From positions 1-63,468 of the forward strand of contig JANYJY010000003.1 of the NCBI GenBank assembly GCA_025358295.1: a stretch of 63,468 nucleotides of DNA, read 5' to 3'. The notes beneath the pieces are model-generated. The model made no database searches. It saw only the letters and a program-made list of their open reading frames with translations, and was not told the origin of the DNA. Source of the stretch: Gammaproteobacteria bacterium. GTDB taxonomy: Bacteria > Pseudomonadota > Gammaproteobacteria > Steroidobacterales > Steroidobacteraceae. This document shows positions 1 to 63,468 of this stretch, piece after piece (position 1 is the stretch's first letter; every line of letters starts with the position of its first letter). A program made the position numbers and the translations under genes.

Positions 1-265
1 TCATGGGACATCGAAAGTCCGCTGACGTGATCAGGACTCAACCAGCAAATTCCATCAGGGCCCGCGGCGACAAACCGCAAACGGAGGCCGAATGTATGGC
101 TGCAATTTCTACCTGTAGAACCGGAATCGAAAAGAAGGGCTTGGCAAGAAGGGGCGTCCATGTATGAAGCGCGACAATCAGCCCCAGCTGGCACTGCCAT
201 TCCCACGCACACCGCGACGAGTCGATCGCGTAACCACGACATCAATGCGCCGCCCCGTGAAACTC
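1..265. other. Left-end stretch without a supportable gene
   Basis: I see no coding sequence I can defend here. Short open frames exist but none has a recognisable domain or ribosome binding site. By position this is the region downstream of the cassette-like ORF on the minus strand, where an attC site would be expected. I looked for a GTTRRRY core and an inverted partner after that ORF's stop and found no convincing one. Confidence 0.5.
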
Positions 266-553
266 TTAAGGCGCGAGTCCCAATTTCAGGGCGTCATCGA
301 TATTACGCCACTGCGTCTCGGGCGAGATTATCAAAGTGACCCCGTATTCGCCCTTCACCGCGCCGGTTATCTGGCGGAACCACCGGGGATGCGGCCAGTC
401 CCGAGGCGGAGGTGAATAGAGAAATTTGGATTGCGAGTCCCAATGGACCTCCATACCTGCGCGATAAATGAAAGGAAAGGAGGCTGTTTTTGGGGAAACG
501 CAGAGGCGACCACTAACATCGATCTGGATCAATGCGATGTCGTCAGTTTTCAT
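266..553 (-). CDS. Hypothetical protein, probable integron cassette ORF
   Basis: A 95-residue product of unknown function, rich in aromatic residues (IYRAGMEVHWD, PRDWPHPRWFRQI), with no signal peptide or membrane segment. What supports it as a gene is position: the ATG lies two bases after GTTAGGC, the consensus integron core site, and it runs away from the decayed integrase at 708-1093, exactly as a first cassette would. No good Shine-Dalgarno sequence is visible. The style resembles small proteins often found in cassettes, but I cannot name a family. It could still be a chance frame. Confidence 0.55.
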   Translation of the reverse strand: MKTDDIALIQIDVSGRLCVSPKTASFPFIYRAGMEVHWDSQSKFLYSPPPRDWPHPRWFRQITGAVKGEYGVTLIISPETQWRNIDDALKLGLAP

Positions 554-555
554 GT

Positions 556-562
556 GCCTAAC
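556..562 (-). other. Integron core site (attI or attC right end)
   Basis: On the minus strand the sequence is GTTAGGC, the 7-base core at which cassettes join. It sits directly before the cassette-like ORF (ATG at 553) and about 145 bases from the integrase pseudogene start, divergent from it. No matching inverted core was found within 100 bases on the right, so this is more likely the attI junction than the end of another attC. The remaining 563-707 shows no other feature. Confidence 0.5.
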
Positions 563-707
563 GATTAATTAGACGTTTCGTTCGCCGACCTAAGCGGCGG
601 ATGAAATGCGTCGAATGCGGGAGATAGTGTGATGGACCTTTAGACATCTTCCTGATTTCCTTCGGATCGGATTGCGGAGTGTCGTGTAACACTCCCAGAA
701 AGAATAT

Positions 708-1093
708 ATGCCTGAGGGACGTGGTTTGTTCGAGGCGGCGCGCGAAAAAATGCACACTCAGCATTTGGCGTATCGTACCGAACAGGCTTATCTGCAATGG
801 ATACGGCGCTAGGTAAAATTCCATTGTCGCGGGCATCCTCGCGATTTGGGTGCGCCGGGGTAGAGGCGTTTTTGACCCACCTGACCGTTGCGTCCAAGCT
901 ACGCATTGGGGCTGGCAATGGGTATTTCCCGCGGGATCGCTCTGCAGGACCCCCCCCGGTTGATGGTCCGATCCGCCATCACCAGCATGAGAAAATCCTA
1001 CAGCGGGCCGTTCAAACAGTGCGGACCACCATGATTTACACCCACGTCACGGGTAAGGGGGCATTCGGTGTGAAAAGTCCCCTGGATAGATAG
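708..1093 (+). pseudogene. intI: Integron-type tyrosine recombinase, degraded
   Basis: Pieces of an IntI integrase lie in order but in broken frames. From ATG 708 the N-terminal SAM-like domain reads FEAAREKM...AYRTEQAYLQWIRR, then a TAG at 810 replaces the next residue, then HPRDLGA continues in frame. A one-base loss near 858 shifts to VEAFLTHL. About 150 residues are then missing before WGWQWVFPA at 907. A further frame change leads to RHHQHEKILQRAVQ. A second gap removes the catalytic HxxR segment, and the end reads TTMIYTHV with the catalytic Tyr codon at 1037-1039, finishing SPLDR. WGWQWVFP and TTMIYTHV are hallmarks of integron integrases. It cannot be active. Confidence 0.85.
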
Positions 1094-1177
1094 CGCAGGC
1101 TATTTCGAGATTTGTCGGCTGTCGCTATACTACGCAGGCCCCCGGTATTTTTTTTCACCAAATTTCAGTGAGTTATC

Positions 1178-1678
1178 GTGTCCAACACCGAATCTTCAGA
1201 TACGCACTTCTTCAATTCCTTCAGCTTGGTGCTGGGCGTTCTCATTGTCGTTGCGATCATCCTCTTTGGGGTCGCGCGCTCCATCGGCGCGGATACTCAG
1301 GGGCAGGCTGTCCTCTTGGAGCCCCTGCGGCTCAAAGGCGTTCAGCACAACACGGCGCCCTTTGGGCATGTTGCCATCGCGGGCAAGGACAACTCGGCGT
1401 TGACCGTCGTGACGGCTCCGGCGGTCGCCGCGGACCTGCCGACCACCGGCGAAATGGCCTTTAACAAGGTCTGCTCGGCCTGTCACGCCACCGGCGTGAA
1501 TGGCGCCCCGAAGATGGGAGATCATGCGGCCTGGGGTCCGCGCCTCGCTCAGGGCAAGGAAACCCTCTACAAGGACGCCCTCAACGGCAAGGGCAATATG
1601 CCGCCCAAGGGTGGTACGACCTGGCCGGACGCAACCATTCGCATGACGGTCGACTACATGGTGTCGCTCAACAAGTAA
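1178..1678 (+). CDS. Membrane-anchored c-type cytochrome (c5 family)
   Basis: A 166-residue cytochrome c. An N-terminal hydrophobic helix at about residues 15-36 has no clear cleavage site, so the protein is probably anchored in the inner membrane with the haem domain in the periplasm. CSACH (CXXCH) binds haem covalently; a Met in the C-terminal MPPKGG segment is the likely second axial ligand, as in cytochrome c5/CycA-type proteins. The start is GTG at 1178. It ends convergently with comM, overlapping it by 11 bases. Likely role is electron transfer to a terminal oxidase; the partner is not shown. Confidence 0.85.
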   Translation: MSNTESSDTHFFNSFSLVLGVLIVVAIILFGVARSIGADTQGQAVLLEPLRLKGVQHNTAPFGHVAIAGKDNSALTVVTAPAVAADLPTTGEMAFNKVCSACHATGVNGAPKMGDHAAWGPRLAQGKETLYKDALNGKGNMPPKGGTTWPDATIRMTVDYMVSLNK

Positions 1679-3206
1679 GCTTGTCGAGTGCGCGCAGCTG
1701 CACGGCTTCCGCCACATCGATCTTGCGAATCCTCGGCTCGCCGCCCAAGTCGGCGCAGGTGCGGGCCAACTTCATCACTCGATGACAGGCCCTCGCCGAT
1801 AATCCCAGGCGCGCCACGGCCGTGCTCAACAGGATGCGACACTCAGGCGGCAAGCCGCAGTAGGTCGTCACCTCCGCCGGCCCCAGCCGCGCGTTGAATT
1901 TTCCCTGACGCCGCATCTGGACTTGCCGGGCGGACGCGACCCGCGCTGCGACTGCGGCGGAGCTCTCCGTTCCGGCGGGCATTTCTCCGAGCAGATGTTC
2001 GACGGGCAGCGCCCGTAGCTCGACATGGATATCGATTCGATCGATCAGCGGCCCGGAGATGCGGCGGCGATAGCGCTCCACTTGTTCCGCCGTGCAATGA
2101 CAGCGTGCGCGCCTGTCGCCAGCGTAGCCGCAGGGACAGGGATTCATTGCCGCCACCAATTGAAAGCGTGCGGGGAATTCGCAACTTCGTTTAAGTCTTC
2201 GCAGATTCACTACGCCGCTTTCGAGCGGCTCGCGCAGCGCCTCCAATGCATTGCGTGGGAACTCCGGCAGCTCATCGAGAAACAAAACACCCAGATGCGC
2301 CAGCGAGAGTTCGCCGGGTTGCATGGCGCCGCCGCCAATCAGCGCCGCGACCGACGCCGTATGTTGCGGGCTGCGAAAAGGCCGGCGCCCTCCGAGACTG
2401 GGTCTGCGTCCCGCCGCGGATTCCAGGCTCGCGACCTCCAAACACTCCAGCGCCGTGAGCTTCGGCAGCAGGCCGGGCAGTCTCTGCGCCAGCAGCGTCT
2501 TGCCGGCGCCCGGAGGTCCGATCATGATCAAGCCGTGCTCGCCGGCGGCGGCAATCTCAAGCGCGCGCTTGGCGGCAAACTGGCCGCGCACTTCGGCCAG
2601 ATCCGGTGGCGACTCTGCTCCGGCGAGACCGGCCGGTTCGGTGCCGCCGAGCTCCGAGCATTGCGCGATGCACGGCAATGCGGCCCTGCCGTTGAGGGCA
2701 CGCTGCACTTCTCGCAAATGGCCGGCCAGCTTGAGTTTGGCATGGGGGACCAAGCCCGCTTCGAGCGCATTGGTCAAGGGTAAAATCACTTCTCTGTTGG
2801 AGCGCGATGCGGCGATGAGCGCCGGCAGAAGCTTGGGCGTCTGGCGTAGTTCGCCGCTCAGCGACAATTCCCCATAGAACTCGCGTTCCTTCAGCGCCTG
2901 CTGCGGAATCCTTCCCGTGGCGGCCAAGACGCCGACAGCAATGGGCAGATCAAAGCGCCCGCCCTCCTTGGGCAAATCGGCGGGCGATAAATTGACGGTG
3001 ATGCGCCCCGCCGGAAAGTCGAAACCGCAGGTAACCAGCGCCGTGCGGACGCGCTCCTTGCTCTCTCGTACCGCCGCTTCGGGCAGACCGACCATGGCAA
3101 ATGCGGGCAGGCCGGCTCCCAAGTGCACCTCCACACGCACCAGCGGCGAGTCGAGCCCCAGAATTGCTCGGCTGAACACCGTGCTCACATCCTGTGAGTT
3201 CCGCAC
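1668..3206 (-). CDS. comM: YifB/ComM family Mg-chelatase-like AAA+ ATPase
   Basis: 512 residues, normal family length. Order: N-terminal ChlI-like domain, AAA+ core with Walker A GPPGAGKT and Walker B LFLDELPEF, then the C-terminal Mg-chelatase segment. ComM is a hexameric helicase promoting branch migration of incoming DNA during natural transformation; a type IV pilus secretin (pilQ) lies at the right end of this window. The start chosen is GTG at 3206, which has AAGGA five bases upstream; a second in-frame GTG at 3188 lacks good spacing. Confidence 0.9.
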   Translation of the reverse strand: MRNSQDVSTVFSRAILGLDSPLVRVEVHLGAGLPAFAMVGLPEAAVRESKERVRTALVTCGFDFPAGRITVNLSPADLPKEGGRFDLPIAVGVLAATGRIPQQALKEREFYGELSLSGELRQTPKLLPALIAASRSNREVILPLTNALEAGLVPHAKLKLAGHLREVQRALNGRAALPCIAQCSELGGTEPAGLAGAESPPDLAEVRGQFAAKRALEIAAAGEHGLIMIGPPGAGKTLLAQRLPGLLPKLTALECLEVASLESAAGRRPSLGGRRPFRSPQHTASVAALIGGGAMQPGELSLAHLGVLFLDELPEFPRNALEALREPLESGVVNLRRLKRSCEFPARFQLVAAMNPCPCGYAGDRRARCHCTAEQVERYRRRISGPLIDRIDIHVELRALPVEHLLGEMPAGTESSAAVAARVASARQVQMRRQGKFNARLGPAEVTTYCGLPPECRILLSTAVARLGLSARACHRVMKLARTCADLGGEPRIRKIDVAEAVQLRALDKLTC

Positions 3207-3235
3207 AACGGTCCTTGTTCTCGATGCTGGGAATT

Positions 3236-3493
3236 CTATTGCGGCGCGAGCTTGCCCTCGATCTCCTTTAGGCGCGCTTCCATGGCCGTCAATTTGGCCT
3301 GGGTTTTTTCCAGAATGGCCGCCTGAACATCGAATTCTTGGCGGCTCACCAAATCGAGTTTGCTGAGCTGGGCTTGCAGCACGGCCTTGAAATTGCCCTC
3401 CAAATCGCGCCCGAAGGCACGCACGGACTCGGGCACTGAATCGGCCAGCCGGCGCGCCAAGTCATCCAAACCGCTTGAATTGATAAAGCTCAT
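3236..3493 (-). CDS. ubiK: Ubiquinone biosynthesis accessory factor UbiK (BMFP/YqiC)
   Basis: 85 residues. The helical N-terminal part (DDLARRLADSVPES) and the long C-terminal coiled coil (KTQAKLTAMEARLKEIEGKL) are typical of the BMFP family. UbiK forms trimers and works with UbiJ, also encoded here at 15223, in the soluble complex for late ubiquinone steps. The open frame extends further upstream, but ATG 3493 is preferred because GGGAG lies five bases before it and the protein then begins MSFINSSGLDDL like relatives. It is divergent from the first PII gene. Confidence 0.88.
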   Translation of the reverse strand: MSFINSSGLDDLARRLADSVPESVRAFGRDLEGNFKAVLQAQLSKLDLVSRQEFDVQAAILEKTQAKLTAMEARLKEIEGKLAPQ

Positions 3494-3617
3494 AGGATCT
3501 CCCGCATTGCTCAAGCCTTTGCACTCCGGTAACGCAGTCATCGCCCGCGATCGCGCCACGACGGTGCATCGCACCGCCTCGCATCGCGCAACCCGTTGAT
3601 TCACTGCTGCCCGAGGC

Positions 3618-3633
3618 TGGCACGGAAGCTGCA
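3618..3633 (+). promoter_or_regulatory. Sigma-54 (RpoN) promoter for the first PII gene
   Basis: TGGCACGGAAGCTGCA matches the sigma-54 consensus TGGCACGRNNNTTGCW at every fixed position except one (C for T before TGC), with correct GG-to-GC spacing. Transcription would begin near 3645, giving a leader of about 65 bases before the PII start at 3709. This is what is expected for an NtrC-controlled glnK. A perfect CGGTGC-ATC-GCACCG palindrome at 3562-3576 lies upstream, though its half sites are in the reverse order to the usual NtrC box. Confidence 0.75.
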
Positions 3634-3708
3634 TTACTCAAGTTCCATAGTACGCGGAGGCAGCGCTCGGAGCTTAGGGAATTAACCGGTGAAAGCAGAG
3701 ACAAATGC

Positions 3709-4047
3709 ATGAAGCTGATCACCGCCGTCATTAAGCTATTCAAGGTGGACGAGGTGAGACAGGCGGTGGCGGATATCGGCATTCAAGGACTTACCGTCAC
3801 GGAAGTACACGGCTATGGCCGGCAGCGCGGGCACACGGAAATATACCGGGGCGCCGAGTACCAGGTGGATTTTCTGCCCAAGGCCAAGATTGAACTGGCG
3901 GTGGACGATTCGATTGCGGAGCAGGTGATGGAAGCAGTTTGCAACGTGGCCAGGACTGGGAAGACAGGCGATGGGAAGGTGTGGGTACTTAACCTGGAAC
4001 AGGCCTTGCGGGTACGTACCGGGGAAACCGGACCGGACGCCATTTAG
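3709..4047 (+). CDS. glnK: PII nitrogen regulatory protein, GlnK-like
   Basis: 112 residues, full PII length. The T-loop carries the uridylylation site Tyr51 in YRGAEY, and the nucleotide-binding B-loop TGKTGDGK is intact. PII trimers sense ATP/ADP and 2-oxoglutarate and control AmtB, NtrB and adenylyltransferase. It differs from the second PII in having Leu10 where PII usually has Pro (IKLFK), VHGYG in the T-loop base and a diverged C-terminus. A sigma-54 promoter upstream supports nitrogen-responsive expression. The usual partner gene amtB is not next to it. Confidence 0.9.
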   Translation: MKLITAVIKLFKVDEVRQAVADIGIQGLTVTEVHGYGRQRGHTEIYRGAEYQVDFLPKAKIELAVDDSIAEQVMEAVCNVARTGKTGDGKVWVLNLEQALRVRTGETGPDAI

Positions 4048-4088
4048 GAGCCCTTAATGAGCATACGCAGCCAATTTATATTGATTCG

Positions 4089-4235
4089 CGAGGATTTCAG
4101 TGGTCTCGCCCGTTATCGAGCGAGGCCAGAACTACTGACGATTTAGGAGCATCTCGCGCCGGCAAGCCAGCCAACTCCCCCGTCGGTGCGATATCCCGGC
4201 GGCGCGGGTCCTGCAAAGGGCCCGTGCCGTTTTTT
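4089..4235 (+). ncRNA. Candidate structured RNA or leader between the PII genes
   Basis: Three stem-loops follow one another. SL1: GGTCTCGC at 4102-4109 pairs with GCGAGGCC at 4120-4127. SL2: TCGCGCCGG pairs with TCGGTGCGA (about 4153-4191). SL3 is the strong terminator at 4200-4235. TATATT at 4077-4082 could serve as a -10 box. The SL2 5' arm (GCGCCGG) could alternatively pair with CCGGCGGC at the terminator base, so this may be a switchable leader or attenuator rather than a free small RNA. I do not recognise a known family. All pairings were found by eye. Confidence 0.4.
4200..4235 (+). terminator. Rho-independent terminator
   Basis: A 12-base-pair stem (CGGCGCGGGTCC with GGGCCCGTGCCG, including G-T pairs) with loop TGCAAA is followed by six T residues. 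It ends transcription arriving from the first PII gene or from a small RNA starting after it. Confidence 0.85.
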
Positions 4236-4295
4236 ATATTCGCGCGCCCGACGCAAGACGCATGGAGTTTATACAACAGAAATTTCCAATACTCC

Positions 4296-4316
4296 ATGCT
4301 GCTATGCAGCATTTTT
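4296..4316 (+). terminator. Short hairpin with T-run before glnB
   Basis: ATGCTGC-TAT-GCAGCAT is a perfect 7-base-pair stem with a 3-base loop followed by TTTTT. It lies in a locally AT-rich stretch 55 bases before glnB. It may be a second terminator, or part of a promoter-proximal control site. Confidence 0.5.
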
Positions 4317-4340
4317 GATTGTATTCCACTGCTAAACTGA

Positions 4341-4709
<369 letters not shown>

Positions 4710-4749
4710 AATTCTTAAGGTGCGTTGTTTTCAAATCGAGGATCGGACC

Positions 4750-5193
4750 ATGAAACGCCTTTTATTGCTCGCTGCTCTGGTTGCCTGGTCCGGCATGGCC
4801 GGAGCGGTCGTCTATAAGTGGGTCGATGCGCAAGGCAAGCTTCAATACGGTGACCGCCCGCCGGACGGCGTGCACGCGGAAGTCGTGGAGCTTCTCGGTA
4901 TTCACGGCACGCATGCGGCCGCGCCATCCCGGCCCATGGCCTCGGCCCCCGCCAGAAGCGGCGGCCCGGCAGCGGACGATGCGGCCAAGAAGGTCGTTGA
5001 CCAAGACGTGGAACAGGTGCGTGAAAAGCAATGCGCCGAAGCACAGGATCGCTACAAGAAAATGATCGAAGGGCGGCGCTTGTACAAGACCGGCACCGAC
5101 GGTGAGCGTCAGTATTTGACCTCCGATGAAATCGATTCCGAGCGCGTCAATGCCAAACACGACATCGACGCCACGTGCAACAGCACGACGTAA
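4750..5193 (+). CDS. DUF4124 domain-containing secreted protein
   Basis: 147 residues. A signal peptide (about residues 1-19, cut after GMAGA) precedes the DUF4124 motif VYKWVDAQGKLQYGDRPP. The rest is polar with a likely coiled segment and a C-terminal ERVNAKHDIDATC. The frame is open further upstream through the end of glnB, but ATG 4750 has GAGG upstream and gives a proper signal peptide. Proteins of this family are periplasmic and functionally uncharacterised. Confidence 0.8.
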   Translation: MKRLLLLAALVAWSGMAGAVVYKWVDAQGKLQYGDRPPDGVHAEVVELLGIHGTHAAAPSRPMASAPARSGGPAADDAAKKVVDQDVEQVREKQCAEAQDRYKKMIEGRRLYKTGTDGERQYLTSDEIDSERVNAKHDIDATCNSTT

Positions 5194-5299
5194 ACTGACG
5201 GTCGTTTCCCCACCCGCCGGCTAGATCGACCATGCGCTTTGCCCCGCTCGGCGCAAAGCCTTAGGCTACGCTTCCGCGGAAAGGGAGTGAGCCGATCGT

Positions 5300-6181
5300 A
5301 TGCAAACAGGTTTCGTCGGATTGGGTGCCATGGGCGCGCATATGGCGCGCAGTCTTCATCGTGCGGGCTTCTTGACGGGGGTGTGGAATCGCACCGCCCT
5401 CAAAGCAACTGCGCTAGCCGAAGAACTGCGTTGTCTTGCCTTCACCAGCTTGGCTGAATTGGCGGGCAACTGCGAAGCGGTCGTCATCTGCGTTTCCGCC
5501 GATGAGGACCTGCGCGCCGTCGTCGCAGGTCTCGAACCGGGCCTGAATCCCAACATGATCGTGATGGACTGTTCCACCGTGGCCGCCGGCACGGCACGCG
5601 ACCTTCGCACGCAGCTCGATGCGCTCGGCGTCGGCTTTCTCGACTGTCCGGTGAGCGGCGGCGTGGAGGGTGCACGTACCGCCGCGCTGGCCATCATGGT
5701 GGGCGGAGATGAACCGGTCTATTCACGCGCGCAGCCGATCTTGCAAGCCATGGGAAAGAACGTCGCCTACCTGGGCCCCAGCGGCGCGGGTCAGGCAGCC
5801 AAGGCCACCAACCAAATCATGTGTGCCGGCATCATCCAAGCCGTGGGCGAGGCCATGGCCTTTGCGCATGCGGAGGGCCTGCCGCTCGATCAATTGATCG
5901 AACTGCTGGGCAAAGGCGCGGGCTCGAGCTGGTACTTCGTCAACCGTGCGCCATTCATGGCGCACAACAATTATCCCGCGGGATTCCGCGTGCGCCTGCA
6001 TGCCAAGGACTTGCGGATCTGCCGCGAGATGGCGGCCAAGCGCGGTGCGCAGCTGCCCGTGGTCGAATCGACTCTGGCACAGTATGCACAGCTGGTGGTG
6101 CAGGGCTTTGGCGATGAGGACATCTCCGCCATTTACCGACTGAAATCCAAGTTGTTCCCCGACGATCCCCAACCAATATGA
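5300..6181 (+). CDS. NAD(P)-dependent oxidoreductase, 3-hydroxyisobutyrate dehydrogenase family
   Basis: 293 residues, usual length. Rossmann motif GFVGLGAMGAHMA at the N-terminus, substrate motif DCPVSGGVEGA, and the catalytic Lys in GAGQAAKATNQI mark the beta-hydroxyacid dehydrogenase family (MmsB, GarR, GlxR). The substrate cannot be assigned: 3-hydroxyisobutyrate, tartronate semialdehyde or a succinic-semialdehyde-type aldehyde are all possible. Its TGA overlaps the hemC ATG in ATGA, implying translational coupling with haem synthesis, which is an unexpected pairing. Confidence 0.85.
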   Translation: MQTGFVGLGAMGAHMARSLHRAGFLTGVWNRTALKATALAEELRCLAFTSLAELAGNCEAVVICVSADEDLRAVVAGLEPGLNPNMIVMDCSTVAAGTARDLRTQLDALGVGFLDCPVSGGVEGARTAALAIMVGGDEPVYSRAQPILQAMGKNVAYLGPSGAGQAAKATNQIMCAGIIQAVGEAMAFAHAEGLPLDQLIELLGKGAGSSWYFVNRAPFMAHNNYPAGFRVRLHAKDLRICREMAAKRGAQLPVVESTLAQYAQLVVQGFGDEDISAIYRLKSKLFPDDPQPI

Positions 6182-7113
6182 CCACGCCGACAGCGCCTCT
6201 GAGGATCGCGACCCGCAAGAGCCAGCTCGCGTTATGGCAGGCCGAGCACGTTGCGTCGCTGCTGCGCCGGACACATGTCGGTCTCGACGTGGAACTCGTG
6301 CCCATGGTGACTCAGGGCGACCGCATTCAAGATCGGAGTTTGGCCGCCATCGGCGGCAAGGGCCTGTTCATCAAGGAACTCGAAGTCGCCCTCGAAGAAC
6401 ATCGCGCGGACATCGCCGTTCACTCCATGAAGGATCTGCCCGGCGTCCTTCCCGAGGGATTGACCGTGGCAGCTGTACTCGAGCGCGCGGATGCACGCGA
6501 TGCCTTGCTCATGATCAAGGGCGGCGAGCTGCGCGACCTGCCGAATGGAGCGCGCGTCGGTACCTCGAGCCTGCGGCGGCAGTCGCAATTGTTGGCCGCC
6601 CGACCGGATCTTCGCATAGAGACGCTACGCGGCAATGTGGACACGCGCATACGGCGGCTCGATGCCGGCGACATGGATGCCATTGTGCTGGCCTGTGCCG
6701 GCCTGATTCGATTGGGCTGGGAATCGCGCATTACCGCCCGCCTCGATCCGGCGATCTGTTTGCCCGCCGTGGCGCAAGGCGTGATCGGCATCGAGTGCCG
6801 CGCGGCCGATAAGCGCACCGTCGCCCTGCTCTCTCCTCTCAATCATGCGGGCACGCGGATCGTCATGGATGCCGAGCGGGCATTCGCGCATCGGCTCGGC
6901 GGCAGCTGCCAATCGCCCATCGCGGCGCATGCCCGAGTAGCGGGACAGCGTCTATGGCTCGACGGCCTGGTGGCCGAACCCGACGGCTCGCGACTGGTGC
7001 GCGACCGTCTCTCGGGCGACATCGCCAACCCCGCCGCTCTCGGCCACCAACTGGCCGAGCGTGTTATGGCGGCCGGAGCGGGTGAGCTGCTCGAGCGCCT
7101 GCGCGCCGGCTAA
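6178..7113 (+). CDS. hemC: Porphobilinogen deaminase (hydroxymethylbilane synthase)
   Basis: 311 residues. Polymerises four porphobilinogens into hydroxymethylbilane in tetrapyrrole synthesis. RIATRKSQLALWQA, the active-site segment DIAVHSMKDLP, TSSLRRQSQL, LRGNVDTR and the cofactor-binding Cys in LGGSCQSPI are all present. It overlaps the upstream oxidoreductase by four bases and is followed three bases later by hemD. The usual gammaproteobacterial hemX and hemY do not follow. Confidence 0.97.
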   Translation: MTTPTAPLRIATRKSQLALWQAEHVASLLRRTHVGLDVELVPMVTQGDRIQDRSLAAIGGKGLFIKELEVALEEHRADIAVHSMKDLPGVLPEGLTVAAVLERADARDALLMIKGGELRDLPNGARVGTSSLRRQSQLLAARPDLRIETLRGNVDTRIRRLDAGDMDAIVLACAGLIRLGWESRITARLDPAICLPAVAQGVIGIECRAADKRTVALLSPLNHAGTRIVMDAERAFAHRLGGSCQSPIAAHARVAGQRLWLDGLVAEPDGSRLVRDRLSGDIANPAALGHQLAERVMAAGAGELLERLRAG

Positions 7114-7116
7114 ACC

Positions 7117-7896
7117 ATGCCTGCATTGCAAGGTGTCGGCGTCCTTGTCACTCGGCCTGAGCAGCAGGCGATGCCGTTATGCCGGCTGTTGGAAATCGAA
7201 GGGGCGAGCACACTGCGTCTGCCGGCGGTGGACATCAAAGCCATCGGCAATCGGCGCGACACGGCGCATCAGCTGGGTCCTTTTGATAAATTCGATTTTA
7301 TTGTATTCACCAGCACCAACGCCGTGCGCTTCGGCGCCTCGCTGCTCGATCAAAGGCGCGATCTCACGCTGGCGGCCATGGGCCCGGCGACGGCCCGATC
7401 GCTCAATCAAGCCGGCTACCGCGTGGCAGTCCAACCACAGGGAAATTTCGATTCCGAGTCCCTGCTCAAAGATCCGCGGATGGAGCATCTGGAGGGCCGC
7501 AGAGTGCTGATCATCAAGGGCAGGAGCGGCCGGCCCTTCCTCGAAACGGAATTGACACGGCGCGGCGCGCAAGTGGCGACGGCGGAGGTCTACGAACGCA
7601 CGCCGACGACACCCAGTCAGGCTGTGCTCGCCGCGTTGCTCGATAATTTCACATGCGGGGACGTGCAGGTGATCACCGCGACCAGCGTGGAAATTGCCGA
7701 GAATTTGCTGCGGGTGGCGACTGTGCAATTGCGCGCCGAATTCGCCCGCGCGCATTGGCTGGTGCCGGGCGAACGCATCGCCGGTGCACTGCGCGAGCGC
7801 GGCCTGTCAGCGCCGCTGCTGAAGGCGAAGTCGGCGCAAGATCACGACCTCGTGGCGGAGTTGGTTCGTTGGCGATCGAGCGTATCCGGCGCGTAA
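7117..7896 (+). CDS. hemD: Uroporphyrinogen-III synthase
   Basis: 259 residues. Closes and inverts ring D of hydroxymethylbilane to give uroporphyrinogen III. The family is weakly conserved, but VLVTRPEQQA, DFIVFTSTNAVRF, VLIIKGRSGR and VEIAENLL fit and the context after hemC is decisive. hemE, the next enzyme, is 51 kb away at 59086. The end overlaps convergently by 55 bases with the reductase gene on the other strand. Confidence 0.93.
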   Translation: MPALQGVGVLVTRPEQQAMPLCRLLEIEGASTLRLPAVDIKAIGNRRDTAHQLGPFDKFDFIVFTSTNAVRFGASLLDQRRDLTLAAMGPATARSLNQAGYRVAVQPQGNFDSESLLKDPRMEHLEGRRVLIIKGRSGRPFLETELTRRGAQVATAEVYERTPTTPSQAVLAALLDNFTCGDVQVITATSVEIAENLLRVATVQLRAEFARAHWLVPGERIAGALRERGLSAPLLKAKSAQDHDLVAELVRWRSSVSGA

Positions 7897-8837
7897 TCGA
7901 AGGAATCGAAAAACAGCCGGCCGGGCGCGACTCCACGGGGGCCGAACTCGTGCCGCACGGCCGCTATCATGGCCGGCGGCCCTGCTGCATACACCTCGTA
8001 TTGCGATAAGTCCGGGATGTGCGCCAGTGCGGCCTCGTGCACCCAGCCTCGCAGGCCTGACCATTCAGGCGTGGGCTCGGACAATACCGGCACGTAAGTC
8101 AGTCGTGCGCGGTGGCCGGCGGCCGCGCGCACCACGAGTTGTTCAAGTTGTGCCTGCGCGTAGAGATCGCGCTCGGCGCGCACGCCCCAATACAGACACA
8201 GGTCGCGCTCGATGTCGTTCTCGATCACATGGCGCAGTATGGCAAGCAACGGTGCCAGTCCCGTTCCCCCGCCGACCAGTAACAGGGGCGAGTCGCCCGG
8301 CCGGTATGCAAACCGGCCCAACGGACCCTCAATGGTCAACAGCGCACTATGCCGGTCGTCATCGAACAGCGGCGCCGAGAATTCCCCGCCGGCGACCCGT
8401 CGCACATGCAATTCGAGCAGGCGCGAGTCATGCGGCGGCGAGGCAATCGAGAAGCTGCGCCGCCGCCCACCCTGCAGCATGATGTCGATGTACTGCCCTG
8501 CCTCGAAGCGGAACTCCTCGGCGACCGGCAGCCGCAGATACAGGCGCATCACATCGTGCGACACCTGTTCGGCACGCTCGATGCGTGCCGGCAGCCGTTT
8601 GCTGCGCGCCTGGTCCGGCGTGTTGATGTCGAAGGTCTCGATGCGCACATCGCTGAGCGCGCGCGCCTGGCACAGCAGTATGTAACCCTCGGCGACTTCC
8701 GAATCCGACAACCCCAGCGGCGTGCCATTGGGATAGTGAATCTCGCCTTGCAGGAGGCGGGCGCGGCAGGAGCCGCAATTACCGCCCTTGCAGCTATGCG
8801 GCAGGTTCAAAGAGGCGGCAAGTGCCGCATCGAGCAA
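7842..8837 (-). CDS. 2Fe-2S ferredoxin/FAD-NAD(P) reductase (Fre/CDP-6-deoxyglucoseen reductase type)
   Basis: An N-terminal plant-type ferredoxin domain with CKGGNCGSC and a later Cys in LLCQA (2Fe-2S ligands), an FAD domain with RRSFSIAS, and an NAD domain with LLVGGGTGLAPLL and CGPP-like AAGPPAM. It moves electrons from NAD(P)H through FAD to the iron-sulfur centre; acceptor unknown. The listed start is TTG at 8837, but ferredoxin-like sequence (RVSLAKSDLSFGVAPDQSL) continues upstream in frame to 8894, where only a CTG is available. Immediately before it is the TAG of parA, in the same frame. Confidence 0.82.
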   Translation of the reverse strand: MLDAALAASLNLPHSCKGGNCGSCRARLLQGEIHYPNGTPLGLSDSEVAEGYILLCQARALSDVRIETFDINTPDQARSKRLPARIERAEQVSHDVMRLYLRLPVAEEFRFEAGQYIDIMLQGGRRRSFSIASPPHDSRLLELHVRRVAGGEFSAPLFDDDRHSALLTIEGPLGRFAYRPGDSPLLLVGGGTGLAPLLAILRHVIENDIERDLCLYWGVRAERDLYAQAQLEQLVVRAAAGHRARLTYVPVLSEPTPEWSGLRGWVHEAALAHIPDLSQYEVYAAGPPAMIAAVRHEFGPRGVAPGRLFFDSFDYAPDTLDRQRTNSATRS

Positions 8838-8897
8838 TGACTGGTCGGGCGCGACACCGAAGCTTAAGTCGGACTTGGCTAGGCTGACGCGCAGACT

Positions 8898-9542
8898 CTA
8901 GCCCGTGGGCTGGCTGCGTTTGCTGTCCAGCCATTCGCCGATCGCTTGCCACTGCTTCCAATCCGGCCAGGCCAGGTATTCAGGCAGCTCCAGCACTCCC
9001 ATGCCGCGGGCATAGGCGCGCACGTAGTTCTGTGCCTCGCGCAGGGAACCTAAGTAGGGAACCTTGAGCTTGGTCAGGTATTGATCCAGCTCTTCATAAA
9101 TCAGCGTGTACTCGCGCACACGATTCGCGACCACCGCCAGGCGCGCCTGCTTGCGCGACACCTTGCCTATCTCGAGCAATTCCGCCATGAAATGTCCGCA
9201 GGCCTTCATATCGATGCTCGACGGCAGCACCGGAACGATGATGGTTTCGGCGCGGCGCACCAGCTCGTTCAGTTCAGTGCCATGGACGCGCGCCGGCGCG
9301 TCGATCACCAGCACATCGGTATTGCGCGCCACACTGCGCAGGCCCTCTTCGTACGCGGCGACACCGCTGATCGCAGGCAAATCCGCCGGGCGCTGCGCCA
9401 ACCAATCGAGACTGGAGCGCTGCGGATCGTAGTCGGCGATGCACACCTGGTGTCCGTCGCGTGCAAAAAACACGGCGATATTGGTGGCCAGAGTACTCTT
9501 GCCGCATCCACCCTTCGCATTCAAAACCATTACGTGTCGCAT
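8898..9542 (-). CDS. Orphan ParA/MinD-like ATPase
   Basis: 214 residues. Deviant Walker A KGGCGKST at residues 10-17, Walker B VLVIDAPA, and the usual switch region ADYDPQRSS place it among ParA-type ATPases that position cargo on the nucleoid or pole. No parB, centromere-like repeats or chemotaxis genes lie beside it, so it is not the chromosomal parAB pair. Its TAG is followed, in the same frame, by the ferredoxin reductase; the two are probably co-transcribed. Cargo unknown. Confidence 0.85.
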   Translation of the reverse strand: MRHVMVLNAKGGCGKSTLATNIAVFFARDGHQVCIADYDPQRSSLDWLAQRPADLPAISGVAAYEEGLRSVARNTDVLVIDAPARVHGTELNELVRRAETIIVPVLPSSIDMKACGHFMAELLEIGKVSRKQARLAVVANRVREYTLIYEELDQYLTKLKVPYLGSLREAQNYVRAYARGMGVLELPEYLAWPDWKQWQAIGEWLDSKRSQPTG

Positions 9543-9641
9543 AATCCCTCGAACTTGTTGTTCTCTTTAAGGTAAAACTCGAGCTTCGATTGCGCAACCC
9601 CTGCTCGCGACAAAGTGGCGCATCGGCTATGCTTCTCTGCC

Positions 9642-10472
9642 ATGCGCATCGAGTTTCTGAAGATGCAGGGGCTGGGCAACGATTTCTTGGTATTCGACGC
9701 TCCCGCTGCCGACGGCATTCGCTTGAACTCCAGCAAGCTGCGCGCCCTCGCCGACCGGCACACCGGTGTCGGATTCGATCAAGCGTTGATGCTCGAGTCT
9801 GCGCACGACGCGCACAGCCGTGTGTTCTATCGAATCTTCAATTCCGACGGCTCGGAAGTCGAACAATGCGGCAACGGAGCGCGCTGTATAGCCGCACTGC
9901 TGTACGCCCGCGCGCCTGAATTGGGCCGCGATCTGGTAATGAGCAGCCCGGGTGGAACGGTGCACGCGCATGTCCGGGCCGACGGACTGGTATCGGTCGA
10001 CATGGGCGTGCCGAACTTCGATCCACGCGCGCTGCCCATGGATGCCACGCAAGCGCGCGCCTATACCTTGCACGTCGATGGCACGGATGTGGAGATCGGC
10101 GCCGTCTCGATGGGCAATCCGCATGCCGTCATACGGGTGGCGGATGTGAAAACCGCGCCAATCGAACGGTTTGGGCCTAGTATCGAGCAACACGCGCGCT
10201 TTCCGAAGCGCGTCAACGTAGGATTCATGCAGATCGTCGGCCGCGATCACATTCGATTGCGCGTATTCGAGCGAGGAGTGGGAGAGACACGGGCCTGCGG
10301 TACGGGAGCCTGCGCCGCCGTCGCCGTCGGCCGGCGGGACGGATTGCTGGACGCCGAGGTACGGGTCGACTTACCGGGCGGAACGGCGATGGTTTCCTGG
10401 GCCGCGGAGGGCGAGCGCCTTTGGCTCACGGGACCGGCAACAACGGTGTTTACTGGATCGATCGACATATAA
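9642..10472 (+). CDS. dapF: Diaminopimelate epimerase
   Basis: 276 residues. Interconverts LL- and meso-diaminopimelate for lysine and peptidoglycan. The two catalytic Cys are in EQCGNGARC and GVGETRACGTGACA; MQGLGNDFLVFD opens the protein. ATG 9642 is chosen over an in-frame upstream ATG at 9615 because family members begin at this point. It heads the classic series dapF, DUF484, xerC. Confidence 0.97.
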   Translation: MRIEFLKMQGLGNDFLVFDAPAADGIRLNSSKLRALADRHTGVGFDQALMLESAHDAHSRVFYRIFNSDGSEVEQCGNGARCIAALLYARAPELGRDLVMSSPGGTVHAHVRADGLVSVDMGVPNFDPRALPMDATQARAYTLHVDGTDVEIGAVSMGNPHAVIRVADVKTAPIERFGPSIEQHARFPKRVNVGFMQIVGRDHIRLRVFERGVGETRACGTGACAAVAVGRRDGLLDAEVRVDLPGGTAMVSWAAEGERLWLTGPATTVFTGSIDI

Positions 10473-10493
10473 CGGATTGTAGGGAGCTGAATA

Positions 10494-11201
10494 ATGACTA
10501 CCAGTCAGGCGCGCGGAATCAAGCAGGAGAGCCTCAACGACGCGAGCGTCACGGACTATCTGCAGACCTATCCGGATTTTTTCGAGCGCAATACGCCGCT
10601 GCTGGCGAAATTGCGCCTGCCGCATCTGCGCGACGCCGGCGCCACGGTCAGCCTGGTCGAACGCCAGGTCGAAGTTCTGCGGGAGCGCAACCAATCGCTG
10701 GAGCGCAAATTAAAGGAACTGGTGGAGGTGGCACGCGCCAACGACACCTTGGCCAATCGGATTCATCGTCTCAGCCAGCGGCTCATTCAGGCGCATACGC
10801 TGCTCGAGACCATCAATGCCATCGAGACCTCTCTGCGCGAGGATTTCGATGCCATGCATACGGTGCTGGTGTTGTTCCTGGAGCAGGCGCCCTCCCTGGA
10901 AGCCGCCGCGGGCCGCTTCCTGCGATCCGGCAATGCGACGGATACCGACGTCAAAACCTTTGACTCTCTGCTGCAATCCGGCAAGCCCCGCTGCGGACAG
11001 ATTCGCGACGCGCAGCGCGATTATCTCTTCGGCAAGGACTCGGTCGAAATCGGCTCCGTGGCGCTCACGCCCCTGGGCCCGAAGGGTGAGCTGGGCATTT
11101 TGGCCATCGGCGCGAGCGACGCCGAGCGCTTTCACCCGGCCATGAGCACGGAATTTCTATCCCGCATCGGCGAGCTCGTGACTTACGCGCTCATGCGGTG
11201 A
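10494..11201 (+). CDS. DUF484 family protein
   Basis: 235 residues with a GAF-like fold expected for DUF484. VTDYLQTYPDFFERNTPLLAKLRLPH is the family signature region, followed by a coiled coil (residues about 60-95) and the GAF-like portion. The family is nearly always found between dapF and xerC in gammaproteobacteria, as here. GGGAG precedes the start by seven bases. Exact function is unknown. Confidence 0.93.
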   Translation: MTTSQARGIKQESLNDASVTDYLQTYPDFFERNTPLLAKLRLPHLRDAGATVSLVERQVEVLRERNQSLERKLKELVEVARANDTLANRIHRLSQRLIQAHTLLETINAIETSLREDFDAMHTVLVLFLEQAPSLEAAAGRFLRSGNATDTDVKTFDSLLQSGKPRCGQIRDAQRDYLFGKDSVEIGSVALTPLGPKGELGILAIGASDAERFHPAMSTEFLSRIGELVTYALMR

Positions 11202-11216
11202 GACCTCGGGAGCACG

Positions 11217-12128
11217 ATGGATTCGGCCGAATGTGCATGGATAGATCGATTTTCATCTCATCTCGCGCACGAGCGGCGCATGAGTGGACACACCATCTCG
11301 GCCTATCGGCACGACCTGCTCGCTCTGGTTGATTTCAGCCGCAAGCGAGCCCTCAACGCCTGGAACAGCCTCGATAACTCCCATCTGCGGACATTCGCCG
11401 CCGCCCTGCATGGCGGCGGATTGAGCCCGCGCAGCATTCAGCGGCATCTGTCGGCGGTGCGCACATTTTACGAATTCCTGATGCGCGAGGGCCATTGCGC
11501 GCGCAATCCGGCCCTCGAGGTGCGCGCCCCCAAAGCCAAGCAGCGGCTGCCGGCCACCCTGGATGCCGATCAAATGGGCCGGCTGTTGGCGTTTCGGGTC
11601 GATGATTCCCTGTCCGTCCGCGATAAAGCCATCATGGAATTGTTTTACTCCTCGGGGCTGCGGCTGGCCGAACTCGTCGGTCTGGCGCTGGCGGACATCG
11701 ATCTCGCGGACCGTACCGTGCGGGTGCTCGGCAAGGGCAGTAAAACTCGCATCGTGCCCGTCGGCCGTCATGCCGTCGCGGCGTTGCAAGCATGGCTCAG
11801 CGAGCGAGCGGGGCTGGTCAAGGGCAGTACGAGCGCGCTTTTCTTGGGGCAGAGCGGCCGTCCCCTGTCGGCTCGCGCCGTACAATTGCGGGTGGGCGCC
11901 TGGGGCCGGCGTCAGGGCATCGGCGTGCACGTCCACCCCCATATGTTTCGCCACTCCTTTGCCACCCACCTGCTCGAGTCCAGCGGCGATCTGCGCGGAG
12001 TGCAGGAATTGCTCGGTCACGCCAATATCGGCACCACTCAGATTTATACCCACCTGGATTTCCAACATCTCGCCACGGTCTACGAGGCCGCGCATCCCCG
12101 CGCGCGGCGCCGCCAACGCAGCGCTTGA
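11217..12128 (+). CDS. xerC: Tyrosine recombinase XerC
   Basis: 303 residues. Resolves chromosome dimers at dif with XerD. N-terminal SAM-like core-binding domain, then the catalytic domain with Arg in SSGLRLAEL, HxxR in HMFRHSFATHLL, and His/Tyr in LLGHANIGTTQIYTH. Complete and intact, unlike the integron recombinase at the left end. CGGGAGCACG precedes the ATG. hslV starts 25 bases after its stop. Confidence 0.95.
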   Translation: MDSAECAWIDRFSSHLAHERRMSGHTISAYRHDLLALVDFSRKRALNAWNSLDNSHLRTFAAALHGGGLSPRSIQRHLSAVRTFYEFLMREGHCARNPALEVRAPKAKQRLPATLDADQMGRLLAFRVDDSLSVRDKAIMELFYSSGLRLAELVGLALADIDLADRTVRVLGKGSKTRIVPVGRHAVAALQAWLSERAGLVKGSTSALFLGQSGRPLSARAVQLRVGAWGRRQGIGVHVHPHMFRHSFATHLLESSGDLRGVQELLGHANIGTTQIYTHLDFQHLATVYEAAHPRARRRQRSA

Positions 12129-12152
12129 AACAGCCGCTGCCCGGCCCCACCC
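12124..12152 (+). promoter_or_regulatory. Candidate heat-shock (sigma-32) promoter
   Basis: CTTGAAA (perfect -35) at 12124-12130, a 14-base spacer and CCCCACCC at 12145-12152 (consensus CCCCATNT, two mismatches). It lies just in front of the heat-shock operon hslVU and overlaps the xerC stop. If real, the transcript would start near 12160, past the first ATG of hslV, which would make the ATG at 12162 the working start. Confidence 0.4.
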
Positions 12153-12701
12153 ATGAGGGATATGCATCACGATCCTGATCGAATCTACGGCACCACCATA
12201 CTGGCCGTGCGGCGCAATGGCAGGGTGGCGGTCGGCGGCGATGGCCAGGTGACCTTGGGCCAGAGCGTGATGAAATCCAATGCCCGCAAGGTGCGGCGTC
12301 TGTACGGCGGCAAGGTTTTAGCCGGATTCGCCGGCGGCACCGCCGACGCCTTCACCCTATTCGAGCGTTTTGAGGGAAAGCTGGAGAAATTCGGCAATCT
12401 CACGCGAGCCGCCATCGAATTGGCCAAGGATTGGCGCACCGACCGCAGCCTGCGGCGGCTGGAAGCGTTGCTGTGCGTAGCTGACGTGGAAAGCACCTAT
12501 GTCATCTCCGGCACCGGCGATGTGATCGAACCCGAACATGATCTCATTGCCATTGGGTCGGGCGGGGGCTTCGCTCAGGCAGCCGCCACGGCGTTCATGC
12601 AAGCTGAGCTGTCGGCGCGCGACATAGTCGAGCGCTCTCTGAATATCGCGGCGGATATCTGTATCTACACCAACCGCAATCTGACCATCGAGGAATTGTA
12701 G
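12153..12701 (+). CDS. hslV: ATP-dependent protease subunit HslV
   Basis: Peptidase subunit of the HslUV (ClpQY) heat-shock protease. The short propeptide ends in Gly13 and Thr14 (GTTILAV) becomes the N-terminal nucleophile after cleavage. GDGQVTLG, the Lys33-equivalent region and [11 protein letters not shown] are present. Two starts are possible, 12153 and 12162; both give the same mature protein and neither has ideal Shine-Dalgarno spacing. hslU follows five bases later. Confidence 0.95.
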
Positions 12702-12706
12702 TTCCC

Positions 12707-14035
12707 ATGTCGCAGATGACTCCGCGCGAAATAGTCGAAGAGCTCGATAAGCATATCGTCGGCCAGAAGGCGGCCAAACGCGCGGTGGCCATCGCCCTGC
12801 GCAACCGCTGGCGGCGGAGTCAGGTGGCCGAATCGCTGCGCTCGGAGATCACGCCGAAGAACATTCTCATGATCGGTCCGACGGGCGTCGGCAAGACCGA
12901 AATCGCGCGCCGGCTGGCGCGCCTAGCCAAGGCGCCCTTCATCAAGGTAGAGGCTACCAAATTTACCGAAGTGGGCTATGTTGGTCGCGAAGTGGATTCG
13001 ATCGTCCGCGATCTGGTCGAAATCTCCGTGAAAATGACTCGCGAGGAAGAAATGGCCAAGGTGCGTCACCGCGCCGCCGACAGTGCTGAAGATCGGGTGC
13101 TCGATGTGCTGCTGCCGCGCGCTGCTGCGGGTTTTACCGGCGACTCGGTACCGCGGGACAACGAGACTCGCCAGCGTTTCCGGAAAATGCTCCGCGAGGG
13201 TCATCTCGACGATCGAGAAATCGAAATCGACGTGCGCACTCTGCCCATGGGAGTCGAGATCGTGGCGCCGCCCGGCATGGAGGAGATGACCCAGCAATTG
13301 CAGGGCATGTTCCAAAATCTGGGGCAGGGCAAGACGCGTCAGCGCAAGCTCAAAATCAAGGAAGCGCTGAAGCTGTTGATCGACGAGGAAGCGTCGAAAA
13401 TGATCAATGAAGAGGAACTCAAGGTCCGCGCGGTCGAGAATGCGGAACAGAACGGCATCGTATTCATCGACGAGATCGACAAGATCGCTCGTCGACAGGA
13501 GACCACGGGCGCCGACGTGTCACGCGAAGGCGTACAACGTGACCTGCTGCCCCTGGTCGAAGGCTGCACGGTGAACACCAAGTACGGCACCGTGAAGACC
13601 GATCATGTGCTGTTCATTGCCTCCGGCGCATTCCACATGTCCAAACCCTCTGACTTGATTCCTGAGCTGCAGGGCCGATTGCCCATTCGCGTCGAGCTCG
13701 AGCCGCTGATCGTCGAGGATTTCGTACGCATTTTGACCGAACCCGATGCGTCGCTGTGCCGCCAATACACGGCGTTGCTCGCCACCGAGGGCGTCAATCT
13801 GGAATTCGCAGCTTCTGGCGTGCAACGGCTCGCGGAAGTCGCCTTCGAGGTCAATGAGCGCACCGAGAACATCGGCGCACGGCGCCTGCACACGGTCATG
13901 GAGCGGCTTCTGGAAACCGTGTCCTTCGATGCCGCGGACCGCAACGGCACTCACGTGCTCATCAATCGCGAATATGTCGAAGGCAATCTCGGCGAACTGG
14001 TAAAAGATCAGGACTTGTCGCGGTACATCCTCTGA
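12707..14035 (+). CDS. hslU: HslU AAA+ unfoldase
   Basis: 442 residues. Hexameric ATPase that unfolds substrates for HslV. Walker [10 protein letters not shown], Walker [11 protein letters not shown], the pore motif GYVG and the C-terminal sensor-2 region NIGARRL are present, along with the expected I-domain insertion between them. The C-terminus ending RYIL is the conserved tail that docks into HslV. Co-transcribed with hslV. Confidence 0.97.
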
Positions 14036-14054
14036 TGCAGTTTCCTTGCTAACC

Positions 14055-14402
14055 ATGCCCCAGCCCACGGACATCAAACTGCGCACGGCCTCGCGCCTGC
14101 TGGAAGTGCAATTCGACGATGGCTCACACTACCAACTGCCCTTCGAATACCTGCGGGTTTTCTCGCCGTCGGCCGAAGTGAAAGGCCACGGCGGGGGCGA
14201 GGGTGTGCTGGTGACCGCCAAGCAGAATGTCGGGATCAACGGCGTCGAGCCGGTGGGAAACTACGCCCTGCGCCTGCTGTTCGACGACGGCCACAACACC
14301 GGTCTTTACACCTGGAGCCTGCTGCACGAGCTGGGCCGCGATTATCAACGCAACTGGGCGCGCTATCGGCAACGCTGCGCCGAGGCCGCAAATCCGGGCT
14401 AG
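14055..14402 (+). CDS. DUF971 (GBBH-like N-terminal) domain protein
   Basis: 115 residues. IKLRTASRLLEVQFDDGSHYQLPFEYLRVFSPSAEV and NYALRLLFDDGHNTGLYTW match the DUF971 domain, also found at the N-terminus of gamma-butyrobetaine hydroxylases. ATG 14055 gives the usual MPxPTDIKL start; a TTG nine bases earlier is less likely. The gene usually accompanies hslU or ubiE. A role in iron-sulfur or hydroxylase biology has been suggested for the domain but is not shown here. Confidence 0.88.
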   Translation: MPQPTDIKLRTASRLLEVQFDDGSHYQLPFEYLRVFSPSAEVKGHGGGEGVLVTAKQNVGINGVEPVGNYALRLLFDDGHNTGLYTWSLLHELGRDYQRNWARYRQRCAEAANPG

Positions 14403-14471
14403 GCGGCCGCAAGCGGCGCCTTGAGAGCGCCGCCGGTCGGCTACAATGCCTCCAATAGAGTGAGGGGCACC

Positions 14472-15221
14472 ATGGAAACTCCAGACCAGGTCGATTTCGG
14501 ATTCGAGCGAGTAGCCCGGGACGACAAGGCGGAACGCGTCCGTTCGGTATTTGCGTCGGTGGCCGGCAAATACGATGTGATGAATGACCTGATGTCATTC
14601 GGCGTGCATCGTCTGTGGAAACAATTCACCCTGTCCTTGACCGGATTGCGGCCGGGTCAGCGTGCGCTGGACGTCGCCGGCGGCACCGGCGATCTCGCCT
14701 TGGGCCTGCTCCGGCAAGTCGGCAAGACCGGGCACGTCGTCCTGTCGGATGTGAACCCGGCAATGCTCGACATCGGGCGCGATCGATTGCTCGACAAGGG
14801 CTGGGTCGGGAATGTCGAGTGCGTGGTTGCAAATGCCGAGAGCCTGCCCTTCGAAGATAACTCCTTCAATTGCATCACCATCGGCTTCGGGCTGCGCAAT
14901 GTGACCGACAAGGCCGCGGCGCTCAAATCCATGTATCGGGTGCTGAAACCCGGCGGCCAGTTATTGGTGCTGGAATTTTCCACGCCGGTCGCACCGGGAC
15001 TGAAACCGCTCTACGACACCTATTCATTCAAGGTGCTGCCGCTGCTCGGACGGATAGTCGCCCAAGATTCGGCCAGCTATCGCTACCTGGCCGAATCCAT
15101 TCGCATGCATCCGAATCAAGAAACCCTGCTCGAGATGCTGCAAACCGCCGGCTTCGCCCAGACGCGGTATCACAATCTCACCGGCGGCATAGTCGCCCTG
15201 CATCGCGGCTACAAGGTCTGA
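14472..15221 (+). CDS. ubiE: Ubiquinone/menaquinone C-methyltransferase UbiE
   Basis: 249 residues. SAM-dependent C-methylation of the quinone ring. [41 protein letters not shown] (SAM site) and FGLRNVTDK are family signatures; the C-terminus HRGYKV is typical. ATG 14472 has GAGGGG just upstream; the frame is open to 14421 but that extension does not look like UbiE. First gene of ubiE-ubiJ-ubiB. Confidence 0.97.
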
Positions 15222-15222
15222 C

Positions 15223-15840
15223 ATGACCGCGACCGCTGCCTGGCTTGCGTCGGCCGAAGCCCTGCTCAATCGATGCATCGACGCCTCGGGGCGGGCCGGC
15301 GCGCTGGCGCGGCGCCTCGAGGGCACCACCCTGCAAGTCGATGTGGATGGTATTACCCGGATTCGCGCCGGCGCCTTCGGCGGCCGCCTGTCGCTTGTGG
15401 CCGGAACCGACGATGCGGCGGATGCCACCATCTCGGGGTCCCTGCCGGCGCTCCTGCAATTGTTCAAGGGCGGCGGTGTGCGGCAGACCGGCGCGGGCCG
15501 TCCCGCCCAGATTCGCGGCGATGCCGAGGTCGCAAACCAATATCGAGAGCTGTTCATGCTGGCGCGTCCGGACCCTGAAGAGGAACTGTCCCGGTGGCTA
15601 GGCGACCTGCCGGCGCGGAACCTGTCGCGCTTCGCGGCAGGCGCCCTGGCTTTTGCGCGCCGCGCTCGGCGCACGGTGGGTGAAAACATCGCCGAGTATT
15701 TGCAAGAGGAAGGCCGCGATCTCGTGAATAGAACCGAGCTCGAGGAATTTCTGCGCGGCGTCGATGAACTGCGGGAAACCGCCGATCGAATCGAGGCGCG
15801 GCTGGCGCGACTCGAACAGAGTCTGCTGGGCGCAGCCTGA
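15223..15840 (+). CDS. ubiJ: Ubiquinone biosynthesis accessory factor UbiJ (SCP2 domain)
   Basis: 205 residues. An N-terminal SCP2-like lipid-binding domain (LQVDVDGITRIRAGAFGGRLSL) and a C-terminal helical/coiled part (RDLVNRTELEEFLRGVDELRETADRIEARLARLEQ). UbiJ holds lipophilic quinone intermediates for the soluble Ubi complex together with UbiK, encoded here at 3236. It starts one base after the ubiE stop, and its TGA overlaps the ubiB ATG. Confidence 0.93.
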   Translation: MTATAAWLASAEALLNRCIDASGRAGALARRLEGTTLQVDVDGITRIRAGAFGGRLSLVAGTDDAADATISGSLPALLQLFKGGGVRQTGAGRPAQIRGDAEVANQYRELFMLARPDPEEELSRWLGDLPARNLSRFAAGALAFARRARRTVGENIAEYLQEEGRDLVNRTELEEFLRGVDELRETADRIEARLARLEQSLLGAA

Positions 15841-17495
15841 TGCGGCTTCGAGTGCTCGTTCGGCTGTTGCAGATTCAGCGCGCTCTGGTCAGGCATGGTC
15901 TCGACGATTTCGTGCGCGCCACGCATTTGTACCGGCCGTTTCGATTTCTGGTGTATTTGTCGCCATGGACCTGGTTTCAACGCAGCATTGGAATCACGCG
16001 CGGCGAGCGACTGCGCCTGGCGCTCGAAGAATTGGGACCCATCTTCGTCAAATTCGGCCAGGCCCTGTCGACCCGGCGCGATCTTCTGCCCACCGATATT
16101 GCCGATGAACTGGCCAAGCTGCAGGACCGCGTTCCGCCGTTCGACGGCGCAATAGCGATCGCCTCGATAGAAAAAGCCTTTGGCCTGCCGCTGGCGGACA
16201 TTTTCGGCAGTTTCGAGCGCGAGCCGCTGGCAGCCGCCTCGATCGCGCAGGTGCACGTGGCCACTCTCAAGACGGGCGGCGAAGTGGTGGTCAAAATACT
16301 GCGTCCGGGGATGCGCGAGATCATCGATCTCGACCTTGAGGTGCTGCACTACCTGGCTGACCTCGCCGACGAATATTGGCGGGATGCGCGCCGCCTGCGC
16401 CCCATCGAGCTGGTGCGGGAGTACCGCAAGACCATTCTCGATGAATTGGATTTATTGCGCGAAGCCGGCAATGCCGCGCAACTGAAGCGCAATTTTTCTG
16501 GCTCGCCCCTCTTGTACGTGCCCGACGTGCATTGGGATTATTGCCGCGTCAATGTCATGGTGATGGAGAGGATTCACGGCGTCATCGTCAACGATCTGGA
16601 CGAATTGCGCGCCCGCGGCGCGAATATTCGCAAGCTGGCGGAAAACGGCGTGGAAATATTCTTCACCCAGGTGTTCCGCGACAATTTCTTTCATGCCGAC
16701 ATGCATCCCGGCAATATTTTCGTGCAAATCGACGACCCCGAGAATCCGCGCTACGCCGCGGTGGATTTCGGCATCGTCGGAACCTTGCAGGCGCGCGATC
16801 AGCACTATCTGGCGGAGAATTTTATGGCCTTCTTTGACCGCGATTATGCGCGGGTCGCAGCCTTGCACGTGGAATCCGGATGGGTGCCGAGAGGCACGCG
16901 GGTCGATGAGCTGGAGTCGGCGGTGCGCACGGTCTGCGAGCCTATATTCAACAAGCCGCTGAAGGAAATATCTTTCGCACAGGTCTTGTTGAGGCTGTTC
17001 GAGACGGCGCGGCGCTTCGATATGGAAGTGCAACCGCAATTGATTCTGCTGCAAAAAACCCTGTTCAATATCGAAGGTCTGGGCAGGCAGCTGTACCCTG
17101 AACTCGATCTGTGGCAGACGGCGCAGCCGTACTTACGCAAATGGCAGCGCGAACGAATGAGTCCGCGAGCCATGCTGCGGCGGGTGCGATCCCATCTGCC
17201 GGACGCGCTGATGGCGCTGCAGCAGGTGCCGCAGGTATTTCAGACGGCCGTGCGTGACGCGGCAGAGGGGCGCCTCCGGGTACAGGTCGAGAACTCGGAC
17301 GTGGCGGCGTTGCGCGAGGAAATTCGCCGCGGCAACACGCAGCGCAATGCGACATTGGCGGCCGCCGTGCTCTGGCTGTCCGGCTTGTTTTGGCCGGCGC
17401 TGTCAGCCCAAACCGCCTGGTTGGGCTGGGCACAAATGATCGCCGCCATTTTGATATTCGTATGGTCACGGAGTTCGAATTCGCACCGCTCATGA
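15840..17495 (+). CDS. ubiB: UbiB family kinase-like ATPase of ubiquinone synthesis
   Basis: 551 residues, usual length. ABC1/ADCK atypical kinase fold: the KxGQ motif (FVKFGQALSTRRDLLP), Ala-rich loop AAASIAQVH, the invariant Lys in EVVVKILRPG, catalytic HADMHPGN and DFG in AVDFGIVG. Two C-terminal hydrophobic segments anchor it in the membrane. It overlaps ubiJ by one base (TGATG) and tspO by four bases (ATGA). Confidence 0.96.
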   Translation: MRLRVLVRLLQIQRALVRHGLDDFVRATHLYRPFRFLVYLSPWTWFQRSIGITRGERLRLALEELGPIFVKFGQALSTRRDLLPTDIADELAKLQDRVPPFDGAIAIASIEKAFGLPLADIFGSFEREPLAAASIAQVHVATLKTGGEVVVKILRPGMREIIDLDLEVLHYLADLADEYWRDARRLRPIELVREYRKTILDELDLLREAGNAAQLKRNFSGSPLLYVPDVHWDYCRVNVMVMERIHGVIVNDLDELRARGANIRKLAENGVEIFFTQVFRDNFFHADMHPGNIFVQIDDPENPRYAAVDFGIVGTLQARDQHYLAENFMAFFDRDYARVAALHVESGWVPRGTRVDELESAVRTVCEPIFNKPLKEISFAQVLLRLFETARRFDMEVQPQLILLQKTLFNIEGLGRQLYPELDLWQTAQPYLRKWQRERMSPRAMLRRVRSHLPDALMALQQVPQVFQTAVRDAAEGRLRVQVENSDVAALREEIRRGNTQRNATLAAAVLWLSGLFWPALSAQTAWLGWAQMIAAILIFVWSRSSNSHRS

Positions 17496-18019
17496 AAATT
17501 CCTATCGAAAGTTCGACTTCCTATCGCGGCCGCAATTCGCGGGCGAATCTGCCCGTGCTCGCGGCTTCCATCGGCGTTGCGTTGGCCGCGGGCGCCTTGG
17601 GCGCGGTCTTCTCGCCCGGCATATCGGCATCGGCGGCCCGCTGGTATGCCATGCTCGCCAAGCCGGCGTGGGCGCCGCCGAACAGCTGGTTCGCACCGGT
17701 ATGGCTGACGCTGTACGTCCTGATGGGCACATCGGCATGGCTCATCTGGCGCGAACGCTATCATCGCGGCAGAAGTGCGGCACTGGCGGCCTACACCATC
17801 CAATTGCTGCTGAATGCCGCGTGGGCACCGCTGTTTTTCGGCGCCAAGAGTATCGATGCCGGCCTGTTCTTGATTGTCGCGCTGTGGCTGTCGATCGCCT
17901 GGACCATCCGGGAATTCGCCGTCGTCAAGGCCGCCGCCGCGTGGCTGCTGGCGCCGTACCTGATCTGGGTCGGGTTCGCGAGCGCACTCAATCTCGCCAT
18001 CTGGAAATTGAATCATTGA
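17492..18019 (+). CDS. tspO: TspO/MBR family tryptophan-rich sensory protein
   Basis: 175 residues with five predicted membrane helices. KPAWAPPNSWFAPVWLTLYVLMGTSAWL and the conserved NAAWAPLFFG are TspO signatures. These proteins bind porphyrins and cholesterol-like ligands and are linked to tetrapyrrole and stress responses. The frame is open upstream inside ubiB, but ATG 17492 fits translational coupling (ATGA overlap). The N-terminus is about 15 residues longer than in many bacterial TspO proteins. Confidence 0.92.
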   Translation: MKIPIESSTSYRGRNSRANLPVLAASIGVALAAGALGAVFSPGISASAARWYAMLAKPAWAPPNSWFAPVWLTLYVLMGTSAWLIWRERYHRGRSAALAAYTIQLLLNAAWAPLFFGAKSIDAGLFLIVALWLSIAWTIREFAVVKAAAAWLLAPYLIWVGFASALNLAIWKLNH

Positions 18020-18099
18020 TGCTTCGGGCCCGGCACCCCATCCGATGAGATACCACGCACGATGTACTCGATCGCAGCAACCCAGCGCCTGAGACTCTC

Positions 18100-21000
18100 T
18101 TGAGTATTCCGGGCGTCCGCACCCACTTGTTGTCGAACGGCAACTATTCCCTCATGTTGACCGCGGCCGGCTCCGGCTACAGCCGGTGGCGCGACGCGGC
18201 CTTGACTCGTTGGCGCGAGGACGCGACCTGCGACCCGTGGGGTTACTATATTTTTCTGCGGGATGTAGCCGACGGTCGGGTATGGTCGGCCGGGTATCAA
18301 CCGACCGGTTGCGAACCCGACAGCTACGAGGTGTCGTTTTTCGAGGACCGCGCTGAGTTCCTGCGCCGCGATGATTCCATACTCACCTCGACCGAGATAC
18401 TCGTCTCGCCGGATTACGATACCGAGGTGCGCCGGGTCTCACTGACCAATCTGGGCAGCCAGTCTCGTGAAATCGAACTGACCACCTATGCGGAGCTCGT
18501 GTTGTCGCCCGCCGCGGCGGATTCCGCCCATCCGGCCTTTTCCAAGATGTTCGTGCAGACTGAGTTCATCGCCGAGAGCGGGACCTTGCTCGCCACGCGG
18601 CGCGTTCGAGACTCGGGCGAATCTTCGATCTGGGCCGCGCTCATCAGCACCTTGGAGGGCGAAGGCGTCGGCGGTTTGCAGTTCGAGACGGATCGAGACC
18701 GCTTTCTTGGCCGTGGACATGAGTTGCGCAATGCCGTGTCCATAGTCGATGCCCGGCCGCTGTCCAACACCGCGGGCACAGTGCTCGATCCGGTCATGGC
18801 ATTGCGTCGCCGTGTGCGCATTGCACCGGGCGCAACGGCGCGTGTCTCCTTCTGGCTGGGAGTCGGCCCAAGCCGTGCGGCAGTGCTGACGCTCGTGGAC
18901 CGGCATCGCGACGCAGCCGCCTTCGACCGCGTCAAAGCGCTGGCGGCCGTTCAGGCGGACGTGCGGCTGCGCAACTTGGGTGTGGACGCCGCAGCCGCAG
19001 GACTGTTTCAGCGCCTCGCCGGTCACCTGTTGTACGCCGACTCGTCAATGCGTGCGTCGCCCGCCGTTATCGAGAGGAATCGGCTGGGGCAATCCGCGTT
19101 GTGGCCTCACGGCATTTCCGGCGACCTGCCCATCGTGTTGGTCACCATCGACGATCAGCGCGGCATGGAACTCATCACGCAACTGCTGCGGGCGCGCGAG
19201 TATTGGCGGCTGAAGCGGTTGGCCGCGGATCTGGTCATTCTGAATGAGTGCACATCGGCCTCCGGCGCCGATTTGCAGCAGGCGCTGGAAGCAGCCATCA
19301 GCACATCGCCCTCCCGCCGCAGCGACGATGCCAACGGTCGGGGCAAGGTGTACCTGTTGCGCGCCGATGAGATGACGGAGTCAAGCCGCGACCTGCTGCA
19401 GACCGCCGCGCGAGTGGTATGCGCCGCCCGCGGGGGAAGCCTGGGAGAGCAGTTGCCGGCAAATGCGGAATCCGCATCGCCGCAACGTTTACGGCGGACA
19501 CTCAATGCTCTGACCGAGAGCACGCCCGCGCGCAGCACGCCGCCGCTCGAATTTTCCAACGGCCTCGGTGGGTTCACCGCAGAGGCACGCGAATATATCG
19601 TGACTCTGGACGATGGCCAGTGGACACCCGCTCCATGGATCAACGTGATCGCCAATGCACAGTTCGGCTTTCTGGCCACTGCGGACGGCACGGGCAGCAC
19701 CTGGTCATTGAACGCCCAGCAGAACCAACTCACGCCCTGGTGCAATGACCCCGTCAGTAACACCCCGGCTGAGGTCATCTATATTCGTGACGTCGCCACA
19801 GGCGAATTATGGAGCGCAACGCCTCTGCCCATTCGCGAGGCATCGTCCTATGTGATTCGTCACGGATTCGGCTACAGCCGGTACCAGCACGACTCTCACG
19901 GCATCTCCTTGGATCTCTTGCAATTCGTGCCGCTCGAGGATCCGGTCAAGATTTCGCGCCTCAAGATCGCCAATCGCTCCGCCACGGCGCGCCGACTTTC
20001 ACTCACTTACTACTTGGACTGGGTACTGGGCAATCAGCGCGCCAAGACGGCTCCCTTCATCGTAACCGCAATCGAGCCGGCGACCGGTGCCCTGCTCGCT
20101 CGCAACCCCTGGAGTTCGGGCGTTGATTCGCGCGTCGCCTTCATCGACATGGCGGGCCGGCAGCAAAGCTGTAGCGGTGATCGCACCGAATTCCTGGGCC
20201 GTCATGGATCGCTCGCCGAACCGCAGGCCTTGCTCGGTGTTCTAGGTCTCTCGAACCAGGTCGGCGGCGGCTTGGACCCCTGCGGCGCAATGCAGTGCGA
20301 AATCACCTTGCAGCCCGGCCAGTCCGCCGAGCTTATCTTTCTGCTCGGCGAGTCGGCATCGTCCGGTGCTGCGGTCGCGCTCATCGAGCGCTGCCGAACC
20401 TTGGATTTGGATGTCGCGCTGAAAGAGGTCACGGACTTCTGGGATCAGACTTTGGGCGTGATCCAAGTGAAGACTCCCGATCGATCCATGGACATTCTGC
20501 TGAACGGCTGGTTGCTCTACCAAACACTCAGCAGCCGCGTATGGGCACGAACCGCGTTTTATCAATCAAGTGGAGCCTATGGCTACCGCGATCAACTTCA
20601 GGATGTCATGGCGCTGGTGGTCGCGCGGCCGGAGATAGCTCGCGAGCACCTCCTGCGCGCCGCGGCGCGGCAGTTCGAAGCGGGGGACGTGCAACACTGG
20701 TGGCTGCCGACCACCGGCCAGGGGGTGCAAACCCGTGTCGTGGATGACCGCATCTGGCTCGCCTATGTGGCGGCGCACTACTTGGAGGTCACGCAAGACT
20801 TTGCCGTACTCGACGAACCAGTACCGTTTCTCGCCGGCGGTCCGCTGCCGCCGGACAGCCAGGAGTCATTTACCGCCCCGGCATCGGCCGGCACGGCGTC
20901 CCTGTTCGATCACTGCGTCCGGGCGCTCGATTCCAGCCTGACGGTAGGTGCACACGGCCTGCCATTGTTCGGCACCGGCGATTGGAACGACGGTATGAAC

Positions 21001-21948
21001 CGAGTCGGCATCGCCGGTCGCGGCGAAAGCGTTTGGATGGGATGGTTCTTGAACGCCGCACTGATGAAATTCGCGCCCATTGCCGATGGACGCGGTCAAT
21101 CGGAGGCCGCGGCCCGCTGGCGGGGACACGCAACTGCATTGCAACAAGCTCTGGAGCGCGAAGCATGGGACGGCGACTGGTACCGGCGCGGATATTTCGA
21201 CGATGGCACGCCCTTGGGCTCCGTCACCAGCGATGAGTGCAAAATAGATTCCATTGCCCAGTCATGGGCCGTGATCTCCGGGGCCGCGGTGCATGAGCGC
21301 GCAGTGCGGGCGATGGCAGCGGTCAACTCGCAGCTGGTTAGCCGCAGCGATGGCCTGGTGCGGCTGTTCACTCCGGCATTCGATCAGACCACGCACGATC
21401 CCGGGTATATCAAAGCCTATCCGCCCGGGCTGCGCGAGAATGGCGGTCAATACACGCACGCGGCCATGTGGACGGTATTGGCGTTTGCGTTGCTGGGCGA
21501 CGGAGATCGGGCGGGAGAATTATTTTCCATCCTCAATCCCATCAATCACTCCAGCACCCGCGCCGCCATCCATCGCTACAAGGTTGAACCCTATGTGGTC
21601 TGTGCCGATGTGTATTCGGCGCCCCAGCACATTGGCCGGGGCGGCTGGACCTGGTACACCGGATCCGCGGGCTGGATGTATCGCTGTGCGATCGAGGGAA
21701 TTCTCGGCATTCATCTGCGCGGTCGCATCCTCGTCATCGATCCCTGTATTCCACGCGCCTGGCCGGGCTTTGAGATCACCTACAAATTTGGAACGTCGCG
21801 CTATCGAATTTCCGTCGACAATCCCAATCGCGTCAGCCGGGGTATCGTACGGGCCACTCTTGACGGGCAGGACATATCGAGCGCGCCCTGCGAGATTGTT
21901 CTCGTCGATGACGGCAGCTATCACTATGGACTCGTCACGCTCGGTTGA
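18100..21948 (+). CDS. GH94-type glycoside phosphorylase, glucan-synthase C-terminal half
   Basis: 1282 residues. Two carbohydrate-binding beta-sandwich modules (SNGNYSLMLTAAGSGYSRW near residue 12; SNGLGGFTAEAREYIV near 490) are followed by an (alpha/alpha)6 catalytic domain with GTGDWNDGMN at residues 959-967, the GH94 active-site motif, and HIGRGGWTWYTGSAGWMY. This is the layout of the C-terminal half of cyclic beta-1,2-glucan synthases (NdvB/Cgs) and of stand-alone 1,2-beta-oligoglucan phosphorylases. The N-terminal membrane GT84 synthase half is absent. The only start is TTG 18100, since an in-frame TGA lies at 18046 and no ATG or GTG follows it. Reaction likely phosphorolysis of beta-1,2-glucan; substrate inferred only. 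Confidence 0.82.
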   Translation: MSIPGVRTHLLSNGNYSLMLTAAGSGYSRWRDAALTRWREDATCDPWGYYIFLRDVADGRVWSAGYQPTGCEPDSYEVSFFEDRAEFLRRDDSILTSTEILVSPDYDTEVRRVSLTNLGSQSREIELTTYAELVLSPAAADSAHPAFSKMFVQTEFIAESGTLLATRRVRDSGESSIWAALISTLEGEGVGGLQFETDRDRFLGRGHELRNAVSIVDARPLSNTAGTVLDPVMALRRRVRIAPGATARVSFWLGVGPSRAAVLTLVDRHRDAAAFDRVKALAAVQADVRLRNLGVDAAAAGLFQRLAGHLLYADSSMRASPAVIERNRLGQSALWPHGISGDLPIVLVTIDDQRGMELITQLLRAREYWRLKRLAADLVILNECTSASGADLQQALEAAISTSPSRRSDDANGRGKVYLLRADEMTESSRDLLQTAARVVCAARGGSLGEQLPANAESASPQRLRRTLNALTESTPARSTPPLEFSNGLGGFTAEAREYIVTLDDGQWTPAPWINVIANAQFGFLATADGTGSTWSLNAQQNQLTPWCNDPVSNTPAEVIYIRDVATGELWSATPLPIREASSYVIRHGFGYSRYQHDSHGISLDLLQFVPLEDPVKISRLKIANRSATARRLSLTYYLDWVLGNQRAKTAPFIVTAIEPATGALLARNPWSSGVDSRVAFIDMAGRQQSCSGDRTEFLGRHGSLAEPQALLGVLGLSNQVGGGLDPCGAMQCEITLQPGQSAELIFLLGESASSGAAVALIERCRTLDLDVALKEVTDFWDQTLGVIQVKTPDRSMDILLNGWLLYQTLSSRVWARTAFYQSSGAYGYRDQLQDVMALVVARPEIAREHLLRAAARQFEAGDVQHWWLPTTGQGVQTRVVDDRIWLAYVAAHYLEVTQDFAVLDEPVPFLAGGPLPPDSQESFTAPASAGTASLFDHCVRALDSSLTVGAHGLPLFGTGDWNDGMNRVGIAGRGESVWMGWFLNAALMKFAPIADGRGQSEAAARWRGHATALQQALEREAWDGDWYRRGYFDDGTPLGSVTSDECKIDSIAQSWAVISGAAVHERAVRAMAAVNSQLVSRSDGLVRLFTPAFDQTTHDPGYIKAYPPGLRENGGQYTHAAMWTVLAFALLGDGDRAGELFSILNPINHSSTRAAIHRYKVEPYVVCADVYSAPQHIGRGGWTWYTGSAGWMYRCAIEGILGIHLRGRILVIDPCIPRAWPGFEITYKFGTSRYRISVDNPNRVSRGIVRATLDGQDISSAPCEIVLVDDGSYHYGLVTLG

Positions 21949-21968
21949 CGGCCGAGCACACCGGCCGT

Positions 21969-22304
21969 CTATTGCGTTTTTTCTCCGGTACTTGCAAACA
22001 CCCGCGCCAGGATCATCTTGACGACGGCGCTCGTCGGGATCACGCGCAGCAAGCGCAGCGCTATGGCAGGACGCGCCACCAGCAGACCGGCCGCGACCGC
22101 GCCCAAGGTACCGAGACCGGGGCCGCTCATGAGCATTTGCATGGTGCGGCTGCGAGGAAAGCCCTGGCCGACAGACCCGGTCGTCCCGCTTGCGCCGTGG
22201 CCGGGCTCGTCGCGCGGCGGGTCGAGTATGCGCAGCAATTCCGCGCGCGAATCCGCGAGCCTCGCAAGAATAACCGCTCGTGCTGCTTCGTCTTGATGAG
22301 TCAT
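21969..22304 (-). CDS. Hypothetical protein in YqjD/YqjE-type cluster
   Basis: 111 residues. A polar N-terminal half (EAARAVILARLADSRAELLRIL) is followed by a hydrophobic Gly/Ala-rich segment (residues about 60-95) that could be membrane-associated. It is the last of three genes on this strand (DUF883, phage-holin-like, this one), so it may act like the third gene, YqjK-type, of the E. coli yqjDEK group. I do not recognise a defined domain. Confidence 0.65.
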   Translation of the reverse strand: MTHQDEAARAVILARLADSRAELLRILDPPRDEPGHGASGTTGSVGQGFPRSRTMQMLMSGPGLGTLGAVAAGLLVARPAIALRLLRVIPTSAVVKMILARVFASTGEKTQ

Positions 22305-22311
22305 GGCGCGC

Positions 22312-22695
22312 TCACTCCGGGTCCGACGACAAGAGACGCTCGAGCAGCACCCGGTCTTCCTGCCATTGGCGGCGTACGCCGGCCAGAAACTCCGACTTTT
22401 CGCGGGCTGCCTTCGACCGATACACAGCCGCCACGACGGCCAATGCCAAGAAACCGCCGCCCATCCAAAGGATGGCGGAAACTCGCTGAGGGGTGTCCCA
22501 GGTGTAGGCCACTACGGCGAGACACCCCATGAAAATCGCCAACACCCCGCAAAAGGCGACGACGGCGACCGCGACGAGTTCCGACGTGAGTTCGCGTTGC
22601 GTGCGGGCAAAGTCCAAACTCGCAAGGTCGACGTAAGCCGCCACATGACGCAGCAGCGCGGGAGCCGCCTTCGGCAATAACCATAGCAACCGCAT
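22312..22695 (-). CDS. Phage-holin-family (DUF1469/YqjE-like) membrane protein
   Basis: 127 residues with two membrane helices (about residues 43-65 and 75-93) between polar ends. FARTQRELTSELVAVAVVAFCGVLAIFMG is typical of the YqjE/Holin_3-like family found beside YqjD. These are inner-membrane proteins linked to stationary phase and stress, not functional phage holins. Eight bases separate it from each neighbouring gene on the same strand. Confidence 0.78.
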   Translation of the reverse strand: MRLLWLLPKAAPALLRHVAAYVDLASLDFARTQRELTSELVAVAVVAFCGVLAIFMGCLAVVAYTWDTPQRVSAILWMGGGFLALAVVAAVYRSKAAREKSEFLAGVRRQWQEDRVLLERLLSSDPE

Positions 22696-22704
22696 TCGGG
22701 TGCC

Positions 22705-23028
22705 CTAGTTGCGGCGGGTTGCCAGTATTCCGACGACCGCACCCACCAGCGCTGCGATGCCCACTGCCTGCCAGGGACTGTCGCGCACATAGTCGTCGGC
22801 TGTGCCGGCCGCTTTCTGCGCATGCTGCCGAATGGCATCGGCCCCATCGGACATGCTCTGTTTGGTGGCATCGAGTGCGCGCTGCACCTTATTACGCACG
22901 CGCACGACATCCACATCCTTCAGATCGGCGACCCGCGCCACCAAGTCCTCGACATCCGCGATCAGGCTCTTTATCTCGCTCGAAGCGGCCGCTTTGATGT
23001 CGTTTACCCCGTCGAAAGTGCTTTCCAT
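22705..23028 (-). CDS. DUF883 (ElaB/YqjD/DUF883) family protein
   Basis: 107 residues. A long amphipathic helix with coiled-coil character (IKSLIADVEDLVARVADLKDVDVVRVRNKVQRALD) leads to a C-terminal membrane anchor DSPWQAVGIAALVGAVVGILATRRN-type segment, the DUF883 hallmark. E. coli YqjD is a membrane protein that binds ribosomes in stationary phase. The start ATG 23028 has GAGGAGA six bases upstream; an upstream in-frame start is not supported. Confidence 0.88.
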   Translation of the reverse strand: MESTFDGVNDIKAAASSEIKSLIADVEDLVARVADLKDVDVVRVRNKVQRALDATKQSMSDGADAIRQHAQKAAGTADDYVRDSPWQAVGIAALVGAVVGILATRRN

Positions 23029-23054
23029 TCGCAATCTCCTCTGCAATAAGAAGA

Positions 23055-23073
23055 ACAGTATCACAGCTACTGT
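23055..23073. promoter_or_regulatory. Inverted repeat between divergent genes
   Basis: ACAGTA, seven bases, TACTGT: a perfect 6-base inverted repeat 27 bases upstream of the DUF883 gene and 100 bases upstream of the histidine kinase on the other strand. Size and position fit an operator for a dimeric regulator. No regulator can be assigned. Confidence 0.35.
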
Positions 23074-23173
23074 GGGGGAGGCTGGGGAGCCGCGCCATCG
23101 GCCGCAAGGCTGCCTTCCCGTAGGATTTCCCCCACATGTTAAACTTTATCTGGCATAGCGCGGACGGCTCAAC

Positions 23174-24562
23174 ATGAAAATTTTCGGCGAGGAAATGGGC
23201 GACATCGGCCGGTGGTATATCGCTCTACCACCGCTGCTGTTGATCGGCTTTCTAATCGGTCTGTTTTTTGTTGCCGCCGCCGGCCAATCGCGTCTCAATG
23301 CGGATGACGAACGCATACATGAGTCGCAGTTGCGGCAACAAGCCCTGAATGAATTCATCACCCTGTTGACCGATGCCGAATCCGGCCAGCGCGGATACTT
23401 GCTGACCGGCCAAAGCTCCTATCTAGAGCCGTATACCGAAGCCGTTGCCAAGGTAGAAGCCGCTCTCGATCGGGTTCATGAGGCTTATCACGGTATCGAC
23501 GACAGCCATGAATTCCAAGAATTGCGGATTTTGACGGGCAAGAAGCTCGGCGAACTTCAGGACACCCTGGCGCTGTTCAAAAGAAGAGGTACGGAGCCGG
23601 CGGTCAACAGCGTGCGCACCGATGTCGGCAAGCACACCATGGAAGATATATCGAAGATCATCGGTGACATGCGGTTGGACGAGGTGCACGAGCTCTCCGC
23701 AGCCACGGCACGGTGGCAGTCGGATTTCCGCCTGGCGCGGTGGGTGTCCGTAGCGGGCGCCATTCTCAATATCGGCTTGGTGCTGCTCGCGACGCGGCTC
23801 GTTTACAGCGACATGCGCAGGCGGGCACGACATGCCACCAGCCTGCTCGATCAAAAGCAGGAGCTCGAACGCCAGGTCGATGAGCGAACCCAGGAACTGA
23901 GCGCGCTCTCGACGCACTTGCAAGGCGTGTCGGAACAAGAAAAATCGGCGCTGTCGCGCGAGCTGCACGATGAGCTGGGCGGGTTGCTGGTGGCCGCCCG
24001 GATGGATCTGTCGTGGCTGCAGCAACGGCTGCCCACGAACGATCCGAATATTAAGCAACGCTTCAATCGCATCCACGAGTCGCTGAGCGCGGGGGTCGAC
24101 TTGAAACGCCGGGTCGTCGAGGAACTCCGGCCCACCTTGCTGGATAACATGGGCCTGTTTACGGCGTTGCGTTGGCAGTTCAAGGAAACCTGCCGGCGCG
24201 CAGGACTGCATTGCACGGAATCCCTTCCCGAATCAGAACCGAAATTCACGCCCGAGGCCGCCATCGGAGTGTTCCGCGTTGCGCAGGAAGCCCTCACCAA
24301 TGTCCTCAAGCATGCGGAAGCGAAATCCGCCGAATTGGTCATTGTCATCGAGGGCGACAACTTCGTCCTGCGGGTTTCTGACGACGGCAAGGGGATTCCG
24401 CCGGCCCGGCTGCAGACCATCACTTCGCACGGACTCGGATCGATGCGCCACCGCATCGCTGCGCTGGGCGGCAGTTGGGCCGTGCGCAGACCCGACAGCG
24501 GCGGCACCGTCGTGACCGCTGTGATTCCATTGCAGAGAATGTTGTTGGCCGAGATTGCATGA
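23174..24562 (+). CDS. CHASE3-domain sensor histidine kinase (HisKA_3 type)
   Basis: 462 residues. TM1 at about 15-36, a CHASE3 extracytoplasmic sensor (residues 40-185, with ESGQRGYLLTGQ), TM2 at 190-212, a coiled linker, the HisKA_3 dimerisation domain with phospho-accepting His265 in SRELHDELGG, and an HATPase domain (NVLKHAEAK, DDGKGIPP, GLGSMRHR). This is the NarX/DegS-like class that pairs with NarL-type regulators, and one is encoded at 25098. It transcribes away from the DUF883 group. Signal unknown. Confidence 0.93.
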   Translation: MKIFGEEMGDIGRWYIALPPLLLIGFLIGLFFVAAAGQSRLNADDERIHESQLRQQALNEFITLLTDAESGQRGYLLTGQSSYLEPYTEAVAKVEAALDRVHEAYHGIDDSHEFQELRILTGKKLGELQDTLALFKRRGTEPAVNSVRTDVGKHTMEDISKIIGDMRLDEVHELSAATARWQSDFRLARWVSVAGAILNIGLVLLATRLVYSDMRRRARHATSLLDQKQELERQVDERTQELSALSTHLQGVSEQEKSALSRELHDELGGLLVAARMDLSWLQQRLPTNDPNIKQRFNRIHESLSAGVDLKRRVVEELRPTLLDNMGLFTALRWQFKETCRRAGLHCTESLPESEPKFTPEAAIGVFRVAQEALTNVLKHAEAKSAELVIVIEGDNFVLRVSDDGKGIPPARLQTITSHGLGSMRHRIAALGGSWAVRRPDSGGTVVTAVIPLQRMLLAEIA

Positions 24563-24590
24563 CTCGGCGCCCAGGAAGTTGCCGGCGGCG

Positions 24591-24986
24591 TCAGTGTTTG
24601 GAGAGATGCTCTTCGCAGATCTCGTGCAGGACTTCTGGTAGCCGGCCGTAGTCACGCGCCTTGTCCAAGAAATGAGTCGCGCCGAGCGCGATTGCCGCGT
24701 TCTTATATTCGGGCAGGTCGTAGTTCGTCAGCACGATGATTCTCGGCTTCAACTGCGCCGTGGCCAACGCGCGCATAACGCCGAAGCCCGTGCCCTGCTT
24801 CAAATGCAGATCCAAAATGATCACATCGACCGAATCGCTCTTGGCGGAAGCAACCGCCATCGCTTCCGTATCGGCGGTACCGACCAATTCCACCTGCGGA
24901 ATTTGACGAATGGCCTCAGTTAAACGCTCCGTCAGCACTTTGGAGTCTTCAACTAACAGGACTCTCAAATTCTGAGACATTGCCAT
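24591..24986 (-). CDS. Stand-alone response-regulator receiver
   Basis: 131 residues, a single REC domain with no output domain. Phospho-acceptor Asp59 in VIILDLHLKQGTG, acidic pair VED, and the conserved Lys in LDKA are present. ATG 24986 is preferred; the frame extends to a GTG at 25010. Such receivers act as phosphate sinks or by protein contact. It is convergent with the histidine kinase, 28 bases from its end, so the two are probably functionally linked though not co-transcribed. Confidence 0.88.
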   Translation of the reverse strand: MAMSQNLRVLLVEDSKVLTERLTEAIRQIPQVELVGTADTEAMAVASAKSDSVDVIILDLHLKQGTGFGVMRALATAQLKPRIIVLTNYDLPEYKNAAIALGATHFLDKARDYGRLPEVLHEICEEHLSKH

Positions 24987-25097
24987 TGTGCCTGTAATAG
25001 ATGTGTACACCGCTCGGGCAGTTTAGCGCGCCGCGCCAATAACCGACCAGACCGAGTCGTCATGTCGTTACGTAGGAGGATTCCCACACTTTGTCGC

Positions 25098-25730
25098 TTA
25101 TTGGATAAGTCCATTACGCAACGCGTAAGACGTAATATCGGCGTTCGCGGTGAAACTCATCTTTTCCAAAATGCGGCTGCGGTACGTGCTCACGGTCTTT
25201 ACACTGAGACTGAGCTCATTGGCGATATCCGAAACGCCCCGACCTGCTGCGATCTTGCAGAAAATCTGGAATTCGCGCGTCGATAGGCGGGCGTGCAGCG
25301 GCTTGTCCGCATCGCCGTCGAGGTCGGCAACCAGGATCTCCGCCAGCGCCGCGCTGACATAGCGCCGCCCCGCCAGGACCGTGCGCACGGCCTTCATCAA
25401 TTCTTCCGGCGCGCTGTCCTTGGAGAGATAGCCACTGGCGCCGGCACGAAGCACATTGACCGCATATTGCTGCTCCGGCAATCCGCTCATCACCAATACG
25501 CGCACGCTGGGATGGCCGGCTTGAATATGTCGCAATATATCCAAGCCGCTACGGTCGGGCATGTGAATATCGAGCAACACCAGGTCCCAATCCTGCTCCC
25601 GCAGCTGGTCTAGAGTCTCGTTGCCGCTGGCGGCTTCGCCCACGGCATTGATGCTCGAATCCGCTTCGAGGAATTGCTTGAAGCCGGCCCGAACCACGGC
25701 ATGATCGTCTGCGATCAGTACTCTTGACAC
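25098..25730 (-). CDS. NarL/FixJ-family response regulator
   Basis: 210 residues. Receiver domain with acidic pair ADDH, Asp54 in LVLLDIHMPDRSG and Lys in LSKDSAPEE, then a LuxR-type HTH (LSTREFQIFCKIAAGRGVSDIANELSLSVKTVSTYRSRI). It is the natural partner of the HisKA_3 kinase at 23174. The start is GTG 25730 with GGGAG upstream. It is separated by 25 bases from the AAA+ regulator gene on the same strand, so the two may be one transcript. Confidence 0.92.
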   Translation of the reverse strand: MSRVLIADDHAVVRAGFKQFLEADSSINAVGEAASGNETLDQLREQDWDLVLLDIHMPDRSGLDILRHIQAGHPSVRVLVMSGLPEQQYAVNVLRAGASGYLSKDSAPEELMKAVRTVLAGRRYVSAALAEILVADLDGDADKPLHARLSTREFQIFCKIAAGRGVSDIANELSLSVKTVSTYRSRILEKMSFTANADITSYALRNGLIQ

Positions 25731-25755
25731 TTGTCTCTCTCCCTAGGCGCAGCGC

Positions 25756-26676
25756 TTATGAATTTGCGCATTCCTGGCTCTGTGAATATCCGTTCAGCTT
25801 GTTATACAGCGTCTTGAGGCTGCAGCCCAATGCATCAGCCGCACGCCGCTTATTTCCCTTGAAGTAATCCAGCGTCGCCTCGATCAACGAGCGCTCCATG
25901 TCGTGGATGCGCGACCCCACGCGAATGCTCAGCTGCTCGTGGTCGTGAATGCGATCGCCGTCGCGCGCCGCGCCGCCCGCAATCAACGGCGCCAGATCGA
26001 GCGTCACGTCGCCGAGAATGAAGGCGCGCTCGATGCAGTTCTTCAGTTCGCGAACATTGCCCGGCCAGACATGCTGCCGCAGGGTCATTCGAGCCGGCGC
26101 CGACAGCCGCTTTTGCGTGTGCGCCTGTGCATTGAGCTCGGCCAAGAAATGCTCGGCAAGCAGTTCCACGTCGTCGCCGCGGGCCCGTAGTGAGGGCATT
26201 TCGATGGGAAACACGGCCAGCCGGTACAGCAGGTCCTCGCGCAGCAGGCCACTCTGCACCGCCTGCAGCGGGCATCGATTGGTTGAGGCGATCACACGTA
26301 CATCGGCGACGAACTTCGTACTCGCGTCCGTGCGCAATAGCTGCGTTTGCATCTCGGGCGGCATCTCACACACCTCGTCAAGCAACAAGGTGCCGCCTTG
26401 TGCGCCCTTGAATGCTTCCGGCAGTCCTGAGGGAACGGCCCCGCAATGGATCGCAACGAACGGACCATTGCGGCGCGCGCTGCACTCGTGAATCGAGCGT
26501 GCGGCCAGCTCCTTGCCGGAGCCACTCTCGCCCGTCAGCAGCACGCCCGCATCGGTGGGTCCAACCCGTTCGATGAGCCGGAAGACTTCCTGCATGGCGG
26601 CCGATGCGCCAAGCAAGGATCCCAGCCTTTTCAACGGCTGCGGCTGCCCGGAAAAACCATGGCGGCGATTGTCCAT
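25756..26676 (-). CDS. Sigma-54-activator-like AAA+ regulator lacking GAFTGA
   Basis: 306 residues. Walker A GESGSGKE (residues 49-56), Walker B GGTLLLDE (94-101), sensor I ASTNR, arginine-finger region LREDLLYRL, and a Fis-type HTH at the C-terminus (LIEATLDYFKGNKRRAADALGCSLKTLYNKL). Where relatives have an ESELFGHEKGAFTGA-like stretch between the Cys-Gly-Ala and Walker B, this protein goes directly from CGAVPSGLPEAF to KGAQGGT (residues 79-95), so loop 1 with GAFTGA is gone; a smaller piece is also shortened after QTQLLR. There is no N-terminal receiver. It probably cannot remodel sigma-54 and may be a repressor or act with another sigma. RBS GAGGAG, seven bases before ATG. Confidence 0.85.
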   Translation of the reverse strand: MDNRRHGFSGQPQPLKRLGSLLGASAAMQEVFRLIERVGPTDAGVLLTGESGSGKELAARSIHECSARRNGPFVAIHCGAVPSGLPEAFKGAQGGTLLLDEVCEMPPEMQTQLLRTDASTKFVADVRVIASTNRCPLQAVQSGLLREDLLYRLAVFPIEMPSLRARGDDVELLAEHFLAELNAQAHTQKRLSAPARMTLRQHVWPGNVRELKNCIERAFILGDVTLDLAPLIAGGAARDGDRIHDHEQLSIRVGSRIHDMERSLIEATLDYFKGNKRRAADALGCSLKTLYNKLNGYSQSQECANS

Positions 26677-26699
26677 TACAAATCTCCTCGTTCGTGTAC

Positions 26700-26714
26700 G
26701 TGTAAGCCTTACAC
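26700..26714. promoter_or_regulatory. Palindrome upstream of the AAA+ regulator
   Basis: GTGTAA-GCC-TTACAC is a perfect inverted repeat centred about 30 bases before the regulator's ATG (26676), the usual position for an autoregulatory operator. Binding protein not known; the Fis-type HTH of the downstream product is the obvious candidate. Confidence 0.4.
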
Positions 26715-26801
26715 CTCACACCCGTAGATTTGTAACCTGTACCGATCGAGGCCGCCAGAGATGGCTGCTGAACCTAGGCTCAGACTTCGCGCCGTTTCAT
26801 G

Positions 26802-27113
26802 TCAGTGTTTGTCTGACACGCTCGTTCCGCACCGCCAACAACTGGTGAATTGCGGCTCGAGGACCTCACCGCAATCCTCGCAGGTCCACGCTGCGCCGAC
26901 CGGAGCCGCGGCGGCGCGCGCCAGAGCGCGCAGGGCGACCTGTTCGTCGCCGTCATCGACATACAATTGCGGCCAGGTCTCCATCATGGGCAGATCGCCG
27001 AGGGCCCCGGCCAGGTATTGATTGCGCAATTCGCTTTGAATCCCGGCGCTCAACAGCACATTGCGGGCGTGAGCCACCTGCAGCAGCGAGGCAGCTCGGA
27101 AAACTCGCTTCAC
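26802..27113 (-). CDS. DUF2007 domain protein with zinc ribbon
   Basis: 103 residues. The N-terminal half VFRAASLLQVAHARNVLLSAGIQSELRN and YVDDGDEQVALRALA match DUF2007 (putative prokaryotic signal transducing protein). The C-terminus has CEDC and CWRC, a four-Cys zinc-ribbon-like site. It lies 28 bases after trpA on the same strand and may be the last gene of the trp transcript. Function not established. Confidence 0.82.
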   Translation of the reverse strand: MKRVFRAASLLQVAHARNVLLSAGIQSELRNQYLAGALGDLPMMETWPQLYVDDGDEQVALRALARAAAAPVGAAWTCEDCGEVLEPQFTSCWRCGTSVSDKH

Positions 27114-27141
27114 GGACCTGCCCGCGTGCCGCGCGTCATGC

Positions 27142-27936
27142 TCAACGCAGCGACGTCAGGAATGCCCCGACGTCTTCGCCCCGCTCCAACACCTCCACCA
27201 GGGCGGAACCAACCACGACGCCGTCGACATGGCCTGCGAAGTCCGCAATCTGCCCGCGGGAACGAATACCGAATCCCGCGCACACCGGAATGGTCGAACA
27301 CTGCTTCACCCGATCCATGTATTCCAGAACTTCCGCCGGCACTTCGGTGGAATTGCCCTTGACCGCTCCGGTGGTGCCCGTCATGGTCACCGCATAGATG
27401 AAGCCTTGCGCTTCGCGGCACAGCATCGCCAATCTGTCGGGAGGCGTCACCGGCGTCACCATCTGCACCAAGGCCAGGCCTTCGCGGTCGAGCGCGCCCC
27501 TTAGGTCGGCACTCTCCTCGTAGGGAAGATCGGGAACGATGAATCCCGCCACCCCTGCGGACGCTGCCGCCCGCGGCAGCGCCTCCAGGCCGAAGCTCAG
27601 CAGCGGATTCAGATAGCTCATCAAGAGAATGGGCGCCGCATGCCTTGATTCCAAAGAATTCAGCTCATCGAAAATCCACGGCAGCGTCACCCCGTCGCTC
27701 AATGCCGCGAAACTGGCGCGCTGTATGGTCGTGCCGTCTGCCATCGGGTCGCTGAACGGCACGCCGATTTCAACGACATCGCAAACGCCGGCGACGGCCG
27801 CCAAGTTCTTCTTGAAGTCGCGGCGCGTGGGAAATCCGGCAGTGAGAAAACCCACCAGCGCCGGTCGGCCCTGGGCGCCGGCCGCCTGAATAGCCGCGGC
27901 TACGGCGTCACGCGGTGCTGCGCTCGCGCGCGTCAT
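27142..27936 (-). CDS. trpA: Tryptophan synthase alpha chain
   Basis: 264 residues. Cleaves indole-3-glycerol phosphate to indole. LVGFLTAGFPTRRDF, the catalytic Glu in VVEIGVPFSDPMADGT, the Asp in FIVPDLPYEES, and CAGFGIRSRGQI are present. The open frame is longer, but ATG 27936 overlaps the trpB stop in ATGA and matches family N-termini. Last enzyme gene of the trpEGDCFBA run. Confidence 0.97.
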   Translation of the reverse strand: MTRASAAPRDAVAAAIQAAGAQGRPALVGFLTAGFPTRRDFKKNLAAVAGVCDVVEIGVPFSDPMADGTTIQRASFAALSDGVTLPWIFDELNSLESRHAAPILLMSYLNPLLSFGLEALPRAAASAGVAGFIVPDLPYEESADLRGALDREGLALVQMVTPVTPPDRLAMLCREAQGFIYAVTMTGTTGAVKGNSTEVPAEVLEYMDRVKQCSTIPVCAGFGIRSRGQIADFAGHVDGVVVGSALVEVLERGEDVGAFLTSLR

Positions 27937-29150
27937 TCGAAATTCTTCAATAGAGTCCGCTGCAGGATGGGCATGTCCTTGTCGCCCCTGCCGGAACAGC
28001 CAATGAGAATCCGCGCGCCCGGATGGGCGCCGGCATAGCGCTTGGCGCCCGAGAAGGCATGCGCGCTTTCGATGGCAGGCAAGATGCCCTCGAATTTGGC
28101 GCACTCGGCCAGGGCAGCCAAGGCTTCGTCGTCCGTCGCCGACTCGTAAGTCACACGGCCGCTTTTCATTAAATAAGAGTGCTCGGGGCCGACGCCGGAA
28201 TAATCGAGGCCCGCAGACACCGAATGAGTCTCCCGCACTTGACCGTAGTCGTCCTGCAGTATCAACGTATAGCTGCCCTGTAAAACCCCGGGAGTGCCGA
28301 AGGTCAGGGAGGCTGCATTGTCGCCGAGACCGGGGCCACGGCCGCCGGCTTCGACGCCGATCAATTTGACCGCGGCATCGCCCAAAAACGGATGAAACAG
28401 ACCGATGGCGTTCGATCCGCCGCCTACGCAGGCCACCGCCACGTCCGGCAGGCCGCCCGCCTGTTGCAGCATCTGGGCTCGCGCCTCACGGCCGATCACC
28501 GCCTGCAGTTCGCGCACCAGGTAGGGATAGGGATGCGGTCCGACGGCCGAGCCCAAGGAATAATAAGTGCCGTCCGGGTCAGACACCCAGTCGCGCAGCG
28601 CCTCATCGATGGCCGCACGCAGGGTTTGATCGCCTCCGGTGACCGGCACCACCGTCGCGCCGAGAAGCTGCATGCGCCCCACATTGGGCGCCTGCCGTTC
28701 CACATCGACCGCGCCCATATAGACCACACAGGGCATGCCCAAACGCGCGGCCGCGGCCGCGCTCGCCACGCCATGCTGGCCCGCGCCGGTCTCGGCAATG
28801 ATTCGCTTGGCACCGAGGCGTTTTGCCAACAGCGTCTGACCCACGGCATTGTTGATCTTGTGCGCGCCGGTATGGGCCAGGTCCTCGCGCTTGAGCCAGA
28901 CGTCGGCCCCCCAACGCTGGCTCAGGCTGGGCGCACGGGAAAGCGCCGTCGGCCGCCCCACCCAGGTCTTGAGCTCATGATTGAACTCAGCTTGAAAATC
29001 GGCCTGATGCAAATACCGGTCAACGCCCGCTTGCAGCCGATCGAGCGCGGGCACCAAGGTCTCGGGAACATAGCGTCCGCCGAAGGCGCCGTAGCGGCCG
29101 CGGATGTCGGGAAGCGCGGACGGCGGGACCGTGCGCAGGGGTGAATTCAT
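27933..29150 (-). CDS. trpB: Tryptophan synthase beta chain
   Basis: 405 residues. PLP enzyme joining indole and serine. The PLP Lys is in HTGAHKINNAVGQ, the phosphate-binding loop in CVGGGSNAIGLF, and the N-terminus YGAFGGRYVPETL is typical. It overlaps trpF by four bases and trpA by four bases, so the three are translationally coupled. Confidence 0.98.
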   Translation of the reverse strand: MNSPLRTVPPSALPDIRGRYGAFGGRYVPETLVPALDRLQAGVDRYLHQADFQAEFNHELKTWVGRPTALSRAPSLSQRWGADVWLKREDLAHTGAHKINNAVGQTLLAKRLGAKRIIAETGAGQHGVASAAAAARLGMPCVVYMGAVDVERQAPNVGRMQLLGATVVPVTGGDQTLRAAIDEALRDWVSDPDGTYYSLGSAVGPHPYPYLVRELQAVIGREARAQMLQQAGGLPDVAVACVGGGSNAIGLFHPFLGDAAVKLIGVEAGGRGPGLGDNAASLTFGTPGVLQGSYTLILQDDYGQVRETHSVSAGLDYSGVGPEHSYLMKSGRVTYESATDDEALAALAECAKFEGILPAIESAHAFSGAKRYAGAHPGARILIGCSGRGDKDMPILQRTLLKNFE

Positions 29151-29767
29151 GAATCAGTCTCCAGACCCGCCGCGGCGGCGCGCGCCGCACGGACGAACTC
29201 GTGAATCTTCGCCGGGTCCTTGATCCCCGGCACTTCCTCCACGCCGCTGCTCACATCCACGCCGAACGGGCGCACGGCCTGAATGGCCTCGGCGACATTC
29301 TGTGGCGATAGACCGCCCGCGAGAATGACTTCCGTCTGCCGCGCCAGCTCCGCCGCGCGGCCCCAATCGGCCAGTTCGCCGATGCCGCTGGACGGCCCTT
29401 CGAATAGCATGCGCGCCGGCAGCGGATTGGGCGTTTTGCGCCCGAATCGCACCACGGGAAGCACCTTGATGTGCGACGGTATCTTCAACTCGCGCAAATC
29501 CTCGACATCCGTTTGAAAATAATCCGGTTTGAGTATTCGACAGATTTCATCGACCTTCATTTGCAGGGGGTGCTGTGCCACCGCGATGCGCAAAATTCCC
29601 GGCGGCGCGAGCGCCGCGAGTTGCGCCGCCTGACCGGGCGTCACTTGACGCGGGCTCGGTGCGAATACAAAACCGATCGCATCGACATTGGCCTCTGCAG
29701 CCGCAGCCACTGCGTCGGCGCTGGTGATACCGCAAATCTTGATCCACATGGCGCCGAGTGTAGCCAT
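29147..29767 (-). CDS. trpF: Phosphoribosylanthranilate isomerase
   Basis: 206 residues. WIKICGITSADAV carries the catalytic Cys, and FQTDVEDL, ILAGGLSPQNV and VDVSSGVEEVPGIKDPAKI complete the (beta/alpha)8 signature. The Asp after FQT is the general acid. The listed ATG immediately follows the trpC stop; an ATG six codons later (29749) would give the more typical MWIKICG start. Confidence 0.95.
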   Translation of the reverse strand: MATLGAMWIKICGITSADAVAAAAEANVDAIGFVFAPSPRQVTPGQAAQLAALAPPGILRIAVAQHPLQMKVDEICRILKPDYFQTDVEDLRELKIPSHIKVLPVVRFGRKTPNPLPARMLFEGPSSGIGELADWGRAAELARQTEVILAGGLSPQNVAEAIQAVRPFGVDVSSGVEEVPGIKDPAKIHEFVRAARAAAAGLETDS

Positions 29768-30610
29768 TTAGGATTGCACTGTCCGCGTCGCTGCGCATAT
29801 TTCACGCAGCAGCTGCGCGGGATCCGCGTGTGCCATCAGGGCGGTGCCTATCAATGCCAGACCGTATCCCAGTTGTTGCATGCGCCGGGCGTCGGCCGCC
29901 GACCCCACACCGCTTTCGGCAATCGCCGGGCTGCCGGCGGGCAACAACGGCGCCAAAGTCTCGAATCGGTCCTGCACAACTTCCAGTGTTTGCAGGTTGC
30001 GGCAATTGACGCCGATCAGGACCGGCTCCCGCGGTGCGACGCGCGCGGCCATGAGCTCACTCGCCAGGCGCAAATCGTCCGCGTCGAAGGCCTCCAGCAA
30101 CACAAATAGATCGTGTTCGGCGGCAACGTCCAATAATTCTACGATACGCGCGCGCGGCAGCATGCGCAGGATCACCAGAACGCCGGCCGCCCCGGCTGCG
30201 CGCGCCTCCAGCACCTGGTAGGGATCGACCAAAAAATCCTTGCGCATGGCCGGTACCCCCAGGGGTGCCAGCGCCGCGGCAGCCTGACGCAAATGCTCGA
30301 GCGAACCGTCGAAGCGCGTGGGTTCGGTCAGCACCGATACGGCTGCGGCGCCGCCGCGCGCGTACGCAGTAACGCGGCCCAACCAATCATCGCCGGCTGC
30401 GCCTAATTGGCCGGCGGCCGGCGAGCGCAATTTGAGTTCCGCGATGACGTCGAAGCCCCCGGGCGATAGCCGTAGGCGGGGGGCGCGAGCAGTCGCCTGC
30501 GCACGCAGCTCCAAGTCCGTGAAGGATTCGAGCCGCAGCGCCTGTGTCACGCGGGCCGCGCTCGAAGCGGCCATCGCATCGAGAAATCCACCGGCGATAT
30601 TGGACTTCAA
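29768..30610 (-). CDS. trpC: Indole-3-glycerol phosphate synthase
   Basis: 280 residues. VIAELKLRSPAAG, VSVLTEPTRFDGS, RKDFLVDPYQV, IGVNCRNLQTLEV and AESGV are conserved active-site segments; catalytic Lys and Glu are included. The start is TTG 30610 with GGAGAG upstream, an uncommon start that may lower its translation relative to neighbours. Not fused to trpF, unlike in enterics. Confidence 0.95.
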   Translation of the reverse strand: MKSNIAGGFLDAMAASSAARVTQALRLESFTDLELRAQATARAPRLRLSPGGFDVIAELKLRSPAAGQLGAAGDDWLGRVTAYARGGAAAVSVLTEPTRFDGSLEHLRQAAAALAPLGVPAMRKDFLVDPYQVLEARAAGAAGVLVILRMLPRARIVELLDVAAEHDLFVLLEAFDADDLRLASELMAARVAPREPVLIGVNCRNLQTLEVVQDRFETLAPLLPAGSPAIAESGVGSAADARRMQQLGYGLALIGTALMAHADPAQLLREICAATRTVQS

Positions 30611-30623
30611 TGCACTCTCCGGT

Positions 30624-31652
30624 TCATCGGCATTCCGCTGCGAAATGCCGCAAGCGCTCCAGCCATCGTCGCGCGCCGCCGCTGTCCACGGTCGATTGCG
30701 CCGCGGCGATTCCGGCCGCTACGGATGGCGCGCGGCCGGCAATGTACAGCGCGAGTCCGCTTTGCAAACTGAGAGCGGCAAAATGCGCACCGCGATCCCG
30801 GCCCGCGAACACCTCGAGCAAGGCCGCGAGATTCGCGACGGCATCCCCGCCGGCCAGATCGCCCAGCGTGCAGGGGGCCATGTTGAACTCCCGCGGATCG
30901 ATCTCCTGGCGCCGAACCGCACCATGAGCAACGTCGAAGGCGAGGAATGGCCCGACCGGCGTGGCTTCGTCCCAACCCTCGGCGCCATGCACCACCCAGG
31001 CGCGTTCAATGTCCATCCCCGCCAAGGTTCCGGCCATGAGTTCCGCGGTGGGTGCATCGTAAGCGCCGATCAAGCGGAATCGCGGCGCCGCGGGATTCGT
31101 CAGCGGACCCAGTAAATTGAACACCGTGCGAATGCCGAGCGCCGCGCGGATCGGCGCCAGGGCCTTCATCGCCGGATGAAAATAAGGCGCGAATAAAAAG
31201 GTGAAGCCCGTGGCGGCAAAGCACTGCGCCGCCCCGATCTCATCCAGCGGCAGCCTAAATCCCAGCTGCTCGATCAAGTCCGCGCTGCCGCTGCGGCTGG
31301 ATATGGAGCGATTGCCGTGCTTGATCACAGGCAGTCCGCATGCCGCCGTCAACAGCGCCGCCCCCGTCGATAAATTGAGGCTGCCCGATGCGTCGCCGCC
31401 GGTGCCGACAATATCGATGGCATCGAGTCCCTCAGCAAATGCAGGCTTTCTGGCCAGGGCGCGCATGGCGCCGGCGAAACCGCGCACTTCAGCGGCTGTG
31501 ACGCCCTTGGTGCGCAGGGCCGCGAGCAGCGCGCCGGCCATCGCCGGCGCCAGCTCGGAATTCGTCAGCGAATGAAGCAGCTCAGCCGCCTCCATTTCAG
31601 TGAGGTCGTGGCGTTGCACCAAGCGGTCCAAAGTGTGGCGTACGTGGGTCAC
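30624..31652 (-). CDS. trpD: Anthranilate phosphoribosyltransferase
   Basis: 342 residues. The phosphoribosyl-pyrophosphate loop DIVGTGGDASGSLNLSTGAA and KHGNRSISSRSGSADL are diagnostic. Transfers ribose phosphate to anthranilate. Start is GTG 31652, three bases after the trpG stop. Confidence 0.97.
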   Translation of the reverse strand: MTHVRHTLDRLVQRHDLTEMEAAELLHSLTNSELAPAMAGALLAALRTKGVTAAEVRGFAGAMRALARKPAFAEGLDAIDIVGTGGDASGSLNLSTGAALLTAACGLPVIKHGNRSISSRSGSADLIEQLGFRLPLDEIGAAQCFAATGFTFLFAPYFHPAMKALAPIRAALGIRTVFNLLGPLTNPAAPRFRLIGAYDAPTAELMAGTLAGMDIERAWVVHGAEGWDEATPVGPFLAFDVAHGAVRRQEIDPREFNMAPCTLGDLAGGDAVANLAALLEVFAGRDRGAHFAALSLQSGLALYIAGRAPSVAAGIAAAQSTVDSGGARRWLERLRHFAAECR

Positions 31653-31655
31653 GAT

Positions 31656-32228
31656 TCAGGTCTTGAGAAAATTGCCCATGAGAATGGGACCGTCCGGCGT
31701 CAGCACGCTTTCGGGATGAAATTGCACCCCTTCAATCGGCAACGATCGATGTCGTACGCCCATGATTTCTCCTTCCGCGGTCCGCGCCGTGACTTCCAGT
31801 ATGGGTGGAATGCTGTCGGGAGCGGCAATCAGTGAGTGATACCTGCCCGCATCGAATGTAGGCGCCATTCCCGCGTACAGTCCCTTGCCATCATGCTGGA
31901 CCGGGGACACCTTGCCATGCATCAGCCGCGGCGCGCGCACCACCCGGCCGCCGAACACCTCCACCAAGGATTGATGTCCAAGGCAGACGCCGAAAATCGG
32001 TATGCGTCCGGTGAAGGCCTGAATCATGCGCATCGAGACGCCGGCGTCGCGCGGTGTGCCCGGCCCCGGAGAAATCACCAAATGCGAATGATCCTGGCTC
32101 AACGCTTCTTCCACGGTGATGGCATCGTTGCGATGCACGTCGACGTCCGCCCCGAGGACTAAGAAAGCCTGCACCAGGTTATAAGTGAACGAATCGTAGT
32201 TATCGATCAATAGGATCTTGGGGCGCAT
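31656..32228 (-). CDS. trpG: Anthranilate synthase glutamine amidotransferase component
   Basis: 190 residues, class I glutamine amidotransferase. Catalytic Cys in GVCLGHQSL and His-Glu in VQFHPESVL; N-terminus ILLIDNYDSFTYNLVQ. Supplies ammonia to TrpE. Two bases separate it from the trpE stop. In some bacteria this subunit also serves folate synthesis (PabA). Confidence 0.97.
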   Translation of the reverse strand: MRPKILLIDNYDSFTYNLVQAFLVLGADVDVHRNDAITVEEALSQDHSHLVISPGPGTPRDAGVSMRMIQAFTGRIPIFGVCLGHQSLVEVFGGRVVRAPRLMHGKVSPVQHDGKGLYAGMAPTFDAGRYHSLIAAPDSIPPILEVTARTAEGEIMGVRHRSLPIEGVQFHPESVLTPDGPILMGNFLKT

Positions 32229-32230
32229 CT

Positions 32231-33616
32231 CTAAAGACCCCCCGCCGCGAGTTCGAGCGCACGACGCAGCACGGCGCTCTTCGCCATCAGCTCATCATAT
32301 TCGGCTCGCGGCGAACTGTCGGCGACGATGCCGCCCCCGGCCTGATAACTGTAAGTATCGCCGCGAAACACCAACGTGCGGATGGTGATGGCTTGATCCA
32401 TGTCGCCCCGACGGCCGAAATAGCCGACGGTTCCGCCGTACAGCTGTCGCCCCACGGGCTCGAGCTCATCGATGATTTCCATCGCACGCACTTTCGGAGC
32501 GCCCACCAAGGTGCCTGCCGGAAAGGTGGCGGCAAACAGGTCGAAGGCATCCTGCCCCGGCTTCAGGCGGCCATTGACGCCGCTGACGATGTGCATGATG
32601 TGGCTGTAGCGTTCGATCACGCGGTAAGGGTCGACCACCACCGAGCCGGCGACGGCGACCCTGCCCAAGTCGTTACGCGCCAAATCGACCAGCATCACAT
32701 GCTCAGCGTTCTCCTTGGGATCCGCCAGCAGCTCCGCCTCCAACTCAAGGTCGCGCGCCATATCGGCACCGCGCGGACGTGACCCGGCAATGGGGCGCAA
32801 TTGAGCATAGCCGCCGTGGCACTTCACCAAGGCCTCCGGCGATGAACCCACGACGGTGATATCGCCCAACTCGCAGAAAAACATATAGGGCGAGGGGTTG
32901 AGCAAACGCAGCGCCCGATACACCTCGAAGGGCGCGAGCGCGTGCCGGCCTTCGAAGCGCGATGCCAGCACGAGTTGATACACGTCGCCCGAGGCGATGT
33001 ACTCTTGCGCGCGGCGGACACGAACCGCGTGCGCCTCTTCGCTCAGGGACGGGGTCGCGGGCGAAAAGCGGCCGGGAGCAAGTATGGCCGGCACCGCGCC
33101 GCGCAGTGCCAGAATCACCTCGCGTCGCAAGGCCTGCCGTTCGGCCTCGCTGCCGTCGTGCAACAGCGCGACCGTGCGAGTCAGATGATCGAACACCAGC
33201 AAAGATCGCGGAGCGACATAGTGTGCATGCGGTGTCTCGGTCGCATCCAAGGTGCGCCCCGGCACCCGCTCGAAGTAGCGGACCGCATCGTAGGCGGTGT
33301 AGCCCACCAGTCCGCCGAGCAGAGGCACTCCCGGCACTTCGGGCAAGGGTTGCGGCGCCAGCCGCAGTGCACCGCGCAAGGCGGCCAAAAATTCGATTTT
33401 GGATTGCGGCCTGGGGGAGTGCTTGTCCCCCACATACAATCCAGTGGAGTCGAGGCGCACTTCCAGGCATTCGCCGAAACCGATGAAGGAATAGCGCGCC
33501 AGCCGCTCTCCTCCCTCGACGCTCTCCAGCAGGAATCGCGGCCGAAAAGGCGCCAGCTTCAAATAGGCCGACACCGGCGTATCGAGATCCGCTGCGATGT
33601 CAAAAGGCGGCTTCAT
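32231..33616 (-). CDS. trpE: Anthranilate synthase component I
   Basis: 462 residues. The chorismate-binding domain carries IAGSRPRG, DLARNDLGRVA, SGVNGRL and GTLVGAPKVRAMEI; the N-terminal FLLES element binds tryptophan for feedback inhibition. ATG 33616 is chosen; the frame extends five codons to a TTG. It is the first structural gene, preceded by a leader peptide and attenuator. Confidence 0.97.
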   Translation of the reverse strand: MKPPFDIAADLDTPVSAYLKLAPFRPRFLLESVEGGERLARYSFIGFGECLEVRLDSTGLYVGDKHSPRPQSKIEFLAALRGALRLAPQPLPEVPGVPLLGGLVGYTAYDAVRYFERVPGRTLDATETPHAHYVAPRSLLVFDHLTRTVALLHDGSEAERQALRREVILALRGAVPAILAPGRFSPATPSLSEEAHAVRVRRAQEYIASGDVYQLVLASRFEGRHALAPFEVYRALRLLNPSPYMFFCELGDITVVGSSPEALVKCHGGYAQLRPIAGSRPRGADMARDLELEAELLADPKENAEHVMLVDLARNDLGRVAVAGSVVVDPYRVIERYSHIMHIVSGVNGRLKPGQDAFDLFAATFPAGTLVGAPKVRAMEIIDELEPVGRQLYGGTVGYFGRRGDMDQAITIRTLVFRGDTYSYQAGGGIVADSSPRAEYDELMAKSAVLRRALELAAGGL

Positions 33617-33645
33617 ACGGGCAACCTGCAAATCTTACGGACAAC

Positions 33646-33682
33646 AAAAAACCCACCACCGGCTCTGAGGCGGAGATGGGTT
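33646..33682 (-). terminator. trp attenuator terminator with antiterminator pairing
   Basis: On the minus strand AACCCATCTCC pairs with GGTGGTGGGTT (11-base loop, one internal mismatch) and is followed by a run of T. The 5' arm can instead pair with GGAGTGGG (33727-33720), inside the leader ORF, over eight base pairs with one bulged base. These mutually exclusive pairings are the classic attenuation design. The stem lies 20 bases after the leader stop and 30 bases before trpE. Confidence 0.85.
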
Positions 33683-33702
33683 CTGGATATCGACGAACTA
33701 AA

Positions 33703-33777
33703 TTAAAACAGCGCCAGCGCCCACTCCACTTGAGTGCGCCACCACCAAGAATTGCGAAGAATGCGTGCGATAAACAT
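33703..33777 (-). CDS. trpL: trp operon leader peptide
   Basis: A 24-residue ORF, MFIARILRNSWWWRTQVEWA plus LALF, with three consecutive Trp codons (33747-33739) and a fourth at position 19. A ribosome stalled on the Trp triplet would leave GGAGTGGG free to form the antiterminator; a ribosome reaching the stop would cover it, so the terminator forms. GGAAGG lies 13 bases upstream of the ATG, which is rather far. Its function is regulatory; the peptide itself is dispensable by analogy. Confidence 0.9.
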   Translation of the reverse strand: MFIARILRNSWWWRTQVEWALALF

Positions 33778-33823
33778 GGCCGGAGTATCGCCTTCCCGAG
33801 CGGCGAGCGTCAAGCCCGGGGAT

Positions 33824-34153
33824 TTAGCCGGATACATCGAGTTTTTTCTTGAATTTGCGGGTGAGTTCGACGAATCGGGGCGTGAGGCCGATATCTTCAT
33901 AAACCGGATCCCCCTGGTCATCGCGCGAAATGACCTTCGGGCCGCGTTCATAAGGCATGGCGGCGCCGATTTCATCCAGCGCGGCGTGCAAAAGGTCGGT
34001 AATGATGACCTCGATGGGCTGCCCGGGAAATAGCTCGGCCAAGGCGTGCAGGCGCGCGGCATCGTCCAATTCCAGGCGAAGCGCATATTCCTTGGCAGTT
34101 CGCGCCGGGGCCGCTTCTTTCTTCCAACGATCGAGCAAGGGCTTGAATTTCAC
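33824..34153 (-). CDS. Conserved hypothetical protein
   Basis: 109 residues. Polar, partly helical, with KEYALRLELDDAARLHALAELFPGQPIEVIITDLLHAALDEI and DDQGDPVYEDIGLTPRF. Similar short proteins in pseudomonads and xanthomonads are labelled pilin assembly or pili tip component, but I see no pilin feature and would not rely on that. GTG 34153 is chosen because GGAG lies five bases upstream. It lies 46 bases upstream of trpL on the same strand. Confidence 0.7.
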   Translation of the reverse strand: MKFKPLLDRWKKEAAPARTAKEYALRLELDDAARLHALAELFPGQPIEVIITDLLHAALDEIGAAMPYERGPKVISRDDQGDPVYEDIGLTPRFVELTRKFKKKLDVSG

Positions 34154-34370
34154 GACAACTCCGCCATACCGGATGACTAGGATAGCGTCATTATAGACTG
34201 CCGGCGGCCGCGTATCGGCACCCCGTACCATTCCTTAAAGCTCGAGACCAGGGATATGAACAAAGCGGTAAACAGTACAGACAGAGGCTGGGCCATGGGC
34301 GGCATTCGTGTGCGCGACGGCGCGAGCTTGCCGCATTCGTTCTGTCTGCGCTGGGTGAAGTAGCGACATC

Positions 34371-36254
34371 TTGGCGGGTCGCCCCACACCCCATCTCGCG
34401 GAATCGCCGCACACCGCTACCGTGTCGGCCGCGGGCGACCAGACCGGCCTGCAGCGGAGCCTGTTCGGTGTGTTTGCCTACAGCAAGCGAGCGCTCATCC
34501 TGGTATGGACCACTAACAAGGCGCTCAGCATCACCCTGGCCGTGCTCACCCTGGTCGCCGGCGTATTGCCGGCCGGGATCGCCTATATCGGCGCCCAGAT
34601 CGTCGATGCGGTAATTCATGCCGCCGATTTTCATCGGCGCACCGGCACCCTGGTGCTCGCTCCGGTCCTGCAATACGTGGCGCTCGAAGCCATCCTGGTG
34701 GCCGCCATATCCATGGCTCAACGCGGCATCTCGCTGGCGCAGTCGCTGCTGCGTGCGCAACTGGGTCAGCGCGTCAACGTCATGATATTGGAAAAGGCGT
34801 TGACCCTGGATTTGACCCAATTCGAGGATTCCGAGTTCTACGACAAGCTCACGCGCGCGCGGCGGGAAGCCTCCAGCCGCCCGCTGAGCCTGGTCATGCG
34901 CACCTTCGGTCTGCTGCAAAATGCCGTCTCGCTCGTGTCCTTCGGTGGCTTGCTGGTGCACTTCTCACCATGGGCCGTCGTGCTGTTGATTTTGGCCGGC
35001 CTGCCGGCGTTTTTGGCGGAGGCGAAATTCTCCGGCGAGGCGTTCCGGCTGTTTCGATGGCGCGCACCCGAGGCGCGCATGCAGATTTATTTGGAATCGG
35101 TGCTGGCACGGGAAGACACCGCGAAGGAAGTGAAATTATTCGAACTGGGGCGGCGCTTGTTGGACCGGTACCGGGACATTTTCACCCGCCTGTATCGCGA
35201 AGATCGCGACCTCACTTTGCGCCGTGATAGCTGGGGCTTTGGCCTGGGGTTGGTAGGCACGGCCACGCTGTATGGCGGCTATGCCTGGATTGCAGCGGAA
35301 ACGGTGCTGGGCGCCATGACCGTCGGACAGATGACCATGTATCTGATGCTATTTCGCCAGGGGCAAACCGCGGTGAGCGCGGCGCTGTCGGCAATCAGCG
35401 GCCTGTACGAAGACAACCTCTATTTGTCGAATCTTTACGAATACCTGGAACAGCCTGTCGGCAGCAGCAGCGGCGATGCCAGGCGCGGCCCGACTCCCGG
35501 CGACGGCATCCGCTTCGAGAACGTCGAGTTCGTCTATCCGGGCGCCACGTCCCCTGCCTTATCGGGCATCGACCTGCACGTTCTGCCGGGACAGAGTCTC
35601 GCCCTGGTCGGGCAAAACGGCTCGGGCAAGACCACCTTGATCAAACTGCTAACCCGGCTCTACCAGCCCACTTCAGGGCGAATACTCTTGGATGGACTCG
35701 ACCTACGTGACTGGGACGAGACCACGCTGCGCCGGCGCATCGGAGTCATCTTTCAAGACTTTGCCCGATACCAAATGCTGGTCGGCGAGAATATCGGTGC
35801 CGGCGACGAGCGCGCCTTCGAGGATGAGGCACGCTGGCGCAGCGCGGCGACTCAGGGGCTTGCCGCAGAATTCATCGACACCTTACCGGCGGGCTACCAC
35901 ACCCAACTGGGCAAGTGGTTCAAGGACGGCCGCGAATTATCGGGTGGTCAATGGCAAAAAATCGCGCTGGCCCGAGCGTTCATGCGCAATGAGGCGGACA
36001 TCTTAGTGCTGGACGAACCCACCGCGGCCATCGATGCGGCGGCCGAAGCGGAAGTCTTCGAACACTTCCGCGAACTGACGCGCAACCGCATCGCCATCGT
36101 CATCTCGCACCGGTTTTCGACCGTGCGCATGACCGATCAAATATTGGTGCTCGACGAAGGCCGTATTGTCGAGCGCGGCAGCCACGAATCGCTGATGGTC
36201 ACCGACGGCCGCTACGCCAAGCTATTCACCTTGCAGGCGCGCGGGTATCGTTAG
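34371..36254 (+). CDS. ABC exporter with fused permease and ATPase
   Basis: 627 residues. An N-terminal six-helix permease (residues about 50-330) and a C-terminal ATPase with Walker A GQNGSGKTT, signature LSGGQWQK, Walker B ILVLDEPTAAID and H-loop VISHRFST. Half-size exporter acting as a dimer; substrate unknown. The annotated start is TTG 34371 with no good RBS; a GTG at 34422 is an alternative. The next gene, a thioredoxin-like lipoprotein, begins five bases later, so the pair is an operon. Confidence 0.9.
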   Translation: MAGRPTPHLAESPHTATVSAAGDQTGLQRSLFGVFAYSKRALILVWTTNKALSITLAVLTLVAGVLPAGIAYIGAQIVDAVIHAADFHRRTGTLVLAPVLQYVALEAILVAAISMAQRGISLAQSLLRAQLGQRVNVMILEKALTLDLTQFEDSEFYDKLTRARREASSRPLSLVMRTFGLLQNAVSLVSFGGLLVHFSPWAVVLLILAGLPAFLAEAKFSGEAFRLFRWRAPEARMQIYLESVLAREDTAKEVKLFELGRRLLDRYRDIFTRLYREDRDLTLRRDSWGFGLGLVGTATLYGGYAWIAAETVLGAMTVGQMTMYLMLFRQGQTAVSAALSAISGLYEDNLYLSNLYEYLEQPVGSSSGDARRGPTPGDGIRFENVEFVYPGATSPALSGIDLHVLPGQSLALVGQNGSGKTTLIKLLTRLYQPTSGRILLDGLDLRDWDETTLRRRIGVIFQDFARYQMLVGENIGAGDERAFEDEARWRSAATQGLAAEFIDTLPAGYHTQLGKWFKDGRELSGGQWQKIALARAFMRNEADILVLDEPTAAIDAAAEAEVFEHFRELTRNRIAIVISHRFSTVRMTDQILVLDEGRIVERGSHESLMVTDGRYAKLFTLQARGYR

Positions 36255-36258
36255 GCTC

Positions 36259-37560
36259 ATGGGCAAGCCGACCGCTATTTCGATAATCCGTTGCACAACG
36301 CCGTTTGCGAACTGGGTTCTGGTCTGGGGCGCCATGGCTGCGGCCACGGCCGGTTTGAACGCTTGCCGGCGCGAAGCGCCGGGCGCCGGGGCGCCGACCG
36401 TCAAGGCCGGGGTGTATCGTGCCGTGCTCGAGCTACCGGCAGGAGAATTGCCCTTTGGCCTGGTGCTGGAACGAAATGGAGCGGCCGCGACCGGCTATTT
36501 GCTCAACGGCAAGGAGCGGGTCGCGTTGGACGAGGTCACCATCGCCGGCGCCCATCTGGACATCCGCATGCCGGGTTATGAAAATCGCCTCACCGCCGAT
36601 GCCGAGGGCGATCTGCTGGTGGGAGAAGTGGTGCTGTCCAAGGCGGGCGCCAAGCAACAGCATATCGTGCTGCGCGCGCAGCTCGGCCGCGACTATCGCT
36701 TCTTCGCACAGCCCGAGAACGACGCCGCGGATGTATCGGGCCGTTGGGCCGTTACCTTCACCGGCGACGACGGCAAGCAGGAACTCGCGGTCGGAGAATT
36801 TACGCAGGTTCGTGATACGGTCAGCGGCACATTTTTGGCGGAAACCGGCGATCATCGATTTCTTGCCGGCCAGGTCAAGGGCAACGAGTTGTTCCTCTCC
36901 ACCTTCGACGGCGCACACGCGTTTTTTTACAAGGCAAAGCTCGCAGCCGACGGTGCGGCCCTCACCGGCGACTTTTGGGTCGGTATGGCGGTTCACGAAG
37001 CATGGACGGGCAAGCGCGATGCGAATGCGGCGCTGCCCGACGCCTACCGCCTTACCAATATGCGCGCCGGTTCCCAGCGCTTCGATTTTGCCTTCCCCGA
37101 CCTTGCCGGCAATACGGTTTCCTCAAAAGATCCGTTATTTCACGACAAGGTGATGATTGTGGCGCTGGCGGGCAGCTGGTGCCCGAATTGCCACGACGAG
37201 GCGGCCTTTCTGGAGCCGCTGTATCGCGAGTATCGCGGCAAAGGGTTGGAGGTCGTCTCGCTCATGTTCGAGCACTTCGGCGATTTTCCGCGCGCCGCCG
37301 AGGCCACACAGCGTTTTCGTCAGCACTATGGCATCGAATATACCACTCTGATCGCCGGCATTTCGAACAAGGACGAGGTGGCAAAAAAATTGCCGATGCT
37401 GGACCGGTTCTATGCCTTCCCCACAACCATCTTCATCGACCGCAAAGGCAACGTGCGCAAGATCCATACGGGATTTTCCGGACCCGCCACCGGCGATCAC
37501 TACACTGAGTTCGTGAAAGAGGTGAAAGACACTCTCGATCAGCTGCTCGCGGAGACTTGA
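36259..37560 (+). CDS. Thioredoxin-like (TlpA/ResA type) lipoprotein
   Basis: 433 residues. A lipobox-like LNAC near residue 36 suggests a lipoprotein. A long N-terminal domain of about 230 residues (beta-rich, [24 protein letters not shown]) precedes a thioredoxin fold with active site WCPNC (Cys308, Cys311) and cis-Pro FPTTIFID. It probably reduces or isomerises extracytoplasmic disulfides. Operon with the ABC exporter upstream suggests a link between export and folding of the substrate, which is inference. Confidence 0.87.
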
Positions 37561-37561
37561 A

Positions 37562-38044
37562 ATGCCATCCTTCGACGTCGTATCCGAAATCGATACCCAT
37601 GAATTGACCAATGCAGTCGACCAGGCAATACGCGAGCTCGGGCAGCGTTTCGATTTCAAGGGCACTGATGCCTCCTTCGAGCTGGAGGAGACGACCGTCA
37701 CCATGATCGCGCCCGCCGATTTTTAACTCAAGCAAATGCTGGAAATCCTCAAGCTCAGAATCGCCAAGCGCGGCATCGATGTCGCCTGTCTCGAAGTGAA
37801 AGACCCGGAGATCAATCTCGCCAGGGCCAAGCAGCTGGCGATACTGAAACAGGGCATCGACGCCGATACGGGTCGCAAAGTATCGAAGCTGATCAAAGAA
37901 TCCAAGCTCAAGGTACAAGCTCAGATTCAAGGCGAGAAGGTTCGAATCGTCGGCAAGAAACGCGATGACCTGCAAGAAGCCATCGCGTTTCTACGCAAGG
38001 CGGATGTCGGCATGCCGCTGCAATTCAATAATTTTCGCGACTGA
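37562..38044 (+). pseudogene. yajQ: YajQ family nucleotide-binding protein, interrupted by TAA
   Basis: The complete YajQ/DUF520 sequence is present in one frame, [21 protein letters not shown] through to PLQFNNFRD (160 codons), except that codon 55 is TAA at 37724-37726 where relatives have Gln (DFQxxQ). A single C-to-T change of CAA explains it. Two pieces result: 54 residues, and a possible re-initiated part from ATG 37736. YajQ binds cyclic di-GMP in some xanthomonads. The rest is undamaged, suggesting a very recent mutation or a read error. It lies one base after the upstream gene's stop. Confidence 0.88.
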
Positions 38045-38069
38045 ACCCCGCCGGATCTGCCCGCGCGAG

Positions 38070-38399
38070 TCAGCGCACAATGACGGTTCCAACCATGCTG
38101 GGGTGAATCGAGCAGGTAAAGTGGTATGTGCCGGGCCGGTCGAATTTGAAAGAGAAACTCTCTTTCGTATCCATCGCGCCGGAACGAAACGCGCCCGAGT
38201 CGCTGACCGCCGTATGTGGTTCATCGTCCAGGTTGGTCCAGGTTACCGTGGCCCCGACGGACACGATCAGCGGCACCGGCGAGAACGCGAAATTCTTCAC
38301 CGTGATGCGAACCGATTCCGGGGCGTCGGCCAGCGATGAACCGCCGACCGCCATCGAAGACAACAGAGCCAGCCGCCACAACAGGGATGGGCAATTCAT
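38070..38399 (-). CDS. Periplasmic cupredoxin (plastocyanin/amicyanin-like)
   Basis: 109 residues. A signal peptide (residues 1-25, ends SLADA) precedes a single cupredoxin domain. Type-1 copper ligands are visible: His62 in DDEPHT, then Cys96, His99 and Met102 in FTCSIHPSM. It overlaps the metallophosphoesterase gene by four bases and is the last gene of the ECF-controlled cluster. Small electron carrier or copper-binding protein; partner not shown. Confidence 0.9.
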   Translation of the reverse strand: MNCPSLLWRLALLSSMAVGGSSLADAPESVRITVKNFAFSPVPLIVSVGATVTWTNLDDEPHTAVSDSGAFRSGAMDTKESFSFKFDRPGTYHFTCSIHPSMVGTVIVR

Positions 38400-39343
38400 G
38401 ACCGGGCCAGCGTCATATCGCTCATGGCCAATGAGCGGGGGTGTTTAACCACGGACACACTGGTGACGCCGAGCATTGCCGCCAACTCATCCGGCGGCGC
38501 CTTCAGCGGTCCCGGTCCAGGCCCGACGCCCGCCAAGGGTTGCGGGTACGCAGTCGAGCGGGCCGTATGGAAGGTCATATTTCCTTCCACCTTTTGAACG
38601 ATCTGATGAATATGGCCGTTCAATACCGTCACCGATCCGAAGCGGCGCAATCGATTGGTCAGCAACTCCGCATCGCCGGTCCCCCACCCCCAGGGCTCGT
38701 AGATCGACCACAATGGCATGTGTGCGAAGACCACGATGGGCGTGCTGTCGGTGCGGCCCTTCAAGTCAGCAGCCACCCAATCGAGTTGCTCGGTGCCGAG
38801 CGTGCCGAGACCGCCGGGCTTGAACTGCATGACATTCACGAGGCCGATGAAGTGCACGCCGGCGTGATCGAAGCTGTAGTACCCCTTGTTGCCGGAGGCC
38901 TTGCCGAACCGGCTGAAGTACTCCGTCATGGCGGCGTCGGTGGTGTCATGTTCACCCGGCACAGTGTGGATCTCGGTGGTGCGCAGGCGCGACAGCAGCT
39001 GCTGCGCCAGATCGAATTCCGCGGGCTTCGACAGATGCGTGATGTCCCCGGTATGAATGATCAACGCGGGTTGGCGCGCCATTCCGTTCACCAGATCAAT
39101 GGTTTGATTCAGCGTTCCGTTGACATCGGGATTCGCTTCTTTATTGAAGCCGATGTGCGTGTCGCTGATTTGCACGAACAGCGGCGTCCCTGCTCGGACC
39201 ATGCCCTCCTTGTCCGCAGCGGCTACCGCCAGGTCGAGCGGCGCAAAAACTCCGCCGGATAAGACAAAAAGCGTTCCCGCCCCACCATAGGCCAAGCACT
39301 TGAGCGCGTCGCGTCGCGATTGCAGCAATTTTTCGTCCGGCAT
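38396..39343 (-). CDS. Tat-exported metallophosphoesterase
   Basis: 315 residues. N-terminal SRRDALK is a Tat motif followed by a hydrophobic stretch. Calcineurin-like metal motifs are in order: Asp61-x-His63, HTGD (97-100), PGEHD (GEHD where most have GNHD, 130-133), FAHMP (His208) and GHIH (243-246). Cytoplasmic folding with metal before Tat export fits. AGGAG lies seven bases before the ATG. An ECF-type promoter copy is just upstream. Substrate unknown. Confidence 0.9.
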   Translation of the reverse strand: MPDEKLLQSRRDALKCLAYGGAGTLFVLSGGVFAPLDLAVAAADKEGMVRAGTPLFVQISDTHIGFNKEANPDVNGTLNQTIDLVNGMARQPALIIHTGDITHLSKPAEFDLAQQLLSRLRTTEIHTVPGEHDTTDAAMTEYFSRFGKASGNKGYYSFDHAGVHFIGLVNVMQFKPGGLGTLGTEQLDWVAADLKGRTDSTPIVVFAHMPLWSIYEPWGWGTGDAELLTNRLRRFGSVTVLNGHIHQIVQKVEGNMTFHTARSTAYPQPLAGVGPGPGPLKAPPDELAAMLGVTSVSVVKHPRSLAMSDMTLARS

Positions 39344-39371
39344 AGTCCACTCCTGGTTTGTTCAGGAGAGA

Positions 39372-39400
39372 AGACTTCCGCCGCGGCCGATTTATTCCCC
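39372..39400 (-). promoter_or_regulatory. ECF promoter copy B (before metallophosphoesterase)
   Basis: Minus-strand GGGGAATAAA (39400-39391), 15 bases, GTCT (39375-39372). The first block extends to TCGAGGGGAATAAA, identical to the copy before the sigma gene, with the same spacing. Transcription would start near 39365, giving a 22-base leader with AGGAG before the metallophosphoesterase. The -35 block contains the stop codon of the anti-sigma gene. Confidence 0.8.
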
Positions 39401-40195
39401 TCGATCGCGCGCGCCGAGATCTTGCAGCAGTCGAACCAAACTCAGCAATTCATCCCTCGCGGTGTCCGAAACGGCGCAGTAATCGAGATTCCCCGATTTC
39501 CAAAACACGAAGTGATAGCCGTTGCGAGACACGTCGGCCGGCAAGCCTCGGCCGTCGCCCGCCCAACTGAATACATTGATGACATGCGCGCCATGTTGGT
39601 AGACGACTACGGCCGAGCGCTGGCGATCCAGATAGTCGGCGCGCCCACCCATCAGCCGAAAGCCCTGCGGCTCAAAATCGGCAACCACCGGCGACACGTC
39701 GGTGTGTCCCGCAAACCACGGCTTCACCGTGTGCCGGTCGGTGGACACCACGTCGATGAGATGCGCGGGCATCAAAGAGCGCACATGTGCGCTTGCCAAT
39801 TCATCGATCAGCGGATTACCCAGCCGCGGCAGGACCAGCAGAAATGCGCAAGCCACCGCGACGGCCGAGGCCCCAACTCCAGCAAGCGCTCCCAGCCAGA
39901 AGGGCCGTATCCGCCGCGTCGGCGCAGCCGGCCCTCGAATATCACGCTCGCGCATGTCCTGCACCGGTGCGGCGCCGTCCTGATCCAGCGCCCGCGAAAT
40001 CGAGGTGCGAAGCGCGGGGGAAGCATGGGCATAGGCAGCACTGCGACGTAGCGCTGCGCGCACCTGCTCGAGATCCTTGAGTAGGGTGCGGCACTCACCG
40101 CAATGCTCGGCATGCCGCTCGATCTCCACCGCGCTGACTGCGTCGACTTCGCCGTCGAAGTAGGCCTGCACCCGCAACGATTCAGCGCACCGCAC
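39392..40195 (-). CDS. Anti-sigma factor with zinc-binding (HC2) domain
   Basis: 267 residues. N-terminal His28-x3-Cys32-x2-Cys35 zinc motif (RHAEHCGEC) for holding the sigma factor, one membrane helix at about 99-122, and a periplasmic C-terminal domain (residues 125-267). It overlaps the ECF sigma gene by 14 bases, the usual coupling. The last codons GGG GAA TAA form part of the -35 element of the next promoter. Confidence 0.9.
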   Translation of the reverse strand: MRCAESLRVQAYFDGEVDAVSAVEIERHAEHCGECRTLLKDLEQVRAALRRSAAYAHASPALRTSISRALDQDGAAPVQDMRERDIRGPAAPTRRIRPFWLGALAGVGASAVAVACAFLLVLPRLGNPLIDELASAHVRSLMPAHLIDVVSTDRHTVKPWFAGHTDVSPVVADFEPQGFRLMGGRADYLDRQRSAVVVYQHGAHVINVFSWAGDGRGLPADVSRNGYHFVFWKSGNLDYCAVSDTARDELLSLVRLLQDLGARDRGE

Positions 40196-40727
40196 GCGGC
40201 TCTCCTGCGGTTTCCAGCAGCCAACGCGCCTTCAACGCGGCCCGCGAGCGCGCCAGCCGCGACATGACGGTACCGATGGGCACGCTCGTAACTTGCGCGA
40301 TTTGGCGGTAGTCCATTTCCTCTATTTCGCGCAACATCAACACCGTGCGGTGCTCTTCGGGCAATGCCGCAATCAGCTTCTCCAGGGTGCGCCGCTCGTC
40401 CCTGCGAATGGATTCATCTTGCGGATCGGGGATGTTCGACCTCATGGCGTAGCCGTATTGGGCATCGTTTTCTTCCGGCAAAGGCACAAAAGCGCGCCGT
40501 TGCCTCTGCCTAAAGGCAGTCGAATGGCAATTTCTCACGATCGCCAGCAGCCAGGCCTTCACGTCGGAGCCCCGCAGTGCATCAAATCCGCGAAAGGCAC
40601 GTAGTACGGCCTCCTGCACGATGTCATCGGCGTCGGCGGGCGCATGGGTCAACCAACGAGCAAACCGGTACGCAGCGTCCAGGTGCGGCAATACCTCCGC
40701 CTCGAATCGCGCGCGCTTCTCATCCAT
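40182..40727 (-). CDS. ECF-family RNA polymerase sigma factor
   Basis: 181 residues. Sigma region 2 (AYRFARWLTHAPADADDIVQEAVLRAFRGFDAL, WLLAIVRN) and region 4 (LPEEHRTVLMLREIEEMDYRQIAQVTSVPIGTVMSRLARSR). First of four genes: sigma, anti-sigma, metallophosphoesterase, cupredoxin. Autoregulation is likely from the promoter copy directly upstream. That promoter would start RNA only two or three bases before the ATG, implying a nearly leaderless message. Stimulus unknown. Confidence 0.93.
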   Translation of the reverse strand: MDEKRARFEAEVLPHLDAAYRFARWLTHAPADADDIVQEAVLRAFRGFDALRGSDVKAWLLAIVRNCHSTAFRQRQRRAFVPLPEENDAQYGYAMRSNIPDPQDESIRRDERRTLEKLIAALPEEHRTVLMLREIEEMDYRQIAQVTSVPIGTVMSRLARSRAALKARWLLETAGEPRAVR

Positions 40728-40735
40728 GCAGGCTA

Positions 40736-40764
40736 AGACTCATCCGCGGCTCACTTTATTCCCC
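40736..40764 (-). promoter_or_regulatory. ECF promoter copy A (before sigma factor)
   Basis: Minus-strand GGGGAATAAA (40764-40755), 15 bases, GTCT (40739-40736). It is identical to copy B over TCGAGGGGAATAAA and in the spacing to GTCTT. The -35 overlaps the stop of the NYN gene. Confidence 0.8.
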
Positions 40765-41253
40765 TCGAACGCCACCCATTTTCATAAGCAGGGGATCTTT
40801 GATGGGAATGAACTTATTCGCCGCGCGAATCAGCGATGCGGCGGTAAGTTCAGCGACACCGTAAACCTCCACCGACACCTGATGTTTGTCGCGGATCCTG
40901 GTGACCAGCATATCGAAATCACCGTCACCCGAGGCCAGGACCACGACGTCCACCTGAGGAGCATATTCGAGCACGTCCAAGGTGATGCCCACGTCCCAAT
41001 CCCCTTTTGCGGATCCGTCGTTTCTTTGAATGAACGGCCGTAATTTCACCTCGAAACCGATAGCCCTCAATATATTTTGAAATTGCCTCTGTTTTTCATC
41101 GCCGCGATCGATCGCGAATGCGATTGCCTTGACTACCTGCCTGTTGCGAGTGGCGGCCAACCAAAAGTTGTTGTAGTCGAAATGGCGCGAGAAGAACTGC
41201 CGCGTCGTGTAATAGATATTTTGCACATCGACGAAGACAGCCACGGTTTCCAT
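40756..41253 (-). CDS. NYN/LabA-like domain protein (DUF88)
   Basis: 165 residues. A PIN-like NYN fold with conserved acidic residues in VFVDVQNIYY, KGDWDVGITLDV and VVLASGDGDFDMLV, the family metal site. These proteins are likely RNases. Its C-terminus RGE is encoded by the same bases as the ECF promoter -35 block. 46 bases separate it from apbE upstream on the same strand. Confidence 0.88.
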   Translation of the reverse strand: METVAVFVDVQNIYYTTRQFFSRHFDYNNFWLAATRNRQVVKAIAFAIDRGDEKQRQFQNILRAIGFEVKLRPFIQRNDGSAKGDWDVGITLDVLEYAPQVDVVVLASGDGDFDMLVTRIRDKHQVSVEVYGVAELTAASLIRAANKFIPIKDPLLMKMGGVRGE

Positions 41254-41299
41254 AGGTATTTATCTAAAGACTGGCGGTGGAGGCCGGCAAACCATCGAA

Positions 41300-42307
41300 C
41301 TATTTCGACGGCGCATGTCTCGGCGCGGGCTCGATTCCCTTGGAGTAGATCACCGTTCCGTCGAGCTTGACGATAATCGCATCGATATCATCGATGCGAT
41401 TGTAGATCTCCATCGCCTTCTCCGGGCCCAACACGAATGCCGTCTTCGATAAGCCGTCGGTGCGCGTGGCATAGGGACCTATGATCGTCGCGCTGCGCAC
41501 CTTGCTCGCGGAGTGGCCGGTATGCGGGTCGATGATGTGGTGATATCGCACTCCGTCTTCCTCGAAGAATCGCTCATAATCGCCGGAAGTCGAAATGGCC
41601 GCGTCGACCAGCGGAATCCGCGTGATCACCTCTCCTTCTCCCTTGCGTGGATCTCGAATGCCGACCATCCAGGGTTTGCCGAATCGGTCGCCGATGATGC
41701 GGCTGTCGCCACCGGCCGAGACGTACGCCCGGGTGAAACCCCGCGCTTTCAGAACGTCGATACCCCGGTCCACCGAATATCCCTTGGCGATGCCGCCGAG
41801 ATCGATGCGCACGCCCTTCTGCGAGAATTGCACCGTTTGATTTTTCGGATTCAGCAATACATGGCGGAAGTTGACCGCCGGCAATGCCTTGTCGATTTGC
41901 TTTTCGTCCGGGTGCACGTGCTGCCGGAAATCGTACAGATAGCCGACGCTGGCGTAGGTGATGTCGAAGGCGCCGTCGGTGATAACGGAATACTCCTTCG
42001 CCGTGACCAGCAAATCGAACAGTTCCTTGCTGATCCGCATAGGGCCGTCGGCGGCCTTGGCGTTGACCTGGGATACTTCGCTGCTGGGTTTGTAAGTGCT
42101 CATCGAATCGTCGATGTGCCGCATTTCCTCCAGCAAGGCATCAATCGCCCCATCGGCTTTCTGCTGATCCTCAGACCAAAGCTCAACGGTAATACGCGTT
42201 CCCATGATGCCGTCGGTCACGCGTCGAACCCATTCCGCGTGCGCCGGTCCGGCAAGACCTAGCAGTGCTGCCAAATAGGCGACGCATTTGAGAGTCTGTA
42301 TTTTCAT
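41300..42307 (-). CDS. apbE: FAD:protein FMN transferase (ApbE)
   Basis: 335 residues. Attaches FMN covalently to Thr or Ser of target flavoproteins such as RnfG and NqrC. A signal peptide (residues 1-24) is followed by VTDGIMGTRITVELW, DLGGIAKGYSVDRG, SAGGDSRIIG and the metal site in STSGDYERFF and HIIDPHTG. Exported to the periplasm. No rnf or nqr genes are visible in the window. Confidence 0.93.
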   Translation of the reverse strand: MKIQTLKCVAYLAALLGLAGPAHAEWVRRVTDGIMGTRITVELWSEDQQKADGAIDALLEEMRHIDDSMSTYKPSSEVSQVNAKAADGPMRISKELFDLLVTAKEYSVITDGAFDITYASVGYLYDFRQHVHPDEKQIDKALPAVNFRHVLLNPKNQTVQFSQKGVRIDLGGIAKGYSVDRGIDVLKARGFTRAYVSAGGDSRIIGDRFGKPWMVGIRDPRKGEGEVITRIPLVDAAISTSGDYERFFEEDGVRYHHIIDPHTGHSASKVRSATIIGPYATRTDGLSKTAFVLGPEKAMEIYNRIDDIDAIIVKLDGTVIYSKGIEPAPRHAPSK

Positions 42308-42338
42308 GCGCCTAGCCTAGCCGTTTCCAAGCCAATGT

Positions 42339-42953
42339 TCATCGCCGGGCCGGTGTGCGCCGCCACTGCAGTATCACCATTGCGCTTCCGACCATGCCTC
42401 CCAAGTGGGCAAAGTGCGCCACTCCCGACAGGTTCCCGGTAACACCCAGGAAGAGCTCGATTCCAGCGTAAATGGTCGCAAACAGCCATGCCGGCATGGG
42501 GATGGGCGGGATCAGCGGAATGACCTTGCGCGTCGGAAACAGGTAGGCGTAGGCCAGCAGAAGTCCAAACACGCCGCCGGAAGCGCCGACGGTCCAGCCG
42601 GGTGGCGCGCCGAACATCATGGGCACGAATAGCTGGCAGACGGCGGCGCTCACCACCGAGGCGAAATAGCAGGCGAGCAGGCGGCGTGGTCCGACGTAAC
42701 TCTCCACTTCGCTGCCGAACATCCATAGGCCCAGCATGTTGAACAGCAGATGCCAAATGTTATCGGTACTATGCAGAAACGCGTAAGTGACGATTTGCCA
42801 GAGGTGGAAATACGGTTCACCGTCGATGTGCTGCAGCGGCCACAGGGCGAACAACACATCCACCGCGCCCCGCGATACGCTTTGCAGGACATACACGAAC
42901 ACATTCACGGCGATCAGGATTTTGACTGCGGAAGGCTTCATATGGCGATTCAT
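42339..42953 (-). CDS. Rhomboid-family intramembrane serine protease
   Basis: 204 residues with six membrane helices. Catalytic Ser125 in TVGASGGVFG and His183 in HFAHLGG, plus the HLLFNMLGLWMFG motif of helix 2. Cuts substrates within the membrane; none identified. It is 31 bases upstream of apbE on the same strand and divergent from the dehydrogenase. Confidence 0.93.
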   Translation of the reverse strand: MNRHMKPSAVKILIAVNVFVYVLQSVSRGAVDVLFALWPLQHIDGEPYFHLWQIVTYAFLHSTDNIWHLLFNMLGLWMFGSEVESYVGPRRLLACYFASVVSAAVCQLFVPMMFGAPPGWTVGASGGVFGLLLAYAYLFPTRKVIPLIPPIPMPAWLFATIYAGIELFLGVTGNLSGVAHFAHLGGMVGSAMVILQWRRTPARR

Positions 42954-42980
42954 TCTACCTGCGATTGAAGTAAAACCCTC

Positions 42981-43931
42981 GTGAAAGCAGTATTCCTGGA
43001 TTACGACACCGTCTCCACCGGCGATCTCGACATCTCCGCACTGAGTTCGGCCGTGGATGATCTGGTGCTGTGCGAATCGGACGACTCAAGGACGGCTGAG
43101 CGCATTCGGCATGCGCAGGTCGTGCTGTTGAACAAGGTTGAACTGTCGCGCGACTTATTGCGCGGCGCCGCCGATCTTAATTTGATCGCCGTGGCCGGCA
43201 CGGGTACGAACAACATCGATTTGGCCGCGGCGCGCGAACTGGGAATGGGCGTTTGCAATGTGCGTGGCTACTGCACTTCATCGGTGGTGCAGCATGTCTG
43301 GGGCCTGATACTGAGTCTCACGCAACATGTCTCGGACTATGCGCGGCTGGTGGGCAACGGCTCCTGGACCCACAATGAGGCCCTGACCGTGCTATCGCAC
43401 CCGATTCGCGAACTCGAGGGCCGCACATTCGGCGTCGTCGGCTGGGGTGAACTGGGTCGCGGCGCCGCGCGAATGGCCGAGGCCTTCGGCATGCGCGTCG
43501 TCATTGCAGAACGTCGCGGCGGGGGGCCGGTGCCGGGCCGAGTGCAACTCCGACAGCTGCTGGCAAGCTCGGACATCGTGTCGCTTCACTGTCCGCTCAA
43601 TGAATCGACCCGCGGTCTGATCGGAGCGGCGGAACTGGCGCTGATGAAATCCGATGCCCTGCTGATCAATACGGCCCGTGGCGCCTTGGTGGATGGCCAT
43701 GCACTCGCCGCAGCTCTCAAGGCGGGACGACTGGGAGGCGCCGGAATCGACGTTCTGCCGCAGGAGCCGCCTGCCCTAGACGATCCCTTGCTCGAGCCCG
43801 GCATTCCGAATTTGATCGTGACACCTCACGTGGCGTGGGCCGCGCGCGAAGCGCGCCAGCGCTGTATCGACGAAATGGCCGCCAATATCAAGGATTTTGT
43901 AATCGGCGGTCGCCGGTCACGGGTCGATTGA
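42981..43931 (+). CDS. D-2-hydroxyacid dehydrogenase
   Basis: 316 residues. NAD-binding GWGELGRGAARM, catalytic Arg in LINTARGALVDG, Glu in LPQEPP and His in VTPHVAW. Best fits glycerate or hydroxypyruvate dehydrogenases, but the substrate is not fixed by sequence. The start is GTG 42981, 27 bases from the divergent rhomboid gene. Confidence 0.9.
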   Translation: MKAVFLDYDTVSTGDLDISALSSAVDDLVLCESDDSRTAERIRHAQVVLLNKVELSRDLLRGAADLNLIAVAGTGTNNIDLAAARELGMGVCNVRGYCTSSVVQHVWGLILSLTQHVSDYARLVGNGSWTHNEALTVLSHPIRELEGRTFGVVGWGELGRGAARMAEAFGMRVVIAERRGGGPVPGRVQLRQLLASSDIVSLHCPLNESTRGLIGAAELALMKSDALLINTARGALVDGHALAAALKAGRLGGAGIDVLPQEPPALDDPLLEPGIPNLIVTPHVAWAAREARQRCIDEMAANIKDFVIGGRRSRVD

Positions 43932-43985
43932 CGACCCGCGAATCCGGTTTCCGCCGAGACCGCGCCGACGGCGCGGCGCGCGTGA

Positions 43986-44090
43986 TCAACCCCGCGCCGC
44001 TTTCTTCTCTTTCTTCGCAGCACGCTTCTCTTCCAAAGTCTTGCTCGGCTTTTTCTTATCTTCTTTCTTTCGGTCCATACCCTTGCCCAT
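43986..44090 (-). CDS. Small lysine-rich protein beside DEAD helicase
   Basis: 34 residues, MGKGMDRKKEDKKKPSKTLE followed by EKRAAKKEKKAARG: nearly half Lys or Arg. It has a very strong Shine-Dalgarno (GAGGAGA) six bases before the ATG and starts 33 bases after the helicase stop on the same strand. Similar short basic proteins are widespread next to RNA helicases or cold-shock genes. Probably binds RNA or ribosomes; function not established. Confidence 0.75.
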   Translation of the reverse strand: MGKGMDRKKEDKKKPSKTLEEKRAAKKEKKAARG

Positions 44091-44123
44091 GATTCTCTCC
44101 TCTAGTAGTCAACCAATGGAACA

Positions 44124-46019
44124 TTACTTCTTTGGCTTGCGCCGGATCAACATCTTGCGCTCCGAGGGTTTCGCCGCCGCTCCCCGGCTATCGGAGTGGC
44201 GGCCGATGGGTGCCCGTCCCGCGGGGTGCCGCCCAGCCGTATCGCGCGGTGACTTGGGCGGCTTCTCGCTGACCCGGCTGATGCGCAACTCGCGGCCCAC
44301 CACACGCACTGTTTGCAAGTCCTTAAATATCTCCTTCGGCATGCCTTCCGGCAAATCGACGTAGCTGTGATCCTCTCGGATGTCCACGCGACCGATGTGC
44401 ACACCCTCTATCCCGGACTCATTGGCGATGGCGCCGACGATATTGCCGGGCTTGATACCATGCACCGACCCGACTTCGATGCGAAAAGTTTCCATTTGGC
44501 CGGCGGCGGATTTGGCGCCGGGCGCACGCGTTCTTTCGGCTGGTGCCGCCGCGGTGGCCGCGCGCTCAGGTGAACGCTCACGCTCCGATGGGCGTTCACG
44601 CTCGCGCTCCGGGGTACGCGCGCGCTCTGTTGGGCGTTCGCGCTCGGCGGGGGGGTGAGTCTCGGCAGCCCGCTCCGAGTTACCGGCCAGCAGCAGCGGC
44701 GTCGTGCCCTGCGACATGCTTGCAAGCGCGGCAGCGATGTCGATCAGCGGCAGACCGGTTTCCGCTTCCAACTGCTCGACGACGCCACGCAACACCGTTG
44801 CCTCTCCCTTGGCGATGGTCTCAGTAACCCGGACTTTGAATTTGGAGATTCGCAGCGCATTGACCGCGTCCACCGTCGGCAAATTCATGGGTTCTATGAC
44901 CTGCCGCGTGGCACGCTCGATGGCGCGCAGCATATTGCGTTCCCGCGGGGCGACGAACAGGATGGCCTCGCCCTTGCGGCCCGCTCTGCCCGTGCGGCCG
45001 ATGCGGTGCACATAGGACTCTGTGTCGTAGGGAACATCGTAGTTCACGACATGCCCGACGCGCTCCACATCAAGACCGCGTGCCGCCACATCGGTGGCGA
45101 CCACGATGTCTATTTGCCCGGCCTTCAGGCGCGCAACCGTGCGCTCACGCTGCGGCTGGGGAATATCGCCGTTGAGAGGAGCGGCCGCAAATCCGCGGGC
45201 TTCCAACTTCTCGGCCAGTTCCACGGTCGCCTGCTTGGTGCGCGTGAATACCAGCATGCCGTCGAAGGGTTCTGCCTCGAGTATCCGCGTCAGCGCATCC
45301 AGCTTGTGCATGCCGCTGACCATCCAGTAGCGCTGGCGAATGTTGGTCGCCGTGCTGGTCTTGCTCTTGATCGTCACTTCCGTCGGCGAATGCAGGTGCT
45401 TGGACGCTATGCGGCGAATCGGCGCAGGCATGGTGGCTGAAAACAATGCCACCTGGCGCTTCGGCGGGGTCTGTTCGAGAATACTTTCAACGGCATCGAC
45501 GAAGCCCATGCGCAGCATTTCGTCCGCCTCATCCAGAACCAGCAGCGTCAATCCGGTGAGTTTCAAGGTGCCGCGATTCATGTGGTCGATGACCCGTCCG
45601 GGCGTGCCCACCACCACATGCACGCCGCGTCGCAGCGCATTCAACTGCGGCTGGTAGCTCTGGCCGCCGTAGATCGGCAATACATGAAAGCCCTTCAGAT
45701 GCGCCGCGTACTTCAAGAACGCCTCGGCCACCTGCAGGGCCAGTTCGCGGGTGGGTACCAACACCAGCACCTGAGGTTCGTGCTTGGACAGATCGATGCG
45801 CGTCAAGGCCGGCAGGGCGAAGGCCGCCGTCTTGCCGGTGCCGGTTTGGGCCTGGCCCATCATGTCGGCGCCGGACAGCAGCACGGGGATGGTCGCGGCC
45901 TGGATCGGGGATGGAGACTCGTAACCAACGTCGGTCAGCGCACGGAGCACGGGCTCCGACAGTGCAAGATCACGGAAGCTCGGGATGCTCGGACTTTCGT
46001 CCACAGGAACTGCACTCAT
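44124..46019 (-). CDS. deaD: DEAD-box RNA helicase with DbpA-type C-terminal domain
   Basis: 631 residues. Q motif PSPIQAATIPVL, motif I AQTGTGKT, DEAD in LVLDEADEM, SAT, and HRIGRTGR. After the helicase core comes a dimerisation part, an Arg/Glu/Pro-rich low-complexity stretch (about residues 485-530), and a DbpA RNA-binding domain (FRIEVGSVHGIKPGNIVGAIANESGIEG, DLPEGMPKEI). The basic tail ends RRKPKK. Ribosome assembly and cold-adaptation helicase of the CsdA/DeaD group. Confidence 0.94.
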   Translation of the reverse strand: MSAVPVDESPSIPSFRDLALSEPVLRALTDVGYESPSPIQAATIPVLLSGADMMGQAQTGTGKTAAFALPALTRIDLSKHEPQVLVLVPTRELALQVAEAFLKYAAHLKGFHVLPIYGGQSYQPQLNALRRGVHVVVGTPGRVIDHMNRGTLKLTGLTLLVLDEADEMLRMGFVDAVESILEQTPPKRQVALFSATMPAPIRRIASKHLHSPTEVTIKSKTSTATNIRQRYWMVSGMHKLDALTRILEAEPFDGMLVFTRTKQATVELAEKLEARGFAAAPLNGDIPQPQRERTVARLKAGQIDIVVATDVAARGLDVERVGHVVNYDVPYDTESYVHRIGRTGRAGRKGEAILFVAPRERNMLRAIERATRQVIEPMNLPTVDAVNALRISKFKVRVTETIAKGEATVLRGVVEQLEAETGLPLIDIAAALASMSQGTTPLLLAGNSERAAETHPPAERERPTERARTPERERERPSERERSPERAATAAAPAERTRAPGAKSAAGQMETFRIEVGSVHGIKPGNIVGAIANESGIEGVHIGRVDIREDHSYVDLPEGMPKEIFKDLQTVRVVGRELRISRVSEKPPKSPRDTAGRHPAGRAPIGRHSDSRGAAAKPSERKMLIRRKPKK

Positions 46020-46085
46020 AGGAATAGCCTTAAGGAAGTAGCGGCAAGTCTAGCGGTTTAACTGGGTATTGCTACCATATGCACC

Positions 46086-46811
46086 ATGGGACGCATATTT
46101 GAAGTTAGAAAACACGCCATGTTTGCGCGCTGGAACCGCATGGCAAAGCAGTTCACGCGTGTGGCCAAGGACATTGCTATTGCAGTGCACGCCGGGGGTC
46201 CGGACCCCGCCTCGAACTCGACATTGCGCCGCGTGCTGCAAAACGCACGCGCCGTCAACATGCCGAAGGACAAGACCGACGCCGCGATTCGCCGTGCTTC
46301 GGGCAAGGAAGCGGCTAATTATCAGGAAATCATCTACGAGGGCTACGCACCGCACGGCGTGGCGCTGTTGGTGGAAACCGCCACCGACAACCCCACGCGT
46401 ACCATCGCCAGCGTGCGCAACGTCTTCGCCAAGAATGCGGCCAATCTCGGCACCACTGGGAGTGTCGGCTTCTTGTTCAAGAAAATGGGCGTGTTTCGAC
46501 TCGACCCGAGCGCCGTCAAGGATCAGGACGAACTGGAATTGGACCTGATCGACTACGGGCTTGAGGAAATGGGCGACAGCACCGGAGACAAGGGCGAGCC
46601 GCAATTGGTGATTCGCGGCGCGTTCAATGATTTCGGCAGGCTGCAGGAGGCGCTGGAAAAGCGCGGCATTACCCCGCTGTCCGCCGAACATGAGTACATT
46701 TGCACTCTGCCGATTGAGCTGCCCGAAGATCAGGCCACCGAAGTGCTGGGGTTCATCGACAAACTCGAACAGGAAGATGACGTACAGAAGGTCTTCCATT
46801 CCCTGGCCTGA
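46086..46811 (+). CDS. YebC/PmpR-family protein (YeeN-like)
   Basis: 241 residues. [30 protein letters not shown] marks the YeeN-type branch rather than YebC proper. [14 protein letters not shown] and [15 protein letters not shown] are conserved. The family was described as transcriptional regulators; recent work on YebC-type proteins implicates translation elongation. It is divergent from the DEAD helicase with 66 bases between starts. Confidence 0.92.
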
Positions 46812-46946
46812 TGGAAATCGGCCAAGCCGGGATCGCATGACCCGGTATTTACATAATCCAAGCACCTTAAGCATTGTTCACCCTGTCATCCTTCATTGAG
46901 GCGCCGCGTTGTTCTTCTTGAGACGCCCAATTTTGAGGAGATGCCC

Positions 46947-47108
46947 GTGAAGATCCTGATTAAGATGCTGATTCCATTGAGTTTAATGGCAATTGCAACC
47001 ACCGGCTGCGTGGTTGCCCCCGTCGGTTACTACCACCGCGGTTACTACGGGCCGCGGGTGGCAGTGATCGCGCCTGCGCCGGCGTTGATCGTTCGCCCGT
47101 GGCGCTAG
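46947..47108 (+). CDS. Small lipoprotein
   Basis: 53 residues. A signal peptide and lipobox ATTGC lead to a short Tyr/Gly/Pro-rich tail (VVAPVGYYHRGYYGPRV). The start is GTG 46947 with GAGGAG six bases before it; an in-frame start 51 bases earlier lacks an RBS. Many proteobacteria carry comparable short YYxxGYYGP lipoproteins of unknown role. Convergent with the Nudix gene. Confidence 0.65.
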   Translation: MKILIKMLIPLSLMAIATTGCVVAPVGYYHRGYYGPRVAVIAPAPALIVRPWR

Positions 47109-47129
47109 TGCCCGGGTATTGAAGCTGAC

Positions 47130-47576
47130 TCAAGGCTTGTGCAGGGACTCGTGGATGATGGTCGCGTGGGCCCATTCGACTACGGGTTTCAGGCGCGGCG
47201 ACGCCATGCTCAATGCCTTGTTGAAGTCGACCCAGCACGCTTCATGGTGCTCGGGCACGCCCAAATCAGGATTGACGGGCAGGAGCACCCGGGTCTCCTT
47301 GCTGCGCGCGATGTAGTAGCGCGAGATCTTGCCCTTGTTATAGGGCCCCGTGTCCATGTACGCCAGACCCCAATCGAACGACAGGTCATCGAGCGTCGTC
47401 TCTTCACGAACTTCGCGCAGGGCGGCGTCGATGGGCTCCTCGCCCGCCTCGACCAGGCCTTTGGGGAAATCCCAATTGCGATAGGCGCGAAGCAGCAGAA
47501 ATTTTAGTTTCCGCAGCGATAGGCTCACCACCACGACGCCCGAAGACAGTCGATGCGGTGGTCCATTCCAAGACAT
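47130..47576 (-). CDS. Nudix hydrolase
   Basis: 148 residues. The Nudix box is present as GLVEAGE-x7-REVREET with the last Gly replaced by Thr. The rest resembles diadenosine polyphosphate or RNA pyrophosphohydrolase-like short Nudix enzymes; substrate uncertain. ATG 47576 has GGGGAG upstream; the frame extends to a GTG eight codons earlier. It is 24 bases after ahpF and so likely co-transcribed with ahpCF. Confidence 0.88.
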   Translation of the reverse strand: MSWNGPPHRLSSGVVVVSLSLRKLKFLLLRAYRNWDFPKGLVEAGEEPIDAALREVREETTLDDLSFDWGLAYMDTGPYNKGKISRYYIARSKETRVLLPVNPDLGVPEHHEACWVDFNKALSMASPRLKPVVEWAHATIIHESLHKP

Positions 47577-47600
47577 CCTTTGCTCCCCTGGCCCAAACAC

Positions 47601-49169
47601 CTATGCGGCGGCGGACAGCGGCGTACGAATCAAATAATCGAAGGCACTCAGGGAGGCCTTTGCCCCTTCGCCCACCGCAATCACGATCTGCTTGTAGGGT
47701 ACAACAGTGCAATCTCCGGCTGCGAATACTCCAGGTACGGAGGTCCGGCCGCGCTCATCGACTTCGACCTCGCCGCGAGGCGAGAGCTTGACCGTGCCCT
47801 TCAACCAATCGGTGTTCGGCACCAGCCCGATTTGCACGAAGACCCCGGCAAGTTCGATGCTGTGCAGGACGCCACTCTGCCGATCCTTGTAGTTGAGCCC
47901 GGTCACACGCTCGCCGTCGCCGGTTATTTCGTTGGTCTGTGCGCCGGTGACGATGGTCACATTGGGCAAGCTCTGTAGCTTGCGTACCAGGACCGCGTCG
48001 GCGCGCAGCTGCGCGTCGTACTCGATCAGCCACACGTGGCTCACGAGCCCGGCCAGGTCGATGGCCGCCTCGACCCCGGAATTGCCGCCGCCGACCACGG
48101 CGACACGCTTGCCCTTGAACAAGGGGCCGTCGCAATGCGGACAGTAAGCGACGCCGCGATTGCGATATTCACGCTCGCCCGGCACGTTGATTTCGCGCCA
48201 GCGTGCGCCGGTCGCAATGATCACCGAGCGCGCCCGCAAGGTTCCCCCATTGGTGAGCTTCAGCTCGATGAGATCACCCGGCACCAGAGCCTCCGCGCGC
48301 TGCAGATTCATCACATCGACGTCGTAGGTGTTGACGTGCTCTTCGAGCCCTGAAGCCAGCTTATGCCCCAGGGTCTCCTTAACCGAGATGAAATTCTCGA
48401 TACCGACGGTGTCGAGCAGCTGTCCGCCGAGGCGTTCGGCCGCTATGCCTGTACGAATGCCCTTGCGCGCTGCGTAAACGGCCGCCGCGGCGCCGGCGGG
48501 ACCTCCGCCCACCACCAGCACGTCGAAAGGCTCCTTGGCAGCCAGCCGCGACGCATCGCGCGCCGCGGATCCCGTATCCAGCTTGGCGATGATCTCGGCA
48601 AGCTCCATGCGGCCCTGCCCAAAGGGTTGGCCGTTGAGGTATACGGCCGGCACCGCCATCACCTGGCGCCGCTCGACCTGTTCTTGAAATACCGCACCAT
48701 CGATCATGGTGTGGCGAATCTTCGAATTGAGAACCGCCATGAGGTTCAGCGCCTGAACCACGTCGGGACAGCTCTGGCATGTCAGCGATACAAAGGTCTC
48801 GAAATGGTACTCACCGTCGAGACCGGCAATCTGCTCGAGCACGTCCGGCTCGATTTTCGGTGGATAGCCGCCGGTCTGCAAAAGCGCCAGCACCAGCGAC
48901 GTGAATTCGTGCCCCATGGGCAATCCCGCGAAACGCACGCGGGGTTCGGCGCCGGACCGACGCAGGGCGAAGGAAGGCTTCGCCTCTGCGTCGTCGCGGT
49001 GCACACGTATTGTGACCAGATCGGATACTGATTCGATATCGCTCAACAGCTCGAGCATTTCGCGCGACTTATCGCTGTCATCGACGGAGGCGTCGATCTC
49101 CACCGGCTGCGAAATCCGCTGCAGGTAATCCTTCAGTTGCGCCTTTAAGTTGCTGTCGAGCATGGACAT
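47601..49169 (-). CDS. ahpF: Alkyl hydroperoxide reductase subunit F
   Basis: 522 residues. N-terminal tandem thioredoxin-like domain with SCQSCPDV, then a thioredoxin-reductase-like part with FAD site [16 protein letters not shown], redox pair YCPHC and NAD site [17 protein letters not shown]. It reduces AhpC with NADH. Its ATG overlaps the ahpC stop in TGATG. Confidence 0.97.
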
Positions 49170-49732
49170 CAGATCTTACCGACCAAATCCAGGGAAGGAG
49201 CCAGGGTGCTGGCGCCCGGTGTCCACTTGGCGGGGCATACCTCGCCCGGGTGAGAGGCGACGTATTGCGCGGCCTTCACCTTGCGCAACAATTCCTTCGC
49301 ATCTCGGCCGATTCCGTTGTCATGGACTTCCATGATCTTGATCCGGCCGCTGGGGTCGATTACGAATGTGCCGCGCAGCGCGAGGCCTTCTTCTTCGATC
49401 AACACTTCGAAGTTGCGTGCCAACGCGGCGGTCGGGTCGCCCACCAAGGGATATTGCACCTTCTTGATGGTGTCCGACGTGTCGTGCCAGGCCTTGTGCG
49501 CAAAGTGGGTGTCGGTCGACACGCCGTACACTTCCACGCCCAGCTTCTTGAATTCAGCGTAATTGTCGGCCAGGTCGCCGAGTTCCGTGGGGCACACAAA
49601 GGTGAAATCCGCGGGATAGAACACCACGACAGCCCATTTGCCCTTCAGAGTTTCATTGGTCACGGGCACGAATTTGCCGTTGTGATAGGCGGTGGCCGAG
49701 AAGGGCTTGATTTCAGTATTGATCAGAGACAT
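49169..49732 (-). CDS. ahpC: Alkyl hydroperoxide reductase subunit C (peroxiredoxin)
   Basis: 187 residues. Peroxidatic Cys in [12 protein letters not shown] and resolving Cys in GEVCPAKW, a typical 2-Cys peroxiredoxin. [11 protein letters not shown] gives the standard start at 49732, although the frame is open 13 codons further. AAGGA lies upstream. Divergent from oxyR, whose product likely activates it on peroxide stress. Confidence 0.97.
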
Positions 49733-49820
49733 TAAGTTGATCCTTGAACGAGTTTTGACACAGGGCAGCATGGTAACAGCGGCGGCCTTATTAGAGAATT
49801 GGATAACAACGATGATTTTG

Positions 49821-49835
49821 ATAGACTGCGTCTAT
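49821..49835. promoter_or_regulatory. OxyR-type half site between ahpC and oxyR
   Basis: ATAG-N7-CTAT at 49821-49835 matches one half of the OxyR consensus ATAG-N7-CTAT-N7-ATAG-N7-CTAT. CGAT, seven bases before it, is a partial match to the adjoining element. It lies 30 bases before the oxyR start and about 90 bases upstream of ahpC in the divergent region, where OxyR would act on both. Confidence 0.6.
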
Positions 49836-49864
49836 TGCCGCTTCTTCTTAATTGGGACAGGGTG

Positions 49865-50761
49865 ATGAATCTCAAGGATCTGAAGTACTTAGTCGCGCTG
49901 GCGGATACCGGCCATTTCGGCAAGGCGGCGGAACGGACCTTCGTGAGCCAGCCCACCCTGTCCGCGCAGATCAAAAAACTCGAGGATTACCTCGGCGTCA
50001 AACTGGTCGAACGCCAACCGAAAAACGTTCAGCTCACCGATGTCGGCAAGCAAGTCGTGATTCGCGCCCGACGCATGTTGAGCGAAAGCGACGAAATCAT
50101 CGCCCTCGCCCGCAATAATACCGATCCCTTCGCAGGCAAATTGAGGATGGCGCTGATTCCGACCATAGGTCCCTACCTACTGCCGCGGGTGATGCCGAAA
50201 TTGCGCAAGGCGCTGCCGCACTTGAGCCTCATGCTGTACGAGTACCAAACAGAATCCCTGCTGAAGCGGCTGCGCGACGGTGAGATAGATCTCGGCATCC
50301 TGGCTCTGCCCGCCGCGCAGGACGGCATTGAGTCGCGCGAGCTCTACGAGGAGGAGTTTACGGTGGCCCTGCCGAACAATCATCCGCTCGTGGCCAAATC
50401 TTCCATCAAGGTACAAGACTTGAAGGGACATACATTGCTGTTGCTCGAAGACGGCCACTGCCTACGTGACCAGGCATTGGAAGTGTGCAGCCGGGTCGAT
50501 GTCCGCGAGGCCGAGGATTTTCGCGCCACCAGCCTCGAGACCCTGCGTCAGATGGTGGTCGCAGGCCTCGGTATCACCTTGTTGCCAGAACTCGCGGTAG
50601 ACTCTCCATTCGGCTCGCAGCGCGGGCTGGCGATTCGCCGCTTCACGAAGCCGGCTCCGTCTCGCACTGTCGGAGCGGTATGGCGCAAATCCAGCACGCG
50701 CGCCTCAGTGGTTGCCGCGGTCTGCGATGTCGTGGATCGCGTCATGGCCGACAGGAGCTGA
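49865..50761 (+). CDS. oxyR: LysR-type peroxide regulator OxyR
   Basis: 298 residues. N-terminal HTH (LADTGHFGKAAERTFVSQPTLSAQIKKLE) and a regulatory domain with the redox pair in EDGHCLRDQALEVC, equivalent to Cys199 and Cys208, which form the activating disulfide. Start ATG 49865 gives the usual MNLKDLKYLVAL; the longer frame is not supported. Divergent to ahpCF with an OxyR-like site between. Confidence 0.95.
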   Translation: MNLKDLKYLVALADTGHFGKAAERTFVSQPTLSAQIKKLEDYLGVKLVERQPKNVQLTDVGKQVVIRARRMLSESDEIIALARNNTDPFAGKLRMALIPTIGPYLLPRVMPKLRKALPHLSLMLYEYQTESLLKRLRDGEIDLGILALPAAQDGIESRELYEEEFTVALPNNHPLVAKSSIKVQDLKGHTLLLLEDGHCLRDQALEVCSRVDVREAEDFRATSLETLRQMVVAGLGITLLPELAVDSPFGSQRGLAIRRFTKPAPSRTVGAVWRKSSTRASVVAAVCDVVDRVMADRS

Positions 50762-50913
50762 AACCGGTGCATCGGACTAACGACCTTCTAAATCGTGACG
50801 GCCGTCTCGCACGGGCGACCTGGGAATCAGTCCGAAGCGGATCATTTGCCGATCATTTCACATATTCCTTGCCCAAGACGCGTCATCATATTCGCCCATA
50901 GGAATGCCCTGGC

Positions 50914-51660
50914 ATGAACGCTCGCACTATTTCACAAGGAGATCCCCCGGCCGCCGCGCCGCGCTTCGATCGCAAGTTCATCGAGGAACACAAGCTCATC
51001 GAACGCTACCTGGAGAGCAAGCTGCCGTTCAAAGGGGCCCGTGATCTGGAAAACTGGTGTCGGGCGAATCCCGAATATCTGAATGAACTCAAGCTATCGG
51101 AGCGGGCCCACACGAGCCTAAAGCTGCTCGAAGCCAGCGGTCAGCCGCAGGACTTGGGGGAAGCGAAGCTGCCGTGGTGGAAGACGATCTATGTCCCCAT
51201 CGGATTGGGAGTCCTCGCATTCCTGAGCCTGATCGCGTTTTGGGCGATTCTCGGAAAGTACATATTATTGCGCGGCGAACTCGAGGACACGCGCAACGTA
51301 ATGAACCAGGGTTCACTGGTGCAGCCGGCAACGACGAGCATTCTGCGCGTGTCGCCGGATCGCGCTCCAGGAATCAATCGGGCGCGGATCATCGTAAACC
51401 GCAATTCGCCGCAGTTGCTCGAGCTGCACATCGATCTGGGCTACACCAACAAGCTGGTGCAATTTCGCATGATCGTGGACAAACAAGATCAGGGGCGCGC
51501 GCTGATTCTGAATAATCTGCTCAAGGATTCCAACGGCGAATTGGGCATTACCCTCAATTCCACCGGATTGGCCGCCGGCACCTATACGGCGCGCATCGAG
51601 GCATTGCCGCCGCGCGGCAGTCCCATCGGCATCGGCTGGGTGCTCCTCGAAGTACACTGA
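50914..51660 (+). CDS. Hypothetical single-pass membrane protein
   Basis: 248 residues. A cytoplasmic N-terminal part (about 90 residues) rich in Glu and Lys with LIERYLESKLPFKGARDLENWCRANPEYLNEL, one membrane helix at about 92-117, and an outer beta-rich domain (LLELHIDLGYTNKLVQFRMIVD, AAGTYTARIEAL). The layout resembles membrane proteins with an anti-sigma-like topology, but no zinc motif or sigma gene is present. I cannot name a family. It ends 9 bases before the convergent ABC permease gene. Confidence 0.75.
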   Translation: MNARTISQGDPPAAAPRFDRKFIEEHKLIERYLESKLPFKGARDLENWCRANPEYLNELKLSERAHTSLKLLEASGQPQDLGEAKLPWWKTIYVPIGLGVLAFLSLIAFWAILGKYILLRGELEDTRNVMNQGSLVQPATTSILRVSPDRAPGINRARIIVNRNSPQLLELHIDLGYTNKLVQFRMIVDKQDQGRALILNNLLKDSNGELGITLNSTGLAAGTYTARIEALPPRGSPIGIGWVLLEVH

Positions 51661-51668
51661 GGGTCAGC

Positions 51669-54158
51669 TCAGTCGTCCCGCAGGGTGACGATGGGCGGCG
51701 TGTTGACCACTCGTCTGGTTGCCAGAGTGCCGCTTGCGCCGACGAGTATCGTGCCGCACACCAAGCCGACCACCCACAGCCATGGATCGAGCGTGTACTG
51801 CAGGGAAAACAGCCGCCGCGCCAATACCCAGCCGATTCCCGTGGCGCCGAAAGCCGCCAATGTCCCCGACAGAAAGCCTAACGCAGAGAACTCGGCGGCG
51901 ACACCCTGCAGCACGGTCCTGCGGCTGGCACCCAAGGTGCGCAGCATCGCACTCTCATAGCGGCGCTCGTCACGGGTGGACTGTACGGCCGCCAACAGCA
52001 CGACGATTCCCGCCGCCAGAGTGAATAGGAACACATACTGTACCGCCAGTGAGGCACGATCGATGATGCCGCGGATCTGCTTCAAAATAGCGTCGACGTC
52101 GAACACCGAAATCGTCGGAAAGGCGCGCACCAAATCCGCCAAGGCCGGCCGCTGCTCCGGAGTCAGGTACACGCTCGTCATATAAGTTCCCGCCGCGCCG
52201 TCCAGCAGTCCGGGCGGAAACACCAGAAAGAAATTCGGCCGGAAGCTGTCCCAGCGAATCTTGCGTATGCTGGCCACTTGAACAGTGAGCGGCTCTCCCG
52301 CGACATCGAAACTGAGCCGATCACCGACGTTGAGATGAAGTGCGTCCTGATATTCCGACGATATGGATACCAAGGGTTTGCCGGCGTCCGCGGGCGTCCA
52401 CCACTTTCCGGCGATCAGTTGATTGTCTTCCATCAGCCCGGCCGACCAGGTCAAGTTCTGTTCGCGCTCCAAGAAACCCCGGCCGGCATCGCCGTCCAGC
52501 TTGATCGATTCGCTGGGCTTGGCATTGATCGCGGTAATACGCGCACGGACCATGGGAAACATGGCCGGCCGGCCCATGGCGTGCAACTGCAAGAAATCCT
52601 GCAGCGATTGCCGCTCTTCGGGGCGAATGTTGATCAAAAAATTGTTGGGTACGTCGGCAGGTAGGCTATGACGCCAGTCGGCAAGCAAGTCGCCGCGCAC
52701 CACCGCGAGCAGTAACAGCATCATAAGCCCCAGGCCGAAGGCCACGATTTGTACGACGCTATCGCCGCCGCGTCGCGACACATTCGCAAGACCATAGCGC
52801 CAGGCGACTCCCACTCCGCCGCGCAACCGGCCGGTGAGCCGCACCAAGCCGAATCCCGCCAGAGTGAGCACCGCACCGACGCCCAGCACGCCGGCGAGAA
52901 CTGAGAGCACCAATTCCGTGTCGCGCACCAGACTCCACAGGATCGCGAGCAGCGCCGCCAGTGCGAGCACATAGCTCAGGCCATGACGCAAAGGCGGTGC
53001 GGTTACCGTTTTGCGCAGCACACGAATCGGCGGCGTGCTTTTCAACAGCAGCAACGGTGGCAGGGCGAAACCGATCAGCATGGCCAATACCGTGACCAGT
53101 GCGATGGGCAAAGGCGCGAGCGAGGCTGCGGGCAATTCCGTGCGAATCAGGTCCCGTAAGAGCCAGGCGAGACCCGACTGCGCCAGATAGCCCAACAGCG
53201 CGCCGATGGCGACGGCAAATACCGCCAATAGCGTCAATTCGATGATGGAGATCGCCAGCACAAAGGCTTGCGATGCGCCCATGCACTTCATCAGTGCGAC
53301 CGTATCGATATGCCGGGCTGCATACCGCCGGGCGCCCATCGCCACGGCCACGGCGGCCAGCAATACGGAGGCGAGGCTGGCCAGATTGAGAAATCGGCCG
53401 GCACGGTCGATGGCGGAATTGAGCTGGCGGCTCGATTCGTCGACCTCCCGCAAGCGCTCGCCCGGCGCCTTGGCCGCCACCAAATATTCGTGGAACTCCG
53501 CCGTTACCGCCGTCGGGCCGGCGAACAGCGCGGCGTAAGTCACACGGCTGCCGGGCTGGATCAGTTTTGTCGAAGCCACATCGTCATAGTTCATCAACGC
53601 GGCGGGCGCGAGGTTCACGAAGCCGGTGCCCTGATCCGGGCGATAGTCGAGCACTGCAGTCACGCGAAAGTTCGCCGCGCCGATTCTTAAGGACGTGCCG
53701 AGCGCGATTTTCAACTGGGCGAGGATACGCGCATCGACCCAAACTTCCCCGCGGCCGGGGATGCGATCGGTGGCCCGTGCGACCCCGAAGGGGGTATCGG
53801 CGATGCGCACGTGGCCACGCAATGGGTAGCCGGCCGTCACGGCGTTGAGCCCCGCCAACTGGCTGTCGTCGCCGTTGAAAATGGCGGTCGGAAACGACAA
53901 AATTTGCGCGCTTTTCAATCCGCGTGCCCGGGCGTCCGCAAAATATCGCACCGGAATCGGGTTGGGAGCTTCCAGACGCAGGTCGGCGGCCAGCACTTCC
54001 GCAGCCTGAGCGCGCACGCCCTGCGAGATGCGGCTGGTGAAAAAGCCCACCGCCGTCAGCGACAGAACCGCCACTGCCAGCGCCAGCAACAGCACCGAGA
54101 GTTCACCGGATTTGAAATCGCGCCATAGGTTGCGCAGTGCGAAGCGCAGCACTTGCAT
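51669..54158 (-). CDS. FtsX-type ABC transporter permease (YbbP/YbbB-like)
   Basis: 829 residues with two FtsX/MacB-like units and about ten membrane helices. It carries the QVLRFALRNLWRDFKSGELSVLLLALAVAV start typical of the YbbP family; large periplasmic loops lie between helices. It partners with the ATPase encoded immediately upstream (one shared base). In E. coli the ybbA-ybbP pair sits beside tesA, as here. Likely removes lipophilic compounds from the membrane; substrate inferred by analogy only. Confidence 0.9.
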   Translation of the reverse strand: MQVLRFALRNLWRDFKSGELSVLLLALAVAVLSLTAVGFFTSRISQGVRAQAAEVLAADLRLEAPNPIPVRYFADARARGLKSAQILSFPTAIFNGDDSQLAGLNAVTAGYPLRGHVRIADTPFGVARATDRIPGRGEVWVDARILAQLKIALGTSLRIGAANFRVTAVLDYRPDQGTGFVNLAPAALMNYDDVASTKLIQPGSRVTYAALFAGPTAVTAEFHEYLVAAKAPGERLREVDESSRQLNSAIDRAGRFLNLASLASVLLAAVAVAMGARRYAARHIDTVALMKCMGASQAFVLAISIIELTLLAVFAVAIGALLGYLAQSGLAWLLRDLIRTELPAASLAPLPIALVTVLAMLIGFALPPLLLLKSTPPIRVLRKTVTAPPLRHGLSYVLALAALLAILWSLVRDTELVLSVLAGVLGVGAVLTLAGFGLVRLTGRLRGGVGVAWRYGLANVSRRGGDSVVQIVAFGLGLMMLLLLAVVRGDLLADWRHSLPADVPNNFLINIRPEERQSLQDFLQLHAMGRPAMFPMVRARITAINAKPSESIKLDGDAGRGFLEREQNLTWSAGLMEDNQLIAGKWWTPADAGKPLVSISSEYQDALHLNVGDRLSFDVAGEPLTVQVASIRKIRWDSFRPNFFLVFPPGLLDGAAGTYMTSVYLTPEQRPALADLVRAFPTISVFDVDAILKQIRGIIDRASLAVQYVFLFTLAAGIVVLLAAVQSTRDERRYESAMLRTLGASRRTVLQGVAAEFSALGFLSGTLAAFGATGIGWVLARRLFSLQYTLDPWLWVVGLVCGTILVGASGTLATRRVVNTPPIVTLRDD

Positions 54159-54832
54159 CAGTTCACCGCATGGCCGGCATCGAGTTCCAGTACGCGGCCG
54201 CAGCGCCCGGCCAGGGCACGATCATGCGTGACCAGCACCAGCGTGCTTCCCGTGCTGCGATTCAAGCCGAACAACAAATCGGTGATGCGTTGGCCGGTGG
54301 CCGTATCCAGATTGCCCGTGGGTTCGTCCGCAAACAGCAGCGCCGGATGCGTCACGAACGCGCGCGCGATGGCCACGCGCTGCTGCTCCCCGCCCGAGAG
54401 TTGCTTTGGATAATGCGCCAGGCGCGGAGTCAGGCCGACTTGGGCCAACGCCTCGATAGCCGTCTGGCGCGCGTCGCGGCGGCCGCCGAGCTCGAGCGGC
54501 AGCATGACATTTTCGACGGCGGTGAGCGACGGGATCAGATGAAACGACTGAAACACGAAGCCAACATGCTTGCCTCGAATGACGGCGCGGCCGTCTTCGT
54601 CCAGTTCGGTCATATCGACCCCGGCGATCAACACGCGACCGGTGCTGGGAGAATCCAGTCCCGCCAGCAGCGCCAACAGGGTGGACTTGCCGGCGCCGGA
54701 CGCACCGACGATGGCCAAGGTCTCCCCGGTTCGCACACGGAGGCTCACATCGGCGAGAATGGTCAGCCTACCCTCGGGGCTCGCCACGGTCTTGGATACA
54801 TTCCGGGCTTCGAGAACAATTTGATCTTGCAT
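54158..54832 (-). CDS. ybbA: ABC transporter ATPase (YbbA/LolD-like)
   Basis: 224 residues. Walker A GASGAGKST, signature LSGGEQQRVA, Walker B LLFADEPTGNLD, H-loop VTHDRAL. It matches the LolD/MacB/YbbA group. Its stop shares its first base with the permease start. Divergent from tesA with 12 bases between the starts, so the two share a regulatory stretch. Confidence 0.93.
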   Translation of the reverse strand: MQDQIVLEARNVSKTVASPEGRLTILADVSLRVRTGETLAIVGASGAGKSTLLALLAGLDSPSTGRVLIAGVDMTELDEDGRAVIRGKHVGFVFQSFHLIPSLTAVENVMLPLELGGRRDARQTAIEALAQVGLTPRLAHYPKQLSGGEQQRVAIARAFVTHPALLFADEPTGNLDTATGQRITDLLFGLNRSTGSTLVLVTHDRALAGRCGRVLELDAGHAVN

Positions 54833-54844
54833 TGAGGAGTGCCT

Positions 54845-55459
54845 GTGAAGCGGCTCTTGGTCCTATTGGTGTTGATTGCTGCGTCCGTCTCTGCCAGAGC
54901 CGGGACGCCGGTAATTCTCGTGTTCGGCGATAGCATCAGTGCCGGTTACGGGCTGGCGCGCGTAGAACAGGGCTGGGTAGCGTTGCTGCAAACGAGACTC
55001 AGAACCCAAGAGTACGGTTACCAGGTCGTCAATGCCAGCGTTAGCGGGGAAACCACGGCAGGCGGCCTTGCCCGCCTGCCGCGCGCGCTGACACTGCATA
55101 AACCCGCAATCGTCATTTTGGAACTGGGCGGCAACGACGGCTTGCGAGCGTTGCCGCTAGCGCAGATGCGCGCCAATTTGGTGCGGATGGCCGAATTGGC
55201 GACTGCGGCCGGCGCCAAGGTGTTGCTGCTGGGGATGCGTATTCCGCCGAACTATGGCCCGGAGTACACCGAGCAATTTCGGCTGGCCTACAGCGACCTC
55301 GCCCGCGACCAGAAGCTGCCTCTGGTGCCCTTCCTACTGAACAATATCGCGCTGAATCCAAGCCTCATTCAAGCCGACGGAATCCATCCGAATGAGCTGG
55401 GTCAGCCGCCATTGCTGGCCAATGTCTGGCCGATGCTGAAGCCGCTGCTGCACAAGTAG
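54845..55459 (+). CDS. tesA: Multifunctional esterase/thioesterase TesA (GDSL family)
   Basis: 204 residues. A signal peptide (residues 1-20) leads to the GDSL block VFGDSISAGYG, ELGGNDGLRAL with the Asn of block III, and the Asp/His pair in QADGIHPNELGQ. Periplasmic thioesterase, arylesterase and lysophospholipase. GTG 54845 is chosen because GAGGAG lies five bases before it; the frame also has an earlier GTG. Confidence 0.95.
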   Translation: MKRLLVLLVLIAASVSARAGTPVILVFGDSISAGYGLARVEQGWVALLQTRLRTQEYGYQVVNASVSGETTAGGLARLPRALTLHKPAIVILELGGNDGLRALPLAQMRANLVRMAELATAAGAKVLLLGMRIPPNYGPEYTEQFRLAYSDLARDQKLPLVPFLLNNIALNPSLIQADGIHPNELGQPPLLANVWPMLKPLLHK

Positions 55460-55531
55460 CGGCGGCGAAACCGGGGCCGCTCGAACAGGGTGGGCGCACC
55501 GCCCACCCTGCACCTCAGGACGACGCCGGGC

Positions 55532-56131
55532 TCACTTGGCGGGAGTCAACCACTCCGCGACACCACCGTGGTGGGAACATGTGCCGCTATGATGCGTGGA
55601 CTTCGAATAAGTCCCGTCCTTGCACTTCGCGGTCGCACCCGTCGGATCAGTATTGCCGGCGGTCGACGTGGGAACGGACTTCGAAGCCATCGCTGACTTC
55701 GCCGCGGCCGGAGCGGCGGCGGTCGCTGCTGCTGCAGCAGGAGCCGCTGTGGCAGCCGGCGTTGCGGCAGCTGGCGCTGCGGCAGCCGCGGAAGCGGGAG
55801 CTGCATCAGCCGAATGCTTGCTCTTCGAGGCCTTCTTAACGCCGCCGTGGCCGCTGCAGCTGCCCTTGCCGGAGGACGCTGACATCGTCCCATCCTTGCA
55901 TGTGGTGGCCGCTCCGGAAGTCGCAGGCTCGGCAGCAGGGGCAGCGGGTGCCGCTGTAGCAGCGGCACCCGCTTTCTGGACGCCGCCGTGACCGCTACAG
56001 GCGCCCTTTCCCGTGACCGCGGAAGTGGTGCCGTCCTTGCAAGTGGAACCGTCCGCCGCGTTGGCGGGCAGCCCCAAGGTGAACGTCACCAGGGTTATCG
56101 CTAAAAGTCCGACTAGATTTGTTCTCTTCAT
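55532..56131 (-). CDS. Secreted Ala-rich protein with three DUF3761-like repeats
   Basis: 199 residues. A signal peptide (ends ANA) is followed by three copies of a Cys/Gly/His motif: CKDGTTSAVTGKGACSGHGG, CKDGTMSASSGKGSCSGHGG and CKDGTYSKSTHHSGTCSHHGG (the last shown without its preceding residue). They are joined by Ala/Pro-rich linkers (about 30-50 residues). The two Cys per repeat may form a disulfide. GGGAG precedes ATG 56131. Bacterial DUF3761 proteins are periplasmic or surface proteins of unknown role. Confidence 0.8.
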   Translation of the reverse strand: MKRTNLVGLLAITLVTFTLGLPANAADGSTCKDGTTSAVTGKGACSGHGGVQKAGAAATAAPAAPAAEPATSGAATTCKDGTMSASSGKGSCSGHGGVKKASKSKHSADAAPASAAAAAPAAATPAATAAPAAAAATAAAPAAAKSAMASKSVPTSTAGNTDPTGATAKCKDGTYSKSTHHSGTCSHHGGVAEWLTPAK

Positions 56132-56173
56132 AAAATTCACTCCCTCGTTTGCTGCGAACTCAGAGTTGTCTGC

Positions 56174-56587
56174 TCATTTCCCATCTTGAACCCGGACCCC
56201 GGTGGTGCCGGGGACCGGCAGAATCGTGGTGACGCTCATGACGAACGGCGTGTGCTGGCGGGCCGATCCTTCCTGAAACAGTACGCCATCGACGCTCACA
56301 TGTGAATTCTCGATGACGTTCTTCGGAAATTCCGCCACACCGACCAACTGTACGTCGTTCGCCGGCAAGCAAAAATGGCTTTGCGCCGGTGCGTATATAT
56401 AGGCGGTCTTATCAAGGGCCAGCACCGGCACGTTGTCCACGCCGTCGGCTGCAGGGTAGTCGCGGAAATGTACATGCCCGGTGAGATTGTTCTTGACCGG
56501 CTGTTGGAACAGACAGGGGCCATAACCCATAACGCAGCCCGAGAGCGCGAGGCTTGCGCCGATCACCACGGATCGCCAAATTCTCAT
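56174..56587 (-). CDS. Hypothetical lipoprotein
   Basis: 137 residues. A signal peptide and lipobox LSGC near residue 18 lead to a globular region (HVHFRDYPAADGVDNVPVLALDKTAYIYAP, SHFCLPANDVQLVGVAEFPKN). I do not recognise the fold. ATG 56587 is chosen with GGAG six bases upstream; the open frame extends 15 codons further but without an RBS. Same strand as the repeat protein 42 bases downstream. Confidence 0.7.
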   Translation of the reverse strand: MRIWRSVVIGASLALSGCVMGYGPCLFQQPVKNNLTGHVHFRDYPAADGVDNVPVLALDKTAYIYAPAQSHFCLPANDVQLVGVAEFPKNVIENSHVSVDGVLFQEGSARQHTPFVMSVTTILPVPGTTGVRVQDGK

Positions 56588-56635
56588 CAGCCGCTCCATA
56601 CCTTCAGCACCGCCCTGCAGTGCGCGATCCACATC

Positions 56636-57322
56636 TTAACGCGGCCTGCACATTAAAATGAGAGATGCGGGCGTAAATGCTCCCGGTGCCGTGGGCTCAC
56701 GGCACTCCAGCACCTCGAATCCATTCCTCCGCAGCATCGCCAGCCAACTCTCAAGAGTGCGAAAATACCACGGTGCAGGATCGCTGAAATCGGCGCCGAA
56801 GCCGCGCCAGCTTCCCTCTCGCCAGCCATCCTGATACGGATGCTCGCCGCAAGCGGCAAGCGGGTGCAATGTTTGTACGATGAGATGGCCGCTTGCGCCA
56901 AGACAGCCCCCAACGGCACCCATCATCGACTCCACCGATTCCCCTCCCAACAGGGAGAAATTGCACACCACGGCATCGACCGGGTCGCAGTGCCAGCGTC
57001 GCTCGGCGATGGCCCGGTACTCCTGCACATGAAACTCGCCGTGACCGAACTGCGTCGCCTTCGCAATGAGATGGGGCACGGCATCGACTCCGATGACGGT
57101 GACACCCCGGGCGGCCAGGGACCGGGCCAGCCAGCCTTCGCCGCACCCCAGGTCCAGTACACGCTGCGGTTGCACGCTCATCACTGCATTCACGATCGCC
57201 GCATCGGTGACGAGTTTGCGGCTCGCGATGCTCCCGGCTTGAATCGCCTGCGCCCACGGTTCGGCATTGGCGTTCCACGACTGAACGATTTGCTGTTCGC
57301 GCGCCTCCCACGGATCGGTCAT
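56636..57322 (-). CDS. Class I SAM-dependent methyltransferase
   Basis: 228 residues. SAM-binding motif RVLDLGCGEGWLARSL with VTVIGVDAVP, and post-motif VDAVVCNFSLLGGE. Substrate unknown; the C-terminus GFEVLECREPTAPG resembles small-molecule or lipid methyltransferases. ATG 57322 gives MTDPWEAREQQIVQSW; an upstream in-frame Met is less likely. It is divergent from fadD with 87 bases between. Confidence 0.88.
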   Translation of the reverse strand: MTDPWEAREQQIVQSWNANAEPWAQAIQAGSIASRKLVTDAAIVNAVMSVQPQRVLDLGCGEGWLARSLAARGVTVIGVDAVPHLIAKATQFGHGEFHVQEYRAIAERRWHCDPVDAVVCNFSLLGGESVESMMGAVGGCLGASGHLIVQTLHPLAACGEHPYQDGWREGSWRGFGADFSDPAPWYFRTLESWLAMLRRNGFEVLECREPTAPGAFTPASLILMCRPR

Positions 57323-57409
57323 GCCAGCAAGTTTACTCTCCTGGAAGCAGATCATTGCTGGCATCGTTCACGGGTGCTATACACGCGGAACTATATTGAG
57401 GAGTCCGGC

Positions 57410-59089
57410 GTGGATCGAAATTGGCTGAATCATTACCCAACCGGCGTACCCGCGGACATCGACCCCGACAGCTATGCGTCGCTGCGGGATATTTTCGAGC
57501 AGGCATGTGGGGCGCATGGCCACGCCGCAGCATTCACCAACATGGGCGCGAACATAAGCTACGCCCAGCTGGATGAGCTGAGCCGCGCGTTCGCGGCCTG
57601 GCTGCAGAAAAAATCCGGCTTGCAGCCGGGCGATCGGGTTGCGCTAATGATGCCCAACATCCTGCAGTACCCCATCGCGCTGTTCGGCGTGCTGCGCGCC
57701 GGCATGGTGGTCGTCAACACGAATCCCCTCTATACCCCTCGCGAACTCGAGCATCAGCTGAAGGATTCCGGCGCGAAGGCCATCGTCATCGTCGAGAACT
57801 TCATGCATGTACTGCAACAAGTGCTGCCGCACACCGACTTGAAGAAAGTGCTCGTCACTGGCGTCGGCGACCTGCTGGGTGTGCCGCGGGGCTTCATCGT
57901 GAATTTCGTCCTGAAATACGTGCGCAAGCAAATTCCCGAATGGAAGATGCCGGGTACCTTGAGCTTCAAAAGCGCCTTGGGCGGCGGCCTTGGTCTCAAG
58001 CTCGAATCAGTCCCGCTGGGCGGCGAGGACATCGCCTTTCTGCAATACACGGGCGGCACGACCGGGGTGGCCAAGGCAGCGATTCTCACCCACCGCAATA
58101 TGGTGGCGAATGTGCTGCAGGCTTCCGCCTGGATAAATCCCTCACTGAAACAGGGTGAGAACCGCATCGTCATCACCGCGCTGCCTCTTTATCACATATT
58201 CGCGCTCACCAGTAATTGCCTGGCCTTTCTCTCCTTGGGCGCCCGCAATGTGCTGATCACCAATCCGCGCGACTTCAAAGCGTTCGTCGCAGAGCTGAAG
58301 AAATACAAATTCAATTTCATCAGCGGGGTCAATACACTTTTCAACGCCCTATTGCATACGCCAGGCTTCGACACCGTGGACTTCAGCGCGCTGCGGGTCA
58401 CCTTCGCCGGCGGCATGGCGCTGCAAGGCGTGGTGGCCACGCGCTGGAAAGAGGTGACCGGCTGCATCGCCACGCAAGGGTGGGGACTGACGGAAACTTC
58501 GCCAATCGCCACGGCCAATCCGGTCGGTCTTGATTTCAACGGCTCCATCGGCCTGCCCATTTCCTCGACTGACATTTCGATCCGTGACGACGCCGGCACG
58601 GAGCTGCCCGTGAATAGCGTCGGAGAAATATGCGTGTTCGGTCCGCAGGTCATGCGCGGGTATTGGAATCGGCCCGATGAGACCGAGAATGTGATGTTCG
58701 GTGACTGGTTGCGCACCGGGGATATCGGCCGCATGGACGCCGCCGGCTTCGTGTACATCGAGGATCGCAAGAAGGACATGATTCTCGTGTCGGGGTTCAA
58801 CGTCTATCCGAACGAAGTCGAAAGTGTCGCCGCCGAGCATCCCGGCGTGCTGGAAGTCGCCGCGGTGGCACAGCAGGACGAGAATTCAGGCGAGGTAGTC
58901 GCGCTTTTCGTGGTTAAGAAGGATCCGAACCTCACCGCTGAGGCCCTGATCGCCTTTTGCCGGACCGAGTTGACGGGCTACAAGGTGCCGCGGCACGTGT
59001 ACTTCCGTACCGAACTGCCCAAGACCAATGTCGGTAAAATTCTGCGCCGCGCGCTGCGGGACGAGCTACGAGGTGCTGTGCCGGCCTAG
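57410..59089 (+). CDS. fadD: Long-chain fatty-acid CoA ligase
   Basis: 559 residues. [27 protein letters not shown], the AMP-binding motif [47 protein letters not shown] and the FadD signature [18 protein letters not shown] are all present. Activates fatty acids for beta-oxidation at the inner membrane. GTG 57410 is chosen: GAGGAG lies six bases upstream, and the long open frame before it is spurious. Its stop TAG overlaps the hemE stop on the other strand. Confidence 0.97.
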
Positions 59090-60150
59090 GCCGGCACGAG
59101 GCGGTGGCTCTGCACCGTCGCCACCAGCAACGCCACGCGCTCCGGATCAACGTCCGGGGTGATGCCGTGACCCAGGTTGAATACATGCCCCGGGCCGTCG
59201 CCGTAGCTCGCCAGCACCCGCAGCGTCTCGGCACGCAGGACTTCGGGAGTTGCGAACAGAGCCGCTGGGTCCAGATTGCCCTGTAACGCCACGCGACCGT
59301 CGACAGCCAGCTGCGCCGTGGCAAGATCCGTTGTCCAATCGACACCGAGACAATCGCAGCCGATGGCGGCAATCTTCTTGAGCCAGGCGCCGCCGCCCTT
59401 GGTGAAAACGATATTGGGCACCCGGCGCCCATCCGCCTGGCGAGTCAGCGCATCGATCACTTCGGCCATGTATCGCAGAGAAAACTCTTCGTACTGCGCC
59501 GGCGTCAGCACGCCGCCCCAGGTGTCGAAGAGCATCACAGCCTGCGCGCCCGCCGCGATTTGCGCGTTGAGATACTGGATGGTCGACTTGGCCAACACCT
59601 CGAGCAATCGATGCAGATCACGCGGCGCTTCGTACATCATTCGCTTGATCACACCGAAGGTTTTGCTGCCGCCGCCTTCCACCATATAAGTCGCCACGGT
59701 CCAAGGACTTCCCGCGAATCCGATGAGCGGCACTCTGCCGCCCAATTCGCGGCGCACCAAGGACACCGCGTCAATGACGTACTTCAGTTCGCGTCCCGGG
59801 TCCGGCACACCGAGCTTGTCGATATCCGCGGCGCTGCGCACCGGACGCTCGAAGCGAGGTCCCTCGCCGGCCTCGAACTCCAGTCCCAGATTCATGGCAT
59901 GCGGAATCGTTAGAATATCCGAGAATAAAATCGCCGCGTCCAACGGAAACCGGTCGACCGGCTGCAAGGTGATTTCGCAGGCAATCTCGGGGTTGGTGCA
60001 CATTTGCAGAAAGCCGCCAGCCCGAGCCCGGGTGGCGCGATACTCCGGCAGATAGCGTCCGGCCTGACGCATGAGCCAAATCGGCCGGCGCGGCGTCGGT
60101 TCCCGTAATAGGGCCCGCAGCAACAAATCGTTCTTCAGCACGACATTCAT
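59086..60150 (-). CDS. hemE: Uroporphyrinogen decarboxylase
   Basis: 354 residues. Converts uroporphyrinogen III to coproporphyrinogen [55 protein letters not shown] and [15 protein letters not shown] are diagnostic. ATG 60150 gives the usual [15 protein letters not shown] start. Only fadD's stop overlaps it. On the same strand as dgt, aroB and aroK, as in many gammaproteobacteria. Confidence 0.97.
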
Positions 60151-60163
60151 TGTAGGAAGGCAC

Positions 60164-61315
60164 TCATGTTCGCTCGCTTGGATCAAATAAACGTCGATGT
60201 TCGAGAATGGCGTAGCGATCCGTCATGCCCGCTATGTAGTCCGCCACTGCACGGGCGCGGCCCGCAGGGCCCTGCACCAATTCCAGCCGTGAACCGGTCG
60301 CCTTGTGCTCATCGGGCATGAGGGTGGGATCGTTGAAGAAGATGTCGAACAGCTCGATGACTACACGGCGCGCCTTGGCGGTCATGCGCCGAACCTTATA
60401 GTGCTTGTAGACGTGTTCGCGTAAAAATGTCTTCAGCGAATGATTGAGCTCGCGCGTTTCGTCGCTGAAACCGATCAGCGGCCCAGGATGCGACCTGACT
60501 TCCGCAATGGATCTCACTCCCGATGAGGCAAGCCGGCGGCTCGAGGAGTCAATCAAGTCCGTGACCAGATGATTGATCATCCGCCGCAAAATCTCATAGA
60601 CTTGGCGCCTGCCCGTCAGCGCCGGATACGCCCCCTGAACCTCCGCGTGGTATCCGCAAAACAGCGGCACGGCCAGCAATTGCTCGACGCTGATGAGTCC
60701 CGCGCGGATGCCATCCTCCACATCATGATTGTTGTAGGCGATTTCGTCCGCGAAATTCGCAAGTTGAGCTTCCAATCCGGGCTGTTGGCGATTGATGAAG
60801 CGCTGGCCCAATTCGCCAAGATGAACCGCATTGTTGTACGAACAATGCTTCAGAATTCCTTCGCGGGTTTCGAAACTCAAGTTCAAGCCGTCAAAATCCG
60901 CGTAGTGTTCTTCGAGTTCATCGACGACCCGCAGCGACTGCAGATTGTGCTCGAAACCGCCGAAATCCATCATGCATTCGTTCAACGCATCCTGGCCGGC
61001 ATGCCCGAACGGCGTATGGCCCAAATCATGCGCCAGGCAAATCGCTTCGGACAGCACCTCGTTGAGTCTCAGCGCCGCGGCAATCGTGCGCGCAATCTGT
61101 GCCACTTCCAACGAATGGGTCAACCGCGTCCGGTATAAATCCCCTTCATGATTCACGAAAACCTGCGTCTTGTAGACCAGCCGGCGAAACGCCGTCGAGT
61201 GGACGATTCGGTCACGATCTCTTTGGTATTCGGAACGGTAGGCGGGCGCGGGCTCGGCATGGCGGCGTCCGCGCGAGTGCTCTTCAAGAGCCGCGTAAGC
61301 GGCAAGCCCGCTCAC
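60164..61315 (-). CDS. dgt: Deoxyguanosinetriphosphate triphosphohydrolase-like protein
   Basis: 383 residues. HD-domain metal ligands in [17 protein letters not shown] and [13 protein letters not shown], plus [16 protein letters not shown]. The N-terminus [26 protein letters not shown] is typical of the Dgt type I branch. It hydrolyses dGTP to deoxyguanosine and tripolyphosphate. It overlaps the aroB stop by four bases. Confidence 0.94.
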
Positions 61316-62388
61316 GCGAAATACTCCTTGAGCGTGGCGTCGAGTTCCGACCGCGAATAGTCGCCGGTCACGATGGCGCGGCCGAGTTTCTCCAGCAGTA
61401 CCAGACGGACGGCGCCTGCAAGCACCTTCTTGTCCATGTGCATCAACTCTAGCACTTGCGCGGCGCCGACTCGCGGCGGCTCGGTGGGCAATCCGGCCCT
61501 TGCTAGAATGTCCCGGACGCGATCCTTGACGGCGCCGTCGATCAGCCCGAGGCGTCGCGACATGTCCGTGGCGATCAACATCCCCAAGCCCACCGCCTCA
61601 CCGTGCAGGTAGGTCTCGTAACCGGTGGCCGCCTCGATGGCGTGGCCAAAGGTGTGGCCGAAATTCAGGATGGCGCGCAGATGTTGTTCGCGCTCGTCCT
61701 TGGCCACCACGGTGGCCTTGATTTCGCAGGACCTGCCGATGGCATAGGTCAATGCATCCACGTCTCGGGCGAGAAGCTTGGCCATGTTCTTATCAAGCCA
61801 CTCGAACAACAAGGGGTCCCAGACGCAGCCGTACTTGATCACTTCGGCGAGCCCCGCACGCAGCTCCCGGTCCGGAAGCGTCACCAGCGTATCGGTGTCC
61901 GCAATCACGCAAAGCGGCTGATAGAACGCGCCGATCAGATTCTTGCCGCCGGCATGATTCACCCCGGTCTTGCCGCCGACGGAGGAATCAACTTGGGCGA
62001 GCAACGTCGTCGGCACCTGCACGTAACCGATGCCGCGTTGGTAGCAAGCGGCTGCAAAGCCCGCGATGTCGCCGACCACGCCGCCCCCCAGGGCCAGCAC
62101 CGTGGCGTCGCGATTCATTTTCTTGCCCACCAATGCATCGAATACCCAACCGGCGGTTTGCAGCGTCTTGTGTTGTTCACCGTCCGGCAATATGCATTCG
62201 GCCATTCTTCGCGGGGCCAGGCTTTCCGTCAGTTTCGCGAGATACAACCGCGCGACCACCGTATTGGTCACGATCAAGAGGTCGCGTCCGCGGATGTACT
62301 TGTCCAGCAACTCGCGGTTGCCCATCAGACCCGAGCCGATCGCAATCGGATAGCGAGAGTGACCGACGTCTACGTGAAGCGTTTGCAC
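61312..62388 (-). CDS. aroB: 3-Dehydroquinate synthase
   Basis: 358 residues. Second step of the shikimate pathway. LALGGGVVGDIAGFAAACYQRG, QVPTTLLAQVDSSVGGKTGVNH, and LRAGLAEVIKYG with FGHTFGHAIE are conserved; Zn ligands include Glu and two His. GTG 62388 is chosen with AAGG upstream; a longer frame runs into aroK. It supplies chorismate for the trp genes at 27-34 kb. Confidence 0.97.
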   Translation of the reverse strand: MQTLHVDVGHSRYPIAIGSGLMGNRELLDKYIRGRDLLIVTNTVVARLYLAKLTESLAPRRMAECILPDGEQHKTLQTAGWVFDALVGKKMNRDATVLALGGGVVGDIAGFAAACYQRGIGYVQVPTTLLAQVDSSVGGKTGVNHAGGKNLIGAFYQPLCVIADTDTLVTLPDRELRAGLAEVIKYGCVWDPLLFEWLDKNMAKLLARDVDALTYAIGRSCEIKATVVAKDEREQHLRAILNFGHTFGHAIEAATGYETYLHGEAVGLGMLIATDMSRRLGLIDGAVKDRVRDILARAGLPTEPPRVGAAQVLELMHMDKKVLAGAVRLVLLEKLGRAIVTGDYSRSELDATLKEYFA

Positions 62389-62407
62389 GGTGTTGATTAT
62401 ACGAACC

Positions 62408-62935
62408 TTAAGTGGCCTGCGCCCGCCGCAGCTCGCTGTGAATTTCCTCGGCCACGAGCTGCACCCGCCTGCCATCGGTGGAAACAGTGAAATCCGCCAC
62501 TTCGGCGTACAGAGTGGCGCGATGACTCATCAATTCGTGCAGCTTCTGCTCCGGATCGGTATCGTTCAATAGGGGGCGATGCCGACCGTGCCGCGTGCGC
62601 TCGAGCTGCTGATCTATCGAGGTGGCCAGGTATACCACAACGCCGCGTTCGGCCAGCGCACGGCGGTTATCCGCGTCGATCACGGCGCCCCCGCCGGTTG
62701 CCAGCACGATGGACTCCAGGCGCGTCAGTCGTTCAATGGATTCCCTCTCGCGGACCCTGAAACCGGACTCGCCCTCCTTCTCGAAAATGAAGGCGATATC
62801 GACGCCGGTTTTCGCCTCGATATCCGCGTCGCTGTCGTGAAAAGTGAAGTGCAGCATGCGCGCCAGATGCCGTCCTACCGCGGTTTTACCGGACCCCATG
62901 GGGCCGACCAGGAAGACGTTTCCTTTGTTGAGCAT
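62408..62935 (-). CDS. aroK: Shikimate kinase
   Basis: 175 residues. P-loop GPMGSGKTAVG, DSDADIEAKTG, GFRVRE and VLATGGGAV are the family motifs. Phosphorylates shikimate. ATG 62935 gives MLNKGNVFLVG; the frame is open 22 codons upstream but without matching homology. It lies between pilQ and aroB, 19 bases before the latter. Confidence 0.97.
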   Translation of the reverse strand: MLNKGNVFLVGPMGSGKTAVGRHLARMLHFTFHDSDADIEAKTGVDIAFIFEKEGESGFRVRERESIERLTRLESIVLATGGGAVIDADNRRALAERGVVVYLATSIDQQLERTRHGRHRPLLNDTDPEQKLHELMSHRATLYAEVADFTVSTDGRRVQLVAEEIHSELRRAQAT

Positions 62936-63002
62936 GTCGGCATTTTGTACGGTTTGACGTACCGAAGGCAGAGAATTCGCTGAAAGTCCGCCGCAACCCA
63001 AG

Positions 63003-63028
63003 AAAAAGCCGCCCTGAAGGCGGCTTTT
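63003..63028 (-). terminator. Rho-independent terminator after pilQ
   Basis: On the minus strand AAAAGCCGCC-TTCAG-GGCGGCTTTT is a 10-base-pair stem with a 5-base loop and flanking T/A runs, so it works in either direction. It separates pilQ from aroK transcription. Confidence 0.85.
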
Positions 63029-63053
63029 CCGGTTGCAGACCTAGCTTGAGCGC

Positions 63054-63345
63054 CTAGTAGAGATTCGAGCCCTCACGCAGAATCTTCGGCGTGATGAAAA
63101 TCAACAGCTCGGTCTTGTTGTTGATATTCGTGGTGGTCTTGAACAGATTGCCCAACACTGGGATATCGCCCAGCCAAGGCACTTTGTTCACCGATTTCCT
63201 CTTCGTCGTATCGAGAATGCCGCCGAGCACCACGGTCTGGCCGTCGTTGACCAGCACCTGGGTGATGATCTGCCGGGTATCGATCGAGGGCACGCTGCCA
63301 CCGGTGGCGCTCGTGACCTGCTGACCGACCGACTCGATGTTGAGC
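63054..63345 (-). CDS. pilQ: Type IV pilus secretin PilQ, C-terminal end (partial)
   Basis: The C-terminus of PilQ: SVPSIDTRQIITQVLVNDGQTVVLGGI, SVNKVPWLGDIPVLGNLF, KTELLIFITPKIL, ending GSNLY. The secretin forms the outer-membrane pore for type IV pili, also used for DNA uptake. The frame loses PilQ-like sequence beyond about 63340 on this strand, and an in-frame TAG lies near 63410, so the upstream part is missing or rearranged. Partial. Confidence 0.85.
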
Positions 63346-63468
63346 TCGGCATTTCCGCCGTCGTCCCTGGCGCCCTCGGGTTTCGTCAACTTTCCGACGT
63401 TGGACAATCGCTACCAGGTGAATTTGCCCGCGGCGCACGTCAACGGCAGCATCGGCCTGTCGGTACTG
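63346..63468 (+). pseudogene. pilQ: PilQ internal fragment on the opposite strand
   Basis: The plus strand reads PTLDNRYQVNLPAAHVNGSI then GLSVL to the end of the window, in a frame open from about 63325. The NLPAA-VNGSIGL pattern is what I would expect from the middle of PilQ. It lies directly beside the C-terminal end on the opposite strand, so it should not be here in a normal gene. Runs off the window. Confidence 0.55.

Follow-up and report, generated by a model that had tools for sequence, protein, structure and literature searches.

Why should a gene that begins 48 nt behind the last stop codon of a sigma factor operon carry a copy of that operon's own promoter? The question is raised by a locus in a gammaproteobacterium of the family Steroidobacteraceae (GenBank assembly GCA_025358295.1, contig JANYJY010000003.1), analyzed here within a window of 63,468 nucleotides, the whole stretch of DNA under study. 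An exact search of the whole window finds GGGGAATAAA-N15-GTCTT exactly twice, at 39371-39400 and 40735-40764, both on the minus strand, and finds no match in 100 dinucleotide shuffles of the window. An initial sequence-only reading had described the block, 15 bases and GTCTT as occurring twice in the same orientation, 1.36 kb apart, before an ECF sigma gene and before a metallophosphoesterase (MPE)-cupredoxin pair; search and gene positions both agree. The two copies share a 14-base block, TCGAGGGGAATAAA, at 39391-39404 and 40755-40768, the copies lying 1364 bases apart. The copy at 39371-39400 lies upstream of the MPE gene, the copy at 40735-40764 lies upstream of the sigma gene, and the anti-sigma gene is found between them. 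The TAA within each block doubles as the stop codon of the gene ahead of it: that of the anti-sigma gene on the MPE side (39392-39394) and that of a NYN-domain gene on the sigma side (40756-40758). The features of the locus, all on the minus strand, are as follows.

40755-40764, minus strand: -35 element GGGGAATAAA of the sigma-gene promoter, its TAA being the stop of the NYN gene (exact search, conservation)
40735-40739, minus strand: -10 element GTCTT of the sigma-gene promoter; RNA start expected at 40727-40729 by comparison with the available S. meliloti data, ATG at 40727
40182-40727, minus strand: ECF sigma factor of 181 aa (Pfam sigma regions 2 and 4), mRNA probably leaderless, 12 nt from the G of GTC to the ATG
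39392-40195, minus strand: anti-sigma factor with an N-terminal zf-HC2 zinc finger (domain match) and one hydrophobic stretch read by eye from the translation
39391-39400, minus strand: -35 element GGGGAATAAA of the MPE promoter, its TAA being the anti-sigma stop (exact search, conservation)
39371-39375, minus strand: -10 element GTCTT of the MPE promoter (exact search)
39372-39376, minus strand: bases that pair with 39344-39348 in the predicted read-through RNA (folding)
39363-39368, minus strand: 5' arm CTCCTG (bases 8-13), complementary to the Shine-Dalgarno; RNA start expected at about 39363-39365
39350-39355, minus strand: 3' arm CAGGAG, containing the MPE Shine-Dalgarno
38396-39343, minus strand: metallophosphoesterase of 315 aa (Pfam Metallophos) with a twin-arginine-like start read from the translation
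38070-38399, minus strand: cupredoxin of 109 aa (Pfam Cupredoxin_1 and Copper-bind), overlapping the MPE stop

The MPE begins with a twin-arginine-like sequence (SRRDALK) and the cupredoxin with a signal-like one, both read from the translations; both proteins are therefore probably periplasmic. Beyond the cupredoxin gene, a DUF520 (YajQ-like) frame on the plus strand (37562-38047) is interrupted by a single in-frame stop near 37724-37726.

The promoter pair and its regulon

ECF26 sigma factors are treated in several studies (PMC6180224, PMC3511301, PMC3616915, PMC10880074). In the available portions of these sources, GAAT-N18-GTCT is reported upstream of the rpoE1 and rpoE4 operons of S. meliloti (PMC3616915), and Table 1 of PMC6180224 shows GGGAATAAA-N15-GTCTT within the SMc01418-rpoE1 promoter. 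The ECF26 signature as given there, a -35 GGAATA and a -10 GT, or approximately GAAT-N18-GTCT, is present at both copies in the window. The sigma factor contains regions 2 and 4 only by Pfam, which is the ECF architecture, and it adjoins an anti-sigma factor that matches zf-HC2 at its N-terminus and was judged by eye to have a membrane stretch. The best NCBIfam model for the sigma factor is PRK12533, at 189.9 bits and thus below its cut-off of 248. Judged from the sequence, GGGGAATAAA-N15-GTCTT very probably serves an ECF26-type sigma factor as its cognate promoter, a role for this sigma factor that the sequence-only reading had proposed; the published RpoE1 motif and spacing, conservation before both sigma and MPE genes, and co-occurrence with sigma all support it. 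The conserved core is about GGGAATAAA-N15-GTCT. A leading TCGA(G) was rejected as part of the signal, as the bases before GGAATA vary among relatives. The motif itself is of an already known kind, and the new element is the set of translational features beneath the promoters, which the sequence-only reading had missed. A keyword search of the open-licence literature found no ECF26-type sigma factor with an MPE-cupredoxin target.

Conservation was followed through 217 genomes of the bacterial family, with presence of sigma and MPE scored at E <= 1e-30. Sigma is present in 50 and MPE in 49; the two occur together in 46 genomes, sigma alone in 4, MPE alone in 3, and neither in 164. GGAAT-N18-GTC precedes 46 of 53 distinct sigma copies and 42 of 49 distinct MPE copies. 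Among the remaining sigma copies four have a GATC form and three have neither form, while the remaining MPE copies comprise one with the GATC form, one with neither and five that are cut off. A strict 28-base pattern was found in 34 of the 50 genomes with sigma vs 4 of the 167 without, and one of these four (G113) carries an MPE gene when inspected by eye. The motif is retained where MPE is divergent from sigma (e.g. L107, L122, L123), and therefore it is not an operon side effect. Beyond the family, tblastn finds sigma, anti-sigma, MPE, and cupredoxin clustered in records from Burkholderiales, Rhizobiales, Acidobacteria, Gemmatimonadetes, and Phycisphaerales; the form of the motif that was sought is missing at some of these modules (e.g. 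L149, L158, L162), including several from Burkholderiales. In another of the sigma-less genomes with the strict pattern (G013, locus L251), the sigma promoter and first codons appear by eye to be fused to the tail of an MPE gene, which is either what a deletion left of the module or a join made during assembly.

The regulon appears to be very small. In the organism's own genome (4.02 Mb, 74 contigs, 97.5% complete) the strict motif occurs at the two window sites and nowhere else, in keeping with the small regulon first suggested from the sequence. The further suggestion that the motif could be used to find the rest of the regulon did not hold, as a relaxed scan of this genome uncovered no additional member. 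Allowing up to two mismatches yields 30 sites, compared to 15 for a reversed control, and most of the 30 fall within open frames. Two near-misses are suggestive: one stands 9 nt upstream of a second ECF gene, the other 43 nt upstream of an msrP-like gene. The latter was examined because ECF26 factors of S. meliloti control sulfite oxidase, according to the available text of the published work, and the molybdoenzyme gene was rejected as a regulon member: its upstream block differs and is also present in genomes without sigma. This other block, promoter-like and ending in GGTCTA, precedes 12 of 17 msrP-like genes in the genus (L272-L283, L289; C13 in the own genome). The former near-miss (L018, C34:49293-49320) is a second ECF sigma gene preceded by TGGAAGAAAC-N-GTCT with only 9 nt from GTC to the ATG, possibly another leaderless, autoregulated ECF gene. 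In three relatives (G001, G027, G066; loci L035, L142, L233) the same promoter stands before a gene for a secreted protein of about 215-240 aa with at most a weak beta-propeller resemblance (E = 0.065). This protein is likely a third regulon member in those relatives, to judge from its upstream sequence; a search for it in the window's own genome, weak as a negative, returned no match.

Predicted pairing over the metallophosphoesterase Shine-Dalgarno

In the window, CTCCTG (bases 8-13 from the -10 element) and CAGGAG (bases 21-26, which hold the Shine-Dalgarno) pair perfectly over 6 bp and enclose a loop of 7 nt. The predicted read-through fold lengthens this stem by AGUCU, which contains most of the -10 element and pairs with GGACU before the AUG. 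The computed cost of opening the Shine-Dalgarno is 10.7 kcal/mol in the read-through RNA vs 1.4 in RNA from the expected start.

These folds suggest that the MPE promoter could also gate translation. A signal, probably periplasmic, would release sigma from its zinc-finger anti-sigma factor, and the freed sigma would then drive two operons, its own and that of MPE and cupredoxin, from promoters that are nearly identical. The 48-nt gap has no space for a terminator beside the promoter, and therefore RNA of the sigma operon should run on into MPE. In this long RNA the transcribed -10 and discriminator (bases 3-13) would act as an anti-Shine-Dalgarno strand and hide the MPE Shine-Dalgarno, whereas RNA begun at the ECF start site would lack the 5' arm and leave it open. 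MPE and cupredoxin would then be made only from RNA started by sigma itself, and basal transcription of sigma and anti-sigma would yield neither. Weighing the computed folding together with the promoter evidence, we infer a two-transcript ECF26-type regulon of this kind with about even confidence.

The principal alternative is a plain ECF26 regulon in which complementarity between the -10/discriminator and the Shine-Dalgarno has no regulatory role, arising instead from a pyrimidine-rich discriminator that faces a purine-rich Shine-Dalgarno, or from descent. It was weighed on 50 leaders, three of an initial 53 having been left out for a distance outside 26-60 nt; 38 with at least 60% MPE identity form the family set and the other 12 are termed distant. 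Across the 38 family leaders the computed opening cost is 7.47 kcal/mol in read-through RNA vs 3.32 in RNA from base 12. Background genes do not show this effect, as 181 control genes give 4.21 vs 3.60 kcal/mol. The family contrast differs from the control contrast at p = 3.6e-9, although the leaders are related by descent and p-values of this kind are optimistic. The cost depends on where the RNA begins, falling from 5.80 for a start at base 6 to 4.57 at base 8 and 3.53 at base 10, and is flat afterwards. Stems scoring at least 6 pairs occur in 19 of 38 family leaders vs 14 of 198 background leaders.

The true leaders outscore both composition-preserving shuffles and leaders given the real promoter end of another genome, which counts against the plain regulon. 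With promoter ends exchanged between genomes, the 38 leaders cost 5.49 to open instead of 7.73, and the real value was not reached in any of 20,000 permutations. With a plain pair score on all 50 leaders, own ends gave 5.58 vs 4.97 for swapped ends, again with 0 of 20,000 permutations. Pairing with the own promoter end is better than pairing with dissimilar ends in 31 of 38 leaders, and the stem sequences vary from genome to genome while pairing is kept. The plain regulon draws its strength from single leaders, where just 9 of 50 reach p < 0.05 against shuffles and that of the window itself falls short of significance (p = 0.16), from the several leaders without a stem, and from the computed nature of all the fold evidence. 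Some family leaders (L074, L091, L110, L119, L134) show no gain or a reversed gain.

Gene layout bears on both readings. Within the family the effect is 5.67 where MPE follows anti-sigma (n = 21), 3.27 where it is divergent (n = 8), and 1.39 elsewhere (n = 9). The operon layout differs from the rest at p = 0.004 in the family and at p = 0.055 once the 12 distant leaders are added, since the effect is also seen in distant MPE genes of other layouts. The hairpin is missing in some genomes and present in others where no read-through from the sigma operon is expected, both of which count against a translational gate. The effect nonetheless extends to other families, a point against the plain regulon. 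In further genomes of the class and phylum, 8 of 16 loci have a scorable motif and the other 8, without motif by the pattern used, were unscored. Among the scorable leaders from other families 7 of 8 differ by >2 kcal/mol, with a mean of 4.4, in a comparison without control genes from those genomes; two of the eight belong to one genus, and the species may overlap the tblastn-found records. On balance the plain regulon is a possibility of some weight, though less likely than the gate.

The sigma gene start

The proposed gate depends on where ECF-started RNA begins. For S. meliloti, the listed ECF26 starts fall at base 11-13 when the G of GTC is taken as base 1. This reads the final letter of every listed sequence as the start, which lower-case entries and a footnote in the available part of the source suggest (PMC6180224). 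The A of the window's sigma ATG is base 13 by the same count. With the ATG at the expected RNA start and no room for a Shine-Dalgarno, the sigma mRNA in the window is therefore probably leaderless, to judge by its sequence, and sigma would also depend on that start. Among 46 sigma leaders the distance from G to start codon is 11-13 nt in 9 and up to 16 nt in 11, with the next at 22. In the window's genus it is 11-12 nt in six of eight members, 15 in one and 59 in one.

These distances bear on a second alternative, that RNA starts earlier, at about base 5, and the hairpin lies inside the ECF-started mRNA as an RNA thermometer or 5' stability element. The 5' arms mostly occupy bases 3-14 from the -10 element. 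In three leaders (L107, L122, L123) they occupy bases 9-16 and would partly remain in the short RNA, where a short stem would persist, which suits an earlier start. The mapped S. meliloti starts, so far as the accessible text of PMC6180224 lists them, disagree with it, and the sigma ATG, at base 12-13 in those six members of the genus, would then follow a short, useless leader. This reading is accordingly improbable. Even less credible is a third reading, in which the inverted repeat overlaps the start site as the DNA operator of some additional regulator. In its favor, the arms in the window make a perfect inverted repeat with a 7-base center; against it, the arms vary in sequence and spacing by genome while complementarity is kept, unlike the operator of one protein.

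Where sigma leaders are longer, a separate arrangement is seen. In 11 of 19 leaders of 50-75 nt, which are related sequences, a GTG or ATG lies exactly 25 nt upstream of the sigma ATG (L061, L062, L064, L065, L068, L070, L072, L078, L039, L142, L040). The frame that it opens has 10-11 codons and a stop overlapping the start of sigma (ATGGATGA), a hint that translation of the two may be coupled in cases where the sigma mRNA is not leaderless.

Returning to the gate at the MPE promoter, the locus may represent a broader class of bacterial stress promoters in which the -10/discriminator, when transcribed, doubles as an anti-Shine-Dalgarno strand, so that sigma would decide both transcription and translation, for MPE by a hairpin and for sigma by leaderlessness. 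This generalization is offered tentatively, with a little less confidence than the gate itself. If the gate is true, a target gene 48 nt behind the operon of its regulator, with no terminator between, would still stay off. Coverage by read-through RNA would in that case be no sign of protein, and the promoter and translation signals of such genes would need to be read jointly. The site is an ordinary ECF26 site, yet it offers a clean two-target regulon with many orthologs for comparison.

Comparison with known systems

In the transposase leaders of IS10 and IS50, read-through RNA from outside likewise folds over the ribosome binding site. These leaders differ from the window's locus in belonging to mobile elements and in having an ordinary promoter and no ECF sigma factor.

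The closest regulatory relatives are RpoE1 and RpoE4 of S. meliloti, as portrayed in the available sections of three studies (PMC6180224, PMC3511301, PMC3616915). The likeness includes the GAAT-N18-GTCT promoter, an autoregulated operon with the anti-sigma gene downstream, and a very small regulon with a blue copper protein among its targets. The targets differ, being sulfite oxidase and its electron carriers in S. meliloti and an MPE-cupredoxin pair here. A translational gate, as proposed here, is not mentioned for RpoE1 or RpoE4 in those sections. Sulfite-generating compounds elicit a response from RpoE1 and RpoE4, which have a pseudoazurin gene under their control (PMC3511301). Because RpoE3 and RpoE6 of the same species seem not to be induced by such compounds, according to the same partial source (PMC3511301), sulfite as the signal for the window's sigma factor would be only a guess by analogy.

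For the gate itself, the nearest parallels come from phage T4, where the accessible text describes genes e (lysozyme), soc and 49 and I-TevI as having an internal promoter in the stretch of DNA from which the 5' strand of a hairpin is transcribed (PMC3014915, PMC2988022). In gene e, late promoters lie within this DNA and translation of the long RNA is about 100-fold lower (PMC3014915); the arrangement of I-TevI is similar (PMC2988022). In these genes the long RNA hides the ribosome binding site and RNA from the internal promoter leaves it open. By computation, the long RNA of the window also folds over the ribosome binding site of MPE. The T4 system, as presented in those sources, relies on a phage late sigma factor and on timing and was shown by experiment, whereas the present case is a chromosomal ECF regulon known by computation only. 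If the gate is true, the MPE promoter would reproduce the T4 lysozyme arrangement on a chromosome in compact form.
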